From Streptomyces lydicus (GTDB lineage: Bacteria > Actinomycetota > Actinomycetes > Streptomycetales > Streptomycetaceae), in NCBI RefSeq assembly GCF_000717345.1, contig NZ_JNZA01000015.1:166776-230775 (forward strand): 64,000 nt of DNA, read 5' to 3'. Below are positions 1 through 64,000 of the stretch, piece after piece. A program made the position numbers and the translations under genes. Below the pieces are notes generated by a model, which saw nothing but the letters and a program-made list of their open reading frames with translations, searched no databases and was not told the origin of the DNA. Position 1 is the first letter of the stretch. Every line of letters starts with the position of its first letter.

Positions 1-1
1 C

Positions 2-1195
2 AACCGCTCCCGGGCCGGCTACTTCGCGTACTTCTCCGACCCGGCCAACGCCACCCGCACCGCCGTCTCGTTCGTCGCCGAGGTCGTCCGGGAAATCGTC
101 CAGTCGCTGCGCACCCGCTGCCGCCGCGAGCTGCCGCGGGTCAAACGCGGCGGCCTGTACCCCGTCATCCGGGCCTTCGCCACCGTCGTCGAACGCGATG
201 TGGTGGTCGCCGCCGTCATGGGCGACCTGCTCGCCGGCCGCACCGCCGTCTACGCCGATCTGGTCGCCTACGACGAAGTGGCCCACCACTCGGGGCCCGC
301 GCACCGCGACACCCACCGGGTCCTGCGCAGTCTCGACCGGGCCGTCGCACTGATCGCCAGGGCCGCCGCACACGCCCCGCGCCCCTACCGCATCGTGCTG
401 CTCTCCGACCACGGCCAGAGCCACGGCCCGACCTTCCACCAGCACTACGGCCTGAGCCTGAGCGCCCTCGTACGCGCCGGCTGCGGGCTCCCGGTGCGGC
501 GGCGCGCCGGCCGGACACCGAGCGGTGCCGAGGCCCGGGAAGCCGCGCGCGCCGCCCTGCACCGCCCCGAGGAACCCGTGGGCGACGCCCCGGGGGACGC
601 CGGCCCGGTGGAGCGCGACGGCAACACCACCCACCCGCTCGTGCTGGCCTCCGGCAACCTGGGCCTGGTGTCGTTCCCCGACGTGCCGGGCCGGATCACC
701 CGCGAGGAACTGGACCGCCGGTACCCGGCCCTGCTCGGCACCCTCACCGACCACCCCGGCATCGGCTTCGTGCTGGTCCGCTCGGCCGAGCACGGCCCCG
801 TGGTGCTCGGTCCGGCCGGTGCCGAACACCGTCTCGACACCGGCCGCGTGCTCGGCAGCGACCCGCTGGCGCCGTTCGGGGCGGATGCCGCCGCCGCGGT
901 ACGCCGCACCGCCCACTTCCCGCACGCCGCCGACCTCATGATCAACTCCGCCTGCGACCCGGCGACCGGCGCGGTGCACGCCTTCGAGGAGCAGATCGGC
1001 TCGCACGGCGGCCTGGGCGGCGCACAGAGCCACCCCTTCCTCCTCTGGCCGGCCGAACTGACCCCGCCCTCACCGGACGGTGAGCCGCTGACCGGTGCCG
1101 AGGCCGTCCACCGGGTGCTGCGCCGCTGGCTCCGCGAGGCCGACGGCCCCCAACTCCCCCTGGAAGAAGCCACGAACGAACCGTCCGGCCGGTAG
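2..1195 (+). CDS. Type I phosphodiesterase/alkaline phosphatase-superfamily protein, 5' partial
   Basis: The reading frame is open from base 2 to the TAG at 1193-1195, so the N-terminus lies outside the window. About 397 residues are visible. Two metal-ligand-like clusters typical of the nucleotide pyrophosphatase/phosphodiesterase fold are present: YDEVAHHSG and, about 65 residues on, LSDHGQSHGPTF. In streptomycetes such domains often sit behind membrane segments in long proteins annotated as phage holin family or alkaline phosphatase family. The missing N-terminal part would show whether that holds here. Substrate is unknown. It is the first of two + strand genes, followed by a 313-bp gap and a permease, so co-transcription is not obvious. 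Confidence 0.8.
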   Translation, partial: NRSRAGYFAYFSDPANATRTAVSFVAEVVREIVQSLRTRCRRELPRVKRGGLYPVIRAFATVVERDVVVAAVMGDLLAGRTAVYADLVAYDEVAHHSGPAHRDTHRVLRSLDRAVALIARAAAHAPRPYRIVLLSDHGQSHGPTFHQHYGLSLSALVRAGCGLPVRRRAGRTPSGAEAREAARAALHRPEEPVGDAPGDAGPVERDGNTTHPLVLASGNLGLVSFPDVPGRITREELDRRYPALLGTLTDHPGIGFVLVRSAEHGPVVLGPAGAEHRLDTGRVLGSDPLAPFGADAAAAVRRTAHFPHAADLMINSACDPATGAVHAFEEQIGSHGGLGGAQSHPFLLWPAELTPPSPDGEPLTGAEAVHRVLRRWLREADGPQLPLEEATNEPSGR

Positions 1196-1508
1196 CGGGC
1201 GCCGACCCCCGGCCTGGCCCGCGCGGGCGGGAAGCGGGACGGGGAGCAGAGCGAGAGCGCCGCAGCGCGTGGAAGGCCCTGGTGACCGGCGGTCCTGAAG
1301 GGCGTCGGCACCGGCCGTCGACGGTCCGATCACTGAGCATCGCGGATCGGGGGATTACGGCCGGAGGGCCGTCCGGCCGCAGATCCTTCGCCCGGAGGCG
1401 CCCCGGGCCGCAGTATTCCCGGCGATTTTGACGCGTGCCCCTCGGCGGTGACCATGTGCTGTGGCCCGGCGACCTCGGGCACCCGGCACGACGAGAGACG
1501 CCCCACGC
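1196..1508. other. Gene-free interval upstream of the permease
   Basis: This 313-bp interval lies between two + strand genes. I see no credible reading frame, RNA gene or strong hairpin. It probably carries the permease promoter, but I could not pick one with confidence. Confidence 0.5.
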
Positions 1509-2972
1509 ATGCACCGCAGCCCTGTCGCTCAGCACCCCGAGACCGGCACTGACCTGCAGAATGAAGCCAAGCAGCCGTTCCGGATGAGTTTGGTGACCGC
1601 CACCTGCCTGGTGATGGGAAACATCATCGGTGGTGGCATCTTCCTGCTGCCGGCGTCCGTGGCACCGTTCGGCACCATCAGCCTGGTCGCCCTCGGCGTG
1701 CTGACCGTCGGCGCCATCGCCCTGGCCCTGGTCTTCGGCCGGCTGGCCGAGCGCCACCCGCACACCGGCGGCCCCTACGTCTACGCGCGGGAAGCCTTCG
1801 GCGACTTCGCCGGCTTCCTCTCCGCCTGGTCGTACTGGACCATGACCTGGGTCAGCAACGCCGCGCTGGCGGTCGCCGCCGTCGGCTACGTGCACGTCCT
1901 GGTGCCCGGCCACGCCTCCGCAGGCACCGATCTCGTGGTCGCGCTCGGCGCCCTGTGGCTGCCGGCCCTCGCCAACCTCGCCGGCACCCGCTACGTGGGC
2001 GCCGTCCAGCTGGTCTCCACCGTCCTCAAGTTCGTTCCGCTGCTGTTCATCGCCGTCGTCGGGCTGTTCTTCTTCGACCCCCACAACCTCGGCTCGTTCC
2101 ACGAGGGCAGCGGCAGCGCGCTCGGCGGGATGTCCGCGGCCGCCGCGATCCTCCTCTACTCCTACGTCGGCGTGGAGTCCGCCGCGATGAGCGCCGGCGA
2201 GGTCCGCGATCCGGAGCGGAACGTCGGCCGGGCCACCGTCCTGGGCACGCTCGGCGCCGCCGTGGTCTACCTGCTGGGTACCCTCGCCGTCTTCGGCACG
2301 GTCGCGCACGACAAGCTGGTCAGGTCCACGGCCCCGTTCTCGGACGCGGTGAACGCGATGTTCGGCGGCCACTGGGGCGGCACGCTGGTCGCGGGCGCGG
2401 CGGTCGTCTCGATCATCGGGGCCCTCAACGGCTGGACGCTGATGAGCGCCCAGTCCCCGTACGCCGCCGCGAAGGACGGTCTCTTCCCGGCGCCCTTCCT
2501 GATCAAGCGCCGCGGCGTCCCCACCTTCGGCGTGCTGGCCGCCGGCGTCCTCGCCAGCGCCCTCACCGTCATCAACTACTTCATCGGCGCCGGCGGCGTC
2601 TTCAACATCCTCGTCCTCATCACGACCTTCTCCGCCACCGTGCCGTACCTCCTCGCGGCCGGCGCCCAGGTCTACTTCCTCCTCACCGGCCGCCGCGACA
2701 AGGTGCGCCCCGCGCGCTTCGCCCGGGACCTGGTCCTGGCCCTCGCCGCCTTCGGCTTCACCTTCTGGCTCGTCGCCGGCGCCGGCTACGCCGCGATCTA
2801 CCAGGGCGTGCTGTTCCTGTTCGCCGGCATCCTCGTCTACGCCTGGATGGCCGCCCGGCGCACCGGCCGCCTGCCGGAGGCCCCGGAGGCGGAGCAGTCG
2901 CAGGTGGCGGGGCAGTCCCCGGAGCCGGAGCGGCTTCCGGCAGCCGCCCCGGCGGGCCGGGAAACCACCTGA
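1509..2972 (+). CDS. APC-superfamily amino acid permease, AdiC/agmatine-antiporter-like
   Basis: A 487-residue inner-membrane transporter with about 12 hydrophobic segments. The first helix carries the APC glycine motif GNIIGGGIF. Two further motifs match arginine/agmatine antiporters: YVGVESA in the sixth segment and NGWTLMSAQ around the substrate-gating tryptophan. This suggests basic amino acid or polyamine exchange. The ATG at 1509 is preferred over the GTG 48 bp upstream, because a GAGAG-type ribosome site precedes it and the family starts shortly before the first helix. The C-terminus has a polar tail rich in Glu, Pro and Ala. It is followed tail-to-tail, after 67 bp, by a broken desaturase. 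Family assignment is firm; substrate is inferred. Confidence 0.88.
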   Translation: MHRSPVAQHPETGTDLQNEAKQPFRMSLVTATCLVMGNIIGGGIFLLPASVAPFGTISLVALGVLTVGAIALALVFGRLAERHPHTGGPYVYAREAFGDFAGFLSAWSYWTMTWVSNAALAVAAVGYVHVLVPGHASAGTDLVVALGALWLPALANLAGTRYVGAVQLVSTVLKFVPLLFIAVVGLFFFDPHNLGSFHEGSGSALGGMSAAAAILLYSYVGVESAAMSAGEVRDPERNVGRATVLGTLGAAVVYLLGTLAVFGTVAHDKLVRSTAPFSDAVNAMFGGHWGGTLVAGAAVVSIIGALNGWTLMSAQSPYAAAKDGLFPAPFLIKRRGVPTFGVLAAGVLASALTVINYFIGAGGVFNILVLITTFSATVPYLLAAGAQVYFLLTGRRDKVRPARFARDLVLALAAFGFTFWLVAGAGYAAIYQGVLFLFAGILVYAWMAARRTGRLPEAPEAEQSQVAGQSPEPERLPAAAPAGRETT

Positions 2973-3039
2973 GCAGTCGCGTACCAGCCGAGCGGCCCGG
3001 CGGGCTCGATACTGCCGGCGCGGGCCGTCCGGCCGGGCG

Positions 3040-3807
3040 TCACCGGCCGGCCTGCGCCGGTCTCGTCGCGGCCCGGTGAGCGGGCGGGAACGCCCGGCCC
3101 AGAAACATCCCGAAGGCCCCCTGGTGCACCAGCAGGAACGCCAGCGCCTTGCCGGGCGACAGCACCAGGAACAGCGCACCGAGGTAGAGCGTGAGGTGCG
3201 CCAGCAGCAGCACGGCCTCCGTACCCCAGCACGTCAGTGTGGGGGAGCGCAGCGCCCGGATGCTCGCCACCCGCAGCAGGCACCCCTCCAGCGTGCGCAG
3301 CGGAAAGAACCGCTGCAGCCGGTGGCGCCCGACGCCCCGCGGCGGTCCCCCGGCGGCGCCGGCCTGCCGCCGCGCCCATGCCAGGAGGCCCGGTGACCCC
3401 TCCGCGGAGAATTCCTCCTGCGGGCGGTGGGCGTGCTGCCGGGACCGCCTCTCCATCCACCAGCCGTACGACATCCCCACGCCGAGGTTGCCGCACAGCC
3501 GCCCGCCGATCCCGCTCGCCCGCCGCCCGCGGAAGATCCGCCCGTGGGCCAGGTCATGGCTGACCAGCGCGATCTGCCCGAACACCGGCGCCCAGCCGCC
3601 GGCCACCGCCAGCTGCCACCAGCTGTCCCCGAGGGCGAAGAAGGCCACCCAGCCCCCGGCGTACGCCGCGCCCACCAGCGGCATCCGCACCGCGCAGGAG
3701 CCGCGCCGCCACCTCGGCAACCCGGCCGCCGCCGGCCGCGACAGCCCCGCGGCGTCACCGCCCGGCGGCGCGTCCGCAGCGGAAACCCCAAGACCACCCG
3801 TCGTCAT
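3040..3807 (-). pseudogene. Fatty acid desaturase-like remnant, catalytically dead
   Basis: The ATG at 3807 gives 255 residues with several hydrophobic segments and recognisable membrane-desaturase landmarks: HDLAHGRIF (first histidine box), WWMERRSRQHAHRP where the second box should be, and LVHQGAFGMFLGRAFPP just before the usual C-terminal third. The second box has lost histidines expected in HxxHH (it reads RSRQH). The protein stops before the third box (normally close to EHHLFP), which is absent. Intact relatives run about 330-370 residues. Only 67 bp separate its stop from the convergent permease stop, so the missing end is not in another frame downstream. I infer a decayed or 3'-truncated gene that is still an open frame. 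Confidence 0.72.
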
Positions 3808-4015
3808 ACCCCGAGTCTTCGGCTCCGCCCCGCCCACCGACAGCCGGACCACCCCCGGAGCCCCCGGGGGCTTCCCCGCACCCGGAGGTAGGGCTGACCA
3901 CACCCACCCCGGGCCCGGCGTCCGGCCGGCCCGGGACGAGGTCGGTACGCACCCGAGCGGGCCACCGCGGCGCCGCACTCCGGCGGGGGGAACGGCAGCC
4001 GGCCCGGGCGGGCGC

Positions 4016-4462
4016 TCAGAGCAGGGGTGGGCCCCCGTCCCCGCCGACCTGGCCCGGAGCCCCGACCTGGCCTCCGCTCTGGCTCAGCACGGGCAGCGCC
4101 CGCACCAGGTCTGCGGGCAGCGCGAGGCCCTCCTCGGCGGACGGGTTCACCGCCAGCCACAGGTCGTCCGCCGGCCAGTTCGCGGCCAGCTCGAGGACCG
4201 GTATGCGCAGCGCGGTGGCAGGGTCCCCACCGGCCGCCACCAGCGCCTCCTCGGTCGTGAACACGGGAATGTACCGATTGCCGTCCTGCTCGATCACCGG
4301 CAGGGCGATGGAGCCCTCGGGGCGCTCCTCCTCGCCCTCCACCGGCGGGGTCTGCGGCAGCAGCGCCACACTGTTCGCGAGCTCGATCAGGGCGGCCTGG
4401 GTGTCCGCGGCCTCCGCGGACCCGTTCGGAGGGGCGTTCTCGTCGGGGCTCGGGTTGCTCAT
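4016..4462 (-). CDS. SseB-family protein
   Basis: A 148-residue soluble, acidic protein. The SseB N-terminal-like domain covers about residues 55-135 and shows YIPVFTTEEALVAAG followed by ELAANWPADDLWLAVNPS, the characteristic pair of blocks in this family. Function is poorly defined; the name comes from enhanced serine sensitivity. The ATG at 4462 follows GAGAGGACAAGCC, a good ribosome site. It is transcribed away from the SnoaL-like gene. A second protein with the same blocks lies at 9330-10469. Confidence 0.8.
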   Translation of the reverse strand: MSNPSPDENAPPNGSAEAADTQAALIELANSVALLPQTPPVEGEEERPEGSIALPVIEQDGNRYIPVFTTEEALVAAGGDPATALRIPVLELAANWPADDLWLAVNPSAEEGLALPADLVRALPVLSQSGGQVGAPGQVGGDGGPPLL

Positions 4463-5056
4463 GGCTTGTCCTCTCGTCGGTGTTTGCTCACCGGCCACCC
4501 CCGCGACACGGGTGGCGCGGGTTGCCGCAGTCACCGCCGGATGCCGCCCAGCGGCACAAAACCGGGGCAAGCGAGGCAATACCCCCAAGGCTATGCCGCC
4601 GGACGAGCTGCGCAACGCCATCCCCCGGGCAACCGGCACCGCCCCCGAACCCACCCGGCCGAGCAGCCCTCGGACGCGCCCGGGACTTCGCTGCCCGGCG
4701 CCCGGTGGCCGCCCGTACCGCGGCCCAGGCCGAAGACGTCGTCGTTGCCGGTGATCAGGTCGGTTCCGCGGTGGTGGACGGGCGCACTCGGTGACGGTCT
4801 CCGGCTTCAGCAGCGGTGCCCGGCCGTCTCCACTCGCTGAACAGCGCGGCGTACATCCCTGCCACGCCCCGCGCGGTGGGTCGGCCGGCGGGGCCGCCAT
4901 CCCCCGCCCCGCCGTCATTACCTCCCGCGTAATCGCCCTCCGCGCCGTCGCCCGGCAGGCTGAGGGCAGCGGTTCACGGGGCGGCGCACTCCGCCCCGTG
5001 GGCCGGTCTGTGAAGTGCGTTTCGTTGACGGAGATGTGGAAGAGAAGGAGCGGGTC
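4463..5056. other. Divergent 594-bp intergenic interval
   Basis: This gap separates the SseB-like gene (minus) from the SnoaL-like gene (plus) and must hold both promoters. None of the small frames in it looks coding. A local AT-richer inverted repeat, ATTAC-N7-GTAAT at 4917-4933, stands out against the GC-rich background and may be a protein-binding site. Otherwise nothing is recognisable. Confidence 0.45.
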
Positions 5057-5437
5057 ATGGGACAGGACGAGCGGTACGCGACGGCGGTTGAGCGGTACTT
5101 CGCGGCGTGGAACGCGGGGACGGACGAGGCGATCGCGAAGGCCGTGGCGGTGGCGTTCGACGAGGGGGCCACCTACACCGACCCGCTGGTGGACGTCGCG
5201 GGACACGAGGGGCTGGCGGCCGTCATCGCCGGTGCCCAGGGGCAGTTCCCCGGCTTCGCGTTCCGGCAGGTGGGGGACGTGGACGGGCACCACGACCTGG
5301 TGCGGTTCGGGTGGGAGCTGGTCAGTGCGGCGGACGGGTCGGCGCCGGTCGCCGGGTTCGATGTGGCGCGGCTGGGCGAGGACGGGCGGATCCGGTCCGT
5401 GTCCGGGTTTCTCGACCGGGTGCCGGCCGCCGCGTAG
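5057..5437 (+). CDS. SnoaL-like / NTF2-fold polyketide-cyclase family protein
   Basis: A 126-residue protein with the layout of small NTF2-fold enzymes. The helix ERYFAAWNAGTDEAI is followed by a Tyr-Thr-Asp-Pro strand (TYTDPLVDVAGHEGL), then FPGFAFRQVGDVDGHHD and a C-terminal strand ending in SGFLDRVP. The fold serves hydrolases, isomerases and cyclases, so the reaction cannot be predicted. The ATG at 5057 follows GAAGGAG; an in-frame ATG 42 bp upstream lacks such a site. It converges on the helix-turn-helix gene through a strong terminator hairpin. Confidence 0.8.
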   Translation: MGQDERYATAVERYFAAWNAGTDEAIAKAVAVAFDEGATYTDPLVDVAGHEGLAAVIAGAQGQFPGFAFRQVGDVDGHHDLVRFGWELVSAADGSAPVAGFDVARLGEDGRIRSVSGFLDRVPAAA

Positions 5438-5445
5438 CGGGAGCA

Positions 5446-5475
5446 GCGGGCCTCTCCTGAGCCGGAGAGGCCCGC
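5446..5475. terminator. Bidirectional hairpin terminator
   Basis: A perfect 12-bp stem, GCGGGCCTCTCC / GGAGAGGCCCGC, with a 6-nt loop. It sits 9 bp after the SnoaL-like stop and about 28 bp beyond the stop of the convergent regulator gene. There is no T-run, which is usual for streptomycete terminators. Confidence 0.85.
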
Positions 5476-5503
5476 TTCGGGCCGTACGCGGCAACTCCGG
5501 CCG

Positions 5504-6319
5504 CTACCGGGCCCGTTGCTGGAGATAGGCGGCCGTTTCCGGGTCGGCAGGGAGGAAGGTCTCCAGTGCCAGTTCGGAGACCGTCACGTCCATGGGGGTG
5601 TTGAAGGTGGCGATGGTGGAAAGGAAGGAGAGCACCGTGCCTCCGTGCTCGATCACCATGGGGAGGGCGAAGGGGGCATGGGCGGACCCGGTGCTCTGCT
5701 CGCCGCTGCCCGGCGGCAGGGGATAGCCGCTCACCTCGTCGTAGAGCGCGCGCAGCGGTGCCGAGCGCATGAGGGCCAGTTGACGGTCCATCTGGGCGAG
5801 GAGATGGGCGCGCCACTCCGGGTAGTTGCGGATGCGGGGGGCGAGCCCGCCCGGGTGCATGGTGATCCGCATGGCGTTGAGCGGGGGCCGCAGCAGGGCC
5901 GGGTCGATGCCCTCCAGCAGCATGGTGATGCCGCGGTTCGCCGCCTGTACGTGGTACATGCCGTCCACCACGAGCGCGGGGAACGGCTCGTAGCCGGTCA
6001 GCAGCCGTTCCATGCCGGTGCGCAGGGCGTCCATCGCGGGGTCGTCCAGGGGCGTCTCGGGGAAGGTGGGGGCGTAGCCCGCCGCGATCAGGAGGGCGTT
6101 GCGCTCCCGTACGGGGACGTCGAGGTGCTCGGCGAGGCGCAGCACCATCTCCTGGCTCGGACGGGAGCGCCCGGTCTCGATGAAGCTGATGTGGCGGGCC
6201 GAGGAGTCGGCGCGGAGCGCCAGTTCCAGCTGGCTGATGCGGCGCCGGTCGCGCCATTCACGCAACAGGGCCCCCACACCGGTGGTCGTCGCCGGCTCGG
6301 ACACGGCAGCGGTCGTCAT
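5504..6319 (-). CDS. Helix-turn-helix regulator with MmyB-like ligand-binding domain
   Basis: A 271-residue regulator. Residues about 10-65 form an XRE-type HTH (LLREWRDRRRISQLELAL, then SSARHISFIETGRSRPS). The rest matches the MmyB-like, PAS-related ligand domain common in actinomycetes (EPFPALVVDGMYHVQAAN near its start; TFNTPMDVTVSELALETF near the end). Such proteins usually control a neighbouring oxidoreductase; here the divergent neighbour is the pterin dehydratase gene. The ATG at 6319 begins MTTAAVSEP; longer starts add low-complexity sequence overlapping the divergent promoter. Ligand unknown. Confidence 0.88.
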   Translation of the reverse strand: MTTAAVSEPATTTGVGALLREWRDRRRISQLELALRADSSARHISFIETGRSRPSQEMVLRLAEHLDVPVRERNALLIAAGYAPTFPETPLDDPAMDALRTGMERLLTGYEPFPALVVDGMYHVQAANRGITMLLEGIDPALLRPPLNAMRITMHPGGLAPRIRNYPEWRAHLLAQMDRQLALMRSAPLRALYDEVSGYPLPPGSGEQSTGSAHAPFALPMVIEHGGTVLSFLSTIATFNTPMDVTVSELALETFLPADPETAAYLQQRAR

Positions 6320-6470
6320 GGCAGTGACGTTAACCGATGGGTGCCGCGACGTACGATCGAGATGTGGGGTCGCGCTACGGCAGGCGGACACACGGGACCG
6401 GGCAGGGGCGCGGGACCGGGCAGACGTCACCGGGCTCACCGGTGACGGCACACGGCGAGAGGTGGATGCC

Positions 6471-6782
6471 ATGAGCGCTCAGGTGGAACCGCTCGACGAG
6501 AAGGAGATCGAGGAGCGGCTCGCGGAGCTGCCCGGCTGGTCCGCCGAGGGAGGGATGCTGCGGCGCACCTACGCCTTCCACGGGCATCTGCCGGCGGCCG
6601 TGATGGTGGTGCACATCGCCCGGATCCAGGAGGAGTTGAACCACCACGCCGATCTCAGCCTGGGGTACAACCGGCTCGGCGTCGCGGTGAACACCCACAG
6701 CATCGGCGGCCGGATCACGCATCTCGACTTCGCTCTGGCCCGTCGTATCGACGAGATCGCCCCGGCCCACGGCGCCCGCTGA
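6471..6782 (+). CDS. phhB: 4a-hydroxytetrahydrobiopterin dehydratase
   Basis: A 103-residue protein of typical length for pterin-4a-carbinolamine dehydratase. It dehydrates the 4a-hydroxypterin formed by aromatic amino acid hydroxylases, regenerating the cofactor. The active-site signature is intact: ELNHHADLSLGYNRLGVA, then THSIGGRITHLD with the downstream histidine and aspartate. The ATG at 6471 follows GCGAGAGGTGG. No pterin-dependent hydroxylase gene is in the window, so its partner is elsewhere or it acts in another pterin context. The symbol is by family analogy. Confidence 0.88.
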   Translation: MSAQVEPLDEKEIEERLAELPGWSAEGGMLRRTYAFHGHLPAAVMVVHIARIQEELNHHADLSLGYNRLGVAVNTHSIGGRITHLDFALARRIDEIAPAHGAR

Positions 6783-6809
6783 GGCGCCCGGCCCGCCGGG
6801 CAGCCGCCC

Positions 6810-7754
6810 TCAGTCGCCGGAGCGCGGCTTGACCACCCGGCCGGCGCGCGCCAGCTCGACGTTGAACATGGCGCCGGACAGCAGCGACAGATGTGAGAAC
6901 CACAGCCAGATCAGGAACACCACGGACCCCGCGAGCGAGCCGTAGAGCCGGTTGAAGGTCCCCACGTACGAGGCGTAGAGGGCAAAGCCGGCCGACGACA
7001 CCAGCCACAGCAGGACGGCGACCACCCCACCGGGGGCGGCCCGTCGCACGCCGCGTGAGCTGGGCGGCCCGGAGCGGAACAGCACCATCGCGAGGACCGT
7101 GGCCAGGACGAGCAGCAGCGGCCACTTCAGCAGGTTCCAGGTCGCCTCGCCGGCCTCGCCGAGCCCGACCGCCCGCCCCGCCCAGGCCGCGATCGGACCG
7201 CTCACCAGCAGCGCCACCGCACTGCTGATCAGCAGCGCCATCAGCAGCAACGCGGTCACCAGGATCCGCGGCGCCTTCCGCCACGGCGGCCGGTCGTCCT
7301 TCGTACGGTGCATGGCGTGCAGCGCCCGGCGGAACACCGCCAGATAGCTGCACGACGACCACAGTGCGCTGACCAGGGCGCCGCCCACCACCACCCAGGC
7401 GGCGGTGCGCTGTTGCGCCATGCTCACCAGCGCCCGGTGCACGGTCGGCCCCGACTCGGCGGGCGCGATCGAGCTGATCTGGTTGATCAGTTGCTCGGTG
7501 GCCGACGGGTCGGCGAGGCCGATGAGCGAGACCGTGACGATCAGCGACGGCAGCAGCGCCAGCACCGAGTAGTACGTCAGGCTCGCGGCCCAGTCCGTCA
7601 CATCGTCGTGCCACACGGACAGCGGCGTACGGCGCAGTGCGGTGCGGCACTGGGCCCAGGTGGGCCGGCCGGGCGGTTTCCGCGGTCCCGCCGCGCCGAG
7701 CGCGCGGTCCAGCAGCGTCCGGTCCATCCCACGGCGCATACCGCTGTCGCCCAT
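6810..7754 (-). CDS. YihY/virulence factor BrkB family membrane protein
   Basis: A 314-residue membrane protein with about six transmembrane helices, the family layout. The hallmark TDWAASLTYYSVLALLPSL opens the membrane part. The closing block YVGTFNRLYGSLAGSVVFL, then WLWFSHLSLLSGAMFNVEL, is also typical. Function is undefined; older RNase BN annotations are wrong. The ATG at 7754 follows GGAGAGGAC. It converges on the dehydratase gene across 27 bp and sits 114 bp downstream of the photolyase gene on the same strand. Confidence 0.9.
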   Translation of the reverse strand: MGDSGMRRGMDRTLLDRALGAAGPRKPPGRPTWAQCRTALRRTPLSVWHDDVTDWAASLTYYSVLALLPSLIVTVSLIGLADPSATEQLINQISSIAPAESGPTVHRALVSMAQQRTAAWVVVGGALVSALWSSCSYLAVFRRALHAMHRTKDDRPPWRKAPRILVTALLLMALLISSAVALLVSGPIAAWAGRAVGLGEAGEATWNLLKWPLLLVLATVLAMVLFRSGPPSSRGVRRAAPGGVVAVLLWLVSSAGFALYASYVGTFNRLYGSLAGSVVFLIWLWFSHLSLLSGAMFNVELARAGRVVKPRSGD

Positions 7755-7868
7755 GTCGTATCCGTCCTCTCCCTGGTTACGTCCTGCATCATCCCCGACG
7801 CCGTGGCTCTCCGGCCCCGGCGAGGGCCGGGGACGACGGCCGGACGTACGTCCACCACCGCCGCGGGA

Positions 7869-9248
7869 CTACTCCTGCCCGCGCGCCCGCTTGAACCGCA
7901 GCAACCCGTCGGACAGATCCACCACGGGTTCCGGATAGCCGCCGGCGGCCGGCCCGGGGTCGGTCAGCAGCCAGGGCCGGTGCACCGCCGCGCCCTCGAC
8001 ACCGGCCAACTCCGGCACCCAGCGGCGTACGTAGGCACCCTCCGGGTCGAACCGCCGGGCCTGCACCAGCGGGTTCAGCACCCGGTTGGGCCGGGTGTCG
8101 GTGCCGGTGCCCGCCATCCACTGCCAGTTGAGCTGGTTGTTCGCCAGATCGCCGTCCACCAGCAGGTCCAGGAAGTGCCGCGCGCCCACTCGCCAGTCCA
8201 CGTACAGCGTCTTGGTCAGGAAGCTCGCCACCAGCATCCGGGTCCGGTTGTGCATCCAGCCCTCGTGCAGCAGCTGCCGCATCCCGGCGTCGACCACCGG
8301 GTAGCCGGTGCGGCCCTCCTTCCAGGCCGTCACCTCGGCCTCGTCGTACCGCCAGCGGTCGTGCCTGGTGCGGTAGTCCGCGCGTGCCGCGTCGTGGCGG
8401 GCGGCCAGCACCTGGTGGTGGAAGTCCCGCCAGGCCAGCTGCCGTACGAAAGCCTCGGCACCGGCGCCGCCGTGCGCGGCCGCCTTGTGCACCACCTCCA
8501 CCGGGGAGAGGCAGCCGAAGTGCAGATACGGCGACAGCCGCGAGGTGGCATCGCCGGCCAGATCGTCCTGGCCGTCCTGATAGCCGGCCAGCCCGGAGCG
8601 CTGCCAGTTCCCGAACAGGCGGCGTCCGGCGCCCTCGCCGCCCTCGGGGAGGGCCGGTGACGGTGTGCCGTCCGGGCACAGGTCCCGCGCCGAGGGGAGG
8701 GCGCCGGAACGCACCGCCTCCGGGACGGGCACCGACCGCGGCGCGGCCACCACGGCGCGCACGCCCTCGGCCTGCCAGCGCCGGAAGTACGGGGTGAACA
8801 CCGCGAAGTGGTCCCGGCCCGGCCCGGAGGGCAGTACCGCACCGGGCGGCACCGCCGTGATCACCGCGTCGTGCACGACCAGCGCCCGCCCGTCCCCGGC
8901 CAGTCCGTCGGCCAGCCGCCGCTCCCTGCGCAGCGCGTAGCCGCTCACCCCGGCCGCGACATGCACCTCCCCGGCGCCGGCCTCGGCGGCGAGCCGGCGG
9001 GTCTCGGCGACCACATCCCCCGTACGGAGGACCAGCCGGCCGCCGTGTTCCCGCAGTCCCGCGTCGAGCGCGGCCAGCGCGCCGGCCAGGAAGGCGGCCC
9101 TGTTGGGGACCATGAAGCCCGCGTCGGCCACGCCCCGGTCGACGACGAACAGGGGCACCACACGCTTCGCGGAGCGCAGCGCGGCGCGCAGCACCGGCTG
9201 GTCGTGGACCCGGAGGTCGGAAGTGAACAGGCAAACCGCTACATCCAT
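7869..9248 (-). CDS. phr: Deoxyribodipyrimidine photo-lyase (cryptochrome/photolyase family)
   Basis: A 459-residue flavoenzyme, the usual length for class I CPD photolyases. It uses light to split cyclobutane pyrimidine dimers. The N-terminal Rossmann-type antenna domain begins VAVCLFTSDLRVHDQP. The C-terminal FAD-binding helical domain contains SPYLHFGCLSPVEV, WMHNRTRMLVASFLTK and NNQLNWQWMAGTGTDTRPNR, which line the FAD pocket and DNA groove. The ATG at 9248 directly precedes the antenna-domain strand. It is probably a single gene or paired with the downstream YihY gene. Confidence 0.93.
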   Translation of the reverse strand: MDVAVCLFTSDLRVHDQPVLRAALRSAKRVVPLFVVDRGVADAGFMVPNRAAFLAGALAALDAGLREHGGRLVLRTGDVVAETRRLAAEAGAGEVHVAAGVSGYALRRERRLADGLAGDGRALVVHDAVITAVPPGAVLPSGPGRDHFAVFTPYFRRWQAEGVRAVVAAPRSVPVPEAVRSGALPSARDLCPDGTPSPALPEGGEGAGRRLFGNWQRSGLAGYQDGQDDLAGDATSRLSPYLHFGCLSPVEVVHKAAAHGGAGAEAFVRQLAWRDFHHQVLAARHDAARADYRTRHDRWRYDEAEVTAWKEGRTGYPVVDAGMRQLLHEGWMHNRTRMLVASFLTKTLYVDWRVGARHFLDLLVDGDLANNQLNWQWMAGTGTDTRPNRVLNPLVQARRFDPEGAYVRRWVPELAGVEGAAVHRPWLLTDPGPAAGGYPEPVVDLSDGLLRFKRARGQE

Positions 9249-9329
9249 GGCATACGTCTACACCGAAGGCCCGCGTTCCGGTCGCCGCGTCTGCGGCCGG
9301 TGCGCGGCGCCGGCCCGCGCCGTCCGCCC

Positions 9330-10469
9330 TCAGGCGAAGGGCAGGCCCTGCCACGGCGAGGACGGGTCCTGGGTGAGGACCCGGTGGAGGTGCAGGGTCT
9401 CCGCGTACTGCGGCCCGAACCAGCCGTTGTCGAACGCCAGCACCCGGCCCAGCGCGTAACCCGCGGCGAACTCCTGCCACGAGCCGTACGTCTCCCGGGC
9501 CCGCGCGCCGACCCGCGTCACCGCCTGTTCGGCCTGCTGGGGCGCGCACAGGCGGGCACCCAGGCCCCAGCGGACGAGCGCCACGGCGTGCGCGAGGTCC
9601 AGTGCGCGCAGCGAGACCACCCGGCCGTCGGGCGGCAGCAGTCCGTCCGCGCGGAACCGCTCCTCGTAGGAGGTCACCAGCGCGGGGAGGTCAGCCGTGG
9701 CCCCGGTGGCGTCCCCGGCGTCCGCGGGCTGCGCCTGACCCCGGGCGTCGGCGTCCCGCCCGTCGTCCCCGGTGGCCGGCCGCTGCGCCCGGGCGCGCAG
9801 TGCCGTCTCGGTGCCGGCCGGCACGAACTGGCCGCCGAGCAGCTGGTCCAGCCGCTGCTGCCAGCCGGCGTGGTCGGTCACCGACCACTGCTCGTGCAGC
9901 GTCCGGGCGTCCGCGGCATGGTCGAGGAAGACGGTGCCGAGCTCGTTCCACGGCACGCTGTGCTGCACCGCGAGCGGGGCGCCGCACGCCAGCCCCAGGG
10001 CGAGCGGGCCGTGCAGCGGCCCGCCGAAGTGGGTGACCAGCAGTCCGCCGGGGCGGGCGCCCACCTGGGCGCGGGCCCGCAGCCAGCCGGCCCGCTGTGC
10101 GGGGACCGCGGCGAGGTACGCGGCGCACGGCGTGCCGGGGTTGACCGCGAGCCGCCACCGGTCGTTCGGCCAGTCCTCCGCCAGCTCCGCCAGCGAGACC
10201 CGGTCGAAGAACTGCTGCGGCTGCCAGGGCGGCAGCATGCCCCGGGTCAGGACGGGGATGCAGGTGCCGCCCGCCACCGGGTCGTCGTAGACGGGCAGCG
10301 GGTCCTGGCCCGGCTGCGGCGCCGCGAGATACAGGTCCTCACCGGCTATCGCCGCGACCTGTCCGTCCCGGTCACCACGCGCCGTCGCTTCGCACAGCCG
10401 CCGCTCGGTGTCCGTCGGCGGCATCCATCCCGGAGTTGCCACAGGCCAAGACCCTAGGGGCACCGCCAC
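9330..10469 (-). CDS. SseB-like domain fused to DUF1266 protein
   Basis: About 379 residues from a GTG at 10469; an ATG at 10424 (MPPTDTERR) is a reasonable alternative start. The N-terminal half holds an SseB-like unit: CIPVLTRGM, then LAELAEDWPNDRWRLAVNPG. A linker rich in Asp, Ala and Gln follows. The C-terminal part is DUF1266-like: LDLAHAVALVRWGLGARL, GSWQEFAAGYALGRVLAFD, and the terminal HRVLTQDPSSPWQGLPF. No function is established for DUF1266. The order suggests an SseB module delivering or modulating the DUF1266 module; that is inference. Confidence 0.75.
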   Translation of the reverse strand: MAVPLGSWPVATPGWMPPTDTERRLCEATARGDRDGQVAAIAGEDLYLAAPQPGQDPLPVYDDPVAGGTCIPVLTRGMLPPWQPQQFFDRVSLAELAEDWPNDRWRLAVNPGTPCAAYLAAVPAQRAGWLRARAQVGARPGGLLVTHFGGPLHGPLALGLACGAPLAVQHSVPWNELGTVFLDHAADARTLHEQWSVTDHAGWQQRLDQLLGGQFVPAGTETALRARAQRPATGDDGRDADARGQAQPADAGDATGATADLPALVTSYEERFRADGLLPPDGRVVSLRALDLAHAVALVRWGLGARLCAPQQAEQAVTRVGARARETYGSWQEFAAGYALGRVLAFDNGWFGPQYAETLHLHRVLTQDPSSPWQGLPFA

Positions 10470-10545
10470 GGCGGCCGTCGGGTGGGGTCGCCGGCTGGGA
10501 CGACGAGCCCCGCCGCGCCGTGGCGCAGCGGGGCGTGCCGGGAAA

Positions 10546-11337
10546 TCAGCCCTGGTTCATCGGCTTGGGGTTGATGACGGCGAAGGTGGCGCCCTGCGGG
10601 TCGGTCACCACGGCCATCCGGCCGGCCATCATGTCGAACGGCTGCTGGAGCGCCGCCCCGCCGGCCGCGGTCACCTTCTCGACGGTCTCGTCGGTGTCCG
10701 TCACCGCGAAGTACGCGAGCCAGTGCGACGGCGTGTCCGGCGGCATCTGCTCGGACATCGGCTGCATTCCGCCCACCGGGCGGTCGTTCACCTTGAGCGC
10801 GTAGTAGTTGTCGGCGCCTTCCATGGGGGCGCTCTCGATACCGAGGGCGGCTTTGTAGAAGGCGGAGACGGCCGAGGGGTCGGTGGTGTTGAGCTCGTTC
10901 CAGATCAGCGCACCGGGCTCGTTGACGATGCCGGCGCCGGGGAAGTCCACGGCCTGCCAGATCCCGAAGACCGCTCCGGTGGGGTCGCCGGCGATGCACA
11001 TCCGGCCGAGCGTCATCACGTCCATCACGGGCATCAGGATCGTGCCGCCGGCGTCGCTCACCGCCTGGGCGTCGGCATCCGCGTCGCGCGAGGCCAGGTA
11101 GGTGGTCCAGACGGTCGGCGGCGGGGGCTGGCCGCCCATGGCCATCGCGGCCATGATGCCGGCCACCGGTTTGCCGTTCAGCAGGCACACGGCGTAGCCG
11201 CCGGTCTCGGGCGGCCCGATCTCTCCGGTCCATCCGAACACCTGCGAGTAGAAGTCGATGGCGGCTTGCTGGTCGGGGGCCGCGAGATCGACCCAACAGG
11301 GGGTCCCGGGCTGATAGGCGGGGGTGGGTTCAGGCAT
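10546..11337 (-). CDS. Tandem VOC (glyoxalase/bleomycin-resistance fold) protein
   Basis: A 263-residue protein of two VOC modules. The first starts PGTPCWVDLAAPDQQAAIDF and the second IWNELNTTDPSAVSAFYKAA, each closing with a strand such as DPTGAVFGIWQ or DPQGATFAVINP. Actinomycete relatives are often annotated as hydroxylase or glyoxalase-like, and substrates are unknown. The ATG at 11337 is set by a near-perfect GAGGAGG ribosome site 5 bp upstream; a longer frame to 11424 lacks one. It appears monocistronic. Confidence 0.88.
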   Translation of the reverse strand: MPEPTPAYQPGTPCWVDLAAPDQQAAIDFYSQVFGWTGEIGPPETGGYAVCLLNGKPVAGIMAAMAMGGQPPPPTVWTTYLASRDADADAQAVSDAGGTILMPVMDVMTLGRMCIAGDPTGAVFGIWQAVDFPGAGIVNEPGALIWNELNTTDPSAVSAFYKAALGIESAPMEGADNYYALKVNDRPVGGMQPMSEQMPPDTPSHWLAYFAVTDTDETVEKVTAAGGAALQQPFDMMAGRMAVVTDPQGATFAVINPKPMNQG

Positions 11338-11763
11338 CGTGGCCTCCTCGACGGGGGCGCCTCCCGTGCCGTGGCGGCCCGGGAGGACAGGGCGGAACGA
11401 GGCGCCGGGCCCAGGGCGCACCACGGGACCGCACCGCGCTCACTCTCCACATTTGCCGCGCTCGGCCCGGCCCGCCACTCGGGCCGGGACCCGGCCGCGC
11501 GCCACGGCGCCGTCTGACGACGTTGCCGAGCTGGAGGTGCCAGCGCAGGACCACCTGGGCCGTGAGGTGAGCAAATCATGAAGACCGTGTGAATGTGGCC
11601 AACTTGATGTCCGCATGCACGCGCGTAGACCTTGCGGACGCCGAGGCGCGGGATGCGCGCGCCTGCTGTGCCGAGTGGGTCGCAAGTGACTGAAAATTGA
11701 ACTAGTGATCGACGGGCGCTCTACGGTTGCGGCGGTTGCTGTTCCACCGAGAGGAAACCCCTC
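11338..11763. other. Divergent 426-bp interval with an aldo/keto reductase relic
   Basis: This gap separates the VOC gene (minus) from an unknown + strand gene. It contains a 46-bp relic of an aldo/keto reductase gene, listed separately. A possible promoter for the + strand gene is TTGAAC at 11697-11702, with a TACGGT-like -10 19 bp downstream; this is a weak call. The stretch around 11660-11705 is clearly less GC-rich than its surroundings. Confidence 0.4.
11517..11562 (-). pseudogene. Aldo/keto reductase gene fragment
   Basis: Read on the minus strand, this short segment encodes QVVLRWHLQLGNVV. This is the conserved QVVLRWHIQLGNVV segment near residue 220 of the intact reductase at 13191-14030. 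By eye about 38 of 46 bases match the corresponding part of that gene. Homology stops abruptly on both sides, so it is a fragment rather than a diverged gene. It lies 1.8 kb from the intact copy and in the same orientation, with the unknown 422-residue gene between them. Confidence 0.65.
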
Positions 11764-13032
11764 ATGACCGCCGCCGACAGCGCACCGAGCACGGCTCGCA
11801 TCCTCACCGGCTACCGCCCGGAGGACGGCTTCGTAGCCGTGGAGCTGACGCCGCCCCCCGCCGAATACGTCTGGCACGACGAAGACGCCGAGCAGCAAGA
11901 GGAGCGGTACGGCCCGGGAGTGGGATACCACCAATGGTTGGCCGTCGACGCCCGGAGTGGTGCGGTCTGGTTCGGTGACATCGACTGGCGGGCTTCGCGC
12001 GAGAACCTGGACAGCCAGCTCCCCGGCGTACCGCGCAGCGCACTCGGCGACGGGACGCTGCCGCCCCCCGGCGTTCTCGTGTACCTGCTGACCCACCTTG
12101 CGCACGACGAGCAGCGCGGCTACTCCTGGCGCTTCTTCACCGCCGAGGAGCTGCATGCGCTCGCATGGCGCATATTGCCCGCCGTACAGCGGCTCGTGGA
12201 GTCGATACACCGTACGGGGCCGGACGGCGAACTGGAGTGGTCCGCCGAGGCCGCCACCGCCTGGGACGACATCGAGCAGGCCGCCACCTACACCTTCGCT
12301 TCCTCCGGAGAGGTCATCTGGCCCAGGCTCCGGATGAGCCCGGTCCCCACATGGCGGGTCGAGGTCAGCGAGTTCCTCGCGAGCAACCCCGACTTGTGTG
12401 ACCCGTCCTGGGGAGTGGCCACCGACGCGGAACTGGAGGCTTACGCCGACTACCGGCCCGACTCGGGCTACGGCGGTGTCCCGGGGCGGATGTGCCGCGC
12501 CGCCGACCGGCAGATCGAGGACGGTTTCACCTTCTACGGCCACCGTGCCGCCCTGTACGCCTATCGCGCCCGCGCGTGCGGCGACCGTACTCCTACGGAG
12601 GCCCGCCGCTGGCTGGAGACGGCAGAGGCCGGCAGGGACACCTGGGAGGCGGCCAAGCCTCCCGGAGCCACCCTCGCCGATGTGCCGGACTGCTTGCTGG
12701 CGGCCCTGGCAGAACGCTTCCAGAGCGCCGCACACGAGGAAGGGTTGGTCCTGACGGGCCTGTCCGCCTATCTGCAGCAGTTGCGCGCCGACGAACGGGC
12801 CGCCGTCGACCAGCAGCTTGTCCACGAAGGCGAGGAGGTCGAACGCCTCGAAGGCATGCTCAAGGACTTCCGCGCCGCGCGGAACCGCACCGTGACCCGG
12901 ATCCTGGCGTGGGCCGACGGTCGCGACGACGCGGAGATAGCCCGCCTGGCCTCCATGTCCCATGACTACGTCCGTGACTGGCGGGCCCGCCTGACCACCG
13001 AACAGACCACTGGGGCGCCCGGGGCTGTGTGA
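11764..13032 (+). CDS. Hypothetical protein (422 aa)
   Basis: I do not recognise this protein. It is soluble and acidic, with no signal peptide or membrane segment. The first part (residues 30-80) has strand-rich sequence ending in WFGDIDWRA. The middle is rich in Trp, Glu and Ala. The last 100 residues are helical, with a charged coiled-coil-like stretch (VHEGEEVERLEGMLKDFRAA). The end, TRILAWADGRDDAEIARLA then SHDYVRDWRARL, resembles a helix-turn-helix. The ATG follows GAGAGGAAA at good spacing and codon usage is typical of the genome. It sits between two pieces of aldo/keto reductase sequence, hinting at insertion. Confidence 0.75.
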   Translation: MTAADSAPSTARILTGYRPEDGFVAVELTPPPAEYVWHDEDAEQQEERYGPGVGYHQWLAVDARSGAVWFGDIDWRASRENLDSQLPGVPRSALGDGTLPPPGVLVYLLTHLAHDEQRGYSWRFFTAEELHALAWRILPAVQRLVESIHRTGPDGELEWSAEAATAWDDIEQAATYTFASSGEVIWPRLRMSPVPTWRVEVSEFLASNPDLCDPSWGVATDAELEAYADYRPDSGYGGVPGRMCRAADRQIEDGFTFYGHRAALYAYRARACGDRTPTEARRWLETAEAGRDTWEAAKPPGATLADVPDCLLAALAERFQSAAHEEGLVLTGLSAYLQQLRADERAAVDQQLVHEGEEVERLEGMLKDFRAARNRTVTRILAWADGRDDAEIARLASMSHDYVRDWRARLTTEQTTGAPGAV

Positions 13033-13144
13033 GGTCGCGATCGTCCTTCGCACGACCATCCGCGCTCACCACGACGCCGCCGGGATGTGCATGGGTCGCG
13101 CCCACCCTGCAAAGGCGAGCCTGCCTCCCGCCCGGCTAACGAGG

Positions 13145-13175
13145 TCCGCCGCTGCCGAACAACGGCAGCGGCGGA
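13145..13175. terminator. Bidirectional hairpin terminator
   Basis: A perfect 13-bp stem, TCCGCCGCTGCCG / CGGCAGCGGCGGA, with an AACAA loop. It lies between the convergent unknown gene and the aldo/keto reductase gene, 15 bp beyond the latter's stop. Confidence 0.85.
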
Positions 13176-13190
13176 ATCGGCAGCACCAGG

Positions 13191-14030
13191 TCACACGTCG
13201 AAGGTGGCGGGGTCGGGCCCCAGGCGCTTGCCCACGTCCAGGGAGGCGAGCGAACTCAGGTCTTCGGCGTCCAGCTCGAAGTCGAAGACGTCGATGTTCT
13301 CCCGGATCCGGGACGGGGTCACCGACTTGGGGATCACGACGTTGCCGAGCTGAATGTGCCAGCGCAGCACGACCTGCGCGGGGCTCTTGCCGTACTTCTC
13401 GGCGAGCCCGGCAATGGTCGTGTCCGCCAGGAGGTCCTTGCCCTGGCCCAGCGGCGACCACGCTTCGGTTGCGATGCCGTGCCGGGCGTGCGCGGCGCGC
13501 GACTCGGACTGCTGGAGATGCGGGTGCAGCTCGATCTGATTGACGGCCGGGACAACGGACGTCTCGCCGATCAGTCGCTCCAGGTGCTCCGGCAGGAAGT
13601 TCGAGACGCCGATGGCCTTGGCACGGCCGCTCTGCGCGATCTCCTCGAAGGCCCGCCAGATCGTGAGGTAGTCGTCGCGCATGGCCCGCGGCCAGTGGAT
13701 CAGGTACAGGTCGATGTAGTCGAGCCCGAGCTTGCTGAGGGACAGGTCGAACTCGCGGAGGACGCTGTCCCGCGTCCATGTTTCGGAGGCGCTGTTCCAC
13801 AGCTTGGTCGTGACGAACAGTTCTTCACGGGGGATGCCGGAGGCGGCGAGCGCCTTGCCGGTGCCCTCCTCGTTGCCGTAGATCGCCGCGGTGTCGATGC
13901 TGCGGTAGCCGGTTTCCAGGGCCTGACCGACGGCGGTGAACGCCTCGTCGTCGGGGATCTGCCAGACGCCGAAGCCGAGCTGCGGCATGGCGATGCCGTT
14001 GTTGAGCGTGATGGCGGGAACCTTGCTCAC
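13191..14030 (-). CDS. Aldo/keto reductase (2,5-diketo-gluconate reductase-like)
   Basis: A 279-residue TIM-barrel NADPH-dependent reductase. The catalytic tetrad is visible: Asp46 and Tyr51 in SIDTAAIYGNE, Lys76 in VTTKLWN and His112 in LYLIHWP. Further family blocks are AIGVSNFLPEHLERL and the cofactor-binding IPKSVTPSRIREN. Length and sequence fit the AKR5-type enzymes that reduce small aldehydes and ketones. The GTG start at 14030 has an AAGGA-type site upstream. A fragment of a second copy lies at 11517-11562. Confidence 0.92.
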   Translation of the reverse strand: MSKVPAITLNNGIAMPQLGFGVWQIPDDEAFTAVGQALETGYRSIDTAAIYGNEEGTGKALAASGIPREELFVTTKLWNSASETWTRDSVLREFDLSLSKLGLDYIDLYLIHWPRAMRDDYLTIWRAFEEIAQSGRAKAIGVSNFLPEHLERLIGETSVVPAVNQIELHPHLQQSESRAAHARHGIATEAWSPLGQGKDLLADTTIAGLAEKYGKSPAQVVLRWHIQLGNVVIPKSVTPSRIRENIDVFDFELDAEDLSSLASLDVGKRLGPDPATFDV

Positions 14031-14241
14031 GGGGGAATCGGTCCTTACGTCGACGTTCGTCTTGCCACTCGTTCAACGATCATCCGCTGCCCGGCATTCC
14101 CGCGTACGGCCGATGCCCGTTCGCACTGAGTGAACGCCCCGGCCGTGAGGACTGCGCAGACCGGCCGGACATCCGGCCCGGGGCGATCCGCCTCCGCCGT
14201 ACGGGGGATGCGGTGCGGGCGGCGCGTGCCGCTGCCCCGAC

Positions 14242-16068
14242 TCACCCCTGGTACAGCGCGTCCACCTCCACCGAGTACGCCGTCTCGATCGCCTTGCGCT
14301 TCAGCTTCAGCGACGGGGTCAGCAGCCCGTGCTCCTCGCTGAACTGGTGGGCCAGTATCCGGAATGTTCGGATCGACTCGGCCTGGGAGACCAGGGTGTT
14401 GGCGGCCACGACGGCCCGCCGGATCTCGGTCTCCAGGTCCGGGTCGCGCACCAGGTCCGTCGGCGGCATCTCCGGCTTGCCGCGCATGGCCAGCCAGTGG
14501 GCGACCGCCTCGGGGTCCAGCGTCACCAGGGCGGCGATGAACGGCCGGTCGTTGCCGACGACGATGCACTGGGCGACCAGTGGATGCGCCCGCACCCGCT
14601 CCTCCAGGCCCACCGGCGAGACCGTCTTGCCGCCGGAGGTGACCAGGATTTCCTTCTTGCGGCCGGTGATCGTCAGATAGCCGTCCTCGTCCAGGGCCCC
14701 CAGGTCACCGGTGGAGAACCAGCCGTCGTGCAGCACGGCGTCGGTCGCCTTGCGGTCGTTGTGGTAGCCCTGGAAGACCTGGCCGCCGTAGAGCCAGATC
14801 TCGCCGTCCTCCGCGATGTGCACGGTGGTGCCGGGGATGGGGGTGCCGACGGTGCCGAAGCGGGTCCGCTCGGGCGGGTTGGCGGTGGCGGCCGCGGTGC
14901 TCTCCGTCAGGCCGTAGCCCTCGAAGATCCGCACGCCGGCGCCGGCGAAGAACAGCCCGAGCCGGCGCTCCATCGCCGAGCCGCCGGACATCGCGTACCG
15001 CATCCGGCCGCCCATCGCCGCCCGGACCTTGCTGTAGACCAGCTTGTCGAAGAGCTGGTGCTGCATCCGCAGCGAGGCGCCGGGGCCGGAGCCGAGGCCG
15101 AACGCCTTGTTCTCCTGCGCCTCGGCATAGCGGCCCGCGATGTCGACCGCCTTGTCGAACGGCGCGACCTTGCCCTCGGCCTCCGCCTTCCGCCGTGCCG
15201 CGGCGAAGACCTTCTCGAAGATGTAGGGCACCGCGAGGATGAACGTCGGCCGGAAGGTCTGCAGATCGGGCAGCAGCGCACGGGCCGCGAGCTCCGGCTG
15301 GTGCCCCAGCTTGACCTGACCGCGGATCGCGGCGACCTGGACCATCCGCCCGAAGACGTGCGCCAGCGGCAGGAACAGCAGCGTCGCCGCCTCGTCGTTG
15401 TGCTTGGAGGTGAACACCGTCTCGTAGCGCATGACGATGTTGTCGGCCTCGGCCATGAAGTTGGCGTGAGTGATCACACAGCCCTTGGGGCGGCCGGTGG
15501 TGCCGGAGGTGTAGATGATCGTCGCGGTGGCGTCCGGGGTGACGGCCATGCGGTGGCGGTGCACCACGTCGTCCTCGATGTGCGCACCGGCCGCGGTCAG
15601 TTCGGCCACCGGGTCCGCGTCCAGCTGCCACAGCTTGCGCAGCTGCGGAAGCCGGTCGATGACCGAGCCGACGGTCATCGCGTGGTCCTCGTGCTCGACC
15701 AGGCACGCCGAGACGCCGGCGTTGTGCAGCATCCAGAAGACCTGCTCGGCCGAGGACGTCGGATAGAGCGGTACGGACTGGACGCCGATCGACCAGAGCG
15801 CGAAGTCGAACAGGGTCCACTCGTAGCGCGTACGGGACATGATGCCGACCCGGTCACCGAACCGGACGCCCTGCGCCAGCAGTCCCTTGGCCAGGGCGAG
15901 GACCTCGTCCCGGAACTGTCCGGCGGTGACGTCCTCCCAGTTGCCCTCGTCGTCCTTACGGGCGAGGGCGACGCGATCGGGATCGGCTTCGGCGTGGTCG
16001 TAGATGGCATCCGCCAGCCCGCCGACCCGGGGCGCGGTCGCCAAAGGCGGGACGGTGAACTCGCGCAA
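14242..16068 (-). CDS. Long-chain acyl-CoA ligase (AMP-forming, FadD15-like)
   Basis: A 608-residue ANL-superfamily enzyme that activates fatty acids to acyl-CoA through an acyl-adenylate. The P-loop ATIIYTSGTTGRPKGCVITH, the aromatic motif FEGYGLTESTAA, the ribose-binding WFSTGDLGALDEDGYL and the hinge ITGRKKEILVTSGGK are intact. The sequence between them resembles actinobacterial FadD15 proteins of about 600 residues. The start is TTG at 16068, chosen for the GAGGAG ribosome site 9 bp upstream and the alignment of MREFTVPPLA with family N-termini. It probably feeds beta-oxidation or lipid synthesis. Confidence 0.93.
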   Translation of the reverse strand: MREFTVPPLATAPRVGGLADAIYDHAEADPDRVALARKDDEGNWEDVTAGQFRDEVLALAKGLLAQGVRFGDRVGIMSRTRYEWTLFDFALWSIGVQSVPLYPTSSAEQVFWMLHNAGVSACLVEHEDHAMTVGSVIDRLPQLRKLWQLDADPVAELTAAGAHIEDDVVHRHRMAVTPDATATIIYTSGTTGRPKGCVITHANFMAEADNIVMRYETVFTSKHNDEAATLLFLPLAHVFGRMVQVAAIRGQVKLGHQPELAARALLPDLQTFRPTFILAVPYIFEKVFAAARRKAEAEGKVAPFDKAVDIAGRYAEAQENKAFGLGSGPGASLRMQHQLFDKLVYSKVRAAMGGRMRYAMSGGSAMERRLGLFFAGAGVRIFEGYGLTESTAAATANPPERTRFGTVGTPIPGTTVHIAEDGEIWLYGGQVFQGYHNDRKATDAVLHDGWFSTGDLGALDEDGYLTITGRKKEILVTSGGKTVSPVGLEERVRAHPLVAQCIVVGNDRPFIAALVTLDPEAVAHWLAMRGKPEMPPTDLVRDPDLETEIRRAVVAANTLVSQAESIRTFRILAHQFSEEHGLLTPSLKLKRKAIETAYSVEVDALYQG

Positions 16069-16333
16069 TGACCCAGCTCCTCGTGGTGTTGCTCACAAGG
16101 CCGCGACCGTACCCCACAGGGACGACATCCGGCAGTGCGGTACCACGGCGCGAAGACGTCCCCGCGCGAACTGGCCAACCGGAGAAAACGGGCTACTCCG
16201 GAGAAGCGTGGACATGATCCAGCCGCTTCGACGCCGTACGATCACGACGCCGGGACCATATCTGCACCAAATCTCTGCACCTGCCACCGGTTCTCGCGCC
16301 GACCGGCCGATCCGCCCGGAAAAGCCCCCGCGG

Positions 16334-17197
16334 CTACGGGAACTGCAGCCTGTCGCCGCCCGCGAGGATCGCGTCGGCCAGCGCCTCCGCCGGGCCGCGC
16401 GCCGCGCGGTCCCGGTCCCCGTGGAGAAGAGCGAAATCCACCCCGCCCAGTTCCGGCAGTCCGGCCCGCGGCGGAACTTGGACCAGACCTGGCGGGATCA
16501 TGCCCTTCGCATGTGCCATGACGCCCAGACCTGCCCGAGTTGCGGCGATCAGTCCGTTCAGGCTGCCGCTGGTGCACGCGATGCGCCACTGCCGGCCCTG
16601 GCTCTCCAGCGCCTCCAGCGCGCGGGCCCGGGTCACCGCCGGAGGCGGGTACACCACCAGCGGGACCGGCCGCTCGGGATCCAGCCGGAGTCGCTCGGTG
16701 CCCACCCACACCAGCCGGTCGCGCCACACCAGCCGGCCGCGCGGGTCCTCCGGACGCCGTTTGGCAAGGACGAGATCGAGCCGTCCGGCCGCCAGCAGTT
16801 CGTGCAGGGTTCCGGACAGCTCGACGGTCAGCTCCAGATCCACCTCGGGATGCTCCCGGCGGAACTCCTCCAGCACCTCCGGCATCCGGGTCAGCACGAA
16901 GTCCTCCGAGGCACCGAAGCGGAGCCGGCCGCGCAGCCGGGTGCCCGCGAAGAAGCTCGCGGCCCGCTCGTTCGCCTCCAGGATCGTCCGGGCGAAGCCG
17001 AGCATCGCCTCGCCGTCCTCGGTCAGCTGCACGCCGTGGGTGTCCCGGGCGAACAGCCGCCGCCCGGCGGCCTCCTCCAGCTTCCGTACGTGCTGGCTGA
17101 CCGTCGACTGACGCAGCCCGAGCCGGTGCGCGGCCTGCGTGAAGCTCAGCGTCTGTGCCACCGCGAGAAAGGTGCGCAGCTGCGCGGGCTCGAACAT
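16334..17197 (-). CDS. LysR-family transcriptional regulator
   Basis: A 287-residue LysR regulator. The winged HTH is at residues 1-60 (LRTFLAVAQTLSFTQAAHRL, STVSQHVRKLEEAAGRRLF). An effector-binding domain follows, with GRLRFGASEDFVLTRMPEVL at its start. The ATG at 17197 (MFEPAQLR) is set by AGGAGG 4 bp upstream; a 24-bp longer form is less likely. It is divergent from the SBF-type transporter gene, 142 bp apart, and probably controls it, as LysR proteins often govern the adjacent divergent gene. Confidence 0.92.
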   Translation of the reverse strand: MFEPAQLRTFLAVAQTLSFTQAAHRLGLRQSTVSQHVRKLEEAAGRRLFARDTHGVQLTEDGEAMLGFARTILEANERAASFFAGTRLRGRLRFGASEDFVLTRMPEVLEEFRREHPEVDLELTVELSGTLHELLAAGRLDLVLAKRRPEDPRGRLVWRDRLVWVGTERLRLDPERPVPLVVYPPPAVTRARALEALESQGRQWRIACTSGSLNGLIAATRAGLGVMAHAKGMIPPGLVQVPPRAGLPELGGVDFALLHGDRDRAARGPAEALADAILAGGDRLQFP

Positions 17198-17339
17198 GGG
17201 CCTCCTGCTCAACATGTTCATCGCGTTTCATGATGACAGTGACCACGGTAAGCGGGGTTCCCGATCGCCGTCGCGCCCGGCACCCTGGATGGGGCACCGT
17301 CCGGGCCGCCGCCCGAGAGCCGCCGACCGAAGAGAGACG

Positions 17340-18473
17340 ATGCACCGCCCGTTGCTCAAGCTGCCCTCCTGGCTCCCCGTGGACGGTTACCTCCTCGCGC
17401 TCGCGGGGACCGTCGCGCTGGCCGCCCTGCTGCCCGCCCGCGGACCGGCCGCCACGGTCGCCGGCGGCGCCTCCACCGGCGCCGTCGCGCTGCTCTTCTT
17501 CCTCTACGGCGCCCGGCTCTCCACCCGCGAGGCGCTCGACGGCCTGCGCCACTGGCGGCTGCACCTCACCGTGCTGGCCTGCACCTTCGCCGTCTTCCCG
17601 GTGCTCGGGCTGGCCGCCGGCGCGCTGGTCCCGTACGTCCTGCCGCCGACCCTCTACACCGGGCTGCTCTTCCTGTGCCTGGTGCCGTCCACGGTCCAGT
17701 CCTCGATCGCCTTCACCTCGATCGCCCGCGGCAACGTCGCGGCGGCGATCTGCGCCGGCTCGTTCTCCAGCCTCGTCGGCATCGTGGTCACCCCGCTGCT
17801 GGCCGGGCTCCTGCTGCACGGGGACGGCGGCGGCTTCTCGGCCGGCTCGCTGGTCCCGATCGTCTGTCAGCTGCTGCTGCCGTTCCTGGCCGGGCAGGTG
17901 CTGCGGCGCTGGATCGGACCCTTCCTCACGCGCCACAAGAAGGTGCTGGGCCACGTCGACCGCGGATCGATCCTGCTCGTCGTCTACACCGCCTTCAGCG
18001 CCGGCATGGTCCAGGGCATCTGGCACCAGGTGTCCCTGCTGCGGCTGCTGTGCCTGCTCGGGGTGGAGGCGGTCCTGCTCGCGGTGATGCTGACGACCAC
18101 CTCCTACGGCGCGAAGAAGCTGGGGTTCCCCCGCGGGGACCGCGTCGCCATCACCTTCGCCGGCTCCAAGAAGAGTCTGGCCGCCGGGCTCCCCATGGCC
18201 AGCGTCCTCTTCGGCGCCCAGGCCGGACTCATGGTGCTGCCGCTGATGCTGTTCCACCAGATGCAGTTGATGGTGTGTGCGGTGCTGGCGAAGCGGTTCG
18301 CCGCCCGCGCCGAGCCGCGGCGGGAGGACGCCCCCGCCGCGGCCGGCGACGCGTCCTACCGGGCCGGTCCGCTCACCCGGTCCAGCGGCAGCGCCAGCAC
18401 CACCGGCGCCCGCACCGAGGAGTCCCCGGACCGTACGGCGGACAGTTCGGCGTCGGTCAGCGCGCGCCGGTAG
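17340..18473 (+). CDS. SBF-like (bile acid:sodium symporter family) transporter
   Basis: A 377-residue membrane protein with about ten helices, matching the SBF-like branch (YfeH/RCH1 type). Characteristic blocks are ALLFFLYGARLSTREALDGL, CLVPSTVQSSIAFTSIARGN and TFAGSKKSLAAGLPMASVLF. Substrates are unclear; the family moves organic anions or ions coupled to sodium. The ATG at 17340 follows GAAGAGAGACG. The last 40 or so residues are a Ser/Thr/Arg-rich tail that overlaps the 3' end of the convergent sialidase gene by 118 bp. The ancestral stop near residue 338 may have been lost. Confidence 0.87.
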   Translation: MHRPLLKLPSWLPVDGYLLALAGTVALAALLPARGPAATVAGGASTGAVALLFFLYGARLSTREALDGLRHWRLHLTVLACTFAVFPVLGLAAGALVPYVLPPTLYTGLLFLCLVPSTVQSSIAFTSIARGNVAAAICAGSFSSLVGIVVTPLLAGLLLHGDGGGFSAGSLVPIVCQLLLPFLAGQVLRRWIGPFLTRHKKVLGHVDRGSILLVVYTAFSAGMVQGIWHQVSLLRLLCLLGVEAVLLAVMLTTTSYGAKKLGFPRGDRVAITFAGSKKSLAAGLPMASVLFGAQAGLMVLPLMLFHQMQLMVCAVLAKRFAARAEPRREDAPAAAGDASYRAGPLTRSSGSASTTGARTEESPDRTADSSASVSARR

Positions 18474-20338
18474 ACCCGTACGTCGTCGAGCGCGCCGGTG
18501 AACTGGGCGCGGCTGTCCGGCCGCTGGCCGAGGTGCACGCCGAAGACCGAGCCGCGGCTGACCGAGCCGGGGACGTCGGCGGCGACGGTGGTCCCGGTGC
18601 CGTCCACGGTCAGCTCCAGTCGCCCGGCGGTACGGCGCAGCGCGAGGTGGTGCCAGGCGCCGTCGTTGTACGCGCCGCCGGTCGCCGCCTGGGCGGTGGC
18701 GGCAGGCCGGGCGCCGTCGACCGCGGTGAGCCGGGCGATGATCCGGTTGTTCTTCGGGTCGCCCTCCAGCGCGACCTGCGGGGACCGGGTGCCCACCCCG
18801 CCCATCCACAGCAGCGGCGCCTCCCCGCTCGGGGCGGCGTAGCGGAACCACAGGCTGCAGGTGAAGTCGTGGGTGCCCAGGGGGAGTGAGCCGCGGAACG
18901 GCAGACGTACCGCGTCGTCCTTGCCGTCGAAGGAGAGCGCCCTGCCGAACCGGCCGTCGGTCGGGCTCGCGCCGCCGAGGACGAGGGCCGGCCGGGCGCC
19001 GGGCGCGAGGTCGCGGGTCGTGGGGTCCGGGGCGCGGCGCGGGCCGAGCCAGTCCTCGGTGAACCGGACGAACCGGATCTCGTCCCGGGCGTCGACCGCG
19101 CCGCCCTCGTACATCAGGCCGGTGACCTCGGGGGAGACGGCGACCAGGTCGGAGTAGCCGGACCAGTCGGTGGTGACCCGGGCGCCCCGGTCGACGCCCT
19201 CCCAGGTGCGGCCCTCGTCCCAGGAGGAGCGGACGGTCATGGTGCGGCGCCGGTCGGGGTCGGCGGGCGCGGCGAACAGGGTGCGGCTGCGCCCGCCCGC
19301 GGCGGCCGAGTGCGGCAGGCGCAGCGCCGAGCCCTGCACCATCGGCGCGTAGAGGTCGGGGACGGCACGGAACGGCGCGGCGAAGGAGTTGCCGCCATCG
19401 CGGCTGACCGCGGCGGTGCGGTGGCCCAGGTCGGTGCCGTCCTGCTCGCGGCCGTTGACGTAGATCGAACCGTCGGAGCGCTCCAGGAGCGTCATCTCCG
19501 ACGGCTTCTGGCGGAAGGTGCCGTCGGCGGCGATGGGCCAGGTGTCCAGCGCGCCGACCTTCCAGGTGGCGCCGCCGTCGTCGCTGTGGACCAGGGCGGC
19601 GTGGTTGGCGGTGACCCGGCTGTCCGCGTAGCTCTCGGAGTTTATGCCGAAGACCAGCCGGCCGGCGTGCCGTCCGCGGGTGAGCTGGATGCCGTGCACG
19701 GGGCCGGTGGCGTACCAGGAATTCCACTGCGGGGGACGGATGGTGGGGGTCAGGTCCCGGGGCGGGGACCAGGTCGCGCCGTCGTCGTCGCTGTACTGGA
19801 GGTGCGGGGTCCGGTCACAGGGGACGTCGCAGCTGAGGCCGTCGGTCCGGCCCTTGTTATACGTCTCGGCGAGGAGGATCCGCCCGGTACGGCGGTCGAC
19901 GAGGGGCGCGGGGTTGCCGTGGGTGTCCCCGTCGCCGTGGTTGACGACCTGGAGCGGGCCCCAGGTGCGGCCGCCGTCGGTGGAGCGCTTGACGACCAGG
20001 TCGATGTCGCCGGAGTCGCCGCAGTCGTGCCGCCGGCCCTCGGCGAAGGCCAGCAGGGTGCCGTGCGACGACTTCACGACGGCCGGTATCCGGAAGCAGA
20101 AGTAGCCCTTTTCCTGGGCGGCTTTGAAGAGGACCTGCTGCTCGAAACCGCCGGCGGGGGGCGGGGCGGTGGCGGCGGGATCGCCCGACGCCCCGTCAGG
20201 CGTGGCGTGTGCGGGGCCGGTCGGTACCAGTGTGAGGACGGCGGCGGTGAGCGCGGCGAGCAGGGCGGGCCCGCGGCGGCGCCGGGGCCCGTGAGGTCTT
20301 CCGTGGGGACTGGGGTGTACGCGGAGAACTGACGTCAT
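18356..20338 (-). CDS. Secreted exo-alpha-sialidase with C-terminal LamG-type domain
   Basis: A 660-residue GH33-type enzyme that releases terminal sialic acids. A signal peptide (twin arginines, then ALLAALTAAVLTLVPTGPAHA) is followed by the six-bladed propeller. The FRIP motif (YFCFRIPAVV) places the first catalytic arginine. Asp-boxes are visible as STDGGRTW, SDDDGATW, SDDGGATW and a weaker SRDGGNSF. After about residue 430 a concanavalin-like LamG module begins (FDGKDDAVRLPF; TGALDDVRVYRRALTDAEL), probably for carbohydrate binding. The ATG at 20338 precedes the signal peptide; longer forms add unrelated residues. It overlaps the convergent SBF gene by 118 bp. Confidence 0.92.
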   Translation of the reverse strand: MTSVLRVHPSPHGRPHGPRRRRGPALLAALTAAVLTLVPTGPAHATPDGASGDPAATAPPPAGGFEQQVLFKAAQEKGYFCFRIPAVVKSSHGTLLAFAEGRRHDCGDSGDIDLVVKRSTDGGRTWGPLQVVNHGDGDTHGNPAPLVDRRTGRILLAETYNKGRTDGLSCDVPCDRTPHLQYSDDDGATWSPPRDLTPTIRPPQWNSWYATGPVHGIQLTRGRHAGRLVFGINSESYADSRVTANHAALVHSDDGGATWKVGALDTWPIAADGTFRQKPSEMTLLERSDGSIYVNGREQDGTDLGHRTAAVSRDGGNSFAAPFRAVPDLYAPMVQGSALRLPHSAAAGGRSRTLFAAPADPDRRRTMTVRSSWDEGRTWEGVDRGARVTTDWSGYSDLVAVSPEVTGLMYEGGAVDARDEIRFVRFTEDWLGPRRAPDPTTRDLAPGARPALVLGGASPTDGRFGRALSFDGKDDAVRLPFRGSLPLGTHDFTCSLWFRYAAPSGEAPLLWMGGVGTRSPQVALEGDPKNNRIIARLTAVDGARPAATAQAATGGAYNDGAWHHLALRRTAGRLELTVDGTGTTVAADVPGSVSRGSVFGVHLGQRPDSRAQFTGALDDVRVYRRALTDAELSAVRSGDSSVRAPVVLALPLDRVSGPAR

Positions 20339-20605
20339 GGTCCGGCCTGCCCTTCGAGGGATCGGCGGTCGGGTCATCAGGACATCCAACGTCCTATGTG
20401 CATCCCTGACGGAAGCTACTGCCGCGTGCGGACCGCGACAAGGAGCCTGCGTCGGTTCTCCGTGCGGCAGCCGGAATTCACTCTCCCGGCCCGCAGACAC
20501 TGCGCCGGGTGCGGCGGGTGTGCCGGGCGGGCCGGGTGTGAGGGATGCGCCCGGGGGCCGGGACGTACGGCGGGTGCGGCCGGTCCGGCAGGCGTCCCGC
20601 GGGCG

Positions 20606-21547
20606 TCACGGCCGCAGCACCACCTTGCCGAGATTGGCCCGCGCCTCGATGATCTCGTGCGCCTTCGCGGCCTCCTCCAGCGGGAGTTCGGCATGGATGG
20701 CGACGCGCAGCCGGCCGGCTCCGGCCAGCTCCCACAGCTGCGCGCGATGCTGCTCGTAGCGCTCCCGGTGGACGGTGGTGAACCGGCGCATCGTCAGGCC
20801 GGTGACGGTCTTGGAGCCCGCCAGCAGCTCGTACGCCGGCACCGTGCCGCCACCGGAGTTGAAGAAGATCAGCCGCCCGCCCTCCGTCACGGCGGCCAGC
20901 GCGCGCGGCAGCAGCTCGCCGCCGACGCCGTCCAGCACGATGTCGGCCGGCTCGCCCCACGAGTCCTGGTCGTAGGTCACCACCTCGTCGGCGCCGAGCC
21001 CGTACAGGAACTCCGCCTTGGCGGCGGAGCTGACGGCGGCCACCACGCGCGGCACCCCCTGGAGCTTGGCCAGTTGGACGGCGAGATGCCCGGTGGCGCT
21101 GGCCGCGCCGGTGATCAGGACGGACTCGCCGTCCCGCGGCGCGGCGGTGCTCAGCGCGGCGAGCGCGACCTGGCCGCTGCGCACCAGCGCCACCGCTTCC
21201 ACCGCGCTCGCGTCGTCCGGTATGCGGTCGGCCAGGAAGGCGGGCGCGAGGGCGAGTTCGGCGTAGGAGCCTTTGAAGGTGAGCGAGGTGACGCGGTCAC
21301 CGACGGCGAAGCCGGTGACCTCGGGGCCGACCGCGACGACCGTTCCGGCGATCTCCCCACCGGGCACGGCGGGCAGCGGGTCGCCGCCGCCGTTGCCGTC
21401 GCCGTGGGTCCGGCGCACGCAGGGGAGCGTGACCCCGATCGCCTCGGTGCGCACCAGGAGTTCACCGGGACCGGCCACCGGCGGCTCGGCCTCCTCGACG
21501 CGCAGGACTTCGGGACCGCCGTAGGCGTGGAATCGGACACGGCGCAC
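20606..21547 (-). CDS. NADPH-dependent quinone-type oxidoreductase (MDR superfamily)
   Basis: A 313-residue medium-chain dehydrogenase/reductase without structural zinc ligands, like quinone oxidoreductases. The N-terminal GroES-like domain has FHAYGGPEVLRVEEAEPP and VPGGEIAGTVVAVG. The Rossmann part has VLITGAASATGHLAVQLAKL and DIVLDGVGGELL. The end, ANLGKVVLRP, is typical. The GTG at 21547 is set by GGAGG about 10 bp upstream; a longer frame to 21703 would run through the operators. It is divergent from marR with three palindromes between them, so it is likely repressed by that MarR protein and induced by a quinone-like or phenolic compound. Confidence 0.9.
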   Translation of the reverse strand: MRRVRFHAYGGPEVLRVEEAEPPVAGPGELLVRTEAIGVTLPCVRRTHGDGNGGGDPLPAVPGGEIAGTVVAVGPEVTGFAVGDRVTSLTFKGSYAELALAPAFLADRIPDDASAVEAVALVRSGQVALAALSTAAPRDGESVLITGAASATGHLAVQLAKLQGVPRVVAAVSSAAKAEFLYGLGADEVVTYDQDSWGEPADIVLDGVGGELLPRALAAVTEGGRLIFFNSGGGTVPAYELLAGSKTVTGLTMRRFTTVHRERYEQHRAQLWELAGAGRLRVAIHAELPLEEAAKAHEIIEARANLGKVVLRP

Positions 21548-21592
21548 GGGCCGGCACCTCCGTAGGGAGCGGTCGGTGAGTCCGACCGGTTT

Positions 21593-21671
21593 CATTGGGT
21601 GCCCCAACGATAACCCCATACCGTTGGGTGAGCCAATGGTTTTCCGGGACTTTTCGTTGGGGAGCCCAACG
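21593..21671. promoter_or_regulatory. Three tandem MarR-type operator palindromes
   Basis: Three 17-bp near-palindromes fill the divergent promoter region: CATTGGGTGCCCCAACG at 21593-21609, CGTTGGGTGAGCCAATG at 21622-21638 and CGTTGGGGAGCCCAACG at 21655-21671. They share CRTTGGG-N3-CCMAYG and are spaced 29 and 33 bp apart, roughly three helical turns. The last lies 21 bp before the marR start, so autorepression is likely. Confidence 0.85.
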
Positions 21672-21692
21672 GTTTCTCGATAGGGTGGCCCC

Positions 21693-22136
21693 ATGTCCGA
21701 CACCCCTTACGCCCCCAGCCGCATCCGCGCGCTCCCCAGCTGGCTGCTGGGCCGCGCCGCCGCCCGTGGCCACCGCCTCGTCGCCGACGCCCTGGCCACC
21801 GAGGGCATGCGGATGATGCACCACGCCGTGCTGTCGGCGGTCGCCGACCTCGGCCCGGTCTCCCAGGCGGAGCTCGGCCGGACCCTCGGCATCGACCCCA
21901 AGGACATGGTGGCGCTCGTCAACGACCTGCAGAGGGACGGGCTGGTCACCCGTACCCCCGACCCCACGGACCGGCGCAAGAACGCCATCGGGATCTCCGC
22001 CGACGGCAGACGGCGGCTGCGCCGCACCCAGCAGCTCGGCGACGAGGCCAACGCGGAGCTGACCGCGGCCCTGACCCCCGCCGAACGCGAGCAGCTGATC
22101 GCCCTGCTGACCCGGGTCGCGCTGCCGGGGGAGTGA
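21693..22136 (+). CDS. MarR-family transcriptional regulator
   Basis: A 147-residue winged-helix regulator. The recognition region is GPVSQAELGRTLGIDPKDMV, then LVNDLQRDGLVTR. The wing is PDPTDRRKNAIGISADGRR. Flanking helices form the dimer. The ATG at 21693 has AGGGTGG just upstream and a short leader after the third operator. It is divergent from the quinone-type oxidoreductase gene, which it probably represses together with itself. Confidence 0.93.
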   Translation: MSDTPYAPSRIRALPSWLLGRAAARGHRLVADALATEGMRMMHHAVLSAVADLGPVSQAELGRTLGIDPKDMVALVNDLQRDGLVTRTPDPTDRRKNAIGISADGRRRLRRTQQLGDEANAELTAALTPAEREQLIALLTRVALPGE

Positions 22137-22196
22137 CCCGGGCGGCAGTGGCGCAGCGGCGGAGGGGGCCGGCCGGTCCGAGCGGCCGCGCGAGGC

Positions 22197-23051
22197 TCAG
22201 CCCGTGGTCGCCGTCGCGTCCAGCGTGAGGCGGTGCTCGCCCGCGTAGACGTTCATGGAGGTGCCGCGCAGGAACCCGACCAGGGTCAGCCCGGTCTCCT
22301 GGGCCAGGTCCACCGCCAGCGAGGACGGCGCCGAGACCGCGGCCAGCACCGGGATGCCCGCCATCACGGCCTTCTGCGCCAGCTCGAAGGACGCCCGCCC
22401 GGAGACCATCAGCACCGCGGACGACAGCGGCAGCCGCCCCTGCTGCAGTGCCCGCCCGACGATCTTGTCGACGGCGTTGTGCCGCCCCACGTCCTCCCGG
22501 ACGTCCAGCAGCTCCCCCTCCGTGGTGAAGAGCGCCGCGGCGTGCAGCCCTCCGGTCCGCTCGAACACCCGCTGGGCGGACCGCAGCCGGTCGGGAAGGG
22601 CGGAGAGCGTCGCGGGCTCGATGCGGACCGGGGTGTCGGGCGCGGTGTCCAGCTGCCAGCGGGCGGTGGTGCGCACCGCGTCCAGGCTGGCCTTGCCGCA
22701 CAGCCCGCACGACGACGTCGTATAGACGTTGCGCTCCAGGGTGAGGTCCGGGATCACGACGCCGGGCGCGGTCTTGACGTCCACCACGTTGTAGGTGTTG
22801 ACCCCGTCCTCCGTGGCGCCCGCGCAGTACAGGATGTTCTGCAGTTCCTCGGCCGCGCCCAGCACGCCCTCGCTGACCAGGAAGCCCGCGGCGAGCGCGA
22901 AGTCGTCACCGGGCGTACGCATCGTGATCGCCAGCGGCTTGCCGTTCAGCCGGATCTCCAGGGGTTCCTCGGCCACGAGCGTGTCCGGCCGGGTGGAGAC
23001 CGCCCCGTCCCGGATGCGGATCACCCTGCGTCGTTCCGTGACTCGTCCCAT
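22197..23051 (-). CDS. fdhD: Formate dehydrogenase accessory sulfurtransferase FdhD
   Basis: A 284-residue protein of standard length. FdhD carries sulfur from a cysteine desulfurase to the molybdenum cofactor of formate dehydrogenase. The essential cysteine pair is present in TTSSCGLCGKASLD. Other family blocks are PGDDFALAAGFLVSEG, REDVGRHNAVDKIVGRAL and LAQETGLTLVGFLRG. No formate dehydrogenase structural gene is within the window, which is common in streptomycetes. The ATG at 23051 begins MGRVTERRRV. Confidence 0.95.
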   Translation of the reverse strand: MGRVTERRRVIRIRDGAVSTRPDTLVAEEPLEIRLNGKPLAITMRTPGDDFALAAGFLVSEGVLGAAEELQNILYCAGATEDGVNTYNVVDVKTAPGVVIPDLTLERNVYTTSSCGLCGKASLDAVRTTARWQLDTAPDTPVRIEPATLSALPDRLRSAQRVFERTGGLHAAALFTTEGELLDVREDVGRHNAVDKIVGRALQQGRLPLSSAVLMVSGRASFELAQKAVMAGIPVLAAVSAPSSLAVDLAQETGLTLVGFLRGTSMNVYAGEHRLTLDATATTG

Positions 23052-23351
23052 GCCTGATCAATCCCACGTGTTGGATTCAGCGCTGCCGTACGTGCTGGGG
23101 CCGAAGCGGCCCCTGATGCGGAGGTTGCCGTGCGTCACCCCGCTGTCCTATTGAGGTGACCTGCACGCTCTCATTGTCCTGCACGTGCGGGGCGGGGCTG
23201 CGGCCGGCTCCGCGGCAGCCCGCCGTCCCGGGCGCCGCACGGCGGGAGCGGGCGCGCCGGCCGAGCGCGGGAACGCCCGGCCCGGCGGCCCGGCGGGCCC
23301 CCGGGGCGCGTGGCCTCCCCGGCGCCCGGGCCGGCGGGCGCCGGTGTCGCG

Positions 23352-24632
23352 TCAGTCGGGCGGCGTGCGGACGCCGTTCCGCAGCGCACGGCCGCCGAAC
23401 GCTCCCGAGCCGTCGGCGGCGGCCCAGGCGTCCGCCACACCGGCCTGGTCCAGCGTGCGCCAGTCGGGGGTGTCCTGGACGAGGAACCGGCCCAGCCCCC
23501 GCCCCAGTTCGACCATCGTGCGGCCGGTCGCGCCGCGCTCGGTGCCGTAGGTCTCCAGGGCGTCCGGCCGCTCGGGCAGAGCGCGCAGCGCGGTCTCCAG
23601 GGCGGCGGCGTCCTGGAGTGCCTTGACCGCGCCCGCGCCGGTGTGCGGGCGGGCCACGGTGGCCGCGTCGCCCGCGAGCAGCAGCCGCCCGGCGGTGTAG
23701 CGCGGCGCGGTGAAGTCGTACATCGGCTGGATGAACACCTCGTGGGGCGGGGTCAGGCCCACCAGGCCGCCCCAGTAGGGCGGCAGCAACTCCCGTGCCA
23801 CGTGGGCGAGTCGGGTGTGCATCGCCTCGGTGAGCGTGCCGGGCGGCAGGCTGGTGGGGGAGTCCAGGTCGAGGCCGTCGCCGGCGGGCGGGGAGGTGTA
23901 GAGCACCCAGTTGGCGCGGTGGCCGCCGTGGCCGTCCGGGATGCGGTAGATGATGACGTGGCCGCCGGGGAAGACGCCGTAGACGCAGTCCTCCTGTGCC
24001 CAGGGGGCCGGCCCCAGGCCCGGGAAGTCGAGTTCCGTCAGCCGCTCGGCGGGGACGGCGCCGCGCCAGGCGAGGTAGCCGGCGTAGCGCGGCCGGACGC
24101 CGGGGAACGCGGCCTCCCGGACCACCGAGCGATAGCCGTCGGCGCCGATGACCAGGTCGAAGCGGTCCGTACGGCGACCGCCGGCACCGTCGTCCAGGTG
24201 GAGGCGGGGGCCGTCCGCGGCGTCGCTGACCGCGCGGACCGTCACCCCCTGCCGGAACACGGTGTCGGCCGGCAGCCGCCCGCGTAACTCCCGCCACAGC
24301 GGCCCCCAGCAGTACGAGCGGAACGGGAAGGGCAGTGCCGCGATCTGCCGGCCGAGCGGGGCGGCGCCGTCGCGGACGTACCAGCGGCGGGTGGTCAGCT
24401 GCACCCACGGCATCGCCGCGTCCAGGTAGCCGGCGGCGGACAGTTCGGCGTAGCGGTCGTTGTGCACCGCGAGGCCGACGCCGCGGTCGGCGAGGTGGCC
24501 GTCGGTGCGTTCGTGGACGGTGATCCGGGCGGCCCCGGCGCGGTGCGCGGCCAGTGCCGTGGCGCAGCCGGCGATGCTGCCGCCGACGACGGCGACGTCG
24601 GCCCCTGCGAGCGGAATGCGGTCCGTGCTCAT
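23352..24632 (-). CDS. FAD-dependent aromatic hydroxylase-type monooxygenase
   Basis: A 426-residue class A flavoprotein monooxygenase. The dinucleotide fold reads VAVVGGSIAGCATALAAHR. The DG motif is LVIGADGYRSVVREA. The GD motif is LLAGDAATVARPHTGAGAVK. Overall layout resembles 2,6-dihydroxypyridine 3-monooxygenase and related enzymes. The ATG at 24632 (MSTDRIPLAG) follows AAGGGGG; upstream in-frame sequence to 25295 is non-coding in character. It is downstream of a long gene-free stretch and not in an obvious catabolic operon, so the substrate cannot be guessed. Confidence 0.88.
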   Translation of the reverse strand: MSTDRIPLAGADVAVVGGSIAGCATALAAHRAGAARITVHERTDGHLADRGVGLAVHNDRYAELSAAGYLDAAMPWVQLTTRRWYVRDGAAPLGRQIAALPFPFRSYCWGPLWRELRGRLPADTVFRQGVTVRAVSDAADGPRLHLDDGAGGRRTDRFDLVIGADGYRSVVREAAFPGVRPRYAGYLAWRGAVPAERLTELDFPGLGPAPWAQEDCVYGVFPGGHVIIYRIPDGHGGHRANWVLYTSPPAGDGLDLDSPTSLPPGTLTEAMHTRLAHVARELLPPYWGGLVGLTPPHEVFIQPMYDFTAPRYTAGRLLLAGDAATVARPHTGAGAVKALQDAAALETALRALPERPDALETYGTERGATGRTMVELGRGLGRFLVQDTPDWRTLDQAGVADAWAAADGSGAFGGRALRNGVRTPPD

Positions 24633-25425
24633 CCGGTGTGGCCCCCTTGTGCGGTCCGCGGCCGAGGGTCGGTCGGCCGCCCAACGGCCGTCATTGTCCC
24701 AGGGGTTGACGGGCGGTACGGGGTGGTTCGTGAGGTACGTCACCGGGCGTGCCCGCGTGCGCGCGCCACCTCCGTCATGCGCGCCCACACCGAGCACACC
24801 CGCCGTAGCTACCACGAGCGGCAGCGCACGCAGGGCTGAGGCCGGACGGCGGGGCCGCACGCCGATCGTCACGTCGAGCCGGTGCCGGGTCCCGGCCGGC
24901 GGGACGCGTATGTCCTCGGCCGGCAGCCGGGGGAGCGGGCGGAACGGGGACGGTCCGGACATGCCGGGCCGTGGGCCGGCGGAACACCGCAAGTGCGGGG
25001 CCACACAGGAGGGATGGACCGGTGGCGGCGTGGGTATGCCCATGAGCCGGGGCCGGGAAACGGCCGCGTGTTCGGGACCGGGGCCGCGGCGCCCGCGACG
25101 GAGCCCGGGCCGCCGGCGCGGCCCGCGCAAGACAGCCCGGTGGTGGGTTCTGTGGGGGAGCCCGCCACCGGGCGTACGCACCCGGTGCGGCAAGGCCGGT
25201 CGACGCGGGCCGCCCGCACCGGCCGGGCCTGGGCCGAACTCCTCCGCATCGCGCGGCGAGCACGCCGGCTCGCTGTCCACGGCCCGGCGGTCCACCCCTT
25301 GCCTCCGGCGGCTGCGCGGCTGATCCGCCGGACGTCCGATCCGCGAGACCGGCCCGGGTCGCCGGCCCCCGGCCGGGTAGTGTGCATCCGATCATCACCG
25401 AACGACCACGGATGGCGAGAGGCAC
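24633..25425. other. Long gene-free interval (793 bp)
   Basis: This gap lies between the divergently transcribed FAD monooxygenase and chorismate mutase genes. Frames on both strands are rich in Arg, Pro and Gly and lack family features, so I treat them as non-coding. A 20-codon frame (24775-24837) has no other support. I see no RNA gene or striking repeat. Confidence 0.5.
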
Positions 25426-25815
25426 ATGAGCGACGGGACAGCACCGGCGGGCGGCGAGGCGGCCTCCGTCGCCGACCAGGCGGCCCGCGAGCGCCTGCTC
25501 TACCTGCGCGGCAGCATCGACAACCTCGACGCCGCCCTGGTGCATCTGCTCGCCGAGCGCTTCAAGTGCACCCAGCAGGTCGGCGAGCTCAAGGCCCGGC
25601 ACAGCCTGCCGCCCGCCGACCCGGCCCGCGAGGCCGCCCAGATCGAGCGGCTGCGCCGGCTCGCCGAGGACGCCCGGCTGGACCCGGCGTTCGCGGAGAA
25701 GTTCCTGAACTTCATCATCGACGAGGTGGTCCGCCACCACCGGGCGATCGCCGACCGTACGCAGGAGGAGGCGGGCGAGCAGCCCGCCGGGACGGCCGGA
25801 CCCGCCGCCGGCTGA
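25426..25815 (+). CDS. Chorismate mutase (AroQ fold)
   Basis: A 129-residue all-helical protein matching AroQ-type chorismate mutases, which convert chorismate to prephenate for Phe/Tyr synthesis. The first helix LYLRGSIDNLDAALVHLLAE gives the key Arg, Ile-Asp and Leu-Leu pattern. RFKCTQQVGELKARH supplies the second-helix Arg and Lys. PADPAREAAQIERL and FAEKFLNFIIDEVVRHH complete the bundle. The ATG follows GAGAGGCAC. The C-terminal Ala/Gly tail is not part of the fold. Confidence 0.88.
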   Translation: MSDGTAPAGGEAASVADQAARERLLYLRGSIDNLDAALVHLLAERFKCTQQVGELKARHSLPPADPAREAAQIERLRRLAEDARLDPAFAEKFLNFIIDEVVRHHRAIADRTQEEAGEQPAGTAGPAAG

Positions 25816-26256
25816 GCGGGACGCGCGGACGACGGGGGTGGGCGGTGCCGAGGCGGCACCGCCCACCCCCGTCGCCGTCCGCCGCCCCCAGACCACCTCG
25901 CGGCTGATCGGCTGCGGAAGGGGGCACCCGGCGCCGTCGTGGGCCCGGGCGCCGAAGCACGTACACGCCCATCAGGTCCAGCACCACCTCGCGGTAATCG
26001 CCGGCGCCGAAGGCGTAGTTGACGACGAAGACGAACGGCACGCCGCCGCTCGCTCCGGCCAACTCGCCCGCTCCGTCCACGAACTGGCCCTGCGTCAGCT
26101 CTGCGACGCACCCACCCGCGTGAGACTCGCCATACCTGGCCCGCACCCCGCCCCGAGGTGCCCCCGGGAGCACTACCGTCCAGTAGCGGTTCCTTCGGGA
26201 GCCGCCGAGCGCCACCACCCTGCCCCTCCGGCCGTGCACCGAGAGCGGAGACACCG
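25816..26256 (-). other. 441-bp interval with a possible coding relic on the minus strand
   Basis: No confident gene. On the minus strand, about 26130-25950 reads with high third-position GC and protein-like composition (GGCVAELTQGQFVDGAGELA; then VPFVFVVNYAFGAGDYREVV; then LDLMGVYVLR). Downstream the frame runs into the chorismate mutase gene in antisense and loses that character. This could be the remnant of a degraded gene, or chance. I recognise no family. Confidence 0.25.
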
Positions 26257-27804
26257 ATGGCCACCACCCCGCAGCTCACCCTCAAGCCAGGCACCTCCTG
26301 GCCGGACGCCTGGCGGCGCAGCCTGACCGCCGCCCCCGAGGCGTTCCGCGACGGCCAGGCCCTCAACCTCTGGGCCGGCACCTGGCACCCGGACGGCGAT
26401 CCGCTGCCCGCCACCAGCCCTGTCGACGGCACCCCCATCGCCGGCCCGCCCCGCCTCGACGCGGACGCCGCCCGGCACGCCGTACGCGCCTCGCTCGACC
26501 AGCACCGCGGCTGGCGCCACGTCCCGCTCGCCGAGCGCACGGCACGCGTCGACGCCACCCTCGACGCCCTCACCGAGCACCGCGACCTGCTCGCCCTGCT
26601 CCTCGTCTGGGAGATCGGCAAACCCTGGAAGCTCGCCCGGGCCGACGTCGACCGCGCCATCGACGGCGTCCGCTGGTACGTCTCCGAGATCGACCGGATG
26701 CTCGCCGGCCGCGTGCCGCTGCCCGGCCCGGTCAGCAACATCGCCAGCTGGAACTACCCGATGTCGGTGCTCATCCACGCGATGCTCGTCCAGGCGCTGG
26801 CCGGCAACGCGGTGATCGCCAAGACCCCCACCGACGGTGGGCTGGCCTGTCTCACCCTCGCCTGCGCCCTGGCGGCCCGCGAGGGCGTCCCGGTGACCCT
26901 CGTCAGCGGCAGCGGCGGCGACCTCTCGCCCGCCCTGGTCCGCGCACCGGAGATCGGCTGCGTGTCCTTCGTCGGCGGCCGGGACACCGGCGCCCGCGTC
27001 GCCACCGCCGTCGCCGACCTGGGCAAACGCCACATCCTCGAACAGGAGGGCCTCAACACCTGGGGCATCTGGAACTTCACCGACTGGCCGGCCCTGACCC
27101 CCTTGCTGCGCAAGACCTTCGACTACGCCAAGCAGCGGTGCACCGCCTACCCCCGCTTCGTGGTCCAGCGGGACGCCTTCGCCGAGTTCCTCACCGCGTA
27201 CCTCCCGGCCGTACGGGCCGTCCGCTTCGGCCACCCCCTGGCCGTCGCGGACCCCGCCGACCCCCTCCCCGAGCTCGACTTCGGCCCCCTGATCAACGCC
27301 GCCAAGGCCAAGGAACTCGCCGACCTCACCGCCGAGGCGATCTCCCGGGGAGCCGTCCCGCTGCACCGCGGCAGCCTCGCCGACGGCCGCTTCCTCCCCG
27401 GCCAGGACACCTCCGCCTACCTTCCCCCGACGACCCTGCTGGCCCCGCCGCCGTCCTCCCCGCTGCACCACGCCGAGCCCTTCGGCCCCGTCGACACCCT
27501 CGTGCTCGTCGACACCGAGGCCGAGCTGCTCGCCGCCATGAACGCCAGCAACGGCGCCCTGGTCGCCACCCTCTCCACCGACGACCAGGACACCTACGAC
27601 CGGCTCGCCCCCCAGATCCGCGCCTTCAAGATCGGCCATGGCGCCCCCCGCTCCCGCGGCGACCGCGACGAGCTCTTCGGCGGCTTCGGCAACTCCTGGC
27701 GCGGCGCCTTCGTCGGCGGTGAGCTCCTGGTCCGCGCGGTGACCCAGGGCCCGCCCGGCGAGCGCCTGCCGGGCAACTTCCCCGACTACCACCTGATGCC
27801 CTGA
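26257..27804 (+). CDS. Atypical aldehyde dehydrogenase-family protein
   Basis: A 515-residue protein with the ALDH fold: SNIASWNYPMSVLIHAMLVQ (the usual PWN-like segment), GNAVIAKTPTDGG, VSFVGGRDTGARVAT and the closing AEPFGPVDTLVLVDTE. The nucleophile cysteine is kept in QRCTAYPRFVV. The usual ELGGK loop reads LEQEGLNTWGIW, so the general-base Glu may be retained but the Gly-Gly-Lys cofactor contact is not. This divergence recalls PaaN-like dehydrogenases. The ATG at 26257 follows GAGAGCGGAG; the longer frame to 26158 is less likely. It is monocistronic and the substrate is unknown. Confidence 0.82.
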   Translation: MATTPQLTLKPGTSWPDAWRRSLTAAPEAFRDGQALNLWAGTWHPDGDPLPATSPVDGTPIAGPPRLDADAARHAVRASLDQHRGWRHVPLAERTARVDATLDALTEHRDLLALLLVWEIGKPWKLARADVDRAIDGVRWYVSEIDRMLAGRVPLPGPVSNIASWNYPMSVLIHAMLVQALAGNAVIAKTPTDGGLACLTLACALAAREGVPVTLVSGSGGDLSPALVRAPEIGCVSFVGGRDTGARVATAVADLGKRHILEQEGLNTWGIWNFTDWPALTPLLRKTFDYAKQRCTAYPRFVVQRDAFAEFLTAYLPAVRAVRFGHPLAVADPADPLPELDFGPLINAAKAKELADLTAEAISRGAVPLHRGSLADGRFLPGQDTSAYLPPTTLLAPPPSSPLHHAEPFGPVDTLVLVDTEAELLAAMNASNGALVATLSTDDQDTYDRLAPQIRAFKIGHGAPRSRGDRDELFGGFGNSWRGAFVGGELLVRAVTQGPPGERLPGNFPDYHLMP

Positions 27805-27960
27805 CCTGCGCGCCGCCGGGGACCCGACGCGGCCCCCGGCGGCGCCTCCCGCCCGTACCCGCGGCTCGTGCCCCCACAGATACGCAGGTGAAAGGCACTC
27901 CGAAAGCTTGGTATGGTTATCCATGTCGCCGCGGGGAACGCCCCACGACGATGACACCTA

Positions 27961-28048
27961 GTCCGGGTGGCGGAATGGCAGACGCGCTAGCTTGAGGTGC
28001 TAGTGCCCTTTATCGGGCGTGGGGGTTCAAGTCCCCCCTCGGACACCA
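27961..28048 (+). tRNA. tRNA-Leu (anticodon GAG)
   Basis: An 88-nt type II tRNA. The acceptor stem GTCCGGG pairs with CTCGGAC (one G-T), followed by discriminator A and an encoded CCA at 28046-28048. The anticodon arm CTAGC-TTGAGGT-GCTAG places GAG at 34-36. A variable arm (TGCCCTTTATCGGGCG) and the T arm GGGGG-TTCAAGT-CCCCC follow. It reads CUC/CUU codons. Confidence 0.97.
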
Positions 28049-28060
28049 CGTACCAACGAG

Positions 28061-28093
28061 TGCGGATCGGGAAGCTTCCCGGTCCGCATTTTT
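28061..28093 (+). terminator. Intrinsic terminator of the tRNA-Leu gene
   Basis: A hairpin TGCGGATCGGGAAG / CTTCCCGGTCCGCA (nearly all paired) followed by TTTTT, starting 12 nt after the tRNA CCA end. One of the few T-tailed terminators here. Confidence 0.9.
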
Positions 28094-28202
28094 CGTGTGC
28101 GGGCCGCGGTCGCTCAGCTGGGTGCCGGCCGCGCGTGGAGCCGTTCGAAATCTGCCCGATTTGGGGGTTCCATTCCGGTATGTGCGGAGTATTCTGTACT
28201 TA

Positions 28203-28380
28203 GACCTACGGGGCGAGCGAGGGAGTTCGTGCCGAAGTGGCCTCAGGTTTAGAGAGCCCTGGCTTTCGCTGAGGACGTGAACGACGGTCGGGCTGAGAGG
28301 CCGAATGGTCGCAAGACCGGACGGCGACCCCAAGCACCTGATCCGGACAATGCCGGCGAAGGGAGCCCACCTCGTAGGTC
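28203..28380 (+). promoter_or_regulatory. TPP (thi-box) riboswitch aptamer with extended P3 arm, orphan
   Basis: The 3' half carries the TPP-aptamer core: CTGAGA at 28293-28298, then GACCCC, ACCTGATCCGG (28336 on), ACAATGCCGGCG and AAGGGA, close to the consensus. The 5' end GACCTACG (28203-28210) pairs perfectly with CGTAGGTC (28373-28380) as P1, directly followed by GGGG, which can form P2 with GACCCC. The roughly 78 nt between P2 and CTGAGA would form an unusually long P3 arm, including CCTCAG/CTGAGG; a GGTC-GCAA-GACC hairpin lies between CTGAGA and P2'. A terminator follows after 9 nt and there is no thiamine gene: the next gene is on the other strand. Confidence 0.85.
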
Positions 28381-28389
28381 GTGAATGTG

Positions 28390-28422
28390 GGAGTGGCCCC
28401 GCCCAAGGGTGGGGCCACTCTC
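28390..28422. terminator. Strong hairpin terminator behind the TPP aptamer
   Basis: Arms GAGTGGCCCC (28391-28400) and GGGGCCACTC (28411-28420) pair perfectly, with an inner CCC-AA-GGG extension. It ends the riboswitch transcript and lies 18 bp beyond the stop of the convergent GMC oxidoreductase gene, so it probably serves both strands. Confidence 0.88.
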
Positions 28423-28439
28423 CTGTCGAGCGGGCGCCC

Positions 28440-30005
28440 TCAGGAGGCGCCCTTGATCATGTCTGCGCACTTCTCCCCGATCATCATCGTGGTGATGCAG
28501 GGGTTCACGGTCGTCAGCAGCGGCATCGCCGAGCCGTCGGCCACCCGCAGACCGGTGACGCCCTTGACGCGCAGCTGCGGGTCGAGGGGGGCCGCCGGGT
28601 CGTCGGGTGCGCCCATCCGGACGGTGCAGGCCGGGTGGTAGACGGTGTTGTGGGTGTCGCGGAGGTAGGCGAACAGCTCGGCGTCGGTGTGTGCGGAGGG
28701 TCCGGGAGCGAGTTCGGCGCCGGCCCAGCCGGCCATCGGGTCCTGGGAGACGATCTTCCGGGCGAGGCGCAGACCGTGGATCATGACGCGTACGTCGTGT
28801 TCCTCGGTGAAGTAGCGCGGGTCGACCTTGGGCTTGTCGCGGAAGTCGCGGGTGCGCAGCCGGACCGTGCCGCGGGAGCGGGCGCGGGTGACGTTCGGCG
28901 TGAGGCAGAAAGCGTTCTCCGAGGTGGGGTAGCCGCGCCGGTAGGTGTTCATGTCGAAGGGCATCGAGCCGTAGTGGAACATCAGATCCGGCCGGTCGAG
29001 GCCCGGCTCGGTGTCGGCGAAGATCCCGATCTCCCACCACTGGGTCGACGAGGTCACCATCGGCTGCTTCGCCTCCCACATGATCACGCCCTCCGGGTGG
29101 TCCTGGAGGTTGGATCCGACGCCGGGGGCGGCGACGAGCGGCTCGATGCCGAGGGCGCTGAGGTGAGCCGCCGGTCCGATGCCGGAGAGCATCAGCAGCT
29201 TGGGTGAGTCGATGGCGCCGCAGGAGACGACCACCTCGCGGCGGGCGTTGACGGTACGGGTGTGGATCAGGTCGGGGGCGAGGTAGTCCACGCCCGTGCA
29301 GCGCCGCGCGGAGTCGAAGTTCAGGCGCTTGGCCTGGAGTCCGGTCCGTACGTCGAGGTTGCGGCGGTCGCCCATGACGGGGTGCAGATAGGACACCGAC
29401 GCCGAGGAACGCGTCCCGTCGGGGCGGCAGTTGATCTGGAACCAGTGGGCGCCGCGGACGACGGTTTCGCCGGTGTTGAACGGGGTGGTGGGGATGCCGG
29501 CCGCCGCGCAGGCTTCGAGCAGGGCGGCGCCGCACGGGTCGCGGGGCGGGACCGTGCGCAGGGTGACCGGGCCGCTGCGGCCGTGGTGGTCGCCGGGCGC
29601 GTCATTGCTCTCCAGCCGCTGGTAGAGCGGGAAGCAGTCGGCCGCGCTCCAGCCCGTGCAGCCCAGCGCCGCCCACTCGTCGAGGTCCTCGGCCGGTGCC
29701 CAGAAGGCGATGCAGGAGTTGTGCGAGGAGCAGCCGCCGAGCACCTTGGCGCGGGCGTGCCGCATGAAGCTGTTGCCCTCCACCTGCGGTTCGACCGGAT
29801 AGTCCCAGTCGTAGCCGGACTCCAGCAGCCCCATCCAGCGGTCCAGGCGCAGCACGTTGTCGTCACCGACGTCGGACGGGCCGGCCTCCAGGAGGCAGAC
29901 GGTGACGTCGGGGTCCTCGCTGAGCCGGGCGGCCACGACGGAACCGGCCGTGCCGCCGCCGACCACGACGTAGTCGAACTCGTCCACGGGCGTCTCTTGG
30001 GACAT
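28440..30005 (-). CDS. GMC oxidoreductase, choline dehydrogenase-like
   Basis: A 521-residue FAD enzyme of the glucose-methanol-choline family. The N-terminal FAD motif is YVVVGGGTAGSVVAARLSE. GMC signatures follow: KVLGGCSSHN, and later GAIDSPKLLMLSGIGPA. The catalytic histidine sits in TVYHPACTVRMG, with the closing block TTVNPCITTMMIGEKCAD. It is the third gene of an operon with a betaine aldehyde dehydrogenase and a permease, so oxidation of choline to betaine aldehyde is the likely role. The ATG at 30005 has GGAG upstream and lies 14 bp after the permease stop. Confidence 0.9.
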   Translation of the reverse strand: MSQETPVDEFDYVVVGGGTAGSVVAARLSEDPDVTVCLLEAGPSDVGDDNVLRLDRWMGLLESGYDWDYPVEPQVEGNSFMRHARAKVLGGCSSHNSCIAFWAPAEDLDEWAALGCTGWSAADCFPLYQRLESNDAPGDHHGRSGPVTLRTVPPRDPCGAALLEACAAAGIPTTPFNTGETVVRGAHWFQINCRPDGTRSSASVSYLHPVMGDRRNLDVRTGLQAKRLNFDSARRCTGVDYLAPDLIHTRTVNARREVVVSCGAIDSPKLLMLSGIGPAAHLSALGIEPLVAAPGVGSNLQDHPEGVIMWEAKQPMVTSSTQWWEIGIFADTEPGLDRPDLMFHYGSMPFDMNTYRRGYPTSENAFCLTPNVTRARSRGTVRLRTRDFRDKPKVDPRYFTEEHDVRVMIHGLRLARKIVSQDPMAGWAGAELAPGPSAHTDAELFAYLRDTHNTVYHPACTVRMGAPDDPAAPLDPQLRVKGVTGLRVADGSAMPLLTTVNPCITTMMIGEKCADMIKGAS

Positions 30006-30019
30006 CGTGCCGTCTCCAG

Positions 30020-31609
30020 TCAGGGGGTGCGGGGGGTGGGGGAGTCCGGGATGTCGTCGTCGGGCCGGACGGCGGCGTGCATGGCGAGCACACCCGTCTT
30101 CTTGCGCTGCACGAACCAGTAGTAGGCGAAGCCGCCGAGCCCCACGACGCCGATGAACAGGAACGCGCCCCAGCGCAGGTACCAGTGCTGCGGGCCGGTC
30201 GCGTTGTAGACCGCGGCCCGCGGCCAGGCCAGGTTGACCGACATTCCGATGCCCCAGCAGACGGCGAGGAAGTTCACCGGGAGCCCGAACCTGCCCAGGG
30301 AGAACTTCCCCTCCCGCGGGGTCCAGTTGCCGCGCAGCCGCTGCACCAGCATCGGCAGGGTCACCGCCAGGTAGGCCAGGTAGATCATGATGATCGCGAT
30401 GCTGGTGATCACCGAGAAGATCTGCGGCTGGTTGACGTTGAGGAACAGGATGCCGACCGCCACCAGACCGATGACGACGGCGGGCAGCACCGGTGTCTGG
30501 AAGCGCGGGCTCACCTTGGCCAGCAGCGACGCGGCCGGCAGGTTGTTGTCCCGGGCCATCGCGAAGGCCAGCCGGATGCCGGCGGTGTGCACCGCCAGTT
30601 CGCACACGGTGATCGCGATGACCACACACCACAGCACGACCAGCCCCACCGTCGAGCCGAGGGTGGCGAGCACCACGTACTGGAGGCCGTCCACGGACAG
30701 CTCCTTGGCGTGCAGGTCGGGCACCGCCAGCAGCGCGAAGAGCAGGATCAGACCGCCGATGAGGAACGACGCGATGAGCGCGCGCAGGATCGCCCGGGGC
30801 GCGTTGCGGGCCGGGTCCTTGGACTCCTCACCGAGCGACGACGCGGTGTCGAAGCCGTACATGACGTACGCCGAGGCCAGCGACGCGGTCAGGAACGCAC
30901 CGAAGTAGCCGAGGGACTGGCCCTCGCCCAGGCCGAAGGTGTCCAGGACCGCGCTGGGCCCGCGGGTGATGTGTGCGGCGAGCAGCAGGACCAGGATGAC
31001 GGCGGCGATCAGCTCGATCGCCACGCCGGCGGAGTTGATCCGGGCCATCAGCTTGACGCCGAAGGCGTTGACCAGGGTGGTGAAGGTGACCAGGATCGTG
31101 CCGAGCAGCACCGCGTTGGCGGCCGCCGACTTCCCCGTCCCGTCGCCGATGAACTGGAACCACGACGAGATCTGCGGCAGCGTCACCTGGTACGCCAGCG
31201 CCACCGCCGACAGCGACACCATCGACGCGGTCAGCATCATCCAGCCGCCGAGCCATCCGACGTGCGGGCCGCCCAGCTGCTTGGCCCAGTTGTAGATCGA
31301 TCCGGCCACCGGGTAGCGGGCGGCCAGCTCACAGAAGCACAGCGCCACCATCAGCTGCCCGACGAAGACCATCGGCCAGGACCACCAGTACGCCGGACCG
31401 CCGTGCGCGATGCCGAAGTAGAACAGCTGGAAGGTGCCGGTGAGGATCGAGATGTAGCTGATGCCGGCGGCGAAGGTGTGGAAGTTGCCCAGGGTGCGTT
31501 TGAGCTCGGGCTTGTACCCGAGTTCGGCGAGCGAGGCGTCATCGTGGGAGTTGTCGTGGGGGGCGGCTTCGCGCCCGTTGTCCGGACGCGAGGGGCCGGG
31601 ACCGGTCAC
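30020..31609 (-). CDS. APC-family amino acid/choline-type permease
   Basis: A 529-residue transporter with about 12 membrane helices. The cytoplasmic N-terminus ends in LGYKPELKRTLGNFHTFAAG, followed by SYISILTGTFQLF, the start pattern of actinobacterial APC permeases of the GABA/choline type. MYGFDTASSLGEESKDP and AVPDLHAKELSVDGLQYV are further landmarks. The GTG at 31609 overlaps the TGA of the upstream aldehyde dehydrogenase (GTGA), implying coupled translation. Given its neighbours it probably imports choline or a related quaternary amine; that is inference. Confidence 0.88.
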   Translation of the reverse strand: MTGPGPSRPDNGREAAPHDNSHDDASLAELGYKPELKRTLGNFHTFAAGISYISILTGTFQLFYFGIAHGGPAYWWSWPMVFVGQLMVALCFCELAARYPVAGSIYNWAKQLGGPHVGWLGGWMMLTASMVSLSAVALAYQVTLPQISSWFQFIGDGTGKSAAANAVLLGTILVTFTTLVNAFGVKLMARINSAGVAIELIAAVILVLLLAAHITRGPSAVLDTFGLGEGQSLGYFGAFLTASLASAYVMYGFDTASSLGEESKDPARNAPRAILRALIASFLIGGLILLFALLAVPDLHAKELSVDGLQYVVLATLGSTVGLVVLWCVVIAITVCELAVHTAGIRLAFAMARDNNLPAASLLAKVSPRFQTPVLPAVVIGLVAVGILFLNVNQPQIFSVITSIAIIMIYLAYLAVTLPMLVQRLRGNWTPREGKFSLGRFGLPVNFLAVCWGIGMSVNLAWPRAAVYNATGPQHWYLRWGAFLFIGVVGLGGFAYYWFVQRKKTGVLAMHAAVRPDDDIPDSPTPRTP

Positions 31610-33075
31610 TCGAACCACCTCTGCGGCCGCGGCTCCGTATTGCGCCAGATGTGCTTGGCCTCCTGGTACTCCGCCAGCCCGGCGGGACCCAGCTCCCGCC
31701 CGATGCCCGACTGCTTCATCCCGCCCCACTCGGCCTGCGGCACATAGGGGTGGAAGTCGTTGATCCACACCGTCCCCGCGCGCAGCCGCCGCGCGACCCG
31801 GTGCGCACGCCCGCTGTCCTGCGTCCACACCGCCCCGGCCAGCCCGTACACCGTGTCGTTGGCGAGCGAGACCGCCTCGTCCTCGTCGCGGAACCGCTCG
31901 ACGGTCAGCACCGGGCCGAACGATTCGTCGCGCACCACCGACATGTCCGGGGTGCACTCGTCCAGCACCGTCGGCAGGTAGTAGAAGCCGTTCGCCAGCG
32001 AGGGATCGTCGGGGGCCGCGCCGCCGCAGAGCAGCACCGCGCCCTCCTCCAGTCCGGCCGCGACGTACCGCTCGACCTTCGCGCGGTGCGCCGCGGAGAT
32101 CAGCGGTCCGGTCCGGGCGTGCTCGTCGAAGGGCCCGCCGAGCCGGATCCCCTGGGCACGGGTGACCAGCTCGTCGACGAACGCGTCGTGCAGCTCGTCC
32201 TGGACGAGGAGGCGGGCGCCCGCCGAGCAGACCTGGCCCGAGTGCAGGAAGATCGCCATCAGCGCGTAGTCGACGGCGGTGTCGAAATCGGCGTCCGCGA
32301 AGACGATGTTCGGGTTCTTGCCGCCCAGTTCCAGCGCGATCTTCTTCACCGTGGGCGCGGCCGCCGCCATGATCCGCCGCCCGGTGAGCAGCCCGCCGGT
32401 GAACGACACCATGTCCACCCGGGGGTCCTCGGTCAGCGGCGCGCCGACGTCCTGGCCGGTGCCCAGCACCAGATTGCCGGCACCGGCCGGCAGCCCGGCC
32501 TCGTCCAGCAGCCGCATCAGATGGATGGCGGTGTGCGGGGTCAGTTCGCTGGGCTTCAGGATGAAGGTGTTGCCCGTGACCACCGCGGGGGCGACCTTCC
32601 AGGCGGTCTGCAGCAGCGGGTAGTTCCACGGGGTGATCAGCGCGCAGACGCCGACCGGCTCGTGCCGCACCGTGCTGTCCGCCGCCGCGATGCCGGTGTC
32701 CACGACCCGGTCGGTGCCGCCGGACGCGCCCAGATTGCCGAAGTAGCGGAAGCAGGCGGCGATGTCGTCCATGTCGTACTCGCTCTCGACCAGCCGCTTG
32801 CCGGTGTCCAGCGATTCCGCCCTGGCCAGCTCGTCCTTGTCGCGCTCCAGCAGCTCGGCGACGCGCAGCACCAGCCGGCCGCGCTCGGCGGCCGGCGTCC
32901 CGGGCCAGGGCCCGTCGTCGAAGGCGGTACGGGCCGCGCTGATCGCCGCGGCGGCGTCCTTCGGCCCGCCCTCGTCCACAGTCGCGACCAGGGTGCCGTC
33001 CGCCGGGCAGCGGATCTCCCGCACCTGCCCGTTGGCCGCTGCGGTCCACTGACCGCCGATGAACAGCTCCGGCAT
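31606..33075 (-). CDS. betB: Betaine aldehyde dehydrogenase
   Basis: A 489-residue NAD(P)-dependent aldehyde dehydrogenase of the betaine aldehyde type. Landmarks are ALITPWNYPLLQTAWKVAPA, the general-base Glu in KIALELGGKNPNIVFADA, the nucleophile Cys in LHSGQVCSAGARLLVQ, and EWGGMKQSGIGRELG near the end. It would complete glycine betaine synthesis from choline, an osmoprotectant route. The ATG at 33075 follows GGAGG. It leads a three-gene operon with a permease (4-nt overlap) and a GMC oxidoreductase. Confidence 0.92.
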   Translation of the reverse strand: MPELFIGGQWTAAANGQVREIRCPADGTLVATVDEGGPKDAAAAISAARTAFDDGPWPGTPAAERGRLVLRVAELLERDKDELARAESLDTGKRLVESEYDMDDIAACFRYFGNLGASGGTDRVVDTGIAAADSTVRHEPVGVCALITPWNYPLLQTAWKVAPAVVTGNTFILKPSELTPHTAIHLMRLLDEAGLPAGAGNLVLGTGQDVGAPLTEDPRVDMVSFTGGLLTGRRIMAAAAPTVKKIALELGGKNPNIVFADADFDTAVDYALMAIFLHSGQVCSAGARLLVQDELHDAFVDELVTRAQGIRLGGPFDEHARTGPLISAAHRAKVERYVAAGLEEGAVLLCGGAAPDDPSLANGFYYLPTVLDECTPDMSVVRDESFGPVLTVERFRDEDEAVSLANDTVYGLAGAVWTQDSGRAHRVARRLRAGTVWINDFHPYVPQAEWGGMKQSGIGRELGPAGLAEYQEAKHIWRNTEPRPQRWFE

Positions 33076-33284
33076 GGTGGTGCCTCCGGTCTCCGGGCTC
33101 GTACGAGGCGGTGGCGACGCGCGCCCGGCCGACGGCGCACGGCCGCCGGACCACGTGACGTCACTGCCACTGAGCGTAAGACCGGCGCTGCGGGTCCGCA
33201 CGGTACGAGGGGCCGGGGGAGAGCGGGACGCGGCGCGGGTGGGGCCGATGGGGTGACGGCGGGCCCGGGCGGGACAATGGGGGG

Positions 33285-33788
33285 ATGTCGTCGAACGAGT
33301 CCGCGCCACAGCCGGCGCACCGGGGCGTACGGGAGCCGGCGCCGTACCCGGTCGCCGATGTCGCCGGGTACCTCGCCGGACGCTGGAGCATCGAACGCAC
33401 CGTCCGCGATCTGCGGACCGGCACCCACGGCAGCTTCCGCGGGACCGCCGGATTCCGGCCGGACGCGGCGGCGGAGGCGGGCGACGAGGCGCTGCTGCAC
33501 GTCGAGGAGGGCCGGCTGACGTGGGACGGCACGACGTACCCGGCGAGCCGCACGCTGCGCCTGCGGCCCCGCCCCGACGGCACCGCGGAAGTCGACTTCG
33601 CCGACGGCCGGACCTTCCACGACCTCGACCTTTCCACCGGCCGGTGGAGCGCCGTCCACCCGTGCGCCGCGGACCGCTACGAGGGCACCTTCACCGCCGT
33701 CACCGCCGACGAGTGGCACCTGGAGTGGCGGGTCACCGGCCCGGCGAAGGACCAGTTGCTGCGGACGGTGTACCGGCGGCTCGGCTGA
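33285..33788 (+). CDS. DUF6314 family protein
   Basis: A 167-residue soluble protein. VADVAGYLAGRWSIERTVRD is followed by GSFRGTAGFRP, a lipocalin-like barrel pattern, then FADGRTFHDLDLSTGRW and WHLEWRVTGPAKDQLLRTVY at the C-terminus. These blocks match the actinobacterial family I know as DUF6314, of unknown function. The ATG lies behind a G-rich run. It is divergent from the betaine operon; a link to it is only positional. Confidence 0.8.
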   Translation: MSSNESAPQPAHRGVREPAPYPVADVAGYLAGRWSIERTVRDLRTGTHGSFRGTAGFRPDAAAEAGDEALLHVEEGRLTWDGTTYPASRTLRLRPRPDGTAEVDFADGRTFHDLDLSTGRWSAVHPCAADRYEGTFTAVTADEWHLEWRVTGPAKDQLLRTVYRRLG

Positions 33789-33832
33789 TCTCCGCCGGTC
33801 CGCGGGCCGCGACGCTCACCCGACCGGCCCGC

Positions 33833-34747
33833 TCAGCCCGCCGCCTGCTCCGTGGGCTTCACCGCCCGCAGGGCGTACAGCAGCGGAATGATCGGCTCCG
33901 ACGGCGGCAGCCGCCACCAGCCGTTCTCGGCCCGCACCATGGAGTCGAACCGCTTCCAGGGCAGCAGCTCGGTCTCCCGTACGAGCTCGACGGTCAGCCC
34001 CGCGCCGACCACGGCCGAGATCACCTCACCGAGGCCGTGCCGCCACTCGTAACTGGTCGTCGCCCCCTGGAGGGGAGGTCCGTCGGTGTAGGTGGCGGGG
34101 CTGTCGCTCCGGAGGGGCCCACGGCCCGCCAAGTAGTCGTGGTGCAGCCGGAGTTGCTGACGCGCGGGATCCGGGCTCGGGCCCGGCCCCAGCGCGTCGA
34201 GCAGCGGATGGAACTCCACCAGGTAGAACGTTCCGCCGGGCCGGAGCAGCGCGTTGACGACGCCCGCCCAGGCGGTGAGGTCCGGCAGGTAGCACAGGGC
34301 CCCCTTGCCGGTGTAGACGACGTCGAAGCGGCGGCCGCCGAGCGCCGCCACGGCGTCGTGCACGTCCGCCCGGACGAACTCCATCGCCAGGCCCGCCTCG
34401 CCGGCCAGCCGGCGGGCCTCGGTGACGGCCGCCGCCGAGAAGTCCAGCCCCACGGTGTGCGCCGCGCCCCGCTCGGCGAACGCGGCCGTCTCGGTGCCCA
34501 GATGGCACTGCAGATGCAGCACGTCCCGGCCCGCCACCTCGCCGAGATCCACCCACTCGAACGGCGCGAACCAGTCCTCGGCGCACCGCGAACCGTCCAG
34601 CCCGTAGAACGCGCTCGCCACGTGAACGGGGGTACGGGCGTCCCAGTTGGCCTGGTTGGCGCGGACCATCTCCGCGAGGCCGGGCGGCGGCGTACCCGGT
34701 GCGGTCGCCCTCGGCTCCGGACTCGGCTCACACTTCTCCGTGGTCAT
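33833..34747 (-). CDS. Class I SAM-dependent methyltransferase
   Basis: A 304-residue methyltransferase. Motif I is DVLHLQCHLGTETAAFAERG, the acidic residue ending strand 2 is in TVGLDFSAAAV, the next motif is FVRADVHDA and motif II lies in FDVVYTGKGALCYLP. The C-terminal part (RHGLGEVISAVVGAGLTVEL, LPPSEPIIPLLYALRA) is typical of small-molecule methyltransferases. Its ATG at 34747 has AAGGGAG upstream and lies inside the end of the pseudo-ABC ATPase gene (20-nt overlap), implying coupling. Substrate unknown. Confidence 0.88.
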   Translation of the reverse strand: MTTEKCEPSPEPRATAPGTPPPGLAEMVRANQANWDARTPVHVASAFYGLDGSRCAEDWFAPFEWVDLGEVAGRDVLHLQCHLGTETAAFAERGAAHTVGLDFSAAAVTEARRLAGEAGLAMEFVRADVHDAVAALGGRRFDVVYTGKGALCYLPDLTAWAGVVNALLRPGGTFYLVEFHPLLDALGPGPSPDPARQQLRLHHDYLAGRGPLRSDSPATYTDGPPLQGATTSYEWRHGLGEVISAVVGAGLTVELVRETELLPWKRFDSMVRAENGWWRLPPSEPIIPLLYALRAVKPTEQAAG

Positions 34748-35516
34748 CTCTCCCTTCTACCGCCCCGGTATCCGGGCCACCAGCAGCGGTGGCCGGTTGT
34801 CGACGTCGGCGCGGCGCGGCCGTCACCCGCCCCTGCGACAGCGTCACCAGCCGAGGCGCCCGCCGGACCAGCGCCTCGTCCTCGGTGGCCACGATGCAGC
34901 TGACCCGCCGCTCGCTCCACAGCCGTGCGAACAGCTCGGCCATCCCGGCCCGCGCGTCCCCGGCCAGCCCGTCCGTCGGCCGGTCCGCCAGCAGCACCGC
35001 CGGCCGCTTCACCAATGCCCGCGCCAGCGCCACCCGCCGCCGCGCCCCCTCGTCCAACTCCCCTGGATACGCCTCGGACCGGTCGCCGAGCCCGACCTCC
35101 GCCAGCGCCTCGCCGGCCAGCTCCCGGCGGTCGGCCGGGCGCAGCCGCAGCGGTACGAGCGCGCCCGCCACGTTCTGCCGGGCGGTCAGCCCGGGCGACA
35201 GGCCCGCCGGCACCGAGGGAGCCGCCCCGGCACCGCCGCCGCCCGCGACCGTACCGATCGCCTCCGCCCGGATGCGGGCCAGCCGGCATTCGGTCACGAC
35301 GGCCAGATCCGTGCCGTTGAGCACGACACTGCCCCGGCTGGGCCGCTCCAGCCCGCCGAGGATCCGCAGCAGCGTGGACATGCCCGGGCCGGCCGGGCCG
35401 CGTACGACCAGCGTCCCTCCGTCCTCGACGAAGAACCCCACCTCGTCCAGGACCCGCACCCCGTCCCCGTCCCGGCCGCTTCGGCAGCAGGTGGTCACGC
35501 CGGTCAGGTGGTACAC
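34728..35516 (-). CDS. Degenerate ABC-transporter ATP-binding protein (pseudo-ATPase)
   Basis: A 262-residue protein that aligns along its length with ABC ATPases of the LolD/MacB type, but with nearly every catalytic motif altered. Walker A reads GPAGPGMST, with Met46 replacing the essential Lys. The Q-loop glutamine is missing (IGTVAGGGG). The signature is GELDEGARRRVALARAL instead of LSGGQ. Walker B ends ADRPTD, with Arg179 replacing the catalytic Glu. The switch His is Glu (VATEDE). The frame is intact, with a GTG start behind GGAGGAG, and it overlaps the methyltransferase gene by 20 nt. No permease gene is adjacent. It may be decaying or may serve as a non-hydrolysing partner. Confidence 0.8.
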   Translation of the reverse strand: MYHLTGVTTCCRSGRDGDGVRVLDEVGFFVEDGGTLVVRGPAGPGMSTLLRILGGLERPSRGSVVLNGTDLAVVTECRLARIRAEAIGTVAGGGGAGAAPSVPAGLSPGLTARQNVAGALVPLRLRPADRRELAGEALAEVGLGDRSEAYPGELDEGARRRVALARALVKRPAVLLADRPTDGLAGDARAGMAELFARLWSERRVSCIVATEDEALVRRAPRLVTLSQGRVTAAPRRRRQPATAAGGPDTGAVEGRDDHGEV

Positions 35517-35659
35517 GGTGCACGCTCCTCCAGGCCGTCGGCCGGGTGCGCGACGCTCCTTCGATGACCGTAGGAAACGGGCGTGACCGGTCGATAAGGG
35601 CGGCGTGAGAGCGCGATGAGAAACCCGCCGCGGCGGAGCCGGCCTCCCCTGTTTGCCCG

Positions 35660-36817
35660 TCAGCCCAGTCGCGGCGGTGTCCAGTCGGCGTGGCGCAGGA
35701 GGGTGCGGACGGCCACGCCGGACGGCGCCAGCCGGAGCGCGGTGTTGCGCAGGGCGACGGCGACGGGGTGGGTCAGTTGCTGCCCCAGGCGGCCGGCCCG
35801 GCGGGCGGCGCGGGCGACGGCCTGGCTCCGGGGGCGCCGCTCGGCGTCGTAGCGGGTCAGCGCCGCCTGCACGGTCGACTCGGTGCGGAGCGCGGCGGCG
35901 AGGGTGGCCGCGTCCTCCAGCGCCTGGCAGGCGCCCTGGCCGAGGTTCGGGGTCATGGCGTGGGCCGCGTCGCCGAGGAGCGCGACGCGGCCCACGGCGT
36001 AGCCGGGCAGCGGCGTGGCCAGCTCGGTGATGTCGTGGTGCAGGACGTCCTCGGGCCTGGTCGCGGCCAGCAGCGCCGGGATCGGGTCGTGCCAGCCGTC
36101 GAACCGGCGGCGCATCTCGGCGAGCGGGTCCGGGTAGCGCACGCCGGCCGGGGAGTTGAGGACGGCGTGCCACTCGGCCCGGCCGTCGGTGAACGCGAGA
36201 TGGCCGAACTCGGCGCCCCGCCCCCAGGTCGGTTCGAAGTCGGTCCGCAGCTCGACCGGGTGCGCGGTGAGGGCGCGCAGCACGGTCGACCCGCTGTGGA
36301 CCGGGCCGGGGTGTCCGGGGAACAGCCCGCGGCGCAGCCGGCTGTTGACGCCGTCGGCGGCCACGACCAGATCCGCGTCGAGCGAGCCGTCCTTGAGGGA
36401 GATCCGTACCCGGGCGGGGTCGGAGCGGTCCACGGACGTCACCTCGGAGCCGATCACCAGGGACTCGGCCGGCAGCGCGGTGCGGAGTATCCGGTGCAGC
36501 GCGGCGCGGGGGATGCCGACGATCGGAGTGCCGAGGGCGCGCTCCAGCGCGGCCCCGTCCATGACGGCCAGCCGGCTTCCGTCCGGGGTCCGGGTGCCGC
36601 CGAGGTACTGCGGGCGGGCGGCCGCCCGTACGGCGTCGCCGACGCCGAGGGCGTCCAGCGCGCCGATGCCGTTCGCGTGCAGGGAGATGCCCGCGCCCGC
36701 GTCGTCGAGGACGCGGGCCCGTTCGACGACCGTCACGTCCCAGCCGATCAGGCGCAGGCCGACGGCCGTGGCCAGCCCCCCGATGCCCCCGCCGACGACC
36801 ACCGCGCTGCTGCCCAT
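35660..36817 (-). CDS. FAD-dependent monooxygenase (class A flavoprotein)
   Basis: A 385-residue monooxygenase. The Rossmann motif is AVVVGGGIGGLATAVGLRL. The DG motif is LVVAADGVNSRLRRGLF. The GD motif is VALLGDAAHAMTPNLGQGAC. Length and layout fit salicylate or zeaxanthin-type hydroxylases. The ATG at 36817 has GAAGAGGGG upstream. It is divergent from a TetR gene, with two matching palindromes in the 90-bp gap, so repression by that regulator and induction by substrate are likely. Confidence 0.9.
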   Translation of the reverse strand: MGSSAVVVGGGIGGLATAVGLRLIGWDVTVVERARVLDDAGAGISLHANGIGALDALGVGDAVRAAARPQYLGGTRTPDGSRLAVMDGAALERALGTPIVGIPRAALHRILRTALPAESLVIGSEVTSVDRSDPARVRISLKDGSLDADLVVAADGVNSRLRRGLFPGHPGPVHSGSTVLRALTAHPVELRTDFEPTWGRGAEFGHLAFTDGRAEWHAVLNSPAGVRYPDPLAEMRRRFDGWHDPIPALLAATRPEDVLHHDITELATPLPGYAVGRVALLGDAAHAMTPNLGQGACQALEDAATLAAALRTESTVQAALTRYDAERRPRSQAVARAARRAGRLGQQLTHPVAVALRNTALRLAPSGVAVRTLLRHADWTPPRLG

Positions 36818-36853
36818 GCCAGGCCCCTCTTCTCCCGATGCCCCTGCACGATC

Positions 36854-36903
36854 TTCTACAGATGTAGAAGGAGCGTACCCGGCCTCTCTCTACAGGTGTA
36901 GAA
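36854..36903. promoter_or_regulatory. Two TetR-type operator palindromes
   Basis: Site 1 (36854-36869) is a perfect 7-2-7 palindrome, TTCTACA-GA-TGTAGAA. Site 2 (36888-36903) is CTCTACA-GG-TGTAGAA, one mismatch from perfect. Start-to-start distance is 34 bp, just over three helical turns. Site 2 ends 5 bp before the TetR start codon, so autorepression and repression of the divergent monooxygenase gene are expected. Confidence 0.88.
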
Positions 36904-36907
36904 AGGG

Positions 36908-37465
36908 GTGGTGACCACCGACCGACGCACCGTTCTCGCCGACGCCGCCCTCGACGTGCTCGCCGGGGCAGGAATGCGGGGACTGACCCACCGCGCCGTG
37001 GACCGGGCAGCGGACCTGCCACCGGGCACCACCTCCGCGTACTACCGCACCCGTCAGGCGCTGCTCACCGCGCTGGTCCGGCGCCTGGTCGACCTCGACC
37101 AGGCGGAGCTGCGGCAGGCGGGGGAGGCGCCGCCGCCGCGGGACGTCGAGGAACTGGTGGCCGGGCTCGCCGCGTTCACCGAGCGGCGGCTCACCGGGGA
37201 CGGCCGGCGGCGGTCCCTCGCGCGGTACGCGTGCGCCGTCGAGAGCGTGCGCCACCCGGAACTGCGGGAGATCCTCGTACCGCGCGAGAACGCCGCACGC
37301 ACCGCCCTGCGCGACTTCCTCGCCGCACGCGGTGCGGCGGATGCCGAGGGCCGCACCCTGACCCTGCTGGCCTGTGTCGACGGACTGGTCTTCGACCGGC
37401 TGCTGGGCGGCGGGGGCGTGCTGGAGGAGGAGATCCGGGGCCTGGTCGAGGCCGCGCTGCGGTAG
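36908..37465 (+). CDS. TetR-family repressor
   Basis: A 185-residue TetR protein. The HTH is at about residues 10-45: VLADAALDVLAGAGMRGLTH, RAVDRAADLPPGTTSAYYRT, with the TetR-typical YYRTRQALL closing it. The ligand domain ends with a Gly-rich turn and EEEIRGLVEAALR. The start is GTG at 36908 or 36911. Its likely targets are itself and the divergent FAD monooxygenase gene, through the two palindromes between them. Confidence 0.92.
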   Translation: MVTTDRRTVLADAALDVLAGAGMRGLTHRAVDRAADLPPGTTSAYYRTRQALLTALVRRLVDLDQAELRQAGEAPPPRDVEELVAGLAAFTERRLTGDGRRRSLARYACAVESVRHPELREILVPRENAARTALRDFLAARGAADAEGRTLTLLACVDGLVFDRLLGGGGVLEEEIRGLVEAALR

Positions 37466-37716
37466 CCGCTGGGAAGCGGCCACGGACAGGCGTGGCCGGA
37501 AGTCGGCAGGTGGCGGGGCGTCGGACGGCCGCGTCCCGGCGGTCGGACAACTGGCTTTGTTTTACCGGCTGCTGACGAGCAATTATCCCGTCTCCCGTCT
37601 GCAACATCCGCCACGCGATAGGTATGTTGGACGCTGCGCCGCGTGGTCGTTCCGACACGGAACGAGTCCACCGTTGCGCCATCGCTGAGGGCTGTCGAGC
37701 GACAGGAAAGTGTGGA

Positions 37717-38532
37717 ATGAGCCAGGAGACACAACCGCAGTCCGGCGCCGTCGATGTCACGATCCCGAGCGTCGCGCGGATGTACGACTACTACCTGGGC
37801 GGCAAGGACAACTACGCCGTCGACCGCGAGGCGTGCGAAGAGCTGAGCAAGGTGGTGCCGAGCACCCAGGTGCTGGCGATCAACAATCGGCGCTTCCTGC
37901 AGCGGGTGGTCCGCTGGCTGGCCGGCGAGCACGGCATACGGCAGTTCATCGACCACGGCTCAGGTCTTCCCACGCAGGACAACGTCCACCAGGTCGCCCA
38001 GCGGATCGACCCGGCCGCGCGCGTCGTCTACGTCGACAACGACCCCATCGTGCTGGCGCACGGCCGGGCGCTGCTGGAGGAGAACGCCAACACCGCGGTG
38101 ATCCAGGCGGACATGCGGGACACCGACGGCATCTTCGGCAGCCCGGAGGTCGAGCGGCTCATCGACTTCGACCAGCCGGTGGCCGCGCTGTTCGTTTCCG
38201 TACTGCACTGCATCCCGGACTCCGACGACCCGGCCGGCCTGATCAAGCGGGTCGCCGACCGGCTGGCGCCCGGCAGCTTCCTCGTGGTGTGCCAACTGGT
38301 CAGCGAGGACGCCGCGACGCGGGACTTCGTCACCGAGTTCATGCGGGTGCAGACCCACGGGCAGTGGGGCCGGGTGCGCCAGGCCCATGAACTCGCCGGA
38401 TTCCTGGACGGGTTGGAGATCCTGGAGCCGGGCCTGCTGGAGGTGTCCACCTGGAAGCCGGATGCGGACATCGGTCCGAAGCAGCTCACCCAGGAGTGGA
38501 TCGAGTACGGGGGTGTGGCCCGCAAGGTGTAG
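37717..38532 (+). CDS. DUF574-type SAM-dependent methyltransferase
   Basis: A 271-residue protein of the actinobacterial SAM-dependent methyltransferase family once called DUF574, present in many copies in streptomycetes. Diagnostic blocks are PSVARMYDYYLGGKDNYAVD near the N-terminus, then FIDHGSGLPTQDNVHQVA, RVVYVDNDPIVLAHGRALL and PVAALFVSVLHCIPD. The cellular substrate is unknown. The ATG at 37717 follows AGGAAAG; the longer frame from 37624 is not supported. It converges on the DUF5753 regulator gene across a terminator. Confidence 0.9.
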   Translation: MSQETQPQSGAVDVTIPSVARMYDYYLGGKDNYAVDREACEELSKVVPSTQVLAINNRRFLQRVVRWLAGEHGIRQFIDHGSGLPTQDNVHQVAQRIDPAARVVYVDNDPIVLAHGRALLEENANTAVIQADMRDTDGIFGSPEVERLIDFDQPVAALFVSVLHCIPDSDDPAGLIKRVADRLAPGSFLVVCQLVSEDAATRDFVTEFMRVQTHGQWGRVRQAHELAGFLDGLEILEPGLLEVSTWKPDADIGPKQLTQEWIEYGGVARKV

Positions 38533-38545
38533 GCGGGAAAGGACG

Positions 38546-38573
38546 CGAGGCGGGGCCCGCGGGCGCCGCCTCG
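38546..38573. terminator. Bidirectional hairpin terminator
   Basis: Arms CGAGGCGG (38546-38553) and CCGCCTCG (38566-38573) enclose a GC-rich loop that can pair further. It lies between the convergent methyltransferase and DUF5753-regulator genes. Confidence 0.7.
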
Positions 38574-38616
38574 TCACCGGCCGCAGGAACCGCCCCCGGT
38601 CCGCGCGCCGCCGGTG

Positions 38617-39522
38617 TCAGTTCTCCTTGAGCAGCCGCTCCAGTATCGCCAACGACTCGCGCGGCGACTCCGACTGGGCGCTGAGCCGGTCCATCACCGC
38701 GAGGTAGTGATCGACGTCGTCCCGCTTGTCCAGATAGAGCGCGCTGGTCAGCTGCTCCAGGTAGACGATGTCGGGAAGGTCGGGCTCCAGGAACCGCAGG
38801 ATCGTGATCGGGCCACCGGCCGCCGCCAGCCCACCGAGGCTGAACGGCGCGATCTGCAGCGTCACGTTCGGCAGTTCGGCCATCTTCAGCAGATGTCTGA
38901 GCTGGCCCGCCATCACCTCGGGGCCACCGAGCGGTCTGCGCAGCGATGCCTCGTCGATCACCGCCCACACCCGCGGCGCATCCGGCAGGGTGAGCAACTG
39001 CTGCCGCTGAACGCGGAGTTGAACCCGCCGGTCGATCTCTTCGGGCTTCGACCGCGGATGGCCGAGCTGCGCCACCGCGCGGGCGTACTCCGCCGTCTGC
39101 AACAGGCCCGGCACGAACTGGACCTCGTACGTACGGATCACCGAGGCGGCTTCCTCGAGGCCGAGGTGGGTCTCGAACCAGCCCGGCAGCACATCGCTGT
39201 ACTGGTGCCACCAGCCGGGGCTGCTGGTGCGGCGGGCCAGCTTCAGGAAGTCGGCACGCAGGCCCTCGTCCGTGACGCCGTAGAGCGTCAGCAGGTCGGC
39301 GACGTCCCGTTCCTTGCAGCTCACCCGGCCGAGTTCGAGACGGCTGATTTTCGCGTGCGAACCGCGGATCGCGTCGCCGGCGGCCTCGCGGGTGATGCCC
39401 GCGGCTTCCCGCAGCCGGCGCAACTGGGTGCCCAGCACGATGCGCAGGACGGTCGGACCGCCCCGCGGATGGTCGAGATAGCGGCGCAGGGACGGCTCGC
39501 TGCTCGGCTGCGCGGCGCTCAT
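38617..39522 (-). CDS. XRE-type regulator with DUF5753 (WhiJ/AbaA-like family)
   Basis: A 301-residue regulator. The HTH is at about residues 25-85 (VLGTQLRRLREAAGITREAA, SHAKISRLELGRVSCKERDV). The DUF5753 domain follows: IRTYEVQFVPGLLQTAEYAR, then MAGQLRHLLKMAELPNVTLQ and QIAPFSLGG. Streptomycetes carry many such regulators paired with a DUF397 protein and a HATPase, with WhiJ the best known. The ATG at 39522 follows GGGGAG. The partners are adjacent (DUF397 gene 112 bp upstream; divergent HATPase gene). A CATATG-based palindrome sits in its promoter region. Confidence 0.92.
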   Translation of the reverse strand: MSAAQPSSEPSLRRYLDHPRGGPTVLRIVLGTQLRRLREAAGITREAAGDAIRGSHAKISRLELGRVSCKERDVADLLTLYGVTDEGLRADFLKLARRTSSPGWWHQYSDVLPGWFETHLGLEEAASVIRTYEVQFVPGLLQTAEYARAVAQLGHPRSKPEEIDRRVQLRVQRQQLLTLPDAPRVWAVIDEASLRRPLGGPEVMAGQLRHLLKMAELPNVTLQIAPFSLGGLAAAGGPITILRFLEPDLPDIVYLEQLTSALYLDKRDDVDHYLAVMDRLSAQSESPRESLAILERLLKEN

Positions 39523-39605
39523 GCTGACTCCCCTGAGTGGTCGGGCGAACGCCCAGTGTCCCACCGCCACGAGTGTTCGTACAGCCGTGGTGACTACCCG
39601 GACGA

Positions 39606-39632
39606 CATATGCGCCAATCTCGGCGGCATATG
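39606..39632. promoter_or_regulatory. Imperfect palindrome upstream of the DUF5753 regulator
   Basis: CATATGCGCC (39606-39615) faces GGCGGCATATG (39622-39632), an inverted repeat with one extra base, 84-110 bp before the regulator start and abutting the DUF397 stop. It is probably an operator, possibly for autoregulation. Confidence 0.55.
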
Positions 39633-39634
39633 CC

Positions 39635-39877
39635 TCAGACGCGCTTGACGAGATCGTCGAAGTCGCCGTCCTTGGCGCCCTGGACGAAGGCTGCCATCTC
39701 GTCGCGCGTGTAGACCAGTGCCGGCCCGGAGGTGAACCGGGAGTTGCGCACCGCCACCCCGCCGTCCGAAAGAACGGCCAGTTCAACGCAGTTGCCGCTG
39801 GGGTTGCTGCGGCGACTCTTGCGCCAGACCGCGCCCTCGATGCTGGTCGCCCGTATGCCGTTGGTCACCGGCTTCAT
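39635..39877 (-). CDS. DUF397 domain protein
   Basis: An 80-residue protein of the DUF397 family. The hallmark is AVWRKSRRSNPSGNCVELAV followed by GGVAVRNSRF. The C-terminal helix FVQGAKDGDFDDLV is typical. Members partner DUF5753 HTH regulators and may act as small antagonists or co-regulators, as proposed for WhiJ-type systems. The ATG at 39877 is preferred to the GTG 3 bp upstream, given GGGAG at better spacing. Confidence 0.93.
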   Translation of the reverse strand: MKPVTNGIRATSIEGAVWRKSRRSNPSGNCVELAVLSDGGVAVRNSRFTSGPALVYTRDEMAAFVQGAKDGDFDDLVKRV

Positions 39878-39971
39878 CACAGTTGCTCCCTTGCTGGAGG
39901 AGGCTCCTCCGACCGATCACGGGCCCGCGATCACGATGGCGTGAACGAGCCCCTCTGCGGCCGTCCTTACC

Positions 39972-39997
39972 GATGTAATTGCAGATGCACTTGCATC
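39972..39997. promoter_or_regulatory. Tandem 12-bp repeat with palindrome in divergent promoter
   Basis: Two tandem copies, GATGTAATTGCA (39972-39983) and GATGCACTTGCA (39984-39995), two mismatches apart. The second extends into the perfect palindrome GATGCA-CT-TGCATC (39984-39997). It lies between the DUF397 and HATPase genes and is a good operator candidate for the neighbouring DUF5753 regulator. Confidence 0.6.
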
Positions 39998-40073
39998 GAG
40001 GGACGGCTGACGAGGATATTAGCTCTCCGAGGCAGTTCGGCCCAGACCCGAAATCCCTTCAGCGGAGATGTTG

Positions 40074-40577
40074 ATGACGGCACATCCGGCAGAGACCGTG
40101 CACGGCGCCCTTCGGGATGAAGCGCGTGAGGAGAGCTGGTGGCTGCCTGATCCCGACGGCTTCGCCGCATGCGCCCTCAGCAGCTCCGCCCACACCGTGG
40201 CGGAGGCCCGCCAGTTCACCCGCGCGACCCTCAAGGGCTGGCGGGTGTGTGCCGACGCCGCCGAGGACACCGCCCTGGTCGTCTCCGAACTCGTCAGCAA
40301 CGCACTGCGCTACGGCTCCCCGGCGGCCGACGAGCGCACCCCCGGCACGCCCCTGCGCTTCTGCCCCGCCTGGCTCGCGCTGACCCGGCAGGACAGTGCC
40401 GTCCTGTGTGCGGTGTCCGACGCCGCCACCACCACACCCGTCGTCACCCCGCAGGACCCGCTGGCCGAATCCGGCCGCGGGCTGCACATCGTCGACCAGC
40501 TCAGTGTGGAGTGGGGCTGGACGTCGCCGGACACCTCGGGCAAGACGGTGTGGGCGACGGTGCCGGTACGCGGCTGA
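40074..40577 (+). CDS. ATP-binding (HATPase, anti-sigma-factor-type kinase) protein
   Basis: A 167-residue single-domain GHKL ATPase of the RsbW/SpoIIAB-like class. The N-box is DTALVVSELVSNALRYG; the G1-like segment is CAVSDAATTTPVV; the G2 is ESGRGLHIVDQLSVEWGW, with GKTVWATVPV closing the domain. It is the third member of the WhiJ-type trio. ATG at 40074 is chosen because GGAG lies 6 bp upstream; ATG at 40068 would abut the same site. Confidence 0.88.
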   Translation: MTAHPAETVHGALRDEAREESWWLPDPDGFAACALSSSAHTVAEARQFTRATLKGWRVCADAAEDTALVVSELVSNALRYGSPAADERTPGTPLRFCPAWLALTRQDSAVLCAVSDAATTTPVVTPQDPLAESGRGLHIVDQLSVEWGWTSPDTSGKTVWATVPVRG

Positions 40578-40603
40578 CCCGCCGAGCGGCCCCGCGGGCC
40601 CGC

Positions 40604-40637
40604 GGTGTGTGACGATCTCCCGGTCGCGTCACACACC
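40604..40637. promoter_or_regulatory. Perfect 11-bp inverted repeat upstream of lysR
   Basis: GGTGTGTGACG (40604-40614) and CGTCACACACC (40627-40637) are exact inverted repeats with a 12-bp spacer, 22 bp before the LysR start. The layout fits a LysR-type (T-N11-A) autoregulatory site. It could also act as a hairpin ending the upstream HATPase transcript. Confidence 0.65.
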
Positions 40638-40658
40638 GCTGGAAGGCCCCACGAGCCG

Positions 40659-41573
40659 ATGGATCTGCTGTCGCTGCGCTACTTCAGGGAGGTCGCGCGC
40701 CGTGAGCACATCAGCCGGGCGGCCGAGGAACTACGGGTGGCCCAGCCCTCGGTGAGCCGCACGATCACCCGGCTGGAGGCCGAACTCGGCGTGCCGCTCT
40801 TCGACCGGCAGGGACGGACGATCCGGCTCAACCGCTACGGATCCGCCTTCCTGGCCCGGGTCGAGCGGGCCCTGAACGAACTCGACGACGCCCGGCGGGA
40901 GGTCGCCGACGCCGCCGGGCTCGACGACGGCAGCGTCGCGGTCGCCGCGGAGACCCTGCTGCCGCTCACCGAACTGCTGGCCGCCTTCCGGGCCGCGTAC
41001 CCCGGCGTCGCCGTCCGGTGCTTCCAGTGCACGCCGGAGAGGATGCTCGGCCGGCTGCGCTCCCGGGAGACCGACTTCTGCTTCGCCTCGCAGCCGCTGC
41101 CCGGACCCGGCCTCGACGCGGTACGGCTGCTGGACGAAGAGGTGCTGCTCGCCGTGCCGCTCGCCCACCCGCTGGCCGGGCGGAACCGGATCGCGCCGGC
41201 CGACCTCGTGGAGGAGCCCTTCATCACCACCCGGCCGGGGCACTGGCAACGCGCCCTGCTGGAGCGGCTGTTCGCGGCGACCGGACGGCGCCCGGTGATC
41301 GCCTGCGAGGGCGACGAACCCGGCGCCACCCACTTCCTGATCGCCGCCGGTCTCGGCATCGGCCTGATGCCCTCGCTCGCCCGGGCCGACCTCTCCGGGG
41401 CACCGCTCGGCTGGCTGCGGCTGGACACCCCCGACTGCGTACGCACCCTCGACCTGGTGCGGTCCGAGGACCGCTATCTCTCCCTGGCCGCCCGGCGGTT
41501 CCGGGACATGGCGGTGGCCCACTTCGACGAACGGGGCCGGCGGACGCGGGCGGCCCTGGAAGAGATGCCCTAG
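40659..41573 (+). CDS. LysR-family transcriptional regulator
   Basis: A 304-residue LysR regulator. The HTH is LRYFREVARREHISRAAEEL, then PSVSRTITRLEAELGVPLFD. The effector domain (SVAVAAETLLPLTELLAAFR, FCFASQPLPGPGLDAVRLLD, ITTRPGHWQRALLERLF) follows. The ATG at 40659 gives the standard MDLLSLRYF start. Unlike most LysR genes it has no divergent target next to it; the downstream gene is convergent at 16 bp. The inverted repeat just upstream suggests autoregulation. Confidence 0.92.
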   Translation: MDLLSLRYFREVARREHISRAAEELRVAQPSVSRTITRLEAELGVPLFDRQGRTIRLNRYGSAFLARVERALNELDDARREVADAAGLDDGSVAVAAETLLPLTELLAAFRAAYPGVAVRCFQCTPERMLGRLRSRETDFCFASQPLPGPGLDAVRLLDEEVLLAVPLAHPLAGRNRIAPADLVEEPFITTRPGHWQRALLERLFAATGRRPVIACEGDEPGATHFLIAAGLGIGLMPSLARADLSGAPLGWLRLDTPDCVRTLDLVRSEDRYLSLAARRFRDMAVAHFDERGRRTRAALEEMP

Positions 41574-41589
41574 GTGTGCTGTCCGGGTC

Positions 41590-41967
41590 TCAGCCGTCCT
41601 CGCGGACCGCGGCGAACGGGCCGGTGCCGTACGGATGCAGGACGATCGCGAGCTCCTGAACGGCGGGGCACTCCTCGGACGGGGCGCCGGCGTACCGGCC
41701 GGTGGCGGCGAGCCGGCGCCGGACGCCCTGCTGGCAGAGCCGGGCCAGCCGGTCGGCCTCGACGGCCGACAGCGTCGCCTCCGGCCGCAGCTGGACGTGG
41801 ATGACCGGGCGGGACTCCAGATCGCCGCCGGCCGCCGGGGCCAGGCAGAAGCCCTCGATCAGAGCGGCCAGCGGATTGCCCTCGTACAGCCCCTGTTCGA
41901 CGTCCTGCGGAGTGATGATGGCCCCCCGAATGCTGCTCGGTCGTCCCGCCCGTACGGTCCTCGCCAT
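41590..41967 (-). CDS. Hypothetical protein (125 aa)
   Basis: I do not recognise this protein. It is small and soluble, without signal or membrane segments. Visible features are AIITPQDVEQGLYEGNPLAA, HVQLRPEATLSAVEADRLAR, a conserved-looking helix RLCQQGVRRRLAATGRYAG and the tail AIVLHPYGTGPFAAV. Codon usage is typical. The ATG at 41967 has only a weak CGAGG site, so the true start may be internal. It lies 116 bp downstream of meaB on the same strand and could be the last gene of the mut operon. Confidence 0.6.
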   Translation of the reverse strand: MARTVRAGRPSSIRGAIITPQDVEQGLYEGNPLAALIEGFCLAPAAGGDLESRPVIHVQLRPEATLSAVEADRLARLCQQGVRRRLAATGRYAGAPSEECPAVQELAIVLHPYGTGPFAAVREDG

Positions 41968-42083
41968 CCTCGGGGCCGGGTGCGGGGGCCGTCATGAGCA
42001 CGGCTACTCAGGTGCCCGGGTGAGTACCCCGGGACCCGTCACTATTGCGAAGTCGCGCGCAACACCCGGGCCGGCGCCAGGCG

Positions 42084-43085
42084 TCAGCCGGCCGCACCGT
42101 CCGCCGGTCCGAACGCCGCCAGCAGCTGCTCGGCCGCCAGCGTCGCGGTGAGCTCCCCGTCGCGCACCGCCCGCTCGACCTCCGGGCCCAGCCGGCGCAC
42201 CTCCGGGTGTTCCTGGAGCCGGTCGATGAGCCGCTCGCGGACCATCGACCAGGTCCAGTCGACCTGCTGGGTGCGGCGGCGCTCGGCCAGCGCCCCGGTG
42301 GATTCGAGCAGGGTGCGGTGCTGCTCCACGCGGTCCCAGAGGTCCTTCAGGCCGGTGCCCTCGCGGGCGCTGCAGGTCAGCACGGGCGGCGTCCAGGCCG
42401 CGTCCGCAGGCTGCAACAGCCGCAGCGCGCCGGCCAGTTCGCGGGCCGCGGAGCGGGCGTCCCGCTCGTGCGGACCGTCGGCCTTGTTCACCGACACCAG
42501 GTCCGCCAGCTCCAGGACGCCCTTCTTGATGCCCTGGAGCTGGTCGCCGGTGCGCGCCAGGGTCAGCAGCAGGAACGTGTCGACCATGTTGGCCACGGTC
42601 GTCTCGGACTGGCCGACCCCGACCGTCTCCACCAGGACGACGTCGTAGCCCGCGGCCTCCATCACCACGATCGACTCGCGGGTGGCCCGCGCCACCCCAC
42701 CCAGCGTCCCGGACGTGGGGGAGGGGCGGACGAACGCCGCCGGGTCGGTCGCCAGCCGCTCCATCCGGGTCTTGTCGCCCAGGATGGAGCCACCGGTACG
42801 GCTGGAGGACGGGTCGACGGCGAGCACCGCCACCCGGTGCCCCAACCCGGTCAGCAGCGTGCCGAGCGCGTCGATGAACGTCGACTTGCCGACACCCGGC
42901 ACCCCGCTGATGCCCACCCTGCGGGCCGAACCCGAGTACGGCAGCAGCGCGACCAGCAGCCGCTGCGCCGCCGCCCGGTGGTCGGGGCGGGTGGACTCGA
43001 CCAGGGTGACGGCGCGGGCGATCCAGGCCCGGGAACCCGCGCGGACACCCTCCGCGTACCGTTCGACATCGATCGTCGCAGGCAT
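42084..43085 (-). CDS. meaB: Methylmalonyl-CoA mutase-associated GTPase MeaB
   Basis: A 333-residue G3E GTPase that loads and protects adenosylcobalamin in methylmalonyl-CoA mutase. The Walker A is [20 protein letters not shown]. The Mg-binding region is [20 protein letters not shown]; the switch-type block [14 protein letters not shown] and the NKAD guanine motif in LVSVNKADG follow. The ATG at 43085 lies 10 bp after the mutB stop, as third gene of mutA-mutB-meaB, the usual actinobacterial order. Confidence 0.95.
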
Positions 43086-43095
43086 GGCCCCCCGC

Positions 43096-45296
<2,201 letters not shown>

Positions 45297-45297
<1 letters not shown>

Positions 45298-47201
45298 CAC
45301 GCCACCTCCATGACGTCCAGGGCCGAGGACAGCACCTCGACCGCGTCGCAGCCGGCGAAGACGAAGGAGTCCACCCCGGCCGCCTCGAATTCCTCCCGGC
45401 GCTCGCCCGGCTTGCCGGCGAGGTAAACCCGCAGCGCCCCGGCCGACTTCAGCGCGGCCGCCACGGCCGCCGCCTGCTCGCCGTACACCGCGTCGCTGGA
45501 GCACAGCACGGCGATCCGCGCGCCACTACCGGCGAAGACCCCGGCCGCCGACTCCGCGTCCACCGTCTCCTGCACCGGCTCGATGCCGCCCGCCTGGAAG
45601 AGGTTGGCGGCGAAGGCCACCCGGGCGGTGTGCGCCGCGACCGGGCCGAAGCCCGCCAGCAGCACCTTCGGACGGTCCCCGGACGCCGCCAGGTGGGTGT
45701 CGGAGCGCGACCGCAGCCGCTCGTACGCATCATCCCTGCGCACCCGCGGCAGCCCTCCGCCGGAGCCCGTCCGGGGGGATCCCCCGCCGACGGGGGCGGG
45801 TGCCGGCTCGCGGTCCACCGGCGCCTCGGCGAGGTGCGGGAACTCACTGACACCGGTGATCGGTTCGCGCCGGCGCGCCAGGTCCTCGCTGCGGCGCGCC
45901 CAGGTGGCCGCCAGCCGGTCGGCGAGCATCCCGGAGCGCAGCGCCGCGGCCTGGCCGCCGGCGCCCTCGATGTCCTGGAAGAACGCCCAGGCGGCGCGGG
46001 CCAGTTCGTCGGTGAGGTGCTCCACGTACCAGGAGCCGCCCGCCGGGTCGATCACCTTGGACAGGTGCGACTCCTCCAGCAGCACCGACTGGGTGTTGCG
46101 GGCGATCCGGCGGGCGAACGCGTCGGACACACCGAGCGCCGCGTCGAACGGCAGCACCGTCACCGCGTCCGCGCCGCCCACCCCTGCGGACAGCCCCGCG
46201 ACGGTGGTGCGCAGCATGTTCACCCACGGGTCCCGACGGGTCATCATCACCGTGGAGGTGACCGCGTGCTGACGCTGTGCGGACGCCTCCGGCGCGACGC
46301 CGCAGACCTCCGCGACCCGCGCCCACAGCCGGCGCGCCGCGCGCAGCTTGGCGATGGTCAGGAACTGGTCCGCGGTGGCGGCGTAGCGGAACTCCAGCTG
46401 CCGGCAGGCGTCGTCGACGTCCAGCCCGGCGCCGGTCAGCTGCCGCAGATAGGCCACGCCGGTGGCCAGCGAGGCAGCCAGCTCCTCGGCCGCCGAGCCG
46501 CCCGCCTCGTGGTAGGGCAGCGCGTCGACGGTCAGCGCGCGCACTCCCGGCGCCTCGGCGACGCAGCGGCCGGCCAGCCGGGCCGCCGCCTCCAGCTGCA
46601 CCCGCAGCTTGCTGTCGTCGCCGGTACGGGCCAGCAGGCCGAGCGGATCGGCGCCCAGCGAGGCGACGGCCTCGCTCAGCGGCACACCCGACGCGGCGTA
46701 CAGGCGCAGCAACTCCTCGGCGGCCGGGGCGAAATCGGCGCCCGCGTCCAGAACCACCGGGGCCAGGTCCAGATAGACGCCCTTGAGCGCCTCCGCCAGA
46801 CCGGCCACCGGCACCCCGCCGTCCCCGACGGTCAGCCAGACCGAGGTGGTGCCGTTCTCCAGGTCGGCGAGCACCGCTTCGTTGGCGCGCCGCGGATCGG
46901 TCTGCACGTGCCGCTGGCGTACGTCCCACCCGGCCACGGTCGTGCCCTCGGGACTCCCGCCGCGTACGAACGGCGGAAAGCCGGGGTGGCCCACGGGGGC
47001 CGCGCCGTCCTCTGCGGTGTACAGGGGGCGGATGCGGATCCCGTCCTGGAGGTCGGTGGCGAGGGCGTCCTCGGCGGCGGCACCCGTTGCCTGCGTGACG
47101 CCCGATTTGCGCAGCACGCCTTCGACGAGACGCTGCCACTGCTCTCGGTCGGCATCAGGGAAGGCCGCGGCCAGGGGAAGTTCGGTGGACTCGGCGGTCA
47201 T
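45297..47201 (-). CDS. mutA: Methylmalonyl-CoA mutase small subunit
   Basis: A 634-residue partner of MutB, from an ancient duplication. The barrel domain keeps [20 protein letters not shown] and [20 protein letters not shown]. The C-terminal Rossmann-like domain ([20 protein letters not shown]) lacks the DGHDRG cobalamin motif, as expected for the non-catalytic subunit. A Pro/Gly-rich linker joins the domains. The ATG at 47201 begins [10 protein letters not shown]. It is first in mutA-mutB-meaB. Confidence 0.95.
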
Positions 47202-47344
47202 GGCAGCAGGCTAAGCGAACGACCGTTAGCTGGAGCAGGGGCTCCAGCTGTGACGTTGCACTCGTTGACCACTCATGGATGTTCATATCTATGCGTCACT
47301 GACCGGTTCTGTACGGTGGGCACCGCACCCGAACGAGGAACGCG

Positions 47345-48613
47345 ATGCCCACGGCACCGACCCCGCGCACCACGACCGCCGCGGCCCTGCTGCTGGCCGC
47401 CACCGCCCCCCTCTGGACGCTGCCGGGAGACGCCGCGCCCGACCGTGCCGCACCCTGCACCGGCCGCCGGATCGCCTCCTGGTCGGTCGATTCCCGCCGC
47501 ACCGCCGCGTTCGCCCGCTACGGCGACGACAACACCCGGGGCGACGACTGGACGGGCGGCGACGGCACCCACTCGGTGCGCCTCCCCGACGGCCGTACGC
47601 TCTGGCTCTTCTCCGACACCTACCTCGACCGCATCCAGCCACCGCCCGGCCGGCGGGGCGGGCCGCACCGCCGCACCGCCGACGGCGGCGGAACGCCACT
47701 CCTGCGGCACAACTCCGCCGTGCTGATGTCCCGTTCGGGCCGGCCGGAACGCACCCTGACCGGCGGCCCGCCGTCCGCCCCGGGGCCGTTCTTCCCCGAC
47801 CCGCCGGGCGGCGGCCTGCGCTGGCCGGTGCGGGCGGTGGTGGAGCCGCGTACGCCCGGAGCGCACGAGAAGGTCGTCCGGGTCCTGCTGTGGAACCGCG
47901 CGCCCGGGACGGGACCGTGGATCTTCGGGGTGCCACGCGCCACCGAGGTCGCCACCCTCTCGCTGCCCGGCCTGCGGCTGGAGAGCATCCGCGAGGCCGT
48001 GGGCCGGACCGCCGCCGACCCGGGCGAACGGGTCCTCTACGGGGCCGCCGCGGTCCGGCACGGCGACTGGACCTACGTCTTCGGCGGCGACGACCCGCCG
48101 TCCGCACCCGGCTCCGGCGCCTGGCTCGCCCGGGTCCCGGCCGGGCGGCTCGCCGACCGGGGGAGCTGGCGGTTCCGGGACGGCGGCCGGTGGCAACGGC
48201 GGCCGGAGCGGGCCCGGCCGGTGCTGCGGGTCGCCGGCCGGCGGGGCGTCGGCAGCGCCTTCACCGTCGTCCGCGACGGCCCGGCCTGGGTGCTGTTCAC
48301 CATGGACACCGGGGGAGACGGCTCCGCCGGGATGCGCTCCCTCACCAGCTACTGGGCCTGCGCACCCCAGGGCCCCTGGCACGGCCCGCACGGGCACCTC
48401 ACCCCGCCCCGTCCGCCGGCGCCCGACCCGCGGCACGTCGTCGTCTACAACCCCCAGGCCCACCCGGAATTCACCGCGGACGGCCGGCTGCTGCTCAGCT
48501 ACGACATCAACTGGCTGGGCCCGCCCGGCGTCCCGCCCGACTCCCGGCTCAACGGAGATGTCGCGCTGTACCGCCCGTGCTTCCTGCGCGTCCGCCTGGG
48601 ACCGGCGGCGTGA
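47345..48613 (+). CDS. Secreted beta-propeller protein (DUF4185/DUF5005-like)
   Basis: A 422-residue exported protein. The signal peptide has hydrophobic core TTTAAALLLAATAPLWTL and ends near PGDAAPD. The mature part opens with YGDDNTRGDDWTGGDGTHSV, then LPDGRTLWLFSDTYLD, followed by RHNSAVLMSRSG and VVYNPQAHPEF, matching the DUF4185-type five-bladed propellers related to glycosidases. Catalytic function is unproven. The ATG at 47345 follows GAGGAACGCG. It is divergent from mutA, 143 bp apart, and not obviously related in function. Confidence 0.8.
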   Translation: MPTAPTPRTTTAAALLLAATAPLWTLPGDAAPDRAAPCTGRRIASWSVDSRRTAAFARYGDDNTRGDDWTGGDGTHSVRLPDGRTLWLFSDTYLDRIQPPPGRRGGPHRRTADGGGTPLLRHNSAVLMSRSGRPERTLTGGPPSAPGPFFPDPPGGGLRWPVRAVVEPRTPGAHEKVVRVLLWNRAPGTGPWIFGVPRATEVATLSLPGLRLESIREAVGRTAADPGERVLYGAAAVRHGDWTYVFGGDDPPSAPGSGAWLARVPAGRLADRGSWRFRDGGRWQRRPERARPVLRVAGRRGVGSAFTVVRDGPAWVLFTMDTGGDGSAGMRSLTSYWACAPQGPWHGPHGHLTPPRPPAPDPRHVVVYNPQAHPEFTADGRLLLSYDINWLGPPGVPPDSRLNGDVALYRPCFLRVRLGPAA

Positions 48614-48643
48614 CAACGGGCCGGAACGGGCCGCCGCGTCCGC

Positions 48644-49045
48644 TCAACTGCCGTGCCGCTCCCGCCACTCACGGGCCCGCTCGTCGATGTCGTACGGGGT
48701 GAGGTTGAGCGGCGGGCCCTCCAGCGGGGTGCGCAGCGCCGCACGGATCTTGTCGTTGACGGCCGTCAGGATGCGGCGCAGGGCGGCCTCGCTGGGCGCG
48801 ACGGCCGCCGCCTTCAGGGCCTCCTCGGCCTCCTTGCGCAGGGCGAGGGTCGGCGGCAGACAGGAGAGGTGCTCCCGGCTCATCTTCTCCCTGATCCACC
48901 ACATCTCGTCGTACGGCTGGTCGAGGTGGGGGAGGGGCTTGCCGGCGCCGGGCAGGCGGGCGAAGTCGCCGCGCTCCGTCGCCTCACGGATCTGCCTGTC
49001 GACCCAGGTCTCGAAGGTGACCCCAGGGGGTTTGCGCTCGGTCAT
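48644..49045 (-). CDS. DUF1992 (DnaJ-homologue C28-type) protein
   Basis: A 133-residue soluble protein. The family core is TFETWVDRQIREATERGDFA, then LPGAGKPLPHLDQPYDEMWW, and the end EGPPLNLTPYDIDERAREWR. The DnaJ-homologue name is inherited from eukaryotic relatives; there is no J domain. Bacterial function is unknown. The ATG at 49045 has GGGGAG 5 bp upstream. It lies just downstream of the two-component/lipoprotein operon and may be its last gene. Confidence 0.92.
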   Translation of the reverse strand: MTERKPPGVTFETWVDRQIREATERGDFARLPGAGKPLPHLDQPYDEMWWIREKMSREHLSCLPPTLALRKEAEEALKAAAVAPSEAALRRILTAVNDKIRAALRTPLEGPPLNLTPYDIDERAREWRERHGS

Positions 49046-49082
49046 CACATCTCCCCGTACCGTGGCCTCTTTGCCGGTGCTG

Positions 49083-49715
49083 TCAGCCTACGCCGCCGAT
49101 GCTGCCGGAGCCGGTGCTGGTGCCGGTGGGACTGGGCTGCGAGACCGTCGGGGTGGGCTGGACCACCGGGAAGGCGTTGTTGCCGCCGCACACCATGGGG
49201 CCGACCCGCACCCTGTCGCCCACCAGGGTCACGACGACCTGCCCGGCTGGTTTGTTCCCGGGCACCCGGGCGTTGGCCGCGGTGCACACCAGCTGGTTCA
49301 GCGAGGCGGAGTCCAGCAGCTTGGCGTTCATCGGCAGGGTGATCACGACGGTGCCCTCGCCGGTGGCGGCGGTCAGCCGGCCGGGGAACTTCGGCAGCAC
49401 ACTGGACAGGCCCCGCATCCGCTCGGCGTGGTTCGGCCCGTCCATCAGCAGCTGGATGGCCTGCTCGGGATCGACCGGGGCCTTCGCCGGGCGGGTCGCC
49501 GAGCGCAGCCCGGACGGCCCGTAGAAGAACAGCTGGACGTCGGCCGCCGGCTGGCCCGGTGACTTGACCCCGCTCGCCGGCTCACCGGCATCGATCACGT
49601 CCGTGGGCGCGATGCCGCAGCCGGCCAGCGCACCGGCCAGTGCGCCGGAGACCACGCCGCCGACCACCCGCCGGGTCCGTGCCGCTCGCCGTACGGGGGC
49701 GTTCGTGGTGCTCAT
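49083..49715 (-). CDS. Lipoprotein coupled to the two-component system
   Basis: A 210-residue lipoprotein. After a basic start (RRAARTRR) the hydrophobic stretch ends in a lipobox, ALAGALAGC, about residue 33. The mature part carries a GerMN-like block (VQLFFYGPSGLRSATRPAKA, AIQLLMDGPNHAERM, VVITLPMNAKLLDSASLNQL) and ends in a Thr/Ser/Pro-rich tail. The ATG at 49715 overlaps the histidine kinase stop by 4 nt (ATGA). It probably senses or tunes envelope signals for the kinase, by analogy with CseA or LpqB accessory lipoproteins. Confidence 0.85.
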   Translation of the reverse strand: MSTTNAPVRRAARTRRVVGGVVSGALAGALAGCGIAPTDVIDAGEPASGVKSPGQPAADVQLFFYGPSGLRSATRPAKAPVDPEQAIQLLMDGPNHAERMRGLSSVLPKFPGRLTAATGEGTVVITLPMNAKLLDSASLNQLVCTAANARVPGNKPAGQVVVTLVGDRVRVGPMVCGGNNAFPVVQPTPTVSQPSPTGTSTGSGSIGGVG

Positions 49716-51247
49716 ACGTCGTTCTCCTTCGCGGTGCGGGGGCCCGCGGCGCTCGTCGCGTCCGCCCCTTCCGCGTCCGCCGTCTCGTTCGGCTCGTCGT
49801 GCCGCAGCGGCAGATCGACCGTGAACACCGCACCGCCCTCGGGGCAGTTGGCGGCCCGCATCGTCCCGCCGTGCAGCCGGACGTTCTCCATCGCGATGGC
49901 CAGGCCCAGGCCGCTGCCCTCCGAGCGGGCGCGGGCCGAGTCCGCCTTGTAGAAGCGCTCGAAGACGTGCGGCAGCACCTCGGGGTCTATGCCGGGGCCG
50001 CTGTCGAAGACCTCGATCAGCAGCCGGTCCGCGCCGGGCTCCGGCGCGTGCAGCACCACCCGGACCGGCTCGCCGCCGTGGTGCAGCGCATTGCCGACCA
50101 GGTTGGCGACCACCACGTCGAGCCGCCGCGGATCGAGCCGGGCCCGCACGTCCTCCGGCAGCTCCGCCGTCACCCGCTTCTGCCAGGCCCTGGCCTGCAG
50201 CGTCTTCCGGATGGTCTCGCCGACGTCCACCTCGTCCGGGTGCAGCGCCGCGGCGCCCGCGTCGAACCGGGAGACCTCCATCAGGTCCTCCACCATCCGC
50301 GCCAGCTTGCCGGTCTCCTGGCTGATCAGCCGGACCGCGGAGGCGGTGTCGGGGTCGAGGGAGTCGGCGTCCTCGTCGAGCACGTCGGTGACCGCGGTCA
50401 TCGCCGCCAGCGGCGTCCGCAGCTCGTGCGAGACATCGGCCGCGAACCGCCGGGAGTTGGCCTCCAGCCGGCGCAGCTCGGCCATGCTCTCCTCCAGCCG
50501 GGCCGCCATGTCGTTGAAGGTCCGCGACAGATCGGCGAGTTCGTCGGCGCCCTTGACCTCCAGCCGGGTGTCCAGCTTGCCCTCGGCGATCCGCCCGGCG
50601 GCCTGCCGCAGGCCCCGTACGGGCCGCAGCACCCCGCGCGCGGCGAGCAGCGCCGGGATCACCGCGAGGATGAGCACCGGCAGCGCGCCCCGCTGTGCGG
50701 CGCTCACCAGCGCCTCGACGTTGGCTTCCTCCGCGCTCAGTGGAAGTTGGGCGTAGACGGACAGTGCGGACGCCTGGCCGTCGGACTGCCGGACCGGCAT
50801 GCCGATCACCAGCCAGGGGGCACCGGCCCGGTCGATGCGCTGGAAGGCCGGCACATGGCGCTTCTCCACCGACGACTTGAGGTCGGCGGGGATCACCACC
50901 CCGCGCCGCAGCCCGCCCTCGTCGCTGTCCGGCACGCCGCGGTAATGCACCGAAATATCCCATTCGCGGGATTTTCCGGAGCGCTCCAGCTGGACCCGGA
51001 AGTTGTCCAGGTCCGCCTGCGCCGGCGGCACCGTGAGCTCCGGCGCCAGCGAATTGACCTGCGCGCGCAGATCGTTGACGGCGATGTCCTGGGAGCGCTG
51101 GAGGATGGCGTTACGGGCCTCGCGGTAGGTCAGCAGCGCGGTGGTCAGCGCGCTGACGGCGGCCACCACCAGGAACCCCACCACGAGCCGGGCCCGCAGT
51201 CCGCGCAGCAGGGTGCGCGACGGCACCCGGCGGCCGAGGCGGTTCAC
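49712..51247 (-). CDS. Sensor histidine kinase
   Basis: A 511-residue membrane kinase. One helix near residue 20 (ARLVVGFLVVAAVSALTTAL) and another near 180 flank an extracytoplasmic sensor of about 140 residues. HAMP (GVLRPVRGLRQAAGRIAEGK) follows, then the H-box FAADVSHELRTPLAAMTAV, N-box VVANLVGNALHHGG, G1 FDSGPGIDPEV and G2 SEGSGLGLAIAMEN. The GTG at 51247 overlaps the response regulator stop (GTGA), and its own stop overlaps the lipoprotein start, so all three are coupled. Confidence 0.95.
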   Translation of the reverse strand: MNRLGRRVPSRTLLRGLRARLVVGFLVVAAVSALTTALLTYREARNAILQRSQDIAVNDLRAQVNSLAPELTVPPAQADLDNFRVQLERSGKSREWDISVHYRGVPDSDEGGLRRGVVIPADLKSSVEKRHVPAFQRIDRAGAPWLVIGMPVRQSDGQASALSVYAQLPLSAEEANVEALVSAAQRGALPVLILAVIPALLAARGVLRPVRGLRQAAGRIAEGKLDTRLEVKGADELADLSRTFNDMAARLEESMAELRRLEANSRRFAADVSHELRTPLAAMTAVTDVLDEDADSLDPDTASAVRLISQETGKLARMVEDLMEVSRFDAGAAALHPDEVDVGETIRKTLQARAWQKRVTAELPEDVRARLDPRRLDVVVANLVGNALHHGGEPVRVVLHAPEPGADRLLIEVFDSGPGIDPEVLPHVFERFYKADSARARSEGSGLGLAIAMENVRLHGGTMRAANCPEGGAVFTVDLPLRHDEPNETADAEGADATSAAGPRTAKENDV

Positions 51248-51948
51248 AGCGGCCCGAAGCGGTAGCCGAAGCCGCGCACGGTCTGCACGTAACGGGGGCT
51301 GCGCGGGATGTCCTCTATCTTCGTCCGCAGCCGCATCACACAGGCGTCCACCAGCCGCGCATCGCCGTGATAGCTGTGCTCCCAGACGTGTTCCAGCAGC
51401 TGCTGACGGCTGAAGACCTGCCCCGGGGTGGCCGACAGGAACAGCAGCAGCTTCATCTCGGAGGGCGCCAGCGCCAGGTCCTGGCCACCCTTGCCGACCA
51501 CCAGCCCGGCCCGGTCGATGGCCAGCTCGCCGTACGTCTCGACCGGAGCGGGCCCCGGCTCCACGGCCGGCGCACCGTCGGCGGGCAGCGCCGTACGACG
51601 CAGCACCGCCCGGATCCGGGCCTCCAGGACCTCACCACGGGCCGGTTTGACGATGTAGTCGTCGGCGCCCGCCTCCAGGCCGAGCACCACATCGAGATCG
51701 TCGCCACGTGCGGTGAGCATGATGATCGGCAGCTGCCGCTCGGCGCGTATCAGCCGGCACACCTGGAAGCCGTCCTTGCCGGGCAGCATCAGGTCGAGCA
51801 GCACGATGTCGGGCCGGAAACCCGGCAGGACCGCGAGGCCCTCCTCCCCGCTGGCCGCCGCCGCCACTTCGTGGCCGCGCCGCCGTAGCGCCAGGGTCAC
51901 CCCGTCCCGTACGGCGGCGTCGTCCTCGATCAGAAGTACACGTGGCAT
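51244..51948 (-). CDS. OmpR-family response regulator
   Basis: A 234-residue regulator. The receiver domain begins PRVLLIEDDAAVRDG; the phosphoacceptor Asp lies in PDIVLLDLMLPGKDGF and the conserved Lys in DDYIVKPARGEV. The winged HTH ends with DARLVDACVMRLRTKIED and TVRGFGYRFGPL. It resembles AfsQ1/CseB-type actinobacterial regulators, but I cannot assign orthology. The ATG at 51948 matches family N-termini; an in-frame ATG at 51972 adds eight residues. It leads the regulator-kinase-lipoprotein operon. Confidence 0.95.
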   Translation of the reverse strand: MPRVLLIEDDAAVRDGVTLALRRRGHEVAAAASGEEGLAVLPGFRPDIVLLDLMLPGKDGFQVCRLIRAERQLPIIMLTARGDDLDVVLGLEAGADDYIVKPARGEVLEARIRAVLRRTALPADGAPAVEPGPAPVETYGELAIDRAGLVVGKGGQDLALAPSEMKLLLFLSATPGQVFSRQQLLEHVWEHSYHGDARLVDACVMRLRTKIEDIPRSPRYVQTVRGFGYRFGPL

Positions 51949-52100
51949 GGGTCCAGTATCAATAAGTTTCATGATGGATCCGTAACAGGAGCAGCCTGCT
52001 CGCTCCCCCGTGCATCTGTGGTGGTGGAAGGCGGCCGGGCGGACCAGCGCCCGGCGCCGTCCGGTACGGACACCAGCACGGCACGAGGGACGGGATAACG

Positions 52101-52877
52101 ATGGCGCGGCGCTTCGGCATTGAGGGCGGGATCATCGGAGTGGTGGCGGCGGCCGTGGTGTCGCTGGGGATCGTCGGGGCGATCGCCTCCGGCCAACTCG
52201 GCGGGCCCTCCCAGGCCGAGGCGGACACCCTCAGCAACTCCCAGCAGCCCAAGAAGGCGCCCCGCATCGCCCCCGTCGACCCGTCCATCGTGCACGCCTC
52301 GGACCGCCCCGGCCGCAGCCTCAACATCACCATCGACGACGGCCCGGACCCCGTCTGGACCCCGAAGGTGCTGGAGGTGCTGAAGAAGCATGACGTCAAG
52401 GCGGTCTTCTGCATGATCGGCCCGCAGGCCCGGGCCCACCCCGAGCTGGTCCAGCAGGTGGTGGCCGCCGGGCACAAGCTCTGCGACCACACCGTCAGCC
52501 ACAACACCGGCATGGACCACCAGCCGGACAGCTACCAGTCCCGGCAGATACTCGACGCGCAGAAGATGATCGAGGACGCGGCGGGCGGCGCGAAGGTCGA
52601 GTACTACCGCGCCCCCGGCGGCGCCTTCACTCCCTACAGCCGCCGGCTCGCCGCCGACCACGGCATGCGCCCGCTCGGCTGGAACGTCGACAGTAAGGAC
52701 TTCGAGAGCGGCAGCGTCGAGGCGATCGACGCGACGGTACGCGGCGAACTCACCAACGGCCCCACGGTCCTCTTCCACGACGGCGGCGGCGACCGCTCCC
52801 GAACCGTCGCTTCTCTGGACCGGCTGCTGCCCTGGATGAAGCAGCAGGGCTACGGATTCGGATTCCCCAAGCGCTAG
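52101..52877 (+). CDS. Polysaccharide deacetylase (NodB/CE4 domain)
   Basis: A 258-residue exported or membrane-anchored protein with one N-terminal hydrophobic segment (IIGVVAAAVVSLGIVGAIAS). CE4 motifs are present: LNITIDDGPDP (motif 1, catalytic Asp), CDHTVSHNTGM (motif 2, zinc histidines), VEYYRAPGGAFTP (motif 3), PLGWNVDSKD and VLFHDGGGDRSRT (motifs 4-5). Likely targets are cell-wall or exopolysaccharide N-acetyl sugars. It is divergent from the two-component operon, 152 bp from the ATG at 51948, and may be one of its targets; that is inference. Confidence 0.93.
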   Translation: MARRFGIEGGIIGVVAAAVVSLGIVGAIASGQLGGPSQAEADTLSNSQQPKKAPRIAPVDPSIVHASDRPGRSLNITIDDGPDPVWTPKVLEVLKKHDVKAVFCMIGPQARAHPELVQQVVAAGHKLCDHTVSHNTGMDHQPDSYQSRQILDAQKMIEDAAGGAKVEYYRAPGGAFTPYSRRLAADHGMRPLGWNVDSKDFESGSVEAIDATVRGELTNGPTVLFHDGGGDRSRTVASLDRLLPWMKQQGYGFGFPKR

Positions 52878-52881
52878 GAAC

Positions 52882-52898
52882 GGCGCTTCGGCAGCGCC
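52882..52898 (+). terminator. Small hairpin after the deacetylase gene
   Basis: GGCGCT-TCGGC-AGCGCC, a 6-bp stem with a UUCGG-like loop, 5 bp after the stop. It is modest for a terminator; the 270 bp that follow hold no recognisable gene. Confidence 0.4.
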
Positions 52899-53170
52899 AG
52901 GAACGGCGGGACGGCGCCGGTGCGGCAGTTGGTCCTTCGCGGGGCCGGCGGCCGCACCGGTGCGTTTGGGGGTGCCGGTGCTGGTTTCCGGTGCGTGTGG
53001 GGGTGCCGGGTCGCTGGGTTCCGCGGCTTCTGCGCAGGTTTCTGCGCCGTTTTCGGCGCCGGACGTGGGCGTCGCCGTGTGTCGCCGGGTGCTGAAGTCC
53101 GTTTCCGGCCGGCCGGCCCGCCGGGCGCTTCCGTTCCCCGCGCCCGGCCCGCCCGTCAGCCGTCAGCGGC

Positions 53171-53584
53171 TCACGCTGCGCCGAACAGTTCCGCCAGGGC
53201 GCGGTCCATGCCCAGGTGCGCCGACTCGCTGCCCGCCTGCACGACCGCGTAGGAACGGGCGAGGAACTGCCGCACGTCCTCGGTTCTCAACTGCACCATC
53301 GCGATGCCCTCGTCGGCGTGGAACTCCATCACCGTGCGGTCCGGGCCGCTCGGCCGCACCCGCACGTCACCCCGCCCGGCCGGCGCCCGCAGCCCCTCGT
53401 CCAGCAGCTCACGGGCGAACGCCCAGTCCACCGCCGAGCCGTCCAGCGATATCTCCGGCGGAAAGGACATCCGCACCGCGAGCGGGTCGGCGGGCTGGTA
53501 ATGCAGCATCGCGGGGACCGCGTACGGGCCGGGAGTCGTCGCGATGAGACGGACCTGGACGGCTTGGTCGATGACGGTGTTCAT
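53171..53584 (-). CDS. SsgA-family sporulation/cell division regulator (SALP) 1
   Basis: A 137-residue SsgA-like protein. The family core is MLHYQPADPLAVRMSFPP, WAFARELLDEGLRAPAGRGD and the C-terminal VQLRTEDVRQFLARSYAV. SALPs are unique to morphologically complex actinomycetes and guide septum placement, peptidoglycan maintenance and spore-wall steps. The ATG at 53584 follows AGGGAG. It is paralogous to the gene at 56992-57417 (same MxxVIDQAVQxRLIA start). A CRP-like half-perfect palindrome lies 87-102 bp upstream. Confidence 0.92.
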   Translation of the reverse strand: MNTVIDQAVQVRLIATTPGPYAVPAMLHYQPADPLAVRMSFPPEISLDGSAVDWAFARELLDEGLRAPAGRGDVRVRPSGPDRTVMEFHADEGIAMVQLRTEDVRQFLARSYAVVQAGSESAHLGMDRALAELFGAA

Positions 53585-53670
53585 CGCGCTGCTCCCTCAC
53601 GGCTGTCGGGCATGGGCAAGGCTCGTCCAGTAAGACGGTGTGCCCACTCTCGCCGTGCACGCGACAGGGG

Positions 53671-53686
53671 TGTGATGTATCTCATG
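53671..53686. promoter_or_regulatory. CRP-like palindrome upstream of SALP 1
   Basis: TGTGA-TGTATC-TCATG matches the CRP/FNR-type TGTGA-N6-TCACA pattern in nine of ten arm positions, with the last two bases the weaker part. It lies 87-102 bp before the SALP 1 start, in a locally AT-richer stretch. Confidence 0.45.
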
Positions 53687-53850
53687 TTGACGGGGGTGTG
53701 CTGGATATCCCCCTCGCCTATGGCAGTTGGCGCCCCCTGGCGCCTCCCACGCAGCCGCGCCACCGGGTGGGCCGGGCACGCGCCGTCCCGGCGGACCGGG
53801 AACGGGCCCTTCCGGTGGACCGGAACGGGCCCTCCCGACGGGCCCGGGGG

Positions 53851-55449
53851 CTAGCCCTGCCGGTGGACCAGGAACTCGTCGAGCAACCCCGGGGTCACCG
53901 CCGCCGCGAAGCCAGGCGCCGCCTCGGCCGCGAGGTCCCGGACCCGGTATCCGTCCTCGCCCGCCGCGACCGCCGCGGTCAGCGTCACCAGCCCGGAGCG
54001 GCGGGTGAACGGCGAGGTGGAGAACGTCCAGGCGGCGATCGCCGACCGCTGGAGCGCCAGGGTGTCGCGGCTGAAGGTCCCCGACCGGGCGACCAGGTAC
54101 GCCCCGCGGATGCCGTGCCCCAGACTGCGGTACGCGTCGCGGGCCAGCCACCACACCACCGGCGTGGTGACCGCCGCGTAGATCCACGCGCAGTGCAGCA
54201 GTACGGGCGTGAACGCCACACCGAGACCCGCGAGGACGGCAGCGCCGGGCACCACCACGAACAGCAGGCCGCGCGTCCGCCGCCGGCGCAGCGCCGCCCG
54301 CGGATGCCCGGTCAACGGCTCGGCCTCCGGGAACGCCGCCCGCAGCGCGCCGCTCGCGACCCGCAGCGCCTCCGTGCGGGGCGCCGGCGGCAGCAGCCCA
54401 CTGCGCTTGCGGTTCTCCTCACGGTTGCCCAGCCCGCCGGCCACCGCGCGGACCAGTGCGCCGCCGCCGGCCCGCAGCAGCAGCGGTTCGCGTAGCAGCA
54501 CACCCCGCAGCCGGGTCCCTTCGATGGTCACCGAGCGGGTGGTGAACAGCCCGCGGCGCACCCGCAGCGAGCGGGCGTCGGTCCACTCCAGGCTGTAGTG
54601 CCACCAGTTCTCGACGTAGAGAGCGATCGCGCCGACCGAGCCGAGCGCGAGCACGACCAGCAGTGCCGCCGGCACCGTCAGCCACAGCGCGCTCGCGCCG
54701 AATTCGGCGAACGCCCGCTGCACGAAGCCGAGTTTCCACGGCTCGATGCCCATCCCGTCCAGCGCCCGGTAGACCGACCCCGCCACGACGAACACCCCGC
54801 CGACGACCCAGAAGGTCAGCGGCGCATAGCGCAGCCAGCGCCAGCTGATCCGCGCCACCACCGGGTCGTCCGCCGCGCCCTCGGCCTCGGCCCGGGCGAG
54901 CAACTCCGCTCGCAGTCGGTCCGCTTCGGCGACCGTGAGCGCCTCCAGCGACAGCTCGCTGCCGCCGTCCCCCGAGCCCGCCGTACCCGCCCGCAGGACG
55001 GTCACGCCCAGCAGCCGGTGCAGTGGCGACGCCGTCAGGTCGACGGTGCGGATCCGGCGCAGCGGCACGCTCCGCAACCGCCGGTTCAGCAGCCCGCTCC
55101 GTACCTCCAGGGTGTCCGCGGTGACCCGGAATTCCGTACGGGCCCACCGGATCAGCCCGAGCGTGGTGACGACGGCGAACGAGGCGGCGATGGCGGCGAG
55201 CGTGATCCAGGCGCCGGTGGTGATCCGCCCTCCGGTGGCCAGCGCCGTCAGCGCCAGTGAGGCGAGCGGCGCCCCCATCCAGCCGCAGTGCACCAGCAGC
55301 GTACGGGGGTCCAGCCGCCGCCACGGTGCGGTTGAGGTGGGGGGAGCGGTGGCGGGCGCGGAAGGGGGAGCGTCAGGGTGAGCGGTGGGGGACGTGCCGG
55401 ACGCGGTCGGCGCGAGCCCGGGCGTCCCGGGGTCCCGGGGCGCGCTCAT
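53851..55449 (-). CDS. Multi-domain bacterial PH protein (YdbT-like)
   Basis: A 532-residue membrane protein with three bacterial PH (bPH2) modules alternating with paired helices, as in YdbT. The modules start near FRVTADTLEVRSGLLNRRLR, YSLEWTDARSLRVRRGLF and GAYLVARSGTFSRDTLALQR, each followed by an RxR-rich strand. The N-terminal 45 residues are Pro/Thr/Ala-rich. Its ATG overlaps the stop of the upstream single-PH gene by 4 nt (ATGA), the classic ydbS-ydbT arrangement. Role is unknown; Bacillus homologues affect resistance to antimicrobial peptides. Confidence 0.9.
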   Translation of the reverse strand: MSAPRDPGTPGLAPTASGTSPTAHPDAPPSAPATAPPTSTAPWRRLDPRTLLVHCGWMGAPLASLALTALATGGRITTGAWITLAAIAASFAVVTTLGLIRWARTEFRVTADTLEVRSGLLNRRLRSVPLRRIRTVDLTASPLHRLLGVTVLRAGTAGSGDGGSELSLEALTVAEADRLRAELLARAEAEGAADDPVVARISWRWLRYAPLTFWVVGGVFVVAGSVYRALDGMGIEPWKLGFVQRAFAEFGASALWLTVPAALLVVLALGSVGAIALYVENWWHYSLEWTDARSLRVRRGLFTTRSVTIEGTRLRGVLLREPLLLRAGGGALVRAVAGGLGNREENRKRSGLLPPAPRTEALRVASGALRAAFPEAEPLTGHPRAALRRRRTRGLLFVVVPGAAVLAGLGVAFTPVLLHCAWIYAAVTTPVVWWLARDAYRSLGHGIRGAYLVARSGTFSRDTLALQRSAIAAWTFSTSPFTRRSGLVTLTAAVAAGEDGYRVRDLAAEAAPGFAAAVTPGLLDEFLVHRQG

Positions 55450-55964
55450 GCGGCATCACCCGGTACGTCCTGCGCGGCCTCACCGATCCGCCGGGACAGC
55501 TCCTCGGCGTCCGCGTCGGACAGTCCGGCGATCTTGATGTCACCCGCGGTCGAGGCGGTGGTCACGGTCACCGTCGCCAGCCCGTACCGCCGCTGCAGCG
55601 GACCACGCACGGTGTCCACGGTCTGCACCCGGGACAGCGGCGCGATCCGCCGCTTCTGCCAGAACCAGCCGCCCGCCGCGTACACCGCACGCCCGCCCAG
55701 TTCCCACGCGTGCACCGCGTACCGCCACCGGGGCATCACCAGCAGATAGCCGACGGCCGGCACGACGAGCACGACCAGCAGCAACGGCCCCAGCCACGGC
55801 AGCGCGCCGGGGAAGAACAGTATCGACAGCACCGCCATCACGAGCGCGATCAGCAGCATCGGGCCGCTGAGGGTCAGCAGGGCCTGGAGCGTCCACCAGC
55901 GGCGCGCCCGGGGATCGACGCGGTGGCGGGGCGGTCGCAGCAGCGGGGTGGCGGGTTCGGGCAT
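55446..55964 (-). CDS. Bacterial PH-domain membrane protein (YdbS-like)
   Basis: A 172-residue protein with two hydrophobic helices (SGPMLLIALVMAVLSILFFP; LGPLLLVVLVVPAVGYLLV), then one bPH2 domain: WRYAVHAWELGGRAVYAAGG, FWQKRRIAPLSRVQTVDTVR and YGLATVTVTTASTAGDIKI. It is the YdbS-type partner of the next gene, whose start overlaps its stop. Start is ATG 55964 or GTG 55973. It is divergent from a TetR gene with an inverted repeat between them. Confidence 0.88.
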   Translation of the reverse strand: MPEPATPLLRPPRHRVDPRARRWWTLQALLTLSGPMLLIALVMAVLSILFFPGALPWLGPLLLVVLVVPAVGYLLVMPRWRYAVHAWELGGRAVYAAGGWFWQKRRIAPLSRVQTVDTVRGPLQRRYGLATVTVTTASTAGDIKIAGLSDADAEELSRRIGEAAQDVPGDAA

Positions 55965-55980
55965 GCGGGTCACCGGTTTC

Positions 55981-56030
55981 CAAGTCAAGCGTATTGAGTA
56001 CGGGTACGTTATAACCGTACGAGCGACTTG
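55981..56030. promoter_or_regulatory. Nested inverted repeats between PH operon and tetR
   Basis: An inner palindrome GTACG-TTATAAC-CGTAC (56004-56020) is framed by outer arms CAAGTC (55981-55986) and GACTTG (56025-56030). The inner core TTATAA is strikingly AT-rich. It begins 17 bp before the PH-protein ATG, so a bound repressor would block that operon. Confidence 0.6.
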
Positions 56031-56213
56031 TAAAAGCGGACCGGGCGGCTGCACGCCGGGCCCTGCCCGACATGTCGCCGACTTCGGGAAAGGCCCTTCA
56101 CGCACGAGAACCGTGGTGCGCCGGAGGTCACAAAGCCCGCGAAGCCACCAAGCCCGGGGCGGGAGCAGGGCAGCCCCTGCGCTCCCGCCCACCGCAAGAA
56201 AGAAGTCGCGTCC

Positions 56214-56870
56214 GTGCCCAAGAAGGTGGACCACGAAGCCAGGCGCCAGGAAATCTCCGAGGCGCTCTGGCGGATCGCCAGCACCCGCGGGCTGGACGGC
56301 GCCAGCCTGCGCGACGTCGCTGCCGAGGCCGGCATCTCGCTCGGCCGGCTGCAGCACTACTTCCGCACCAAGGACGAAATGCTGGTGTTCGCCCTCCAGC
56401 ACATCAACCGGCTGGCGGCCGGCCGGATCCGCGAACGCATCGAATCGCTCGACCAGGAACCCACACCACGCGCCGTCCTGCGCGCCTGCCTGTCCGGCAT
56501 GCTGCCGCTGGACGACAAGAGCCGCATCGGTCTCCTGGTCGGCGCCGCGTACTACGCCCGCGCCGTGCACGACCCCGCCCTGCGCGCCGAAGCGCAGCAC
56601 GGCATCCCGCAGCTCCGCGCCTTCTTCGCCGACCAGCTCCGGCGGGCCGCCGAACGGGGTGAGCTATCCCCGGAGCGTGCGACCGAGGACGAGGCGATGC
56701 TGCTGATCAGCGCCGTCGACGGGCTCGCCACCTACGTCCTGCTGGGCGTCCATGAGCCGCAGGACGCGCTCCGCATGCTCGACCTGAAACTGGCGCACCT
56801 GTTCGGGGACGCCGGGGAGGGAGTGGAGGGGCAGGAGAGGGTGAAGGGGAGGGAGGGGGCGGGGCGGTAG
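56214..56870 (+). CDS. TetR-family regulator
   Basis: A 218-residue TetR protein. The HTH spans residues 8-50 (EISEALWRIASTRGLDGASL, RDVAAEAGISLGRLQHYFRT, KDEMLVFAL). The effector domain has the TetR_C pattern DEAMLLISAVDGLATYVLLG. The GTG start at 56214 follows GAAAGAAG. The last 20 residues are a charged Gly/Glu tail. It probably represses the divergent PH operon through the nested repeats. Confidence 0.9.
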   Translation: MPKKVDHEARRQEISEALWRIASTRGLDGASLRDVAAEAGISLGRLQHYFRTKDEMLVFALQHINRLAAGRIRERIESLDQEPTPRAVLRACLSGMLPLDDKSRIGLLVGAAYYARAVHDPALRAEAQHGIPQLRAFFADQLRRAAERGELSPERATEDEAMLLISAVDGLATYVLLGVHEPQDALRMLDLKLAHLFGDAGEGVEGQERVKGREGAGR

Positions 56871-56991
56871 GAGGGGCGCGGGAGGGTCGGGCCGGTACGG
56901 CGGTCGGGCCGGCCAGGAGGCGTCAGTCGCTCGGGGGGAGGGACGCGATCAGGCGTGTCCGGAACGGGAACGGGTGGGTGGAGCTCCGGCT

Positions 56992-57417
56992 TCACGCCCC
57001 GCGCAGCAGGGCGGCCAAGTCGGCCTCGACGTCCAGATGCTGGATCTCGCCGCCCCTGGGCACGATCTCGTACGCCTGGTCCAGGAAACTCCGCAGGTCC
57101 TGCGCGTCGAACTGCACCAGGGCCATCCCGTCGAGGGTGTGGAACTCCACCACGACCACGTCGCGTTCGCCGTCGGGATTGGCCGGCCAGATCTGCACGT
57201 CGCCCGCACCGGCCGGCTCGCGCAGACCCTCCTCCAGCAGTTCCCGCGCGAACGTCCAGGTCACTTCCGCCCCGTCCAGCGAAGCGGCGGGCGGAAAGGC
57301 CAAGCGAACCGCGAAGGGGTCGGCGCGGTCGTAGCGCAGGCTCGCCGGGATTGCCCGCGACTGGGGAGCGCTTGCGATGAGTCGGGCCTGAACGGCTTGG
57401 TCGATGACGCTGGACAT
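56992..57417 (-). CDS. SsgA-family sporulation/cell division regulator (SALP) 2
   Basis: A 141-residue SsgA-like protein with an intact core: SLRYDRADPFAVRLAFPP, TWTFARELLEEGLREPAGAG, DVQIWPANPDGERDVVVVEF and VQFDAQDLRSFLDQAYEIVP. By eye it is closely related to SALP 1 at 53171-53584, on the same strand 3.4 kb away. The ATG at 57417 follows GGGAGCCGGCG. A perfect CRP-like palindrome lies 97-112 bp upstream. Members act in septation and spore maturation; which one this is cannot be decided by eye. Confidence 0.93.
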   Translation of the reverse strand: MSSVIDQAVQARLIASAPQSRAIPASLRYDRADPFAVRLAFPPAASLDGAEVTWTFARELLEEGLREPAGAGDVQIWPANPDGERDVVVVEFHTLDGMALVQFDAQDLRSFLDQAYEIVPRGGEIQHLDVEADLAALLRGA

Positions 57418-57513
57418 CGCCGGCTCCCTTGCAATTGTTGCGAATTCCTGGGTCTACAACCACTAGGACGGCCGGGCCGTCGCGTGAGGTGCATTGGATT
57501 CCCATGGAACCCA

Positions 57514-57529
57514 CGTGACCTGTGTCACG
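57514..57529. promoter_or_regulatory. CRP-like palindrome upstream of SALP 2
   Basis: CGTGAC-CTGT-GTCACG is a perfect 6-4-6 palindrome and contains GTG-N6-GTCAC, the form I recall for the Streptomyces Crp motif (GTG-N6-GNCAC). It lies 97-112 bp before the SALP 2 start, nearly the same place as the CRP-like site of SALP 1. Confidence 0.6.
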
Positions 57530-57662
57530 CGCCGTTGAATTTTGCGAAATGCCCTCTTTGGCGACGCCGACGAGCGGTTGACGTTATGTCAGTATCCGCG
57601 GTCGGCGGCGCAAGCCGGGGCATTACGAGGAACCCGCGCGTCTGCCGCGCACTCAACTCGCC

Positions 57663-57779
57663 CTGATTGTCCTGACTGCTCTGACTCCTCTGTCTGTTCT
57701 GTCTGTTCCTATTGCGGTTACTGCCCTTGCTGTCCTTACTGCCCTTACTGCCTTGGTTGCGTCGACTGTGCTGACTGTG
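57663..57779 (+). repeat. Degenerate 9-bp tandem repeat (13 units)
   Basis: Thirteen consecutive nonamers, with CTGTCTGTT and CTTACTGCC each present twice and others varying (CTGACTGCT, CTGACTGTG). In the + frame they read Leu-Thr-Ala, Leu-Ser-Val and similar triplets. The same period-9 pattern recurs 220 bp downstream, in the signal peptide of the BNR protein (CTTACGGCG units near 58007-58042). Confidence 0.8.
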
Positions 57780-57875
57780 CCCACCGCGCCGGCTGTTCAC
57801 CGGCCTTCTTGTGGTCTGGACGGGAAGGTCGGGCTGGACTAGCTTCCAGCGCACAACCTGAGCGGGGTGGGGCGA

Positions 57876-59099
57876 ATGCGGCGCATGGGGCGCTCGTTGT
57901 GCAGCGGCTGGATTTCGGGCAGGTACGACAAGGGAAGGCAGCCTGCCCCTGGTTCCGCACGGAGGCCGTTGCGTCGGGGCGCCGCCCTTTCCGCTGCCGC
58001 GACACTTACGGCGCTTACGGCAATTACGGCGCTTACGGCGTTCGCGGTGCCGTCCGCCGTCCCACAGGCGGCGGCCGCACCGGTCGGCGCAGCACCCTCG
58101 GCCGCCACGCGTCCCACCCCGGACGCCGGCTGGCACTGGCGCCTCAAGGGCAGCGGCAGCACCGCCCGTTTCCGCGGCCTGGCGGCCGTCAGCCGTACCA
58201 CCGCCTGGGTCGCGGGTACGTCCGGCACCGTCCTGCGCACCCACGACGGGGGCAAACACTGGACCGACATCTCCCCGCCCGGTGCCGGGGCGCTGGAGTT
58301 CCGCGACATCGAGGCACTTGACGCGCGCCGGGCGGTGATCCTCGCGATCGGCGAGGGAGCGGCCTCGCGGGTCTTCCGTACCGACGACGCGGGGGCCACC
58401 TGGACCGAAAGCTTCCGCAACGCCGATCCCCGCGCCTTCTACGACTGCCTCACCTTCTTCGACCGGCGCCACGGCATCGCACTCAGCGACCCCGTTGACG
58501 GCAAGTACCGCATCCTGTCCACCGGGGACGGCGGACGCAGCTGGCGCGTACTGCCGTCGGACGGGATGCCCCCGGCGCAGGACGGCGAGGCCGCGTTCGC
58601 CGCCAGCGGTCAGTGCCTGGTCTCCAGCGGCAGCCACGACGCCTGGATCGCCACCGGTGGCGCGGCCACCGCCCGCGTCCTGCACACCGCCGACCGCGGC
58701 CGTACCTGGTCGGTCAGCGACGCGCCCCTCCCGGCGGGCGACCCGGCCCGCGGCGTCTTCGCCCTCGCGTTCCGCGACCGCACCCACGGCCTCGCGGTCG
58801 GCGGCGACTATCGCCCCGACCAGCCCTCGCCCCACGCCGCCGCCCTCAGCAACGACGCCGGCGCCAGCTGGAAGGCGACCCCCGCACCCCCGCAGGCATA
58901 CCGCTCCGGCGTCGCCTGGCTCCCGCACTCCCGACGCCTCGCGCTGGCCGTGGGCCCGTCCGGCAGCGACCTCACGCTGGACGGCGGTCGTACCTGGCAC
59001 TCCTTCGACAACGGCTCGTACGACACCGTCGACTGCACCCCTGACCTGGGCTGCTGGGCCGCCGGCGAACGAGGCCGGATCGCACGCCTGGAACCGTGA
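57876..59099 (+). CDS. Secreted BNR/Asp-box repeat protein (YCF48-like propeller)
   Basis: A 407-residue exported protein (ATG 57876; GTG 57867 also possible). The signal region is basic, then LSAAATLTALTAITALTAFA, ending near PQAAAAPVG. The mature part is a beta-propeller with Asp-box-like turns: THDGGKHWTD, TDDAGATWTE, TGDGGRSWRV, TADRGRTWSV, SNDAGASWKA and TLDGGRTWHS. The closest families are YCF48/Hcf136-like and oxidoreductase-annotated actinobacterial proteins; enzyme activity is not evident. The Leu-Thr-Ala repeats in the signal peptide arise from 9-bp tandem units. Confidence 0.87.
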   Translation: MRRMGRSLCSGWISGRYDKGRQPAPGSARRPLRRGAALSAAATLTALTAITALTAFAVPSAVPQAAAAPVGAAPSAATRPTPDAGWHWRLKGSGSTARFRGLAAVSRTTAWVAGTSGTVLRTHDGGKHWTDISPPGAGALEFRDIEALDARRAVILAIGEGAASRVFRTDDAGATWTESFRNADPRAFYDCLTFFDRRHGIALSDPVDGKYRILSTGDGGRSWRVLPSDGMPPAQDGEAAFAASGQCLVSSGSHDAWIATGGAATARVLHTADRGRTWSVSDAPLPAGDPARGVFALAFRDRTHGLAVGGDYRPDQPSPHAAALSNDAGASWKATPAPPQAYRSGVAWLPHSRRLALAVGPSGSDLTLDGGRTWHSFDNGSYDTVDCTPDLGCWAAGERGRIARLEP

Positions 59100-59274
59100 G
59101 GGACGCGGCCCGGCGGCCGGAACGTACGGATCCGAGGCCGCCGGGTTCGCGCGGCGGGTACGCCTGCCCACCGGGAAGAAGAATCTGTGCGGGGGAGGGT
59201 GTGGGCGAGGGCGCGGAGGTGGGGGCGGGCGCGGGTTGCGAGTGTGGGGGCGGCGGGGGCGTCCGCCGCCCGCC

Positions 59275-59781
59275 TCACTCCATCAAGCTGCCGAGCCGCC
59301 CTTCCAGCACGACCAACAACTCGCCCAGCGCCTCGGAGAGTTCCTCCTGCCGCTGATCACCGATGCCGTCGAGCAGCGCGGCCTCGTACCGGAGCTGTTC
59401 GGGCAGGAGCCGGTCGATGGTTTCGCGTCCCTCGTCGGTGAGCGAGAGATGCGCGACCCGCCGGTCCCGGTCGTCGGGCCGCCGCGCGATCAGTCCCCGC
59501 TCCTCCAACTGCCGCACGCGCTTGGTCACCGCGGCGCCGGAAGCGAACGTCTCACGGGCCACCCGCCCCGGGGTCAGCTCGCGGTCCATCCGGCGCAACG
59601 TACCGAGGATGTCGAACTCCGGACGGGTGAGCCCGGCCCGTCGCAGCGGCGCGTCGGCCGCCTGCTGCAGCAGCGCGGAACAGCGGTTGAGCCGCCCGAT
59701 CACCGCCATCGGGCCGGTGTCCAGCCCGGGGTGCACCTGCTGCCACTGGCGCAGCACCCCTGCGACGATGTCCTCGGTCAC
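59275..59781 (-). CDS. MarR-family transcriptional regulator
   Basis: A 168-residue MarR regulator. N-terminal dimer helix MAVIGRLNRCSALLQQAADA; HTH LTRPEFDILGTLRRMDRELT and ASGAAVTKRVRQLEERGLIA; wing RRPDDRDRRVAHLSLTDEGR; C-terminal dimer helix. The GTG at 59781 is preferred because GAGAGGA lies at good spacing; the longer frame to 60051 runs into the FUSC gene. It is 89 bp downstream of the FUSC-family gene on the same strand and may regulate it. Confidence 0.9.
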   Translation of the reverse strand: MTEDIVAGVLRQWQQVHPGLDTGPMAVIGRLNRCSALLQQAADAPLRRAGLTRPEFDILGTLRRMDRELTPGRVARETFASGAAVTKRVRQLEERGLIARRPDDRDRRVAHLSLTDEGRETIDRLLPEQLRYEAALLDGIGDQRQEELSEALGELLVVLEGRLGSLME

Positions 59782-59870
59782 CCGCACTCCTCTCGGCCAT
59801 TCCGTACGCCCCCAATTGTGCCTTCCGCAGGTCGCCGGCCGCCGCGCGGGCGGGCGCCCGGGCGCGCAGT

Positions 59871-62273
59871 TCAGGCGGCCAGCGCCGGCGCCGAAAGCCG
59901 CCGGACCAGACCCGCCAGCGCACGATGCCCCTGCTGCTCGGCGTGCGCGATCCGCTCCTCCGGCAGGGCGCGCTGCCACCACTCGCCGGCCGCCACCTCC
60001 GCGGCTTCGCGCAGCTCGACCAGCGCGCCGACCAGCCGATCCCGCGCCCAACCGGCCTCCAGAGCGTCGTCGGCCCCCGCCGCCCCTGCCGTCCCTGCTG
60101 TCCCTTCCGGCGTCTGCGTCGTCTGCGTCCGCCCCGTACCGTCCGCTGCTCCCGCCCCATCCGCCGGGCCCGCCGCCAGCAGCCGGGAGGCGGCGGCCTC
60201 CGCCCGCGCCACCCGCTCCAGCGCGACGTCGATACGGTCCGCCGCCCGCCGATTCGTCACGGCGATGCAGCAGACCAGGCCCACCCCCGCACCCACCACG
60301 GTGTCGATCCAGCGGTCCGCGATCAGCGTCGTTGCCGGCAGATGGCTACCGAATTCGGTCAACAGCAGGGCCATCGGCGTGACCCACACCGAGCCCAGCC
60401 AGTAGTTACGGGTGATGCACGCCTCCGCGCCGATCTGGAAGGCCAGCGCCAACGCGATCATCGCGAGCTGCCCGGTGTGGATCAGCGGCAGCAGCGCGGT
60501 GAACAACCCCAGCCCGAGCAGATTGCCGAGGGTGCGCTGCAACGCGCGCTGCCAGGAGAGGGTGGTGTTGGCCTGGTAGATGGAGGCAGCGGTGACCACG
60601 GCCCAGTACGGGTGCCCGACGCCGACCGCCATCGACGCCCAGCCCGCCAGCGCACACCCGACGGCCACCCGTGCCCCTATGGGCAGCAGCGGGGAACCGG
60701 GCGCGAGCCGGGCGAGGACCGCCCGCAGCCCGCGCGGCCACCCCGGCACAGGCCGCCGCAACCCCGCGACTCCCGCCCCGCCCAGCTCACTTCCGCCCAT
60801 GGCCGTGGCGCGCCCCGCGAGGTGCGCCTCAGCCCGTCCAGCGGTGCGCCCCGCGACGTGCCCGCCGGGCCGCCCCGCGAGGTGCGCTTCCGCCCGCCCC
60901 ACGGCGCGCGCCGTACGTCCCTCCAGGCTCTCCTCCACGGCCTCGATGCCCCGCAGCTCCTCGGCCTGCGCCGCCGACAGCGCAACCCACGGCAACGGAC
61001 GCCCCCGCCGCAGATCCCGCGCCCAGACACGCAACCGTTCGGCTTCGGCCTCACGGTCCACCACCGGGCCCACGAGGGCCTCCCGGTCCACCCCACCGAC
61101 GCGCCGGCCTTCACCGGACCGGACGTGCGAAGGGAACGGGCCGGCGGCGGACCGGCTGTCGCACGCGAGCCGGCCGACACCGGACCGGACGTGCGACGCG
61201 AAGGGGTCGGCACCGAGTTGGTCGCGCGAGGGAAACGGGCCTGCGCCGGGCTGGTCGTGCGAGGGGAACGGGCCGGCACCGGGCTGGTCGTGCGAGGGGA
61301 ACGGATCGCCACCGAGGTGGCCGTGCGAGAGGGAGGGGGCGGCGTCGGACCGGTGGTGCGGAGAGAGCAAGCCGACGCCGGACAGAACGTGTGGCTCGCT
61401 CCCCACCCCGCCCTGGGCCTCCTCCTCAGCGCCGGCGTCGCCCAGCGCCGCCTCCGCGCGCACCAGCAGACGTTCGAGGCCGGCACGCGCCGCGGCCTTC
61501 TCCGGCGTACGCGCGGGAGGGACCAGGAAGAACGTGTGCCAGGCCGCATTCACGGCCGCCGCGGCGCCGTGCCGCGCCTGCGCCACGTCACGAGCGCCCG
61601 GTGCGGCCCCACCCGCCGCCGCACCGGCCACCTCCGACTCCGTACGCAACAGCCCCGCCGCGGCCTCCAGCGCCCGGGCGGTGGCGATCCGCTCCGGCCC
61701 CTGGGGCCGGATCAGGGCCGGCGCCATGCACACGAGCCAGGCGAGCGCGCCGGTGCCGAGTGCCAGCCCCAGATGCAGCGGCACCTGCCCCAGCTGCTGC
61801 GGCACGAAGAAGGCCGAAGCCGCGATGAAGGTCAGGATGAGGTTCCCCGGCGGGCCGATCCGCGTCGCGTCACAGATCATCTTGTGGGCCGCGGCGACCA
61901 GCGAGGCGAGGACGACCAGCAGCGCCGTCGACGTCACGAGCGACGCGGCGGTCAACGCGATCCCCAGGCTGGCGACCATGCCCAGCACCACCCACGGCAG
62001 GGCCCGGGCACGAGCGGCGTACGGCAGACCGTGCGCATACAGGGCGCACATCGCCCCGGCCGAGGTGTAGAGGACCAGATCCAGCCGGCCCAGGGCGTAC
62101 AGAGTGGCATCGGGAATCGCCAGCGCCACGACAGCGCTGAGCGCCGGCTTGTGCCAGATGTCGACGGGGCGGCGCAGCCGCACGGTGCTCTTGATCGGCA
62201 ACGGCCGGGCACGCACCGTGCTCCCCGGCCGCGCGCCCCCTCTCTTCCCTGCAGGCTTCGCGTGCTTCCCCAT
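59871..62273 (-). CDS. FUSC-family aromatic-acid-exporter-type membrane protein
   Basis: An 800-residue protein with two membrane blocks of about six helices (from KPALSAVVALAIPDATLYAL, and from GARVAVGCALAGWASMAVGV), as in FUSC/AaeB transporters. The second block has the family core YWAVVTAASIYQANTTLSWQ, RALQRTLGNLLGLGL and TEFGSHLP. Between the blocks lies a long hydrophilic insert with nine 11-residue repeats (such as PSHDQPGAGPF) and a Gly-Arg-Ala-Glu-Ala-His-Leu repeat. The ATG at 62273 is preceded only by a weak site. It is divergent from a TetR gene; an efflux role is inferred. Confidence 0.88.
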   Translation of the reverse strand: MGKHAKPAGKRGGARPGSTVRARPLPIKSTVRLRRPVDIWHKPALSAVVALAIPDATLYALGRLDLVLYTSAGAMCALYAHGLPYAARARALPWVVLGMVASLGIALTAASLVTSTALLVVLASLVAAAHKMICDATRIGPPGNLILTFIAASAFFVPQQLGQVPLHLGLALGTGALAWLVCMAPALIRPQGPERIATARALEAAAGLLRTESEVAGAAAGGAAPGARDVAQARHGAAAAVNAAWHTFFLVPPARTPEKAAARAGLERLLVRAEAALGDAGAEEEAQGGVGSEPHVLSGVGLLSPHHRSDAAPSLSHGHLGGDPFPSHDQPGAGPFPSHDQPGAGPFPSRDQLGADPFASHVRSGVGRLACDSRSAAGPFPSHVRSGEGRRVGGVDREALVGPVVDREAEAERLRVWARDLRRGRPLPWVALSAAQAEELRGIEAVEESLEGRTARAVGRAEAHLAGRPGGHVAGRTAGRAEAHLAGRATAMGGSELGGAGVAGLRRPVPGWPRGLRAVLARLAPGSPLLPIGARVAVGCALAGWASMAVGVGHPYWAVVTAASIYQANTTLSWQRALQRTLGNLLGLGLFTALLPLIHTGQLAMIALALAFQIGAEACITRNYWLGSVWVTPMALLLTEFGSHLPATTLIADRWIDTVVGAGVGLVCCIAVTNRRAADRIDVALERVARAEAAASRLLAAGPADGAGAADGTGRTQTTQTPEGTAGTAGAAGADDALEAGWARDRLVGALVELREAAEVAAGEWWQRALPEERIAHAEQQGHRALAGLVRRLSAPALAA
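61101..61397 (-). repeat. Nine in-frame 33-bp coding repeats in the FUSC gene
   Basis: Nine consecutive 33-bp units encode 11 residues each: EPHVLSGVGLL, SPHHRSDAAPS, LSHGHLGGDPF, PSHDQPGAGPF twice, PSRDQLGADPF, ASHVRSGVGRL, ACDSRSAAGPF and PSHVRSGEGRR. Two adjacent units (61233-61298) are almost identical in DNA, so expansion is recent. All units keep the reading frame. Confidence 0.93.
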
Positions 62274-62421
62274 ACCAAGAAGCTTAACAGGTGTTTTACT
62301 AGCGAAATATTAGCCCAGGGTCCGCCCACACCCACGTCACGGAAGTCAGGGATCCGCCGTCCTCCGTCGGGCCCCATGGCCTGCGCTCCACCCTTGACAG
62401 TCGGGGGGCGACAATGACCGG

Positions 62422-63039
62422 GTGCCATCCGCCAAGAAGAAGACGACCACTGCGAACGCCTCCCCGGAGCGCCGCCGCGAACTGCTCAACACCGCGGCCG
62501 AGGTCTTCGCCGCCCAGGGCTACAACGCGACGACCGTCCGCCGGATCGCCGACGAGGCCGGCATGCTCGCGGGCAGCCTCTACTACCACTTCGATTCCAA
62601 GGAATCGATGCTCGACGAGATCCTCTCCACGTTCCTGACCGAGCTGTGGGACGGCTACGACGCCGTACTCGCCGCCGGGCTCGGTCCGAGGGAGACGATC
62701 GAAGCGCTGGTCACCGAGTCCTTCCGGGAGATCGACCGACACCGCGCCGCGGTCGCCATCTACCAGAAAGAGGCCAGGCATCTCTCCGCCCAGCCCCGCT
62801 TCCGCTATCTCGCCGACTCCCAGCAGAAGTTCGAAAAGGCATGGCTGGGCACGCTGGAGCGGGGTGTCGCCGACGGTGTCTTCCGCGCCGACCTGGACAT
62901 CCGCCTCACCTACCGGTTCGTCCGCGACACCGTCTGGATCGCGGCGAGCTGGTACCGGCCGGGTGGTCGGCACAGTCCCGAGGAGATCGCCCGCCAGTAC
63001 CTCTCCATGGTCCTGGACGGCATCGCGCTGAGCGCCTGA
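62422..63039 (+). CDS. TetR-family regulator, KstR2-like
   Basis: A 205-residue TetR protein. HTH: LLNTAAEVFAAQGYNATTVR, RIADEAGMLAGSLYYHFDSK. The effector domain strongly recalls mycobacterial KstR2, the repressor of late cholesterol catabolism: IYQKEARHLSAQPRFRYLAD, DLDIRLTYRFVRDTVWIAAS, WYRPGGRHSP. The GTG start at 62422 is chosen by the family N-terminus. No cholesterol ring-degradation genes are in the window, so it may control acyl-CoA genes elsewhere or the divergent FUSC gene, which lies 148 bp away. Confidence 0.9.
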   Translation: MPSAKKKTTTANASPERRRELLNTAAEVFAAQGYNATTVRRIADEAGMLAGSLYYHFDSKESMLDEILSTFLTELWDGYDAVLAAGLGPRETIEALVTESFREIDRHRAAVAIYQKEARHLSAQPRFRYLADSQQKFEKAWLGTLERGVADGVFRADLDIRLTYRFVRDTVWIAASWYRPGGRHSPEEIARQYLSMVLDGIALSA

Positions 63040-63239
63040 CCCCACAGGCGCGCGCCGCCCGGCCCCGCGGCCATGACTACCCGGCGGTCATCTGAGGCAT
63101 CCCGTCGCCCAGGGCATGCCCTCGTACGTGACCAACCTCCGCACGCGACTGCACCGCGCACGGCGTGCGACTAGCCGCCCCGCCGCGAGGCCGGCGGTAC
63201 TCCGCGCGGCTCGGCTCGCGGCTCAGCTCAGCTCATGGC

Positions 63240-63551
63240 TCAGCAGGGGGTGTTCCGCACGTACAGAGCTCGCGGCGTCGAGGTCGTCCCGTAGCGGAAG
63301 TCCTTCGTCGCACCCTTGGGCAGGCGGCCGTGAGGATCCTTGTGGTACGGCACGACGATGATGAAGCACGAGGTGCGCTGGGCGCACAGGTTCGTCAGGC
63401 GGACGTACCGGTCGTGGCCCTTGTTGAAGTACTTCCGCACCTTCACGCACTGCGGCGAGTGGCCGGCCGCGGCCGCGTCCGAGGCGGTGGCCACGGTCAG
63501 CGAGGCGCTGCACGCCACCGCCGCCAGCGCTATGGCCGTGATCTTTCGCAT
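63240..63551 (-). CDS. Small secreted cysteine-containing protein
   Basis: A 103-residue exported protein. The signal peptide (KITAIALAAVACSASLTVAT) ends near SDAAAAG. The mature part is about 74 residues, basic, with four cysteines (SPQCVKV, TNLCAQR, TSCFIIV, RNTPC at the C-terminus), which could form two disulfides. I recognise no family. Such small secreted proteins include inhibitors and surface factors, but nothing here decides the role. The next bases upstream are gene-free to the contig end. Confidence 0.75.
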   Translation of the reverse strand: MRKITAIALAAVACSASLTVATASDAAAAGHSPQCVKVRKYFNKGHDRYVRLTNLCAQRTSCFIIVVPYHKDPHGRLPKGATKDFRYGTTSTPRALYVRNTPC

Positions 63552-63941
63552 GTGAGCTCCCCCGAGAAAAACTCAGAATCAGACACCCCCGCGAACCCGT
63601 TCTGGGTTCGCACGTTCATTCCCCATTGTCCATGCCCGCCCAGCAAAACCAGCCCCGGGTGCCACACGGGGACACAACCGCGACATAAGCGCGCCCCCCT
63701 CGGTGCCCGTACCGCCCCGCCGCAGAGCAACCCGCAAAACCAACCGGCACCCCGCGTACCTGCCGCCGCAGACCCGCAAACTCCCAGGTCGTCCCGCCCC
63801 TCACCCCAACGGTCAACCATCGTCGACACCCCCGTTACGGCGGGCGCCACGGGGCCCCGCGCCCGCCCGGGTACGTCCCGCCCCTCCTCCCGAACCTGCT
63901 AGTCCTCCCCGCCCTCCGGCAACCCTCGCTTTGCTGAGCTT
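63552..63941. other. Gene-free contig-end segment
   Basis: This 390-bp stretch lies upstream of the small secreted protein. Frames are Pro/Arg-rich and unsupported. It presumably includes the promoter of that gene. Genuine genomic sequence ends about 63941, where the adapter begins. Confidence 0.6.
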
Positions 63942-64000
63942 CTGTCTCTTATACACATCTCCGAGCCCACGAGACTCCTGAGCATCTCGTATGCCGTCTT
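63942..64000 (+). other. Illumina Nextera adapter contamination
   Basis: Bases 63942-63960 are the 19-bp Tn5 mosaic end in reverse complement (CTGTCTCTTATACACATCT). CCGAGCCCACGAGAC then gives the Nextera read-2 adapter, TCCTGAGC an i7 index (N704 in the kit numbering I recall), and ATCTCGTATGCCGTCTT the P7 flow-cell end. This is sequencing artefact, not genome. Confidence 0.98.

Follow-up and report, generated by a model that had tools for sequence, protein, structure and literature searches.

The locus described here raises the question of what a TPP aptamer does when it has no thiamine gene behind it. Riboswitches are usually defined as cis elements, and the TPP (vitamin B1) sensor is normally attached to thiamine genes. 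In the 64,000-nucleotide stretch of Streptomyces lydicus DNA that we analyzed (hereafter the window), however, the gene following the aptamer lies on the opposite strand with its 3′ end facing in. An earlier note made from the letters of this DNA had drawn attention to both features, and both were borne out: a GMC oxidoreductase gene follows in convergent orientation, and the arrangement expected of RF00059, an aptamer in cis before a thi gene, was not found. From comparison of this locus with its relatives, we think that the RNA probably does a job of its own. The reading that we favor, at a little better than even chances, is that of a small RNA gene with its own promoter, i.e., a free-standing TPP aptamer that is most likely trans-acting and is not a leader.

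The aptamer part of the RNA (Table 1) can be read as a TPP aptamer whose P3 is long. The core motifs that had been pointed out are present, with CTGAGA at 28293–28298, ACCTGATCCGG from 28336, ATGCCGGCG at 28350–28358 and AAGGGA running to 28364. All of the letters that we take to be those touching TPP (CTGAGA, CCTGA, AT.CC..CGAAGG) are in place, as is the P1/P2/P3/P4/P5 layout of RF00059, and the fold of 28203–28425 is 4.3 sd above dinucleotide shuffles in stability. The RF00059 model matched 28260–28381 with 35.9 bits (E = 1.9e-5, 501 bp searched), and in a search of the whole genome the RNA scored 37.7 bits (E = 2.6e-5). These matches beat chance but fall below the gathering score of 54.3 bits, and a default Rfam scan of the window gave a tRNA as its sole report. 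Three further RF00059 matches were found in the same genome, at 60.9, 43.9 and 42.9 bits, adjoining genes for ThiO, ThiC and a thiamine-transporter binding protein, respectively, all three of which score above an NCBIfam cut-off. Since two of these three thi-gene switches, those of thiC and the thiamine transporter, are likewise below 54.3 bits, a low RF00059 score is no mark of decay here.

Table 1. Features of the RNA locus and its neighbors, in positions of the window.
Feature	Position	Strand	Basis or remark
tRNA-Leu(GAG)	27961..28048	+	Confirmed; neighbor, outside the RNA
Promoter-like stretch: GGGGGTTCCAT block 28163–28173, TATTCT-G 28190–28196	28163..28196	+	Conserved TANNNT and GGGGTTC block
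RNA, aptamer part	28202..28380	+	Model R1, 160 bits, E = 1.0e-42; the window is one of the 14 source sequences of R1
P1, 5′ strand	28203..28218	+	Pairs with 28365–28380; 16 positions, covariation over 119 TPP-type members
P2, 5′ strand GGG	28221..28223	+	Pairs within 28328–28331; consensus structure
Long P3 arm	28224..28292	+	Closed arm in folds of the window and nine related loci
CTGAGA, J3/2 TPP-contact segment	28293..28298	+	Motif position, RF00059 match; 118 of 129 loci
P3a hairpin arm	28300..28325	+	Covarying pairs in consensus structure
P4/P5 half with pyrophosphate-contact letters	28336..28364	+	Motif positions, RF00059 match, core-letter pattern
P1, 3′ strand	28365..28380	+	P1 covariation
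15-bp hairpin	28389..28422	+	Likely transcript end, in common with the convergent gene; without U tract
Convergent GMC oxidoreductase gene, choline-dehydrogenase-like	28440..30005	-	Neighbor, outside the RNA; stop at 28440

A DNA search of 41 genomes returned long matches to the RNA, which came from some members of the genus and from f3, a second family of the order. A covariance model, R1, was built from 14 of these matches, the window included, and all 14 are among the sequences counted here; its structure is poor in the middle of P3. When run against 295 genomes of the same genus, R1 found the RNA in 98 at ≥65 bits (88 of them at ≥102 bits), with the next match at 48.7 bits. A second model, R2, made from a TPP-less form of the RNA, added two more genus genomes (G164 and G122), for 100 of the 295. 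R1 matches of 48.7 bits or less were taken by their score to be ordinary TPP switches; as G164, at 46.8 bits, proved to be a minimal member of the family, the count of 98 is a lower bound and others may hide at or below 48.7 bits. Among 119 genomes of the order, 38 had the RNA at E ≤ 1e-11 (32 from the genus and six from f3), and among 296 genomes of the class there was one clear member outside the order, in another family (G603, 112 bits). Thirteen other matches outside the order (51–59 bits) look, by score, like ordinary TPP switches. At these thresholds there is one copy per carrier, with the exception of G034, which has two. Carriage by phages or plasmids was considered and rejected: there was no phage match, and the single match in the plasmid collection was to a 5.7-Mb Embleya replicon (74% identity over 63% of the query, at the DNA level), at a place with no annotated features.

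The comparisons below were made on 129 loci, comprising 97 of the 98 genus genomes of the R1 search, 22 further genus genomes, eight loci from other families and two named records. The 98th genus genome (G013) stands outside these 129 and was added later (as L283), and two loci were dropped, one with an identical row (L216, identical to L109) and one from the same place as another (L266, at the place of L037). The perfect 8-bp P1 described in the earlier note (28203–28210 with 28373–28380) is real, although by comparison P1 is longer, with 16 positions, two of which are mismatched in the window (C × A and A × C). In the 119 TPP-type members, 11 positions of P1 pair in 119/119, one in 99% and three in 77–89%, and compensatory changes on both sides were seen in 18, 5, 39 and 11 sequences at four positions. 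The A × C mismatch in the middle of P1 (28216 with 28366 in the window) is kept in 118 of the 119, as if it were functional. The P3 arm, as had been remarked, is unusually long at about 70 nt. The TPP-core letter pattern fits 113 of the 119, and CTGAGA was found in 118 of the 129 loci. When five other TPP-type members were compared with RF00059, four scored 32–43 bits and the fifth (L040) had no match. Four of the six exceptions to the core pattern come from f3 (L251, L260, L261 and L262) and have core letters changed or deleted, which may mean that the sensor is being lost by yet another route, or that the ligand is a different one.

Upstream of P1, a TANNNT hexamer resembling a −10 element is located 13–16 nt 5′ of the CCT of P1 in 127 of the 129 loci, compared with 15% in shuffled upstream sequence. 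A G is present four bases before the hexamer in 96% of aligned rows, and a conserved GGGGTTC block lies further upstream. Because the spacing of the −10-like element is fixed, the RNA would be expected to begin with, or close to, the first base of P1. No sigma-70 promoter turned up in a consensus scan of 28040–28460, and no U-tract terminator either. The promoter-like stretch as a whole (the G and the GGGGTTC block, at 28163–28196 in the window and at the 128 other loci) does not fit the sigma-70 consensus. At the other end of the RNA, a strong hairpin had been reported about 9 nt past P1; the hairpin is there, 8 nt past P1, with a 15-bp stem (−35.7 kcal/mol, z −6.9), but the U tract of a terminator is absent. 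A run of at least four T after P1 was observed in only 19 of the 129 loci. As U tracts after P1 are weak, the 3′ end can be placed only tentatively outside the window's type. We count the missing sigma-70 consensus, the missing U-tract terminator in the window and the T run in just these few loci against the RNA-gene reading.

The genes flanking the 129 loci were called with a simple codon-usage caller, not taken from annotation, and neighbors were named from one representative each, all below NCBIfam curated cut-offs, or by eye. By these calls, the next downstream gene is convergent in 109 loci, with its stop codon often within tens of bases, and on the same strand in 20. This gene has three main identities, unrelated to one another: a KstR-like TetR regulator (67 loci), a NifS-like cysteine desulfurase (17 loci) and a BetA-like gene (nine loci), with others in the remainder; the close homologue of the window's GMC oxidoreductase at L220 is choline-dehydrogenase-like, below the NCBIfam cut-off. 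The commonest upstream neighbor is a ferredoxin-like gene (44 of 129).

The prevalence of convergent genes brings in the main rival to our reading, a riboswitch-controlled antisense RNA resembling AspocR, in which TPP would stop transcription after P1 and, without TPP, read-through would lower expression of the convergent gene. The nearness of the convergent stop codons is in keeping with such a mechanism, and the B12 riboswitch of AspocR in Listeria offers a precedent (PMC8079631). However, the convergent gene is not the same one throughout but differs between clades, and 20 of the 129 loci have none. In addition, no switchable U-tract terminator was seen in the window, and members of the family that have lost the sensor remain beside the same TetR gene. 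We therefore regard antisense control of the convergent gene as unlikely.

The 20 loci with a same-strand gene bear on a different possibility, that the RNA is the cis leader of an overlooked small or distant gene downstream. Six of these loci, which are related, share one epimerase-like gene at a distance of 58–596 nt, and we count both the 20 and this group of six against the reading of the RNA as a gene; in the window, moreover, open frames spanning the hairpin can be drawn. The other same-strand genes form a varied set that includes, by eye, HAD, IclR, P-type ATPase and aldehyde dehydrogenase types, and no thiamine gene was recognized by eye among the 20. Furthermore, the 46 bases from +15 past P1 are only 24–33% identical in the two TPP-less groups with more than two loci, so that a conserved small frame would hardly fit there. 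A cis leader of this kind seems improbable to us.

The earlier note had also suggested that the element might be a stranded leader, its own gene having been replaced, for example by the betaine operon; we took this together with the idea of a decaying leader that had lost its thiamine gene. Descent from a TPP riboswitch is indeed clear, but the RNA has been kept across families, with a covarying P1 and a conserved promoter-like element, and the promoter–aptamer unit occurs in several unrelated gene neighborhoods. Ten related loci of the window's type, of which nine adjoin the BetA-like gene, have 99% identity in P4/P5 and the 3′ strand of P1 (P1′) against 31–39% in the flanks; between these extremes are P1 and P2 (95%), J3/2 and P3a (90%), P3 (73%) and the promoter stretch (59%). 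We rejected the stranded leader on the grounds of this conservation across unrelated gene neighborhoods, and give it hardly any credence. As the ligand half is the most conserved part of the RNA in the window's clade, the window RNA very probably still senses TPP.

The setting of the window RNA, between tRNA-Leu and the betaine locus, is not a general one. Only three of 80 betA-like loci carry the RNA, and a scan for tRNAs in 34 of the 80 found one in a single locus, which is among those three; ties of the RNA to the betaine locus or to the tRNA were thus both discarded. We also considered that the RNA might replace the thiC switch, as RF00059 counts looked lower in carriers (26 versus 26 genomes). 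However, the cis switch of thiC was present in 22 of the 22 genomes checked, both RNA-bearing and RNA-free, and the RNA is therefore an addition and not a substitute.

Comparison of the family members revealed that the TPP sensor itself is not always kept. The P4/P5 half and an intact CTGAGA are absent from 10 of the 129 loci and from three loci added later, and 12 of the 100 RNA-bearing genus genomes are without the TPP core, though P1, P3 and the promoter persist. The TetR gene found next to most TPP-type loci also adjoins all 13 TPP-less ones. When the sensor label is placed on a tree built from the DNA of this gene (74 rows), four changes are needed, at least two of which are forced by strongly supported branches; the tree is of a single neighboring gene with many weak inner branches, and the fourth change is possibly a misplaced long branch (L207). 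The three TPP-less groups also differ in which parts were lost, and overall the comparison points to at least two, probably three, independent losses of the sensor. In the group of six loci, mean pairwise identity is 0.88 in P3 and 0.97 in P1′, with 0.56 in the stretch between them and 0.45 and 0.24 in the upstream and downstream sequence, respectively; the TetR gene of this group has an identity of 0.77 at its fourfold sites (7 pairs). As identity in P1 and P3 far exceeds that of the flanks, selection on both seems to have continued past the loss of the sensor in this group. The contrast is weaker in the group of five (P3 0.84, middle 0.81, upstream 0.82, downstream 0.33), where the upstream stretch reaches into the ferredoxin gene, and the third group consists of two loci. 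The smallest version, of 113 nt, was found in G164 (C1:29385-29497, L281) and G122 (C1:256711-256823, L282) and consists of the promoter and approximately P1 and P3 only; in its predicted fold, unlike in the longer forms, P3 is not kept as one arm. That the TPP-less forms belong to a known RNA family was rejected, as none of the five members tested had an Rfam match at E ≤ 0.05.

These losses bear on the possibility that the RNA is a TPP-buffering or passive aptamer RNA with TPP binding as its sole role. The 99% identity of the ligand half in the window's clade would suit such a role. In 12 of the 100 genus carriers, however, the RNA has been retained after loss of the TPP core, which makes pure TPP buffering less likely for the family, and in the best-sampled group conservation continues after that loss. 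The comparison shows the TPP half to be dispensable in some main-clade lineages, and we assign buffering a small chance, about that of the cis leader. Of the suggestion in the earlier note that this is a free-standing ligand-binding RNA acting in trans or by buffering TPP, the anatomical part has stood (the −10-like element in 127 of 129 loci and no same-strand gene next in 109), whereas action in trans or buffering is an inference.

Overall, the comparison reveals a conserved unit with fixed promoter spacing, a covarying P1 and TPP-core letters, and without a consistent downstream gene. For the free-standing RNA that we favor, we infer transcription, TPP binding, a partner and a direction of effect, in a scheme that would run as follows. 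Transcription would begin from the RNA's own promoter at about the first base of P1, and the folded RNA would be a TPP aptamer in which P1 is very long and the P3 arm long, with its end at P1 or shortly past it; in the window, the hairpin at 28389–28422 is the most likely site of that end. Binding of TPP would close the P2/P4/P5 half, so that the P3 and P3a arms would be offered differently to a protein or RNA partner. The action of the RNA on that partner would be in trans, and in the main clade P3 is the arm likely to make the contact. We further hypothesize, tentatively and with somewhat less than even confidence, that in Streptomyces and its relatives a TPP aptamer lacking an mRNA evolved into a free-standing regulator, with P3 as the working arm in the main clade, and that the sensor was later deleted in at least two, probably three, lineages to leave a sensor-less RNA of as little as 113 nt.

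The part given to P3 in this scheme differs in strength between clades. The window's clade and the main clade do not have the P3 sequence in common; in the former, P3 is also the least conserved arm, and the step that makes P3 the effector is therefore weak for the window. The sensor-less relatives belong to the main clade, and what they teach reaches the window by homology only. A base-pairing partner was sought for a 13-mer of P3: its complement had no recurring second site in 15 genomes, and the two lone extra sites found there were within the level of the reversed control, so this candidate was rejected.

The RNA has features in common with, and differences from, several known systems. With the RF00059 riboswitch it shares the core letters and the P1-P2-P3-P3a-P4-P5 layout. 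It differs in having no thiamine gene in cis, a promoter-like element at the start of P1, a P1 of 16 positions with the conserved A × C, a long P3 and a score below the cut-off, and the ligand half is missing from some of its relatives. Trans-acting riboswitch RNAs, and others that control non-coding RNAs, are already known (PMC8079631), with SreA as an example of the first kind and Rli55 and AspocR of the second. SreA and SreB, which are SAM riboswitch RNAs in Listeria, have an additional role in trans (PMC8079631); like the window RNA, they are aptamer RNAs (~200 nt) proposed to be trans-acting. SreA is a terminated operon leader that retains its cis role, whereas no cis gene was found for the window RNA. 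Rli55 and AspocR are B12 riboswitches of Listeria that control non-coding RNAs (PMC8079631). In these, as here, an aptamer is tied to a non-coding RNA and not to an mRNA, and AspocR likewise has a convergent neighbor; there, however, the aptamer precedes a longer effector RNA, whereas here the candidate effector arm, P3, is within the aptamer fold. Among the matches listed in a literature search, which covered few subscription papers, none described a free-standing or orphan TPP RNA in Streptomyces, or sensor-less sisters of one. If our reading is true, the family would represent a rare visible step in which a non-coding RNA gene arises from a riboswitch, and it would offer a possible route from the level of a coenzyme to targets outside thiamine metabolism. 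Nature already provides RNAs that have or lack the sensor and genomes that have or lack the RNA, which makes the reading testable in laboratory Streptomyces strains.

A perfect GTTTCACGTGAAAC, which we take to be the ParB-binding parS consensus, lies inside the thiC TPP riboswitch of this genome, outside the window (G000:C9:108563-108576, i.e., L032:1563-1576). The genome has 42 exact GTTTCACGTGAAAC sites, all on contigs C9 and C14. In the thiC loci of relatives, exact copies were found in 4 of 22, and one-letter variants in five more.
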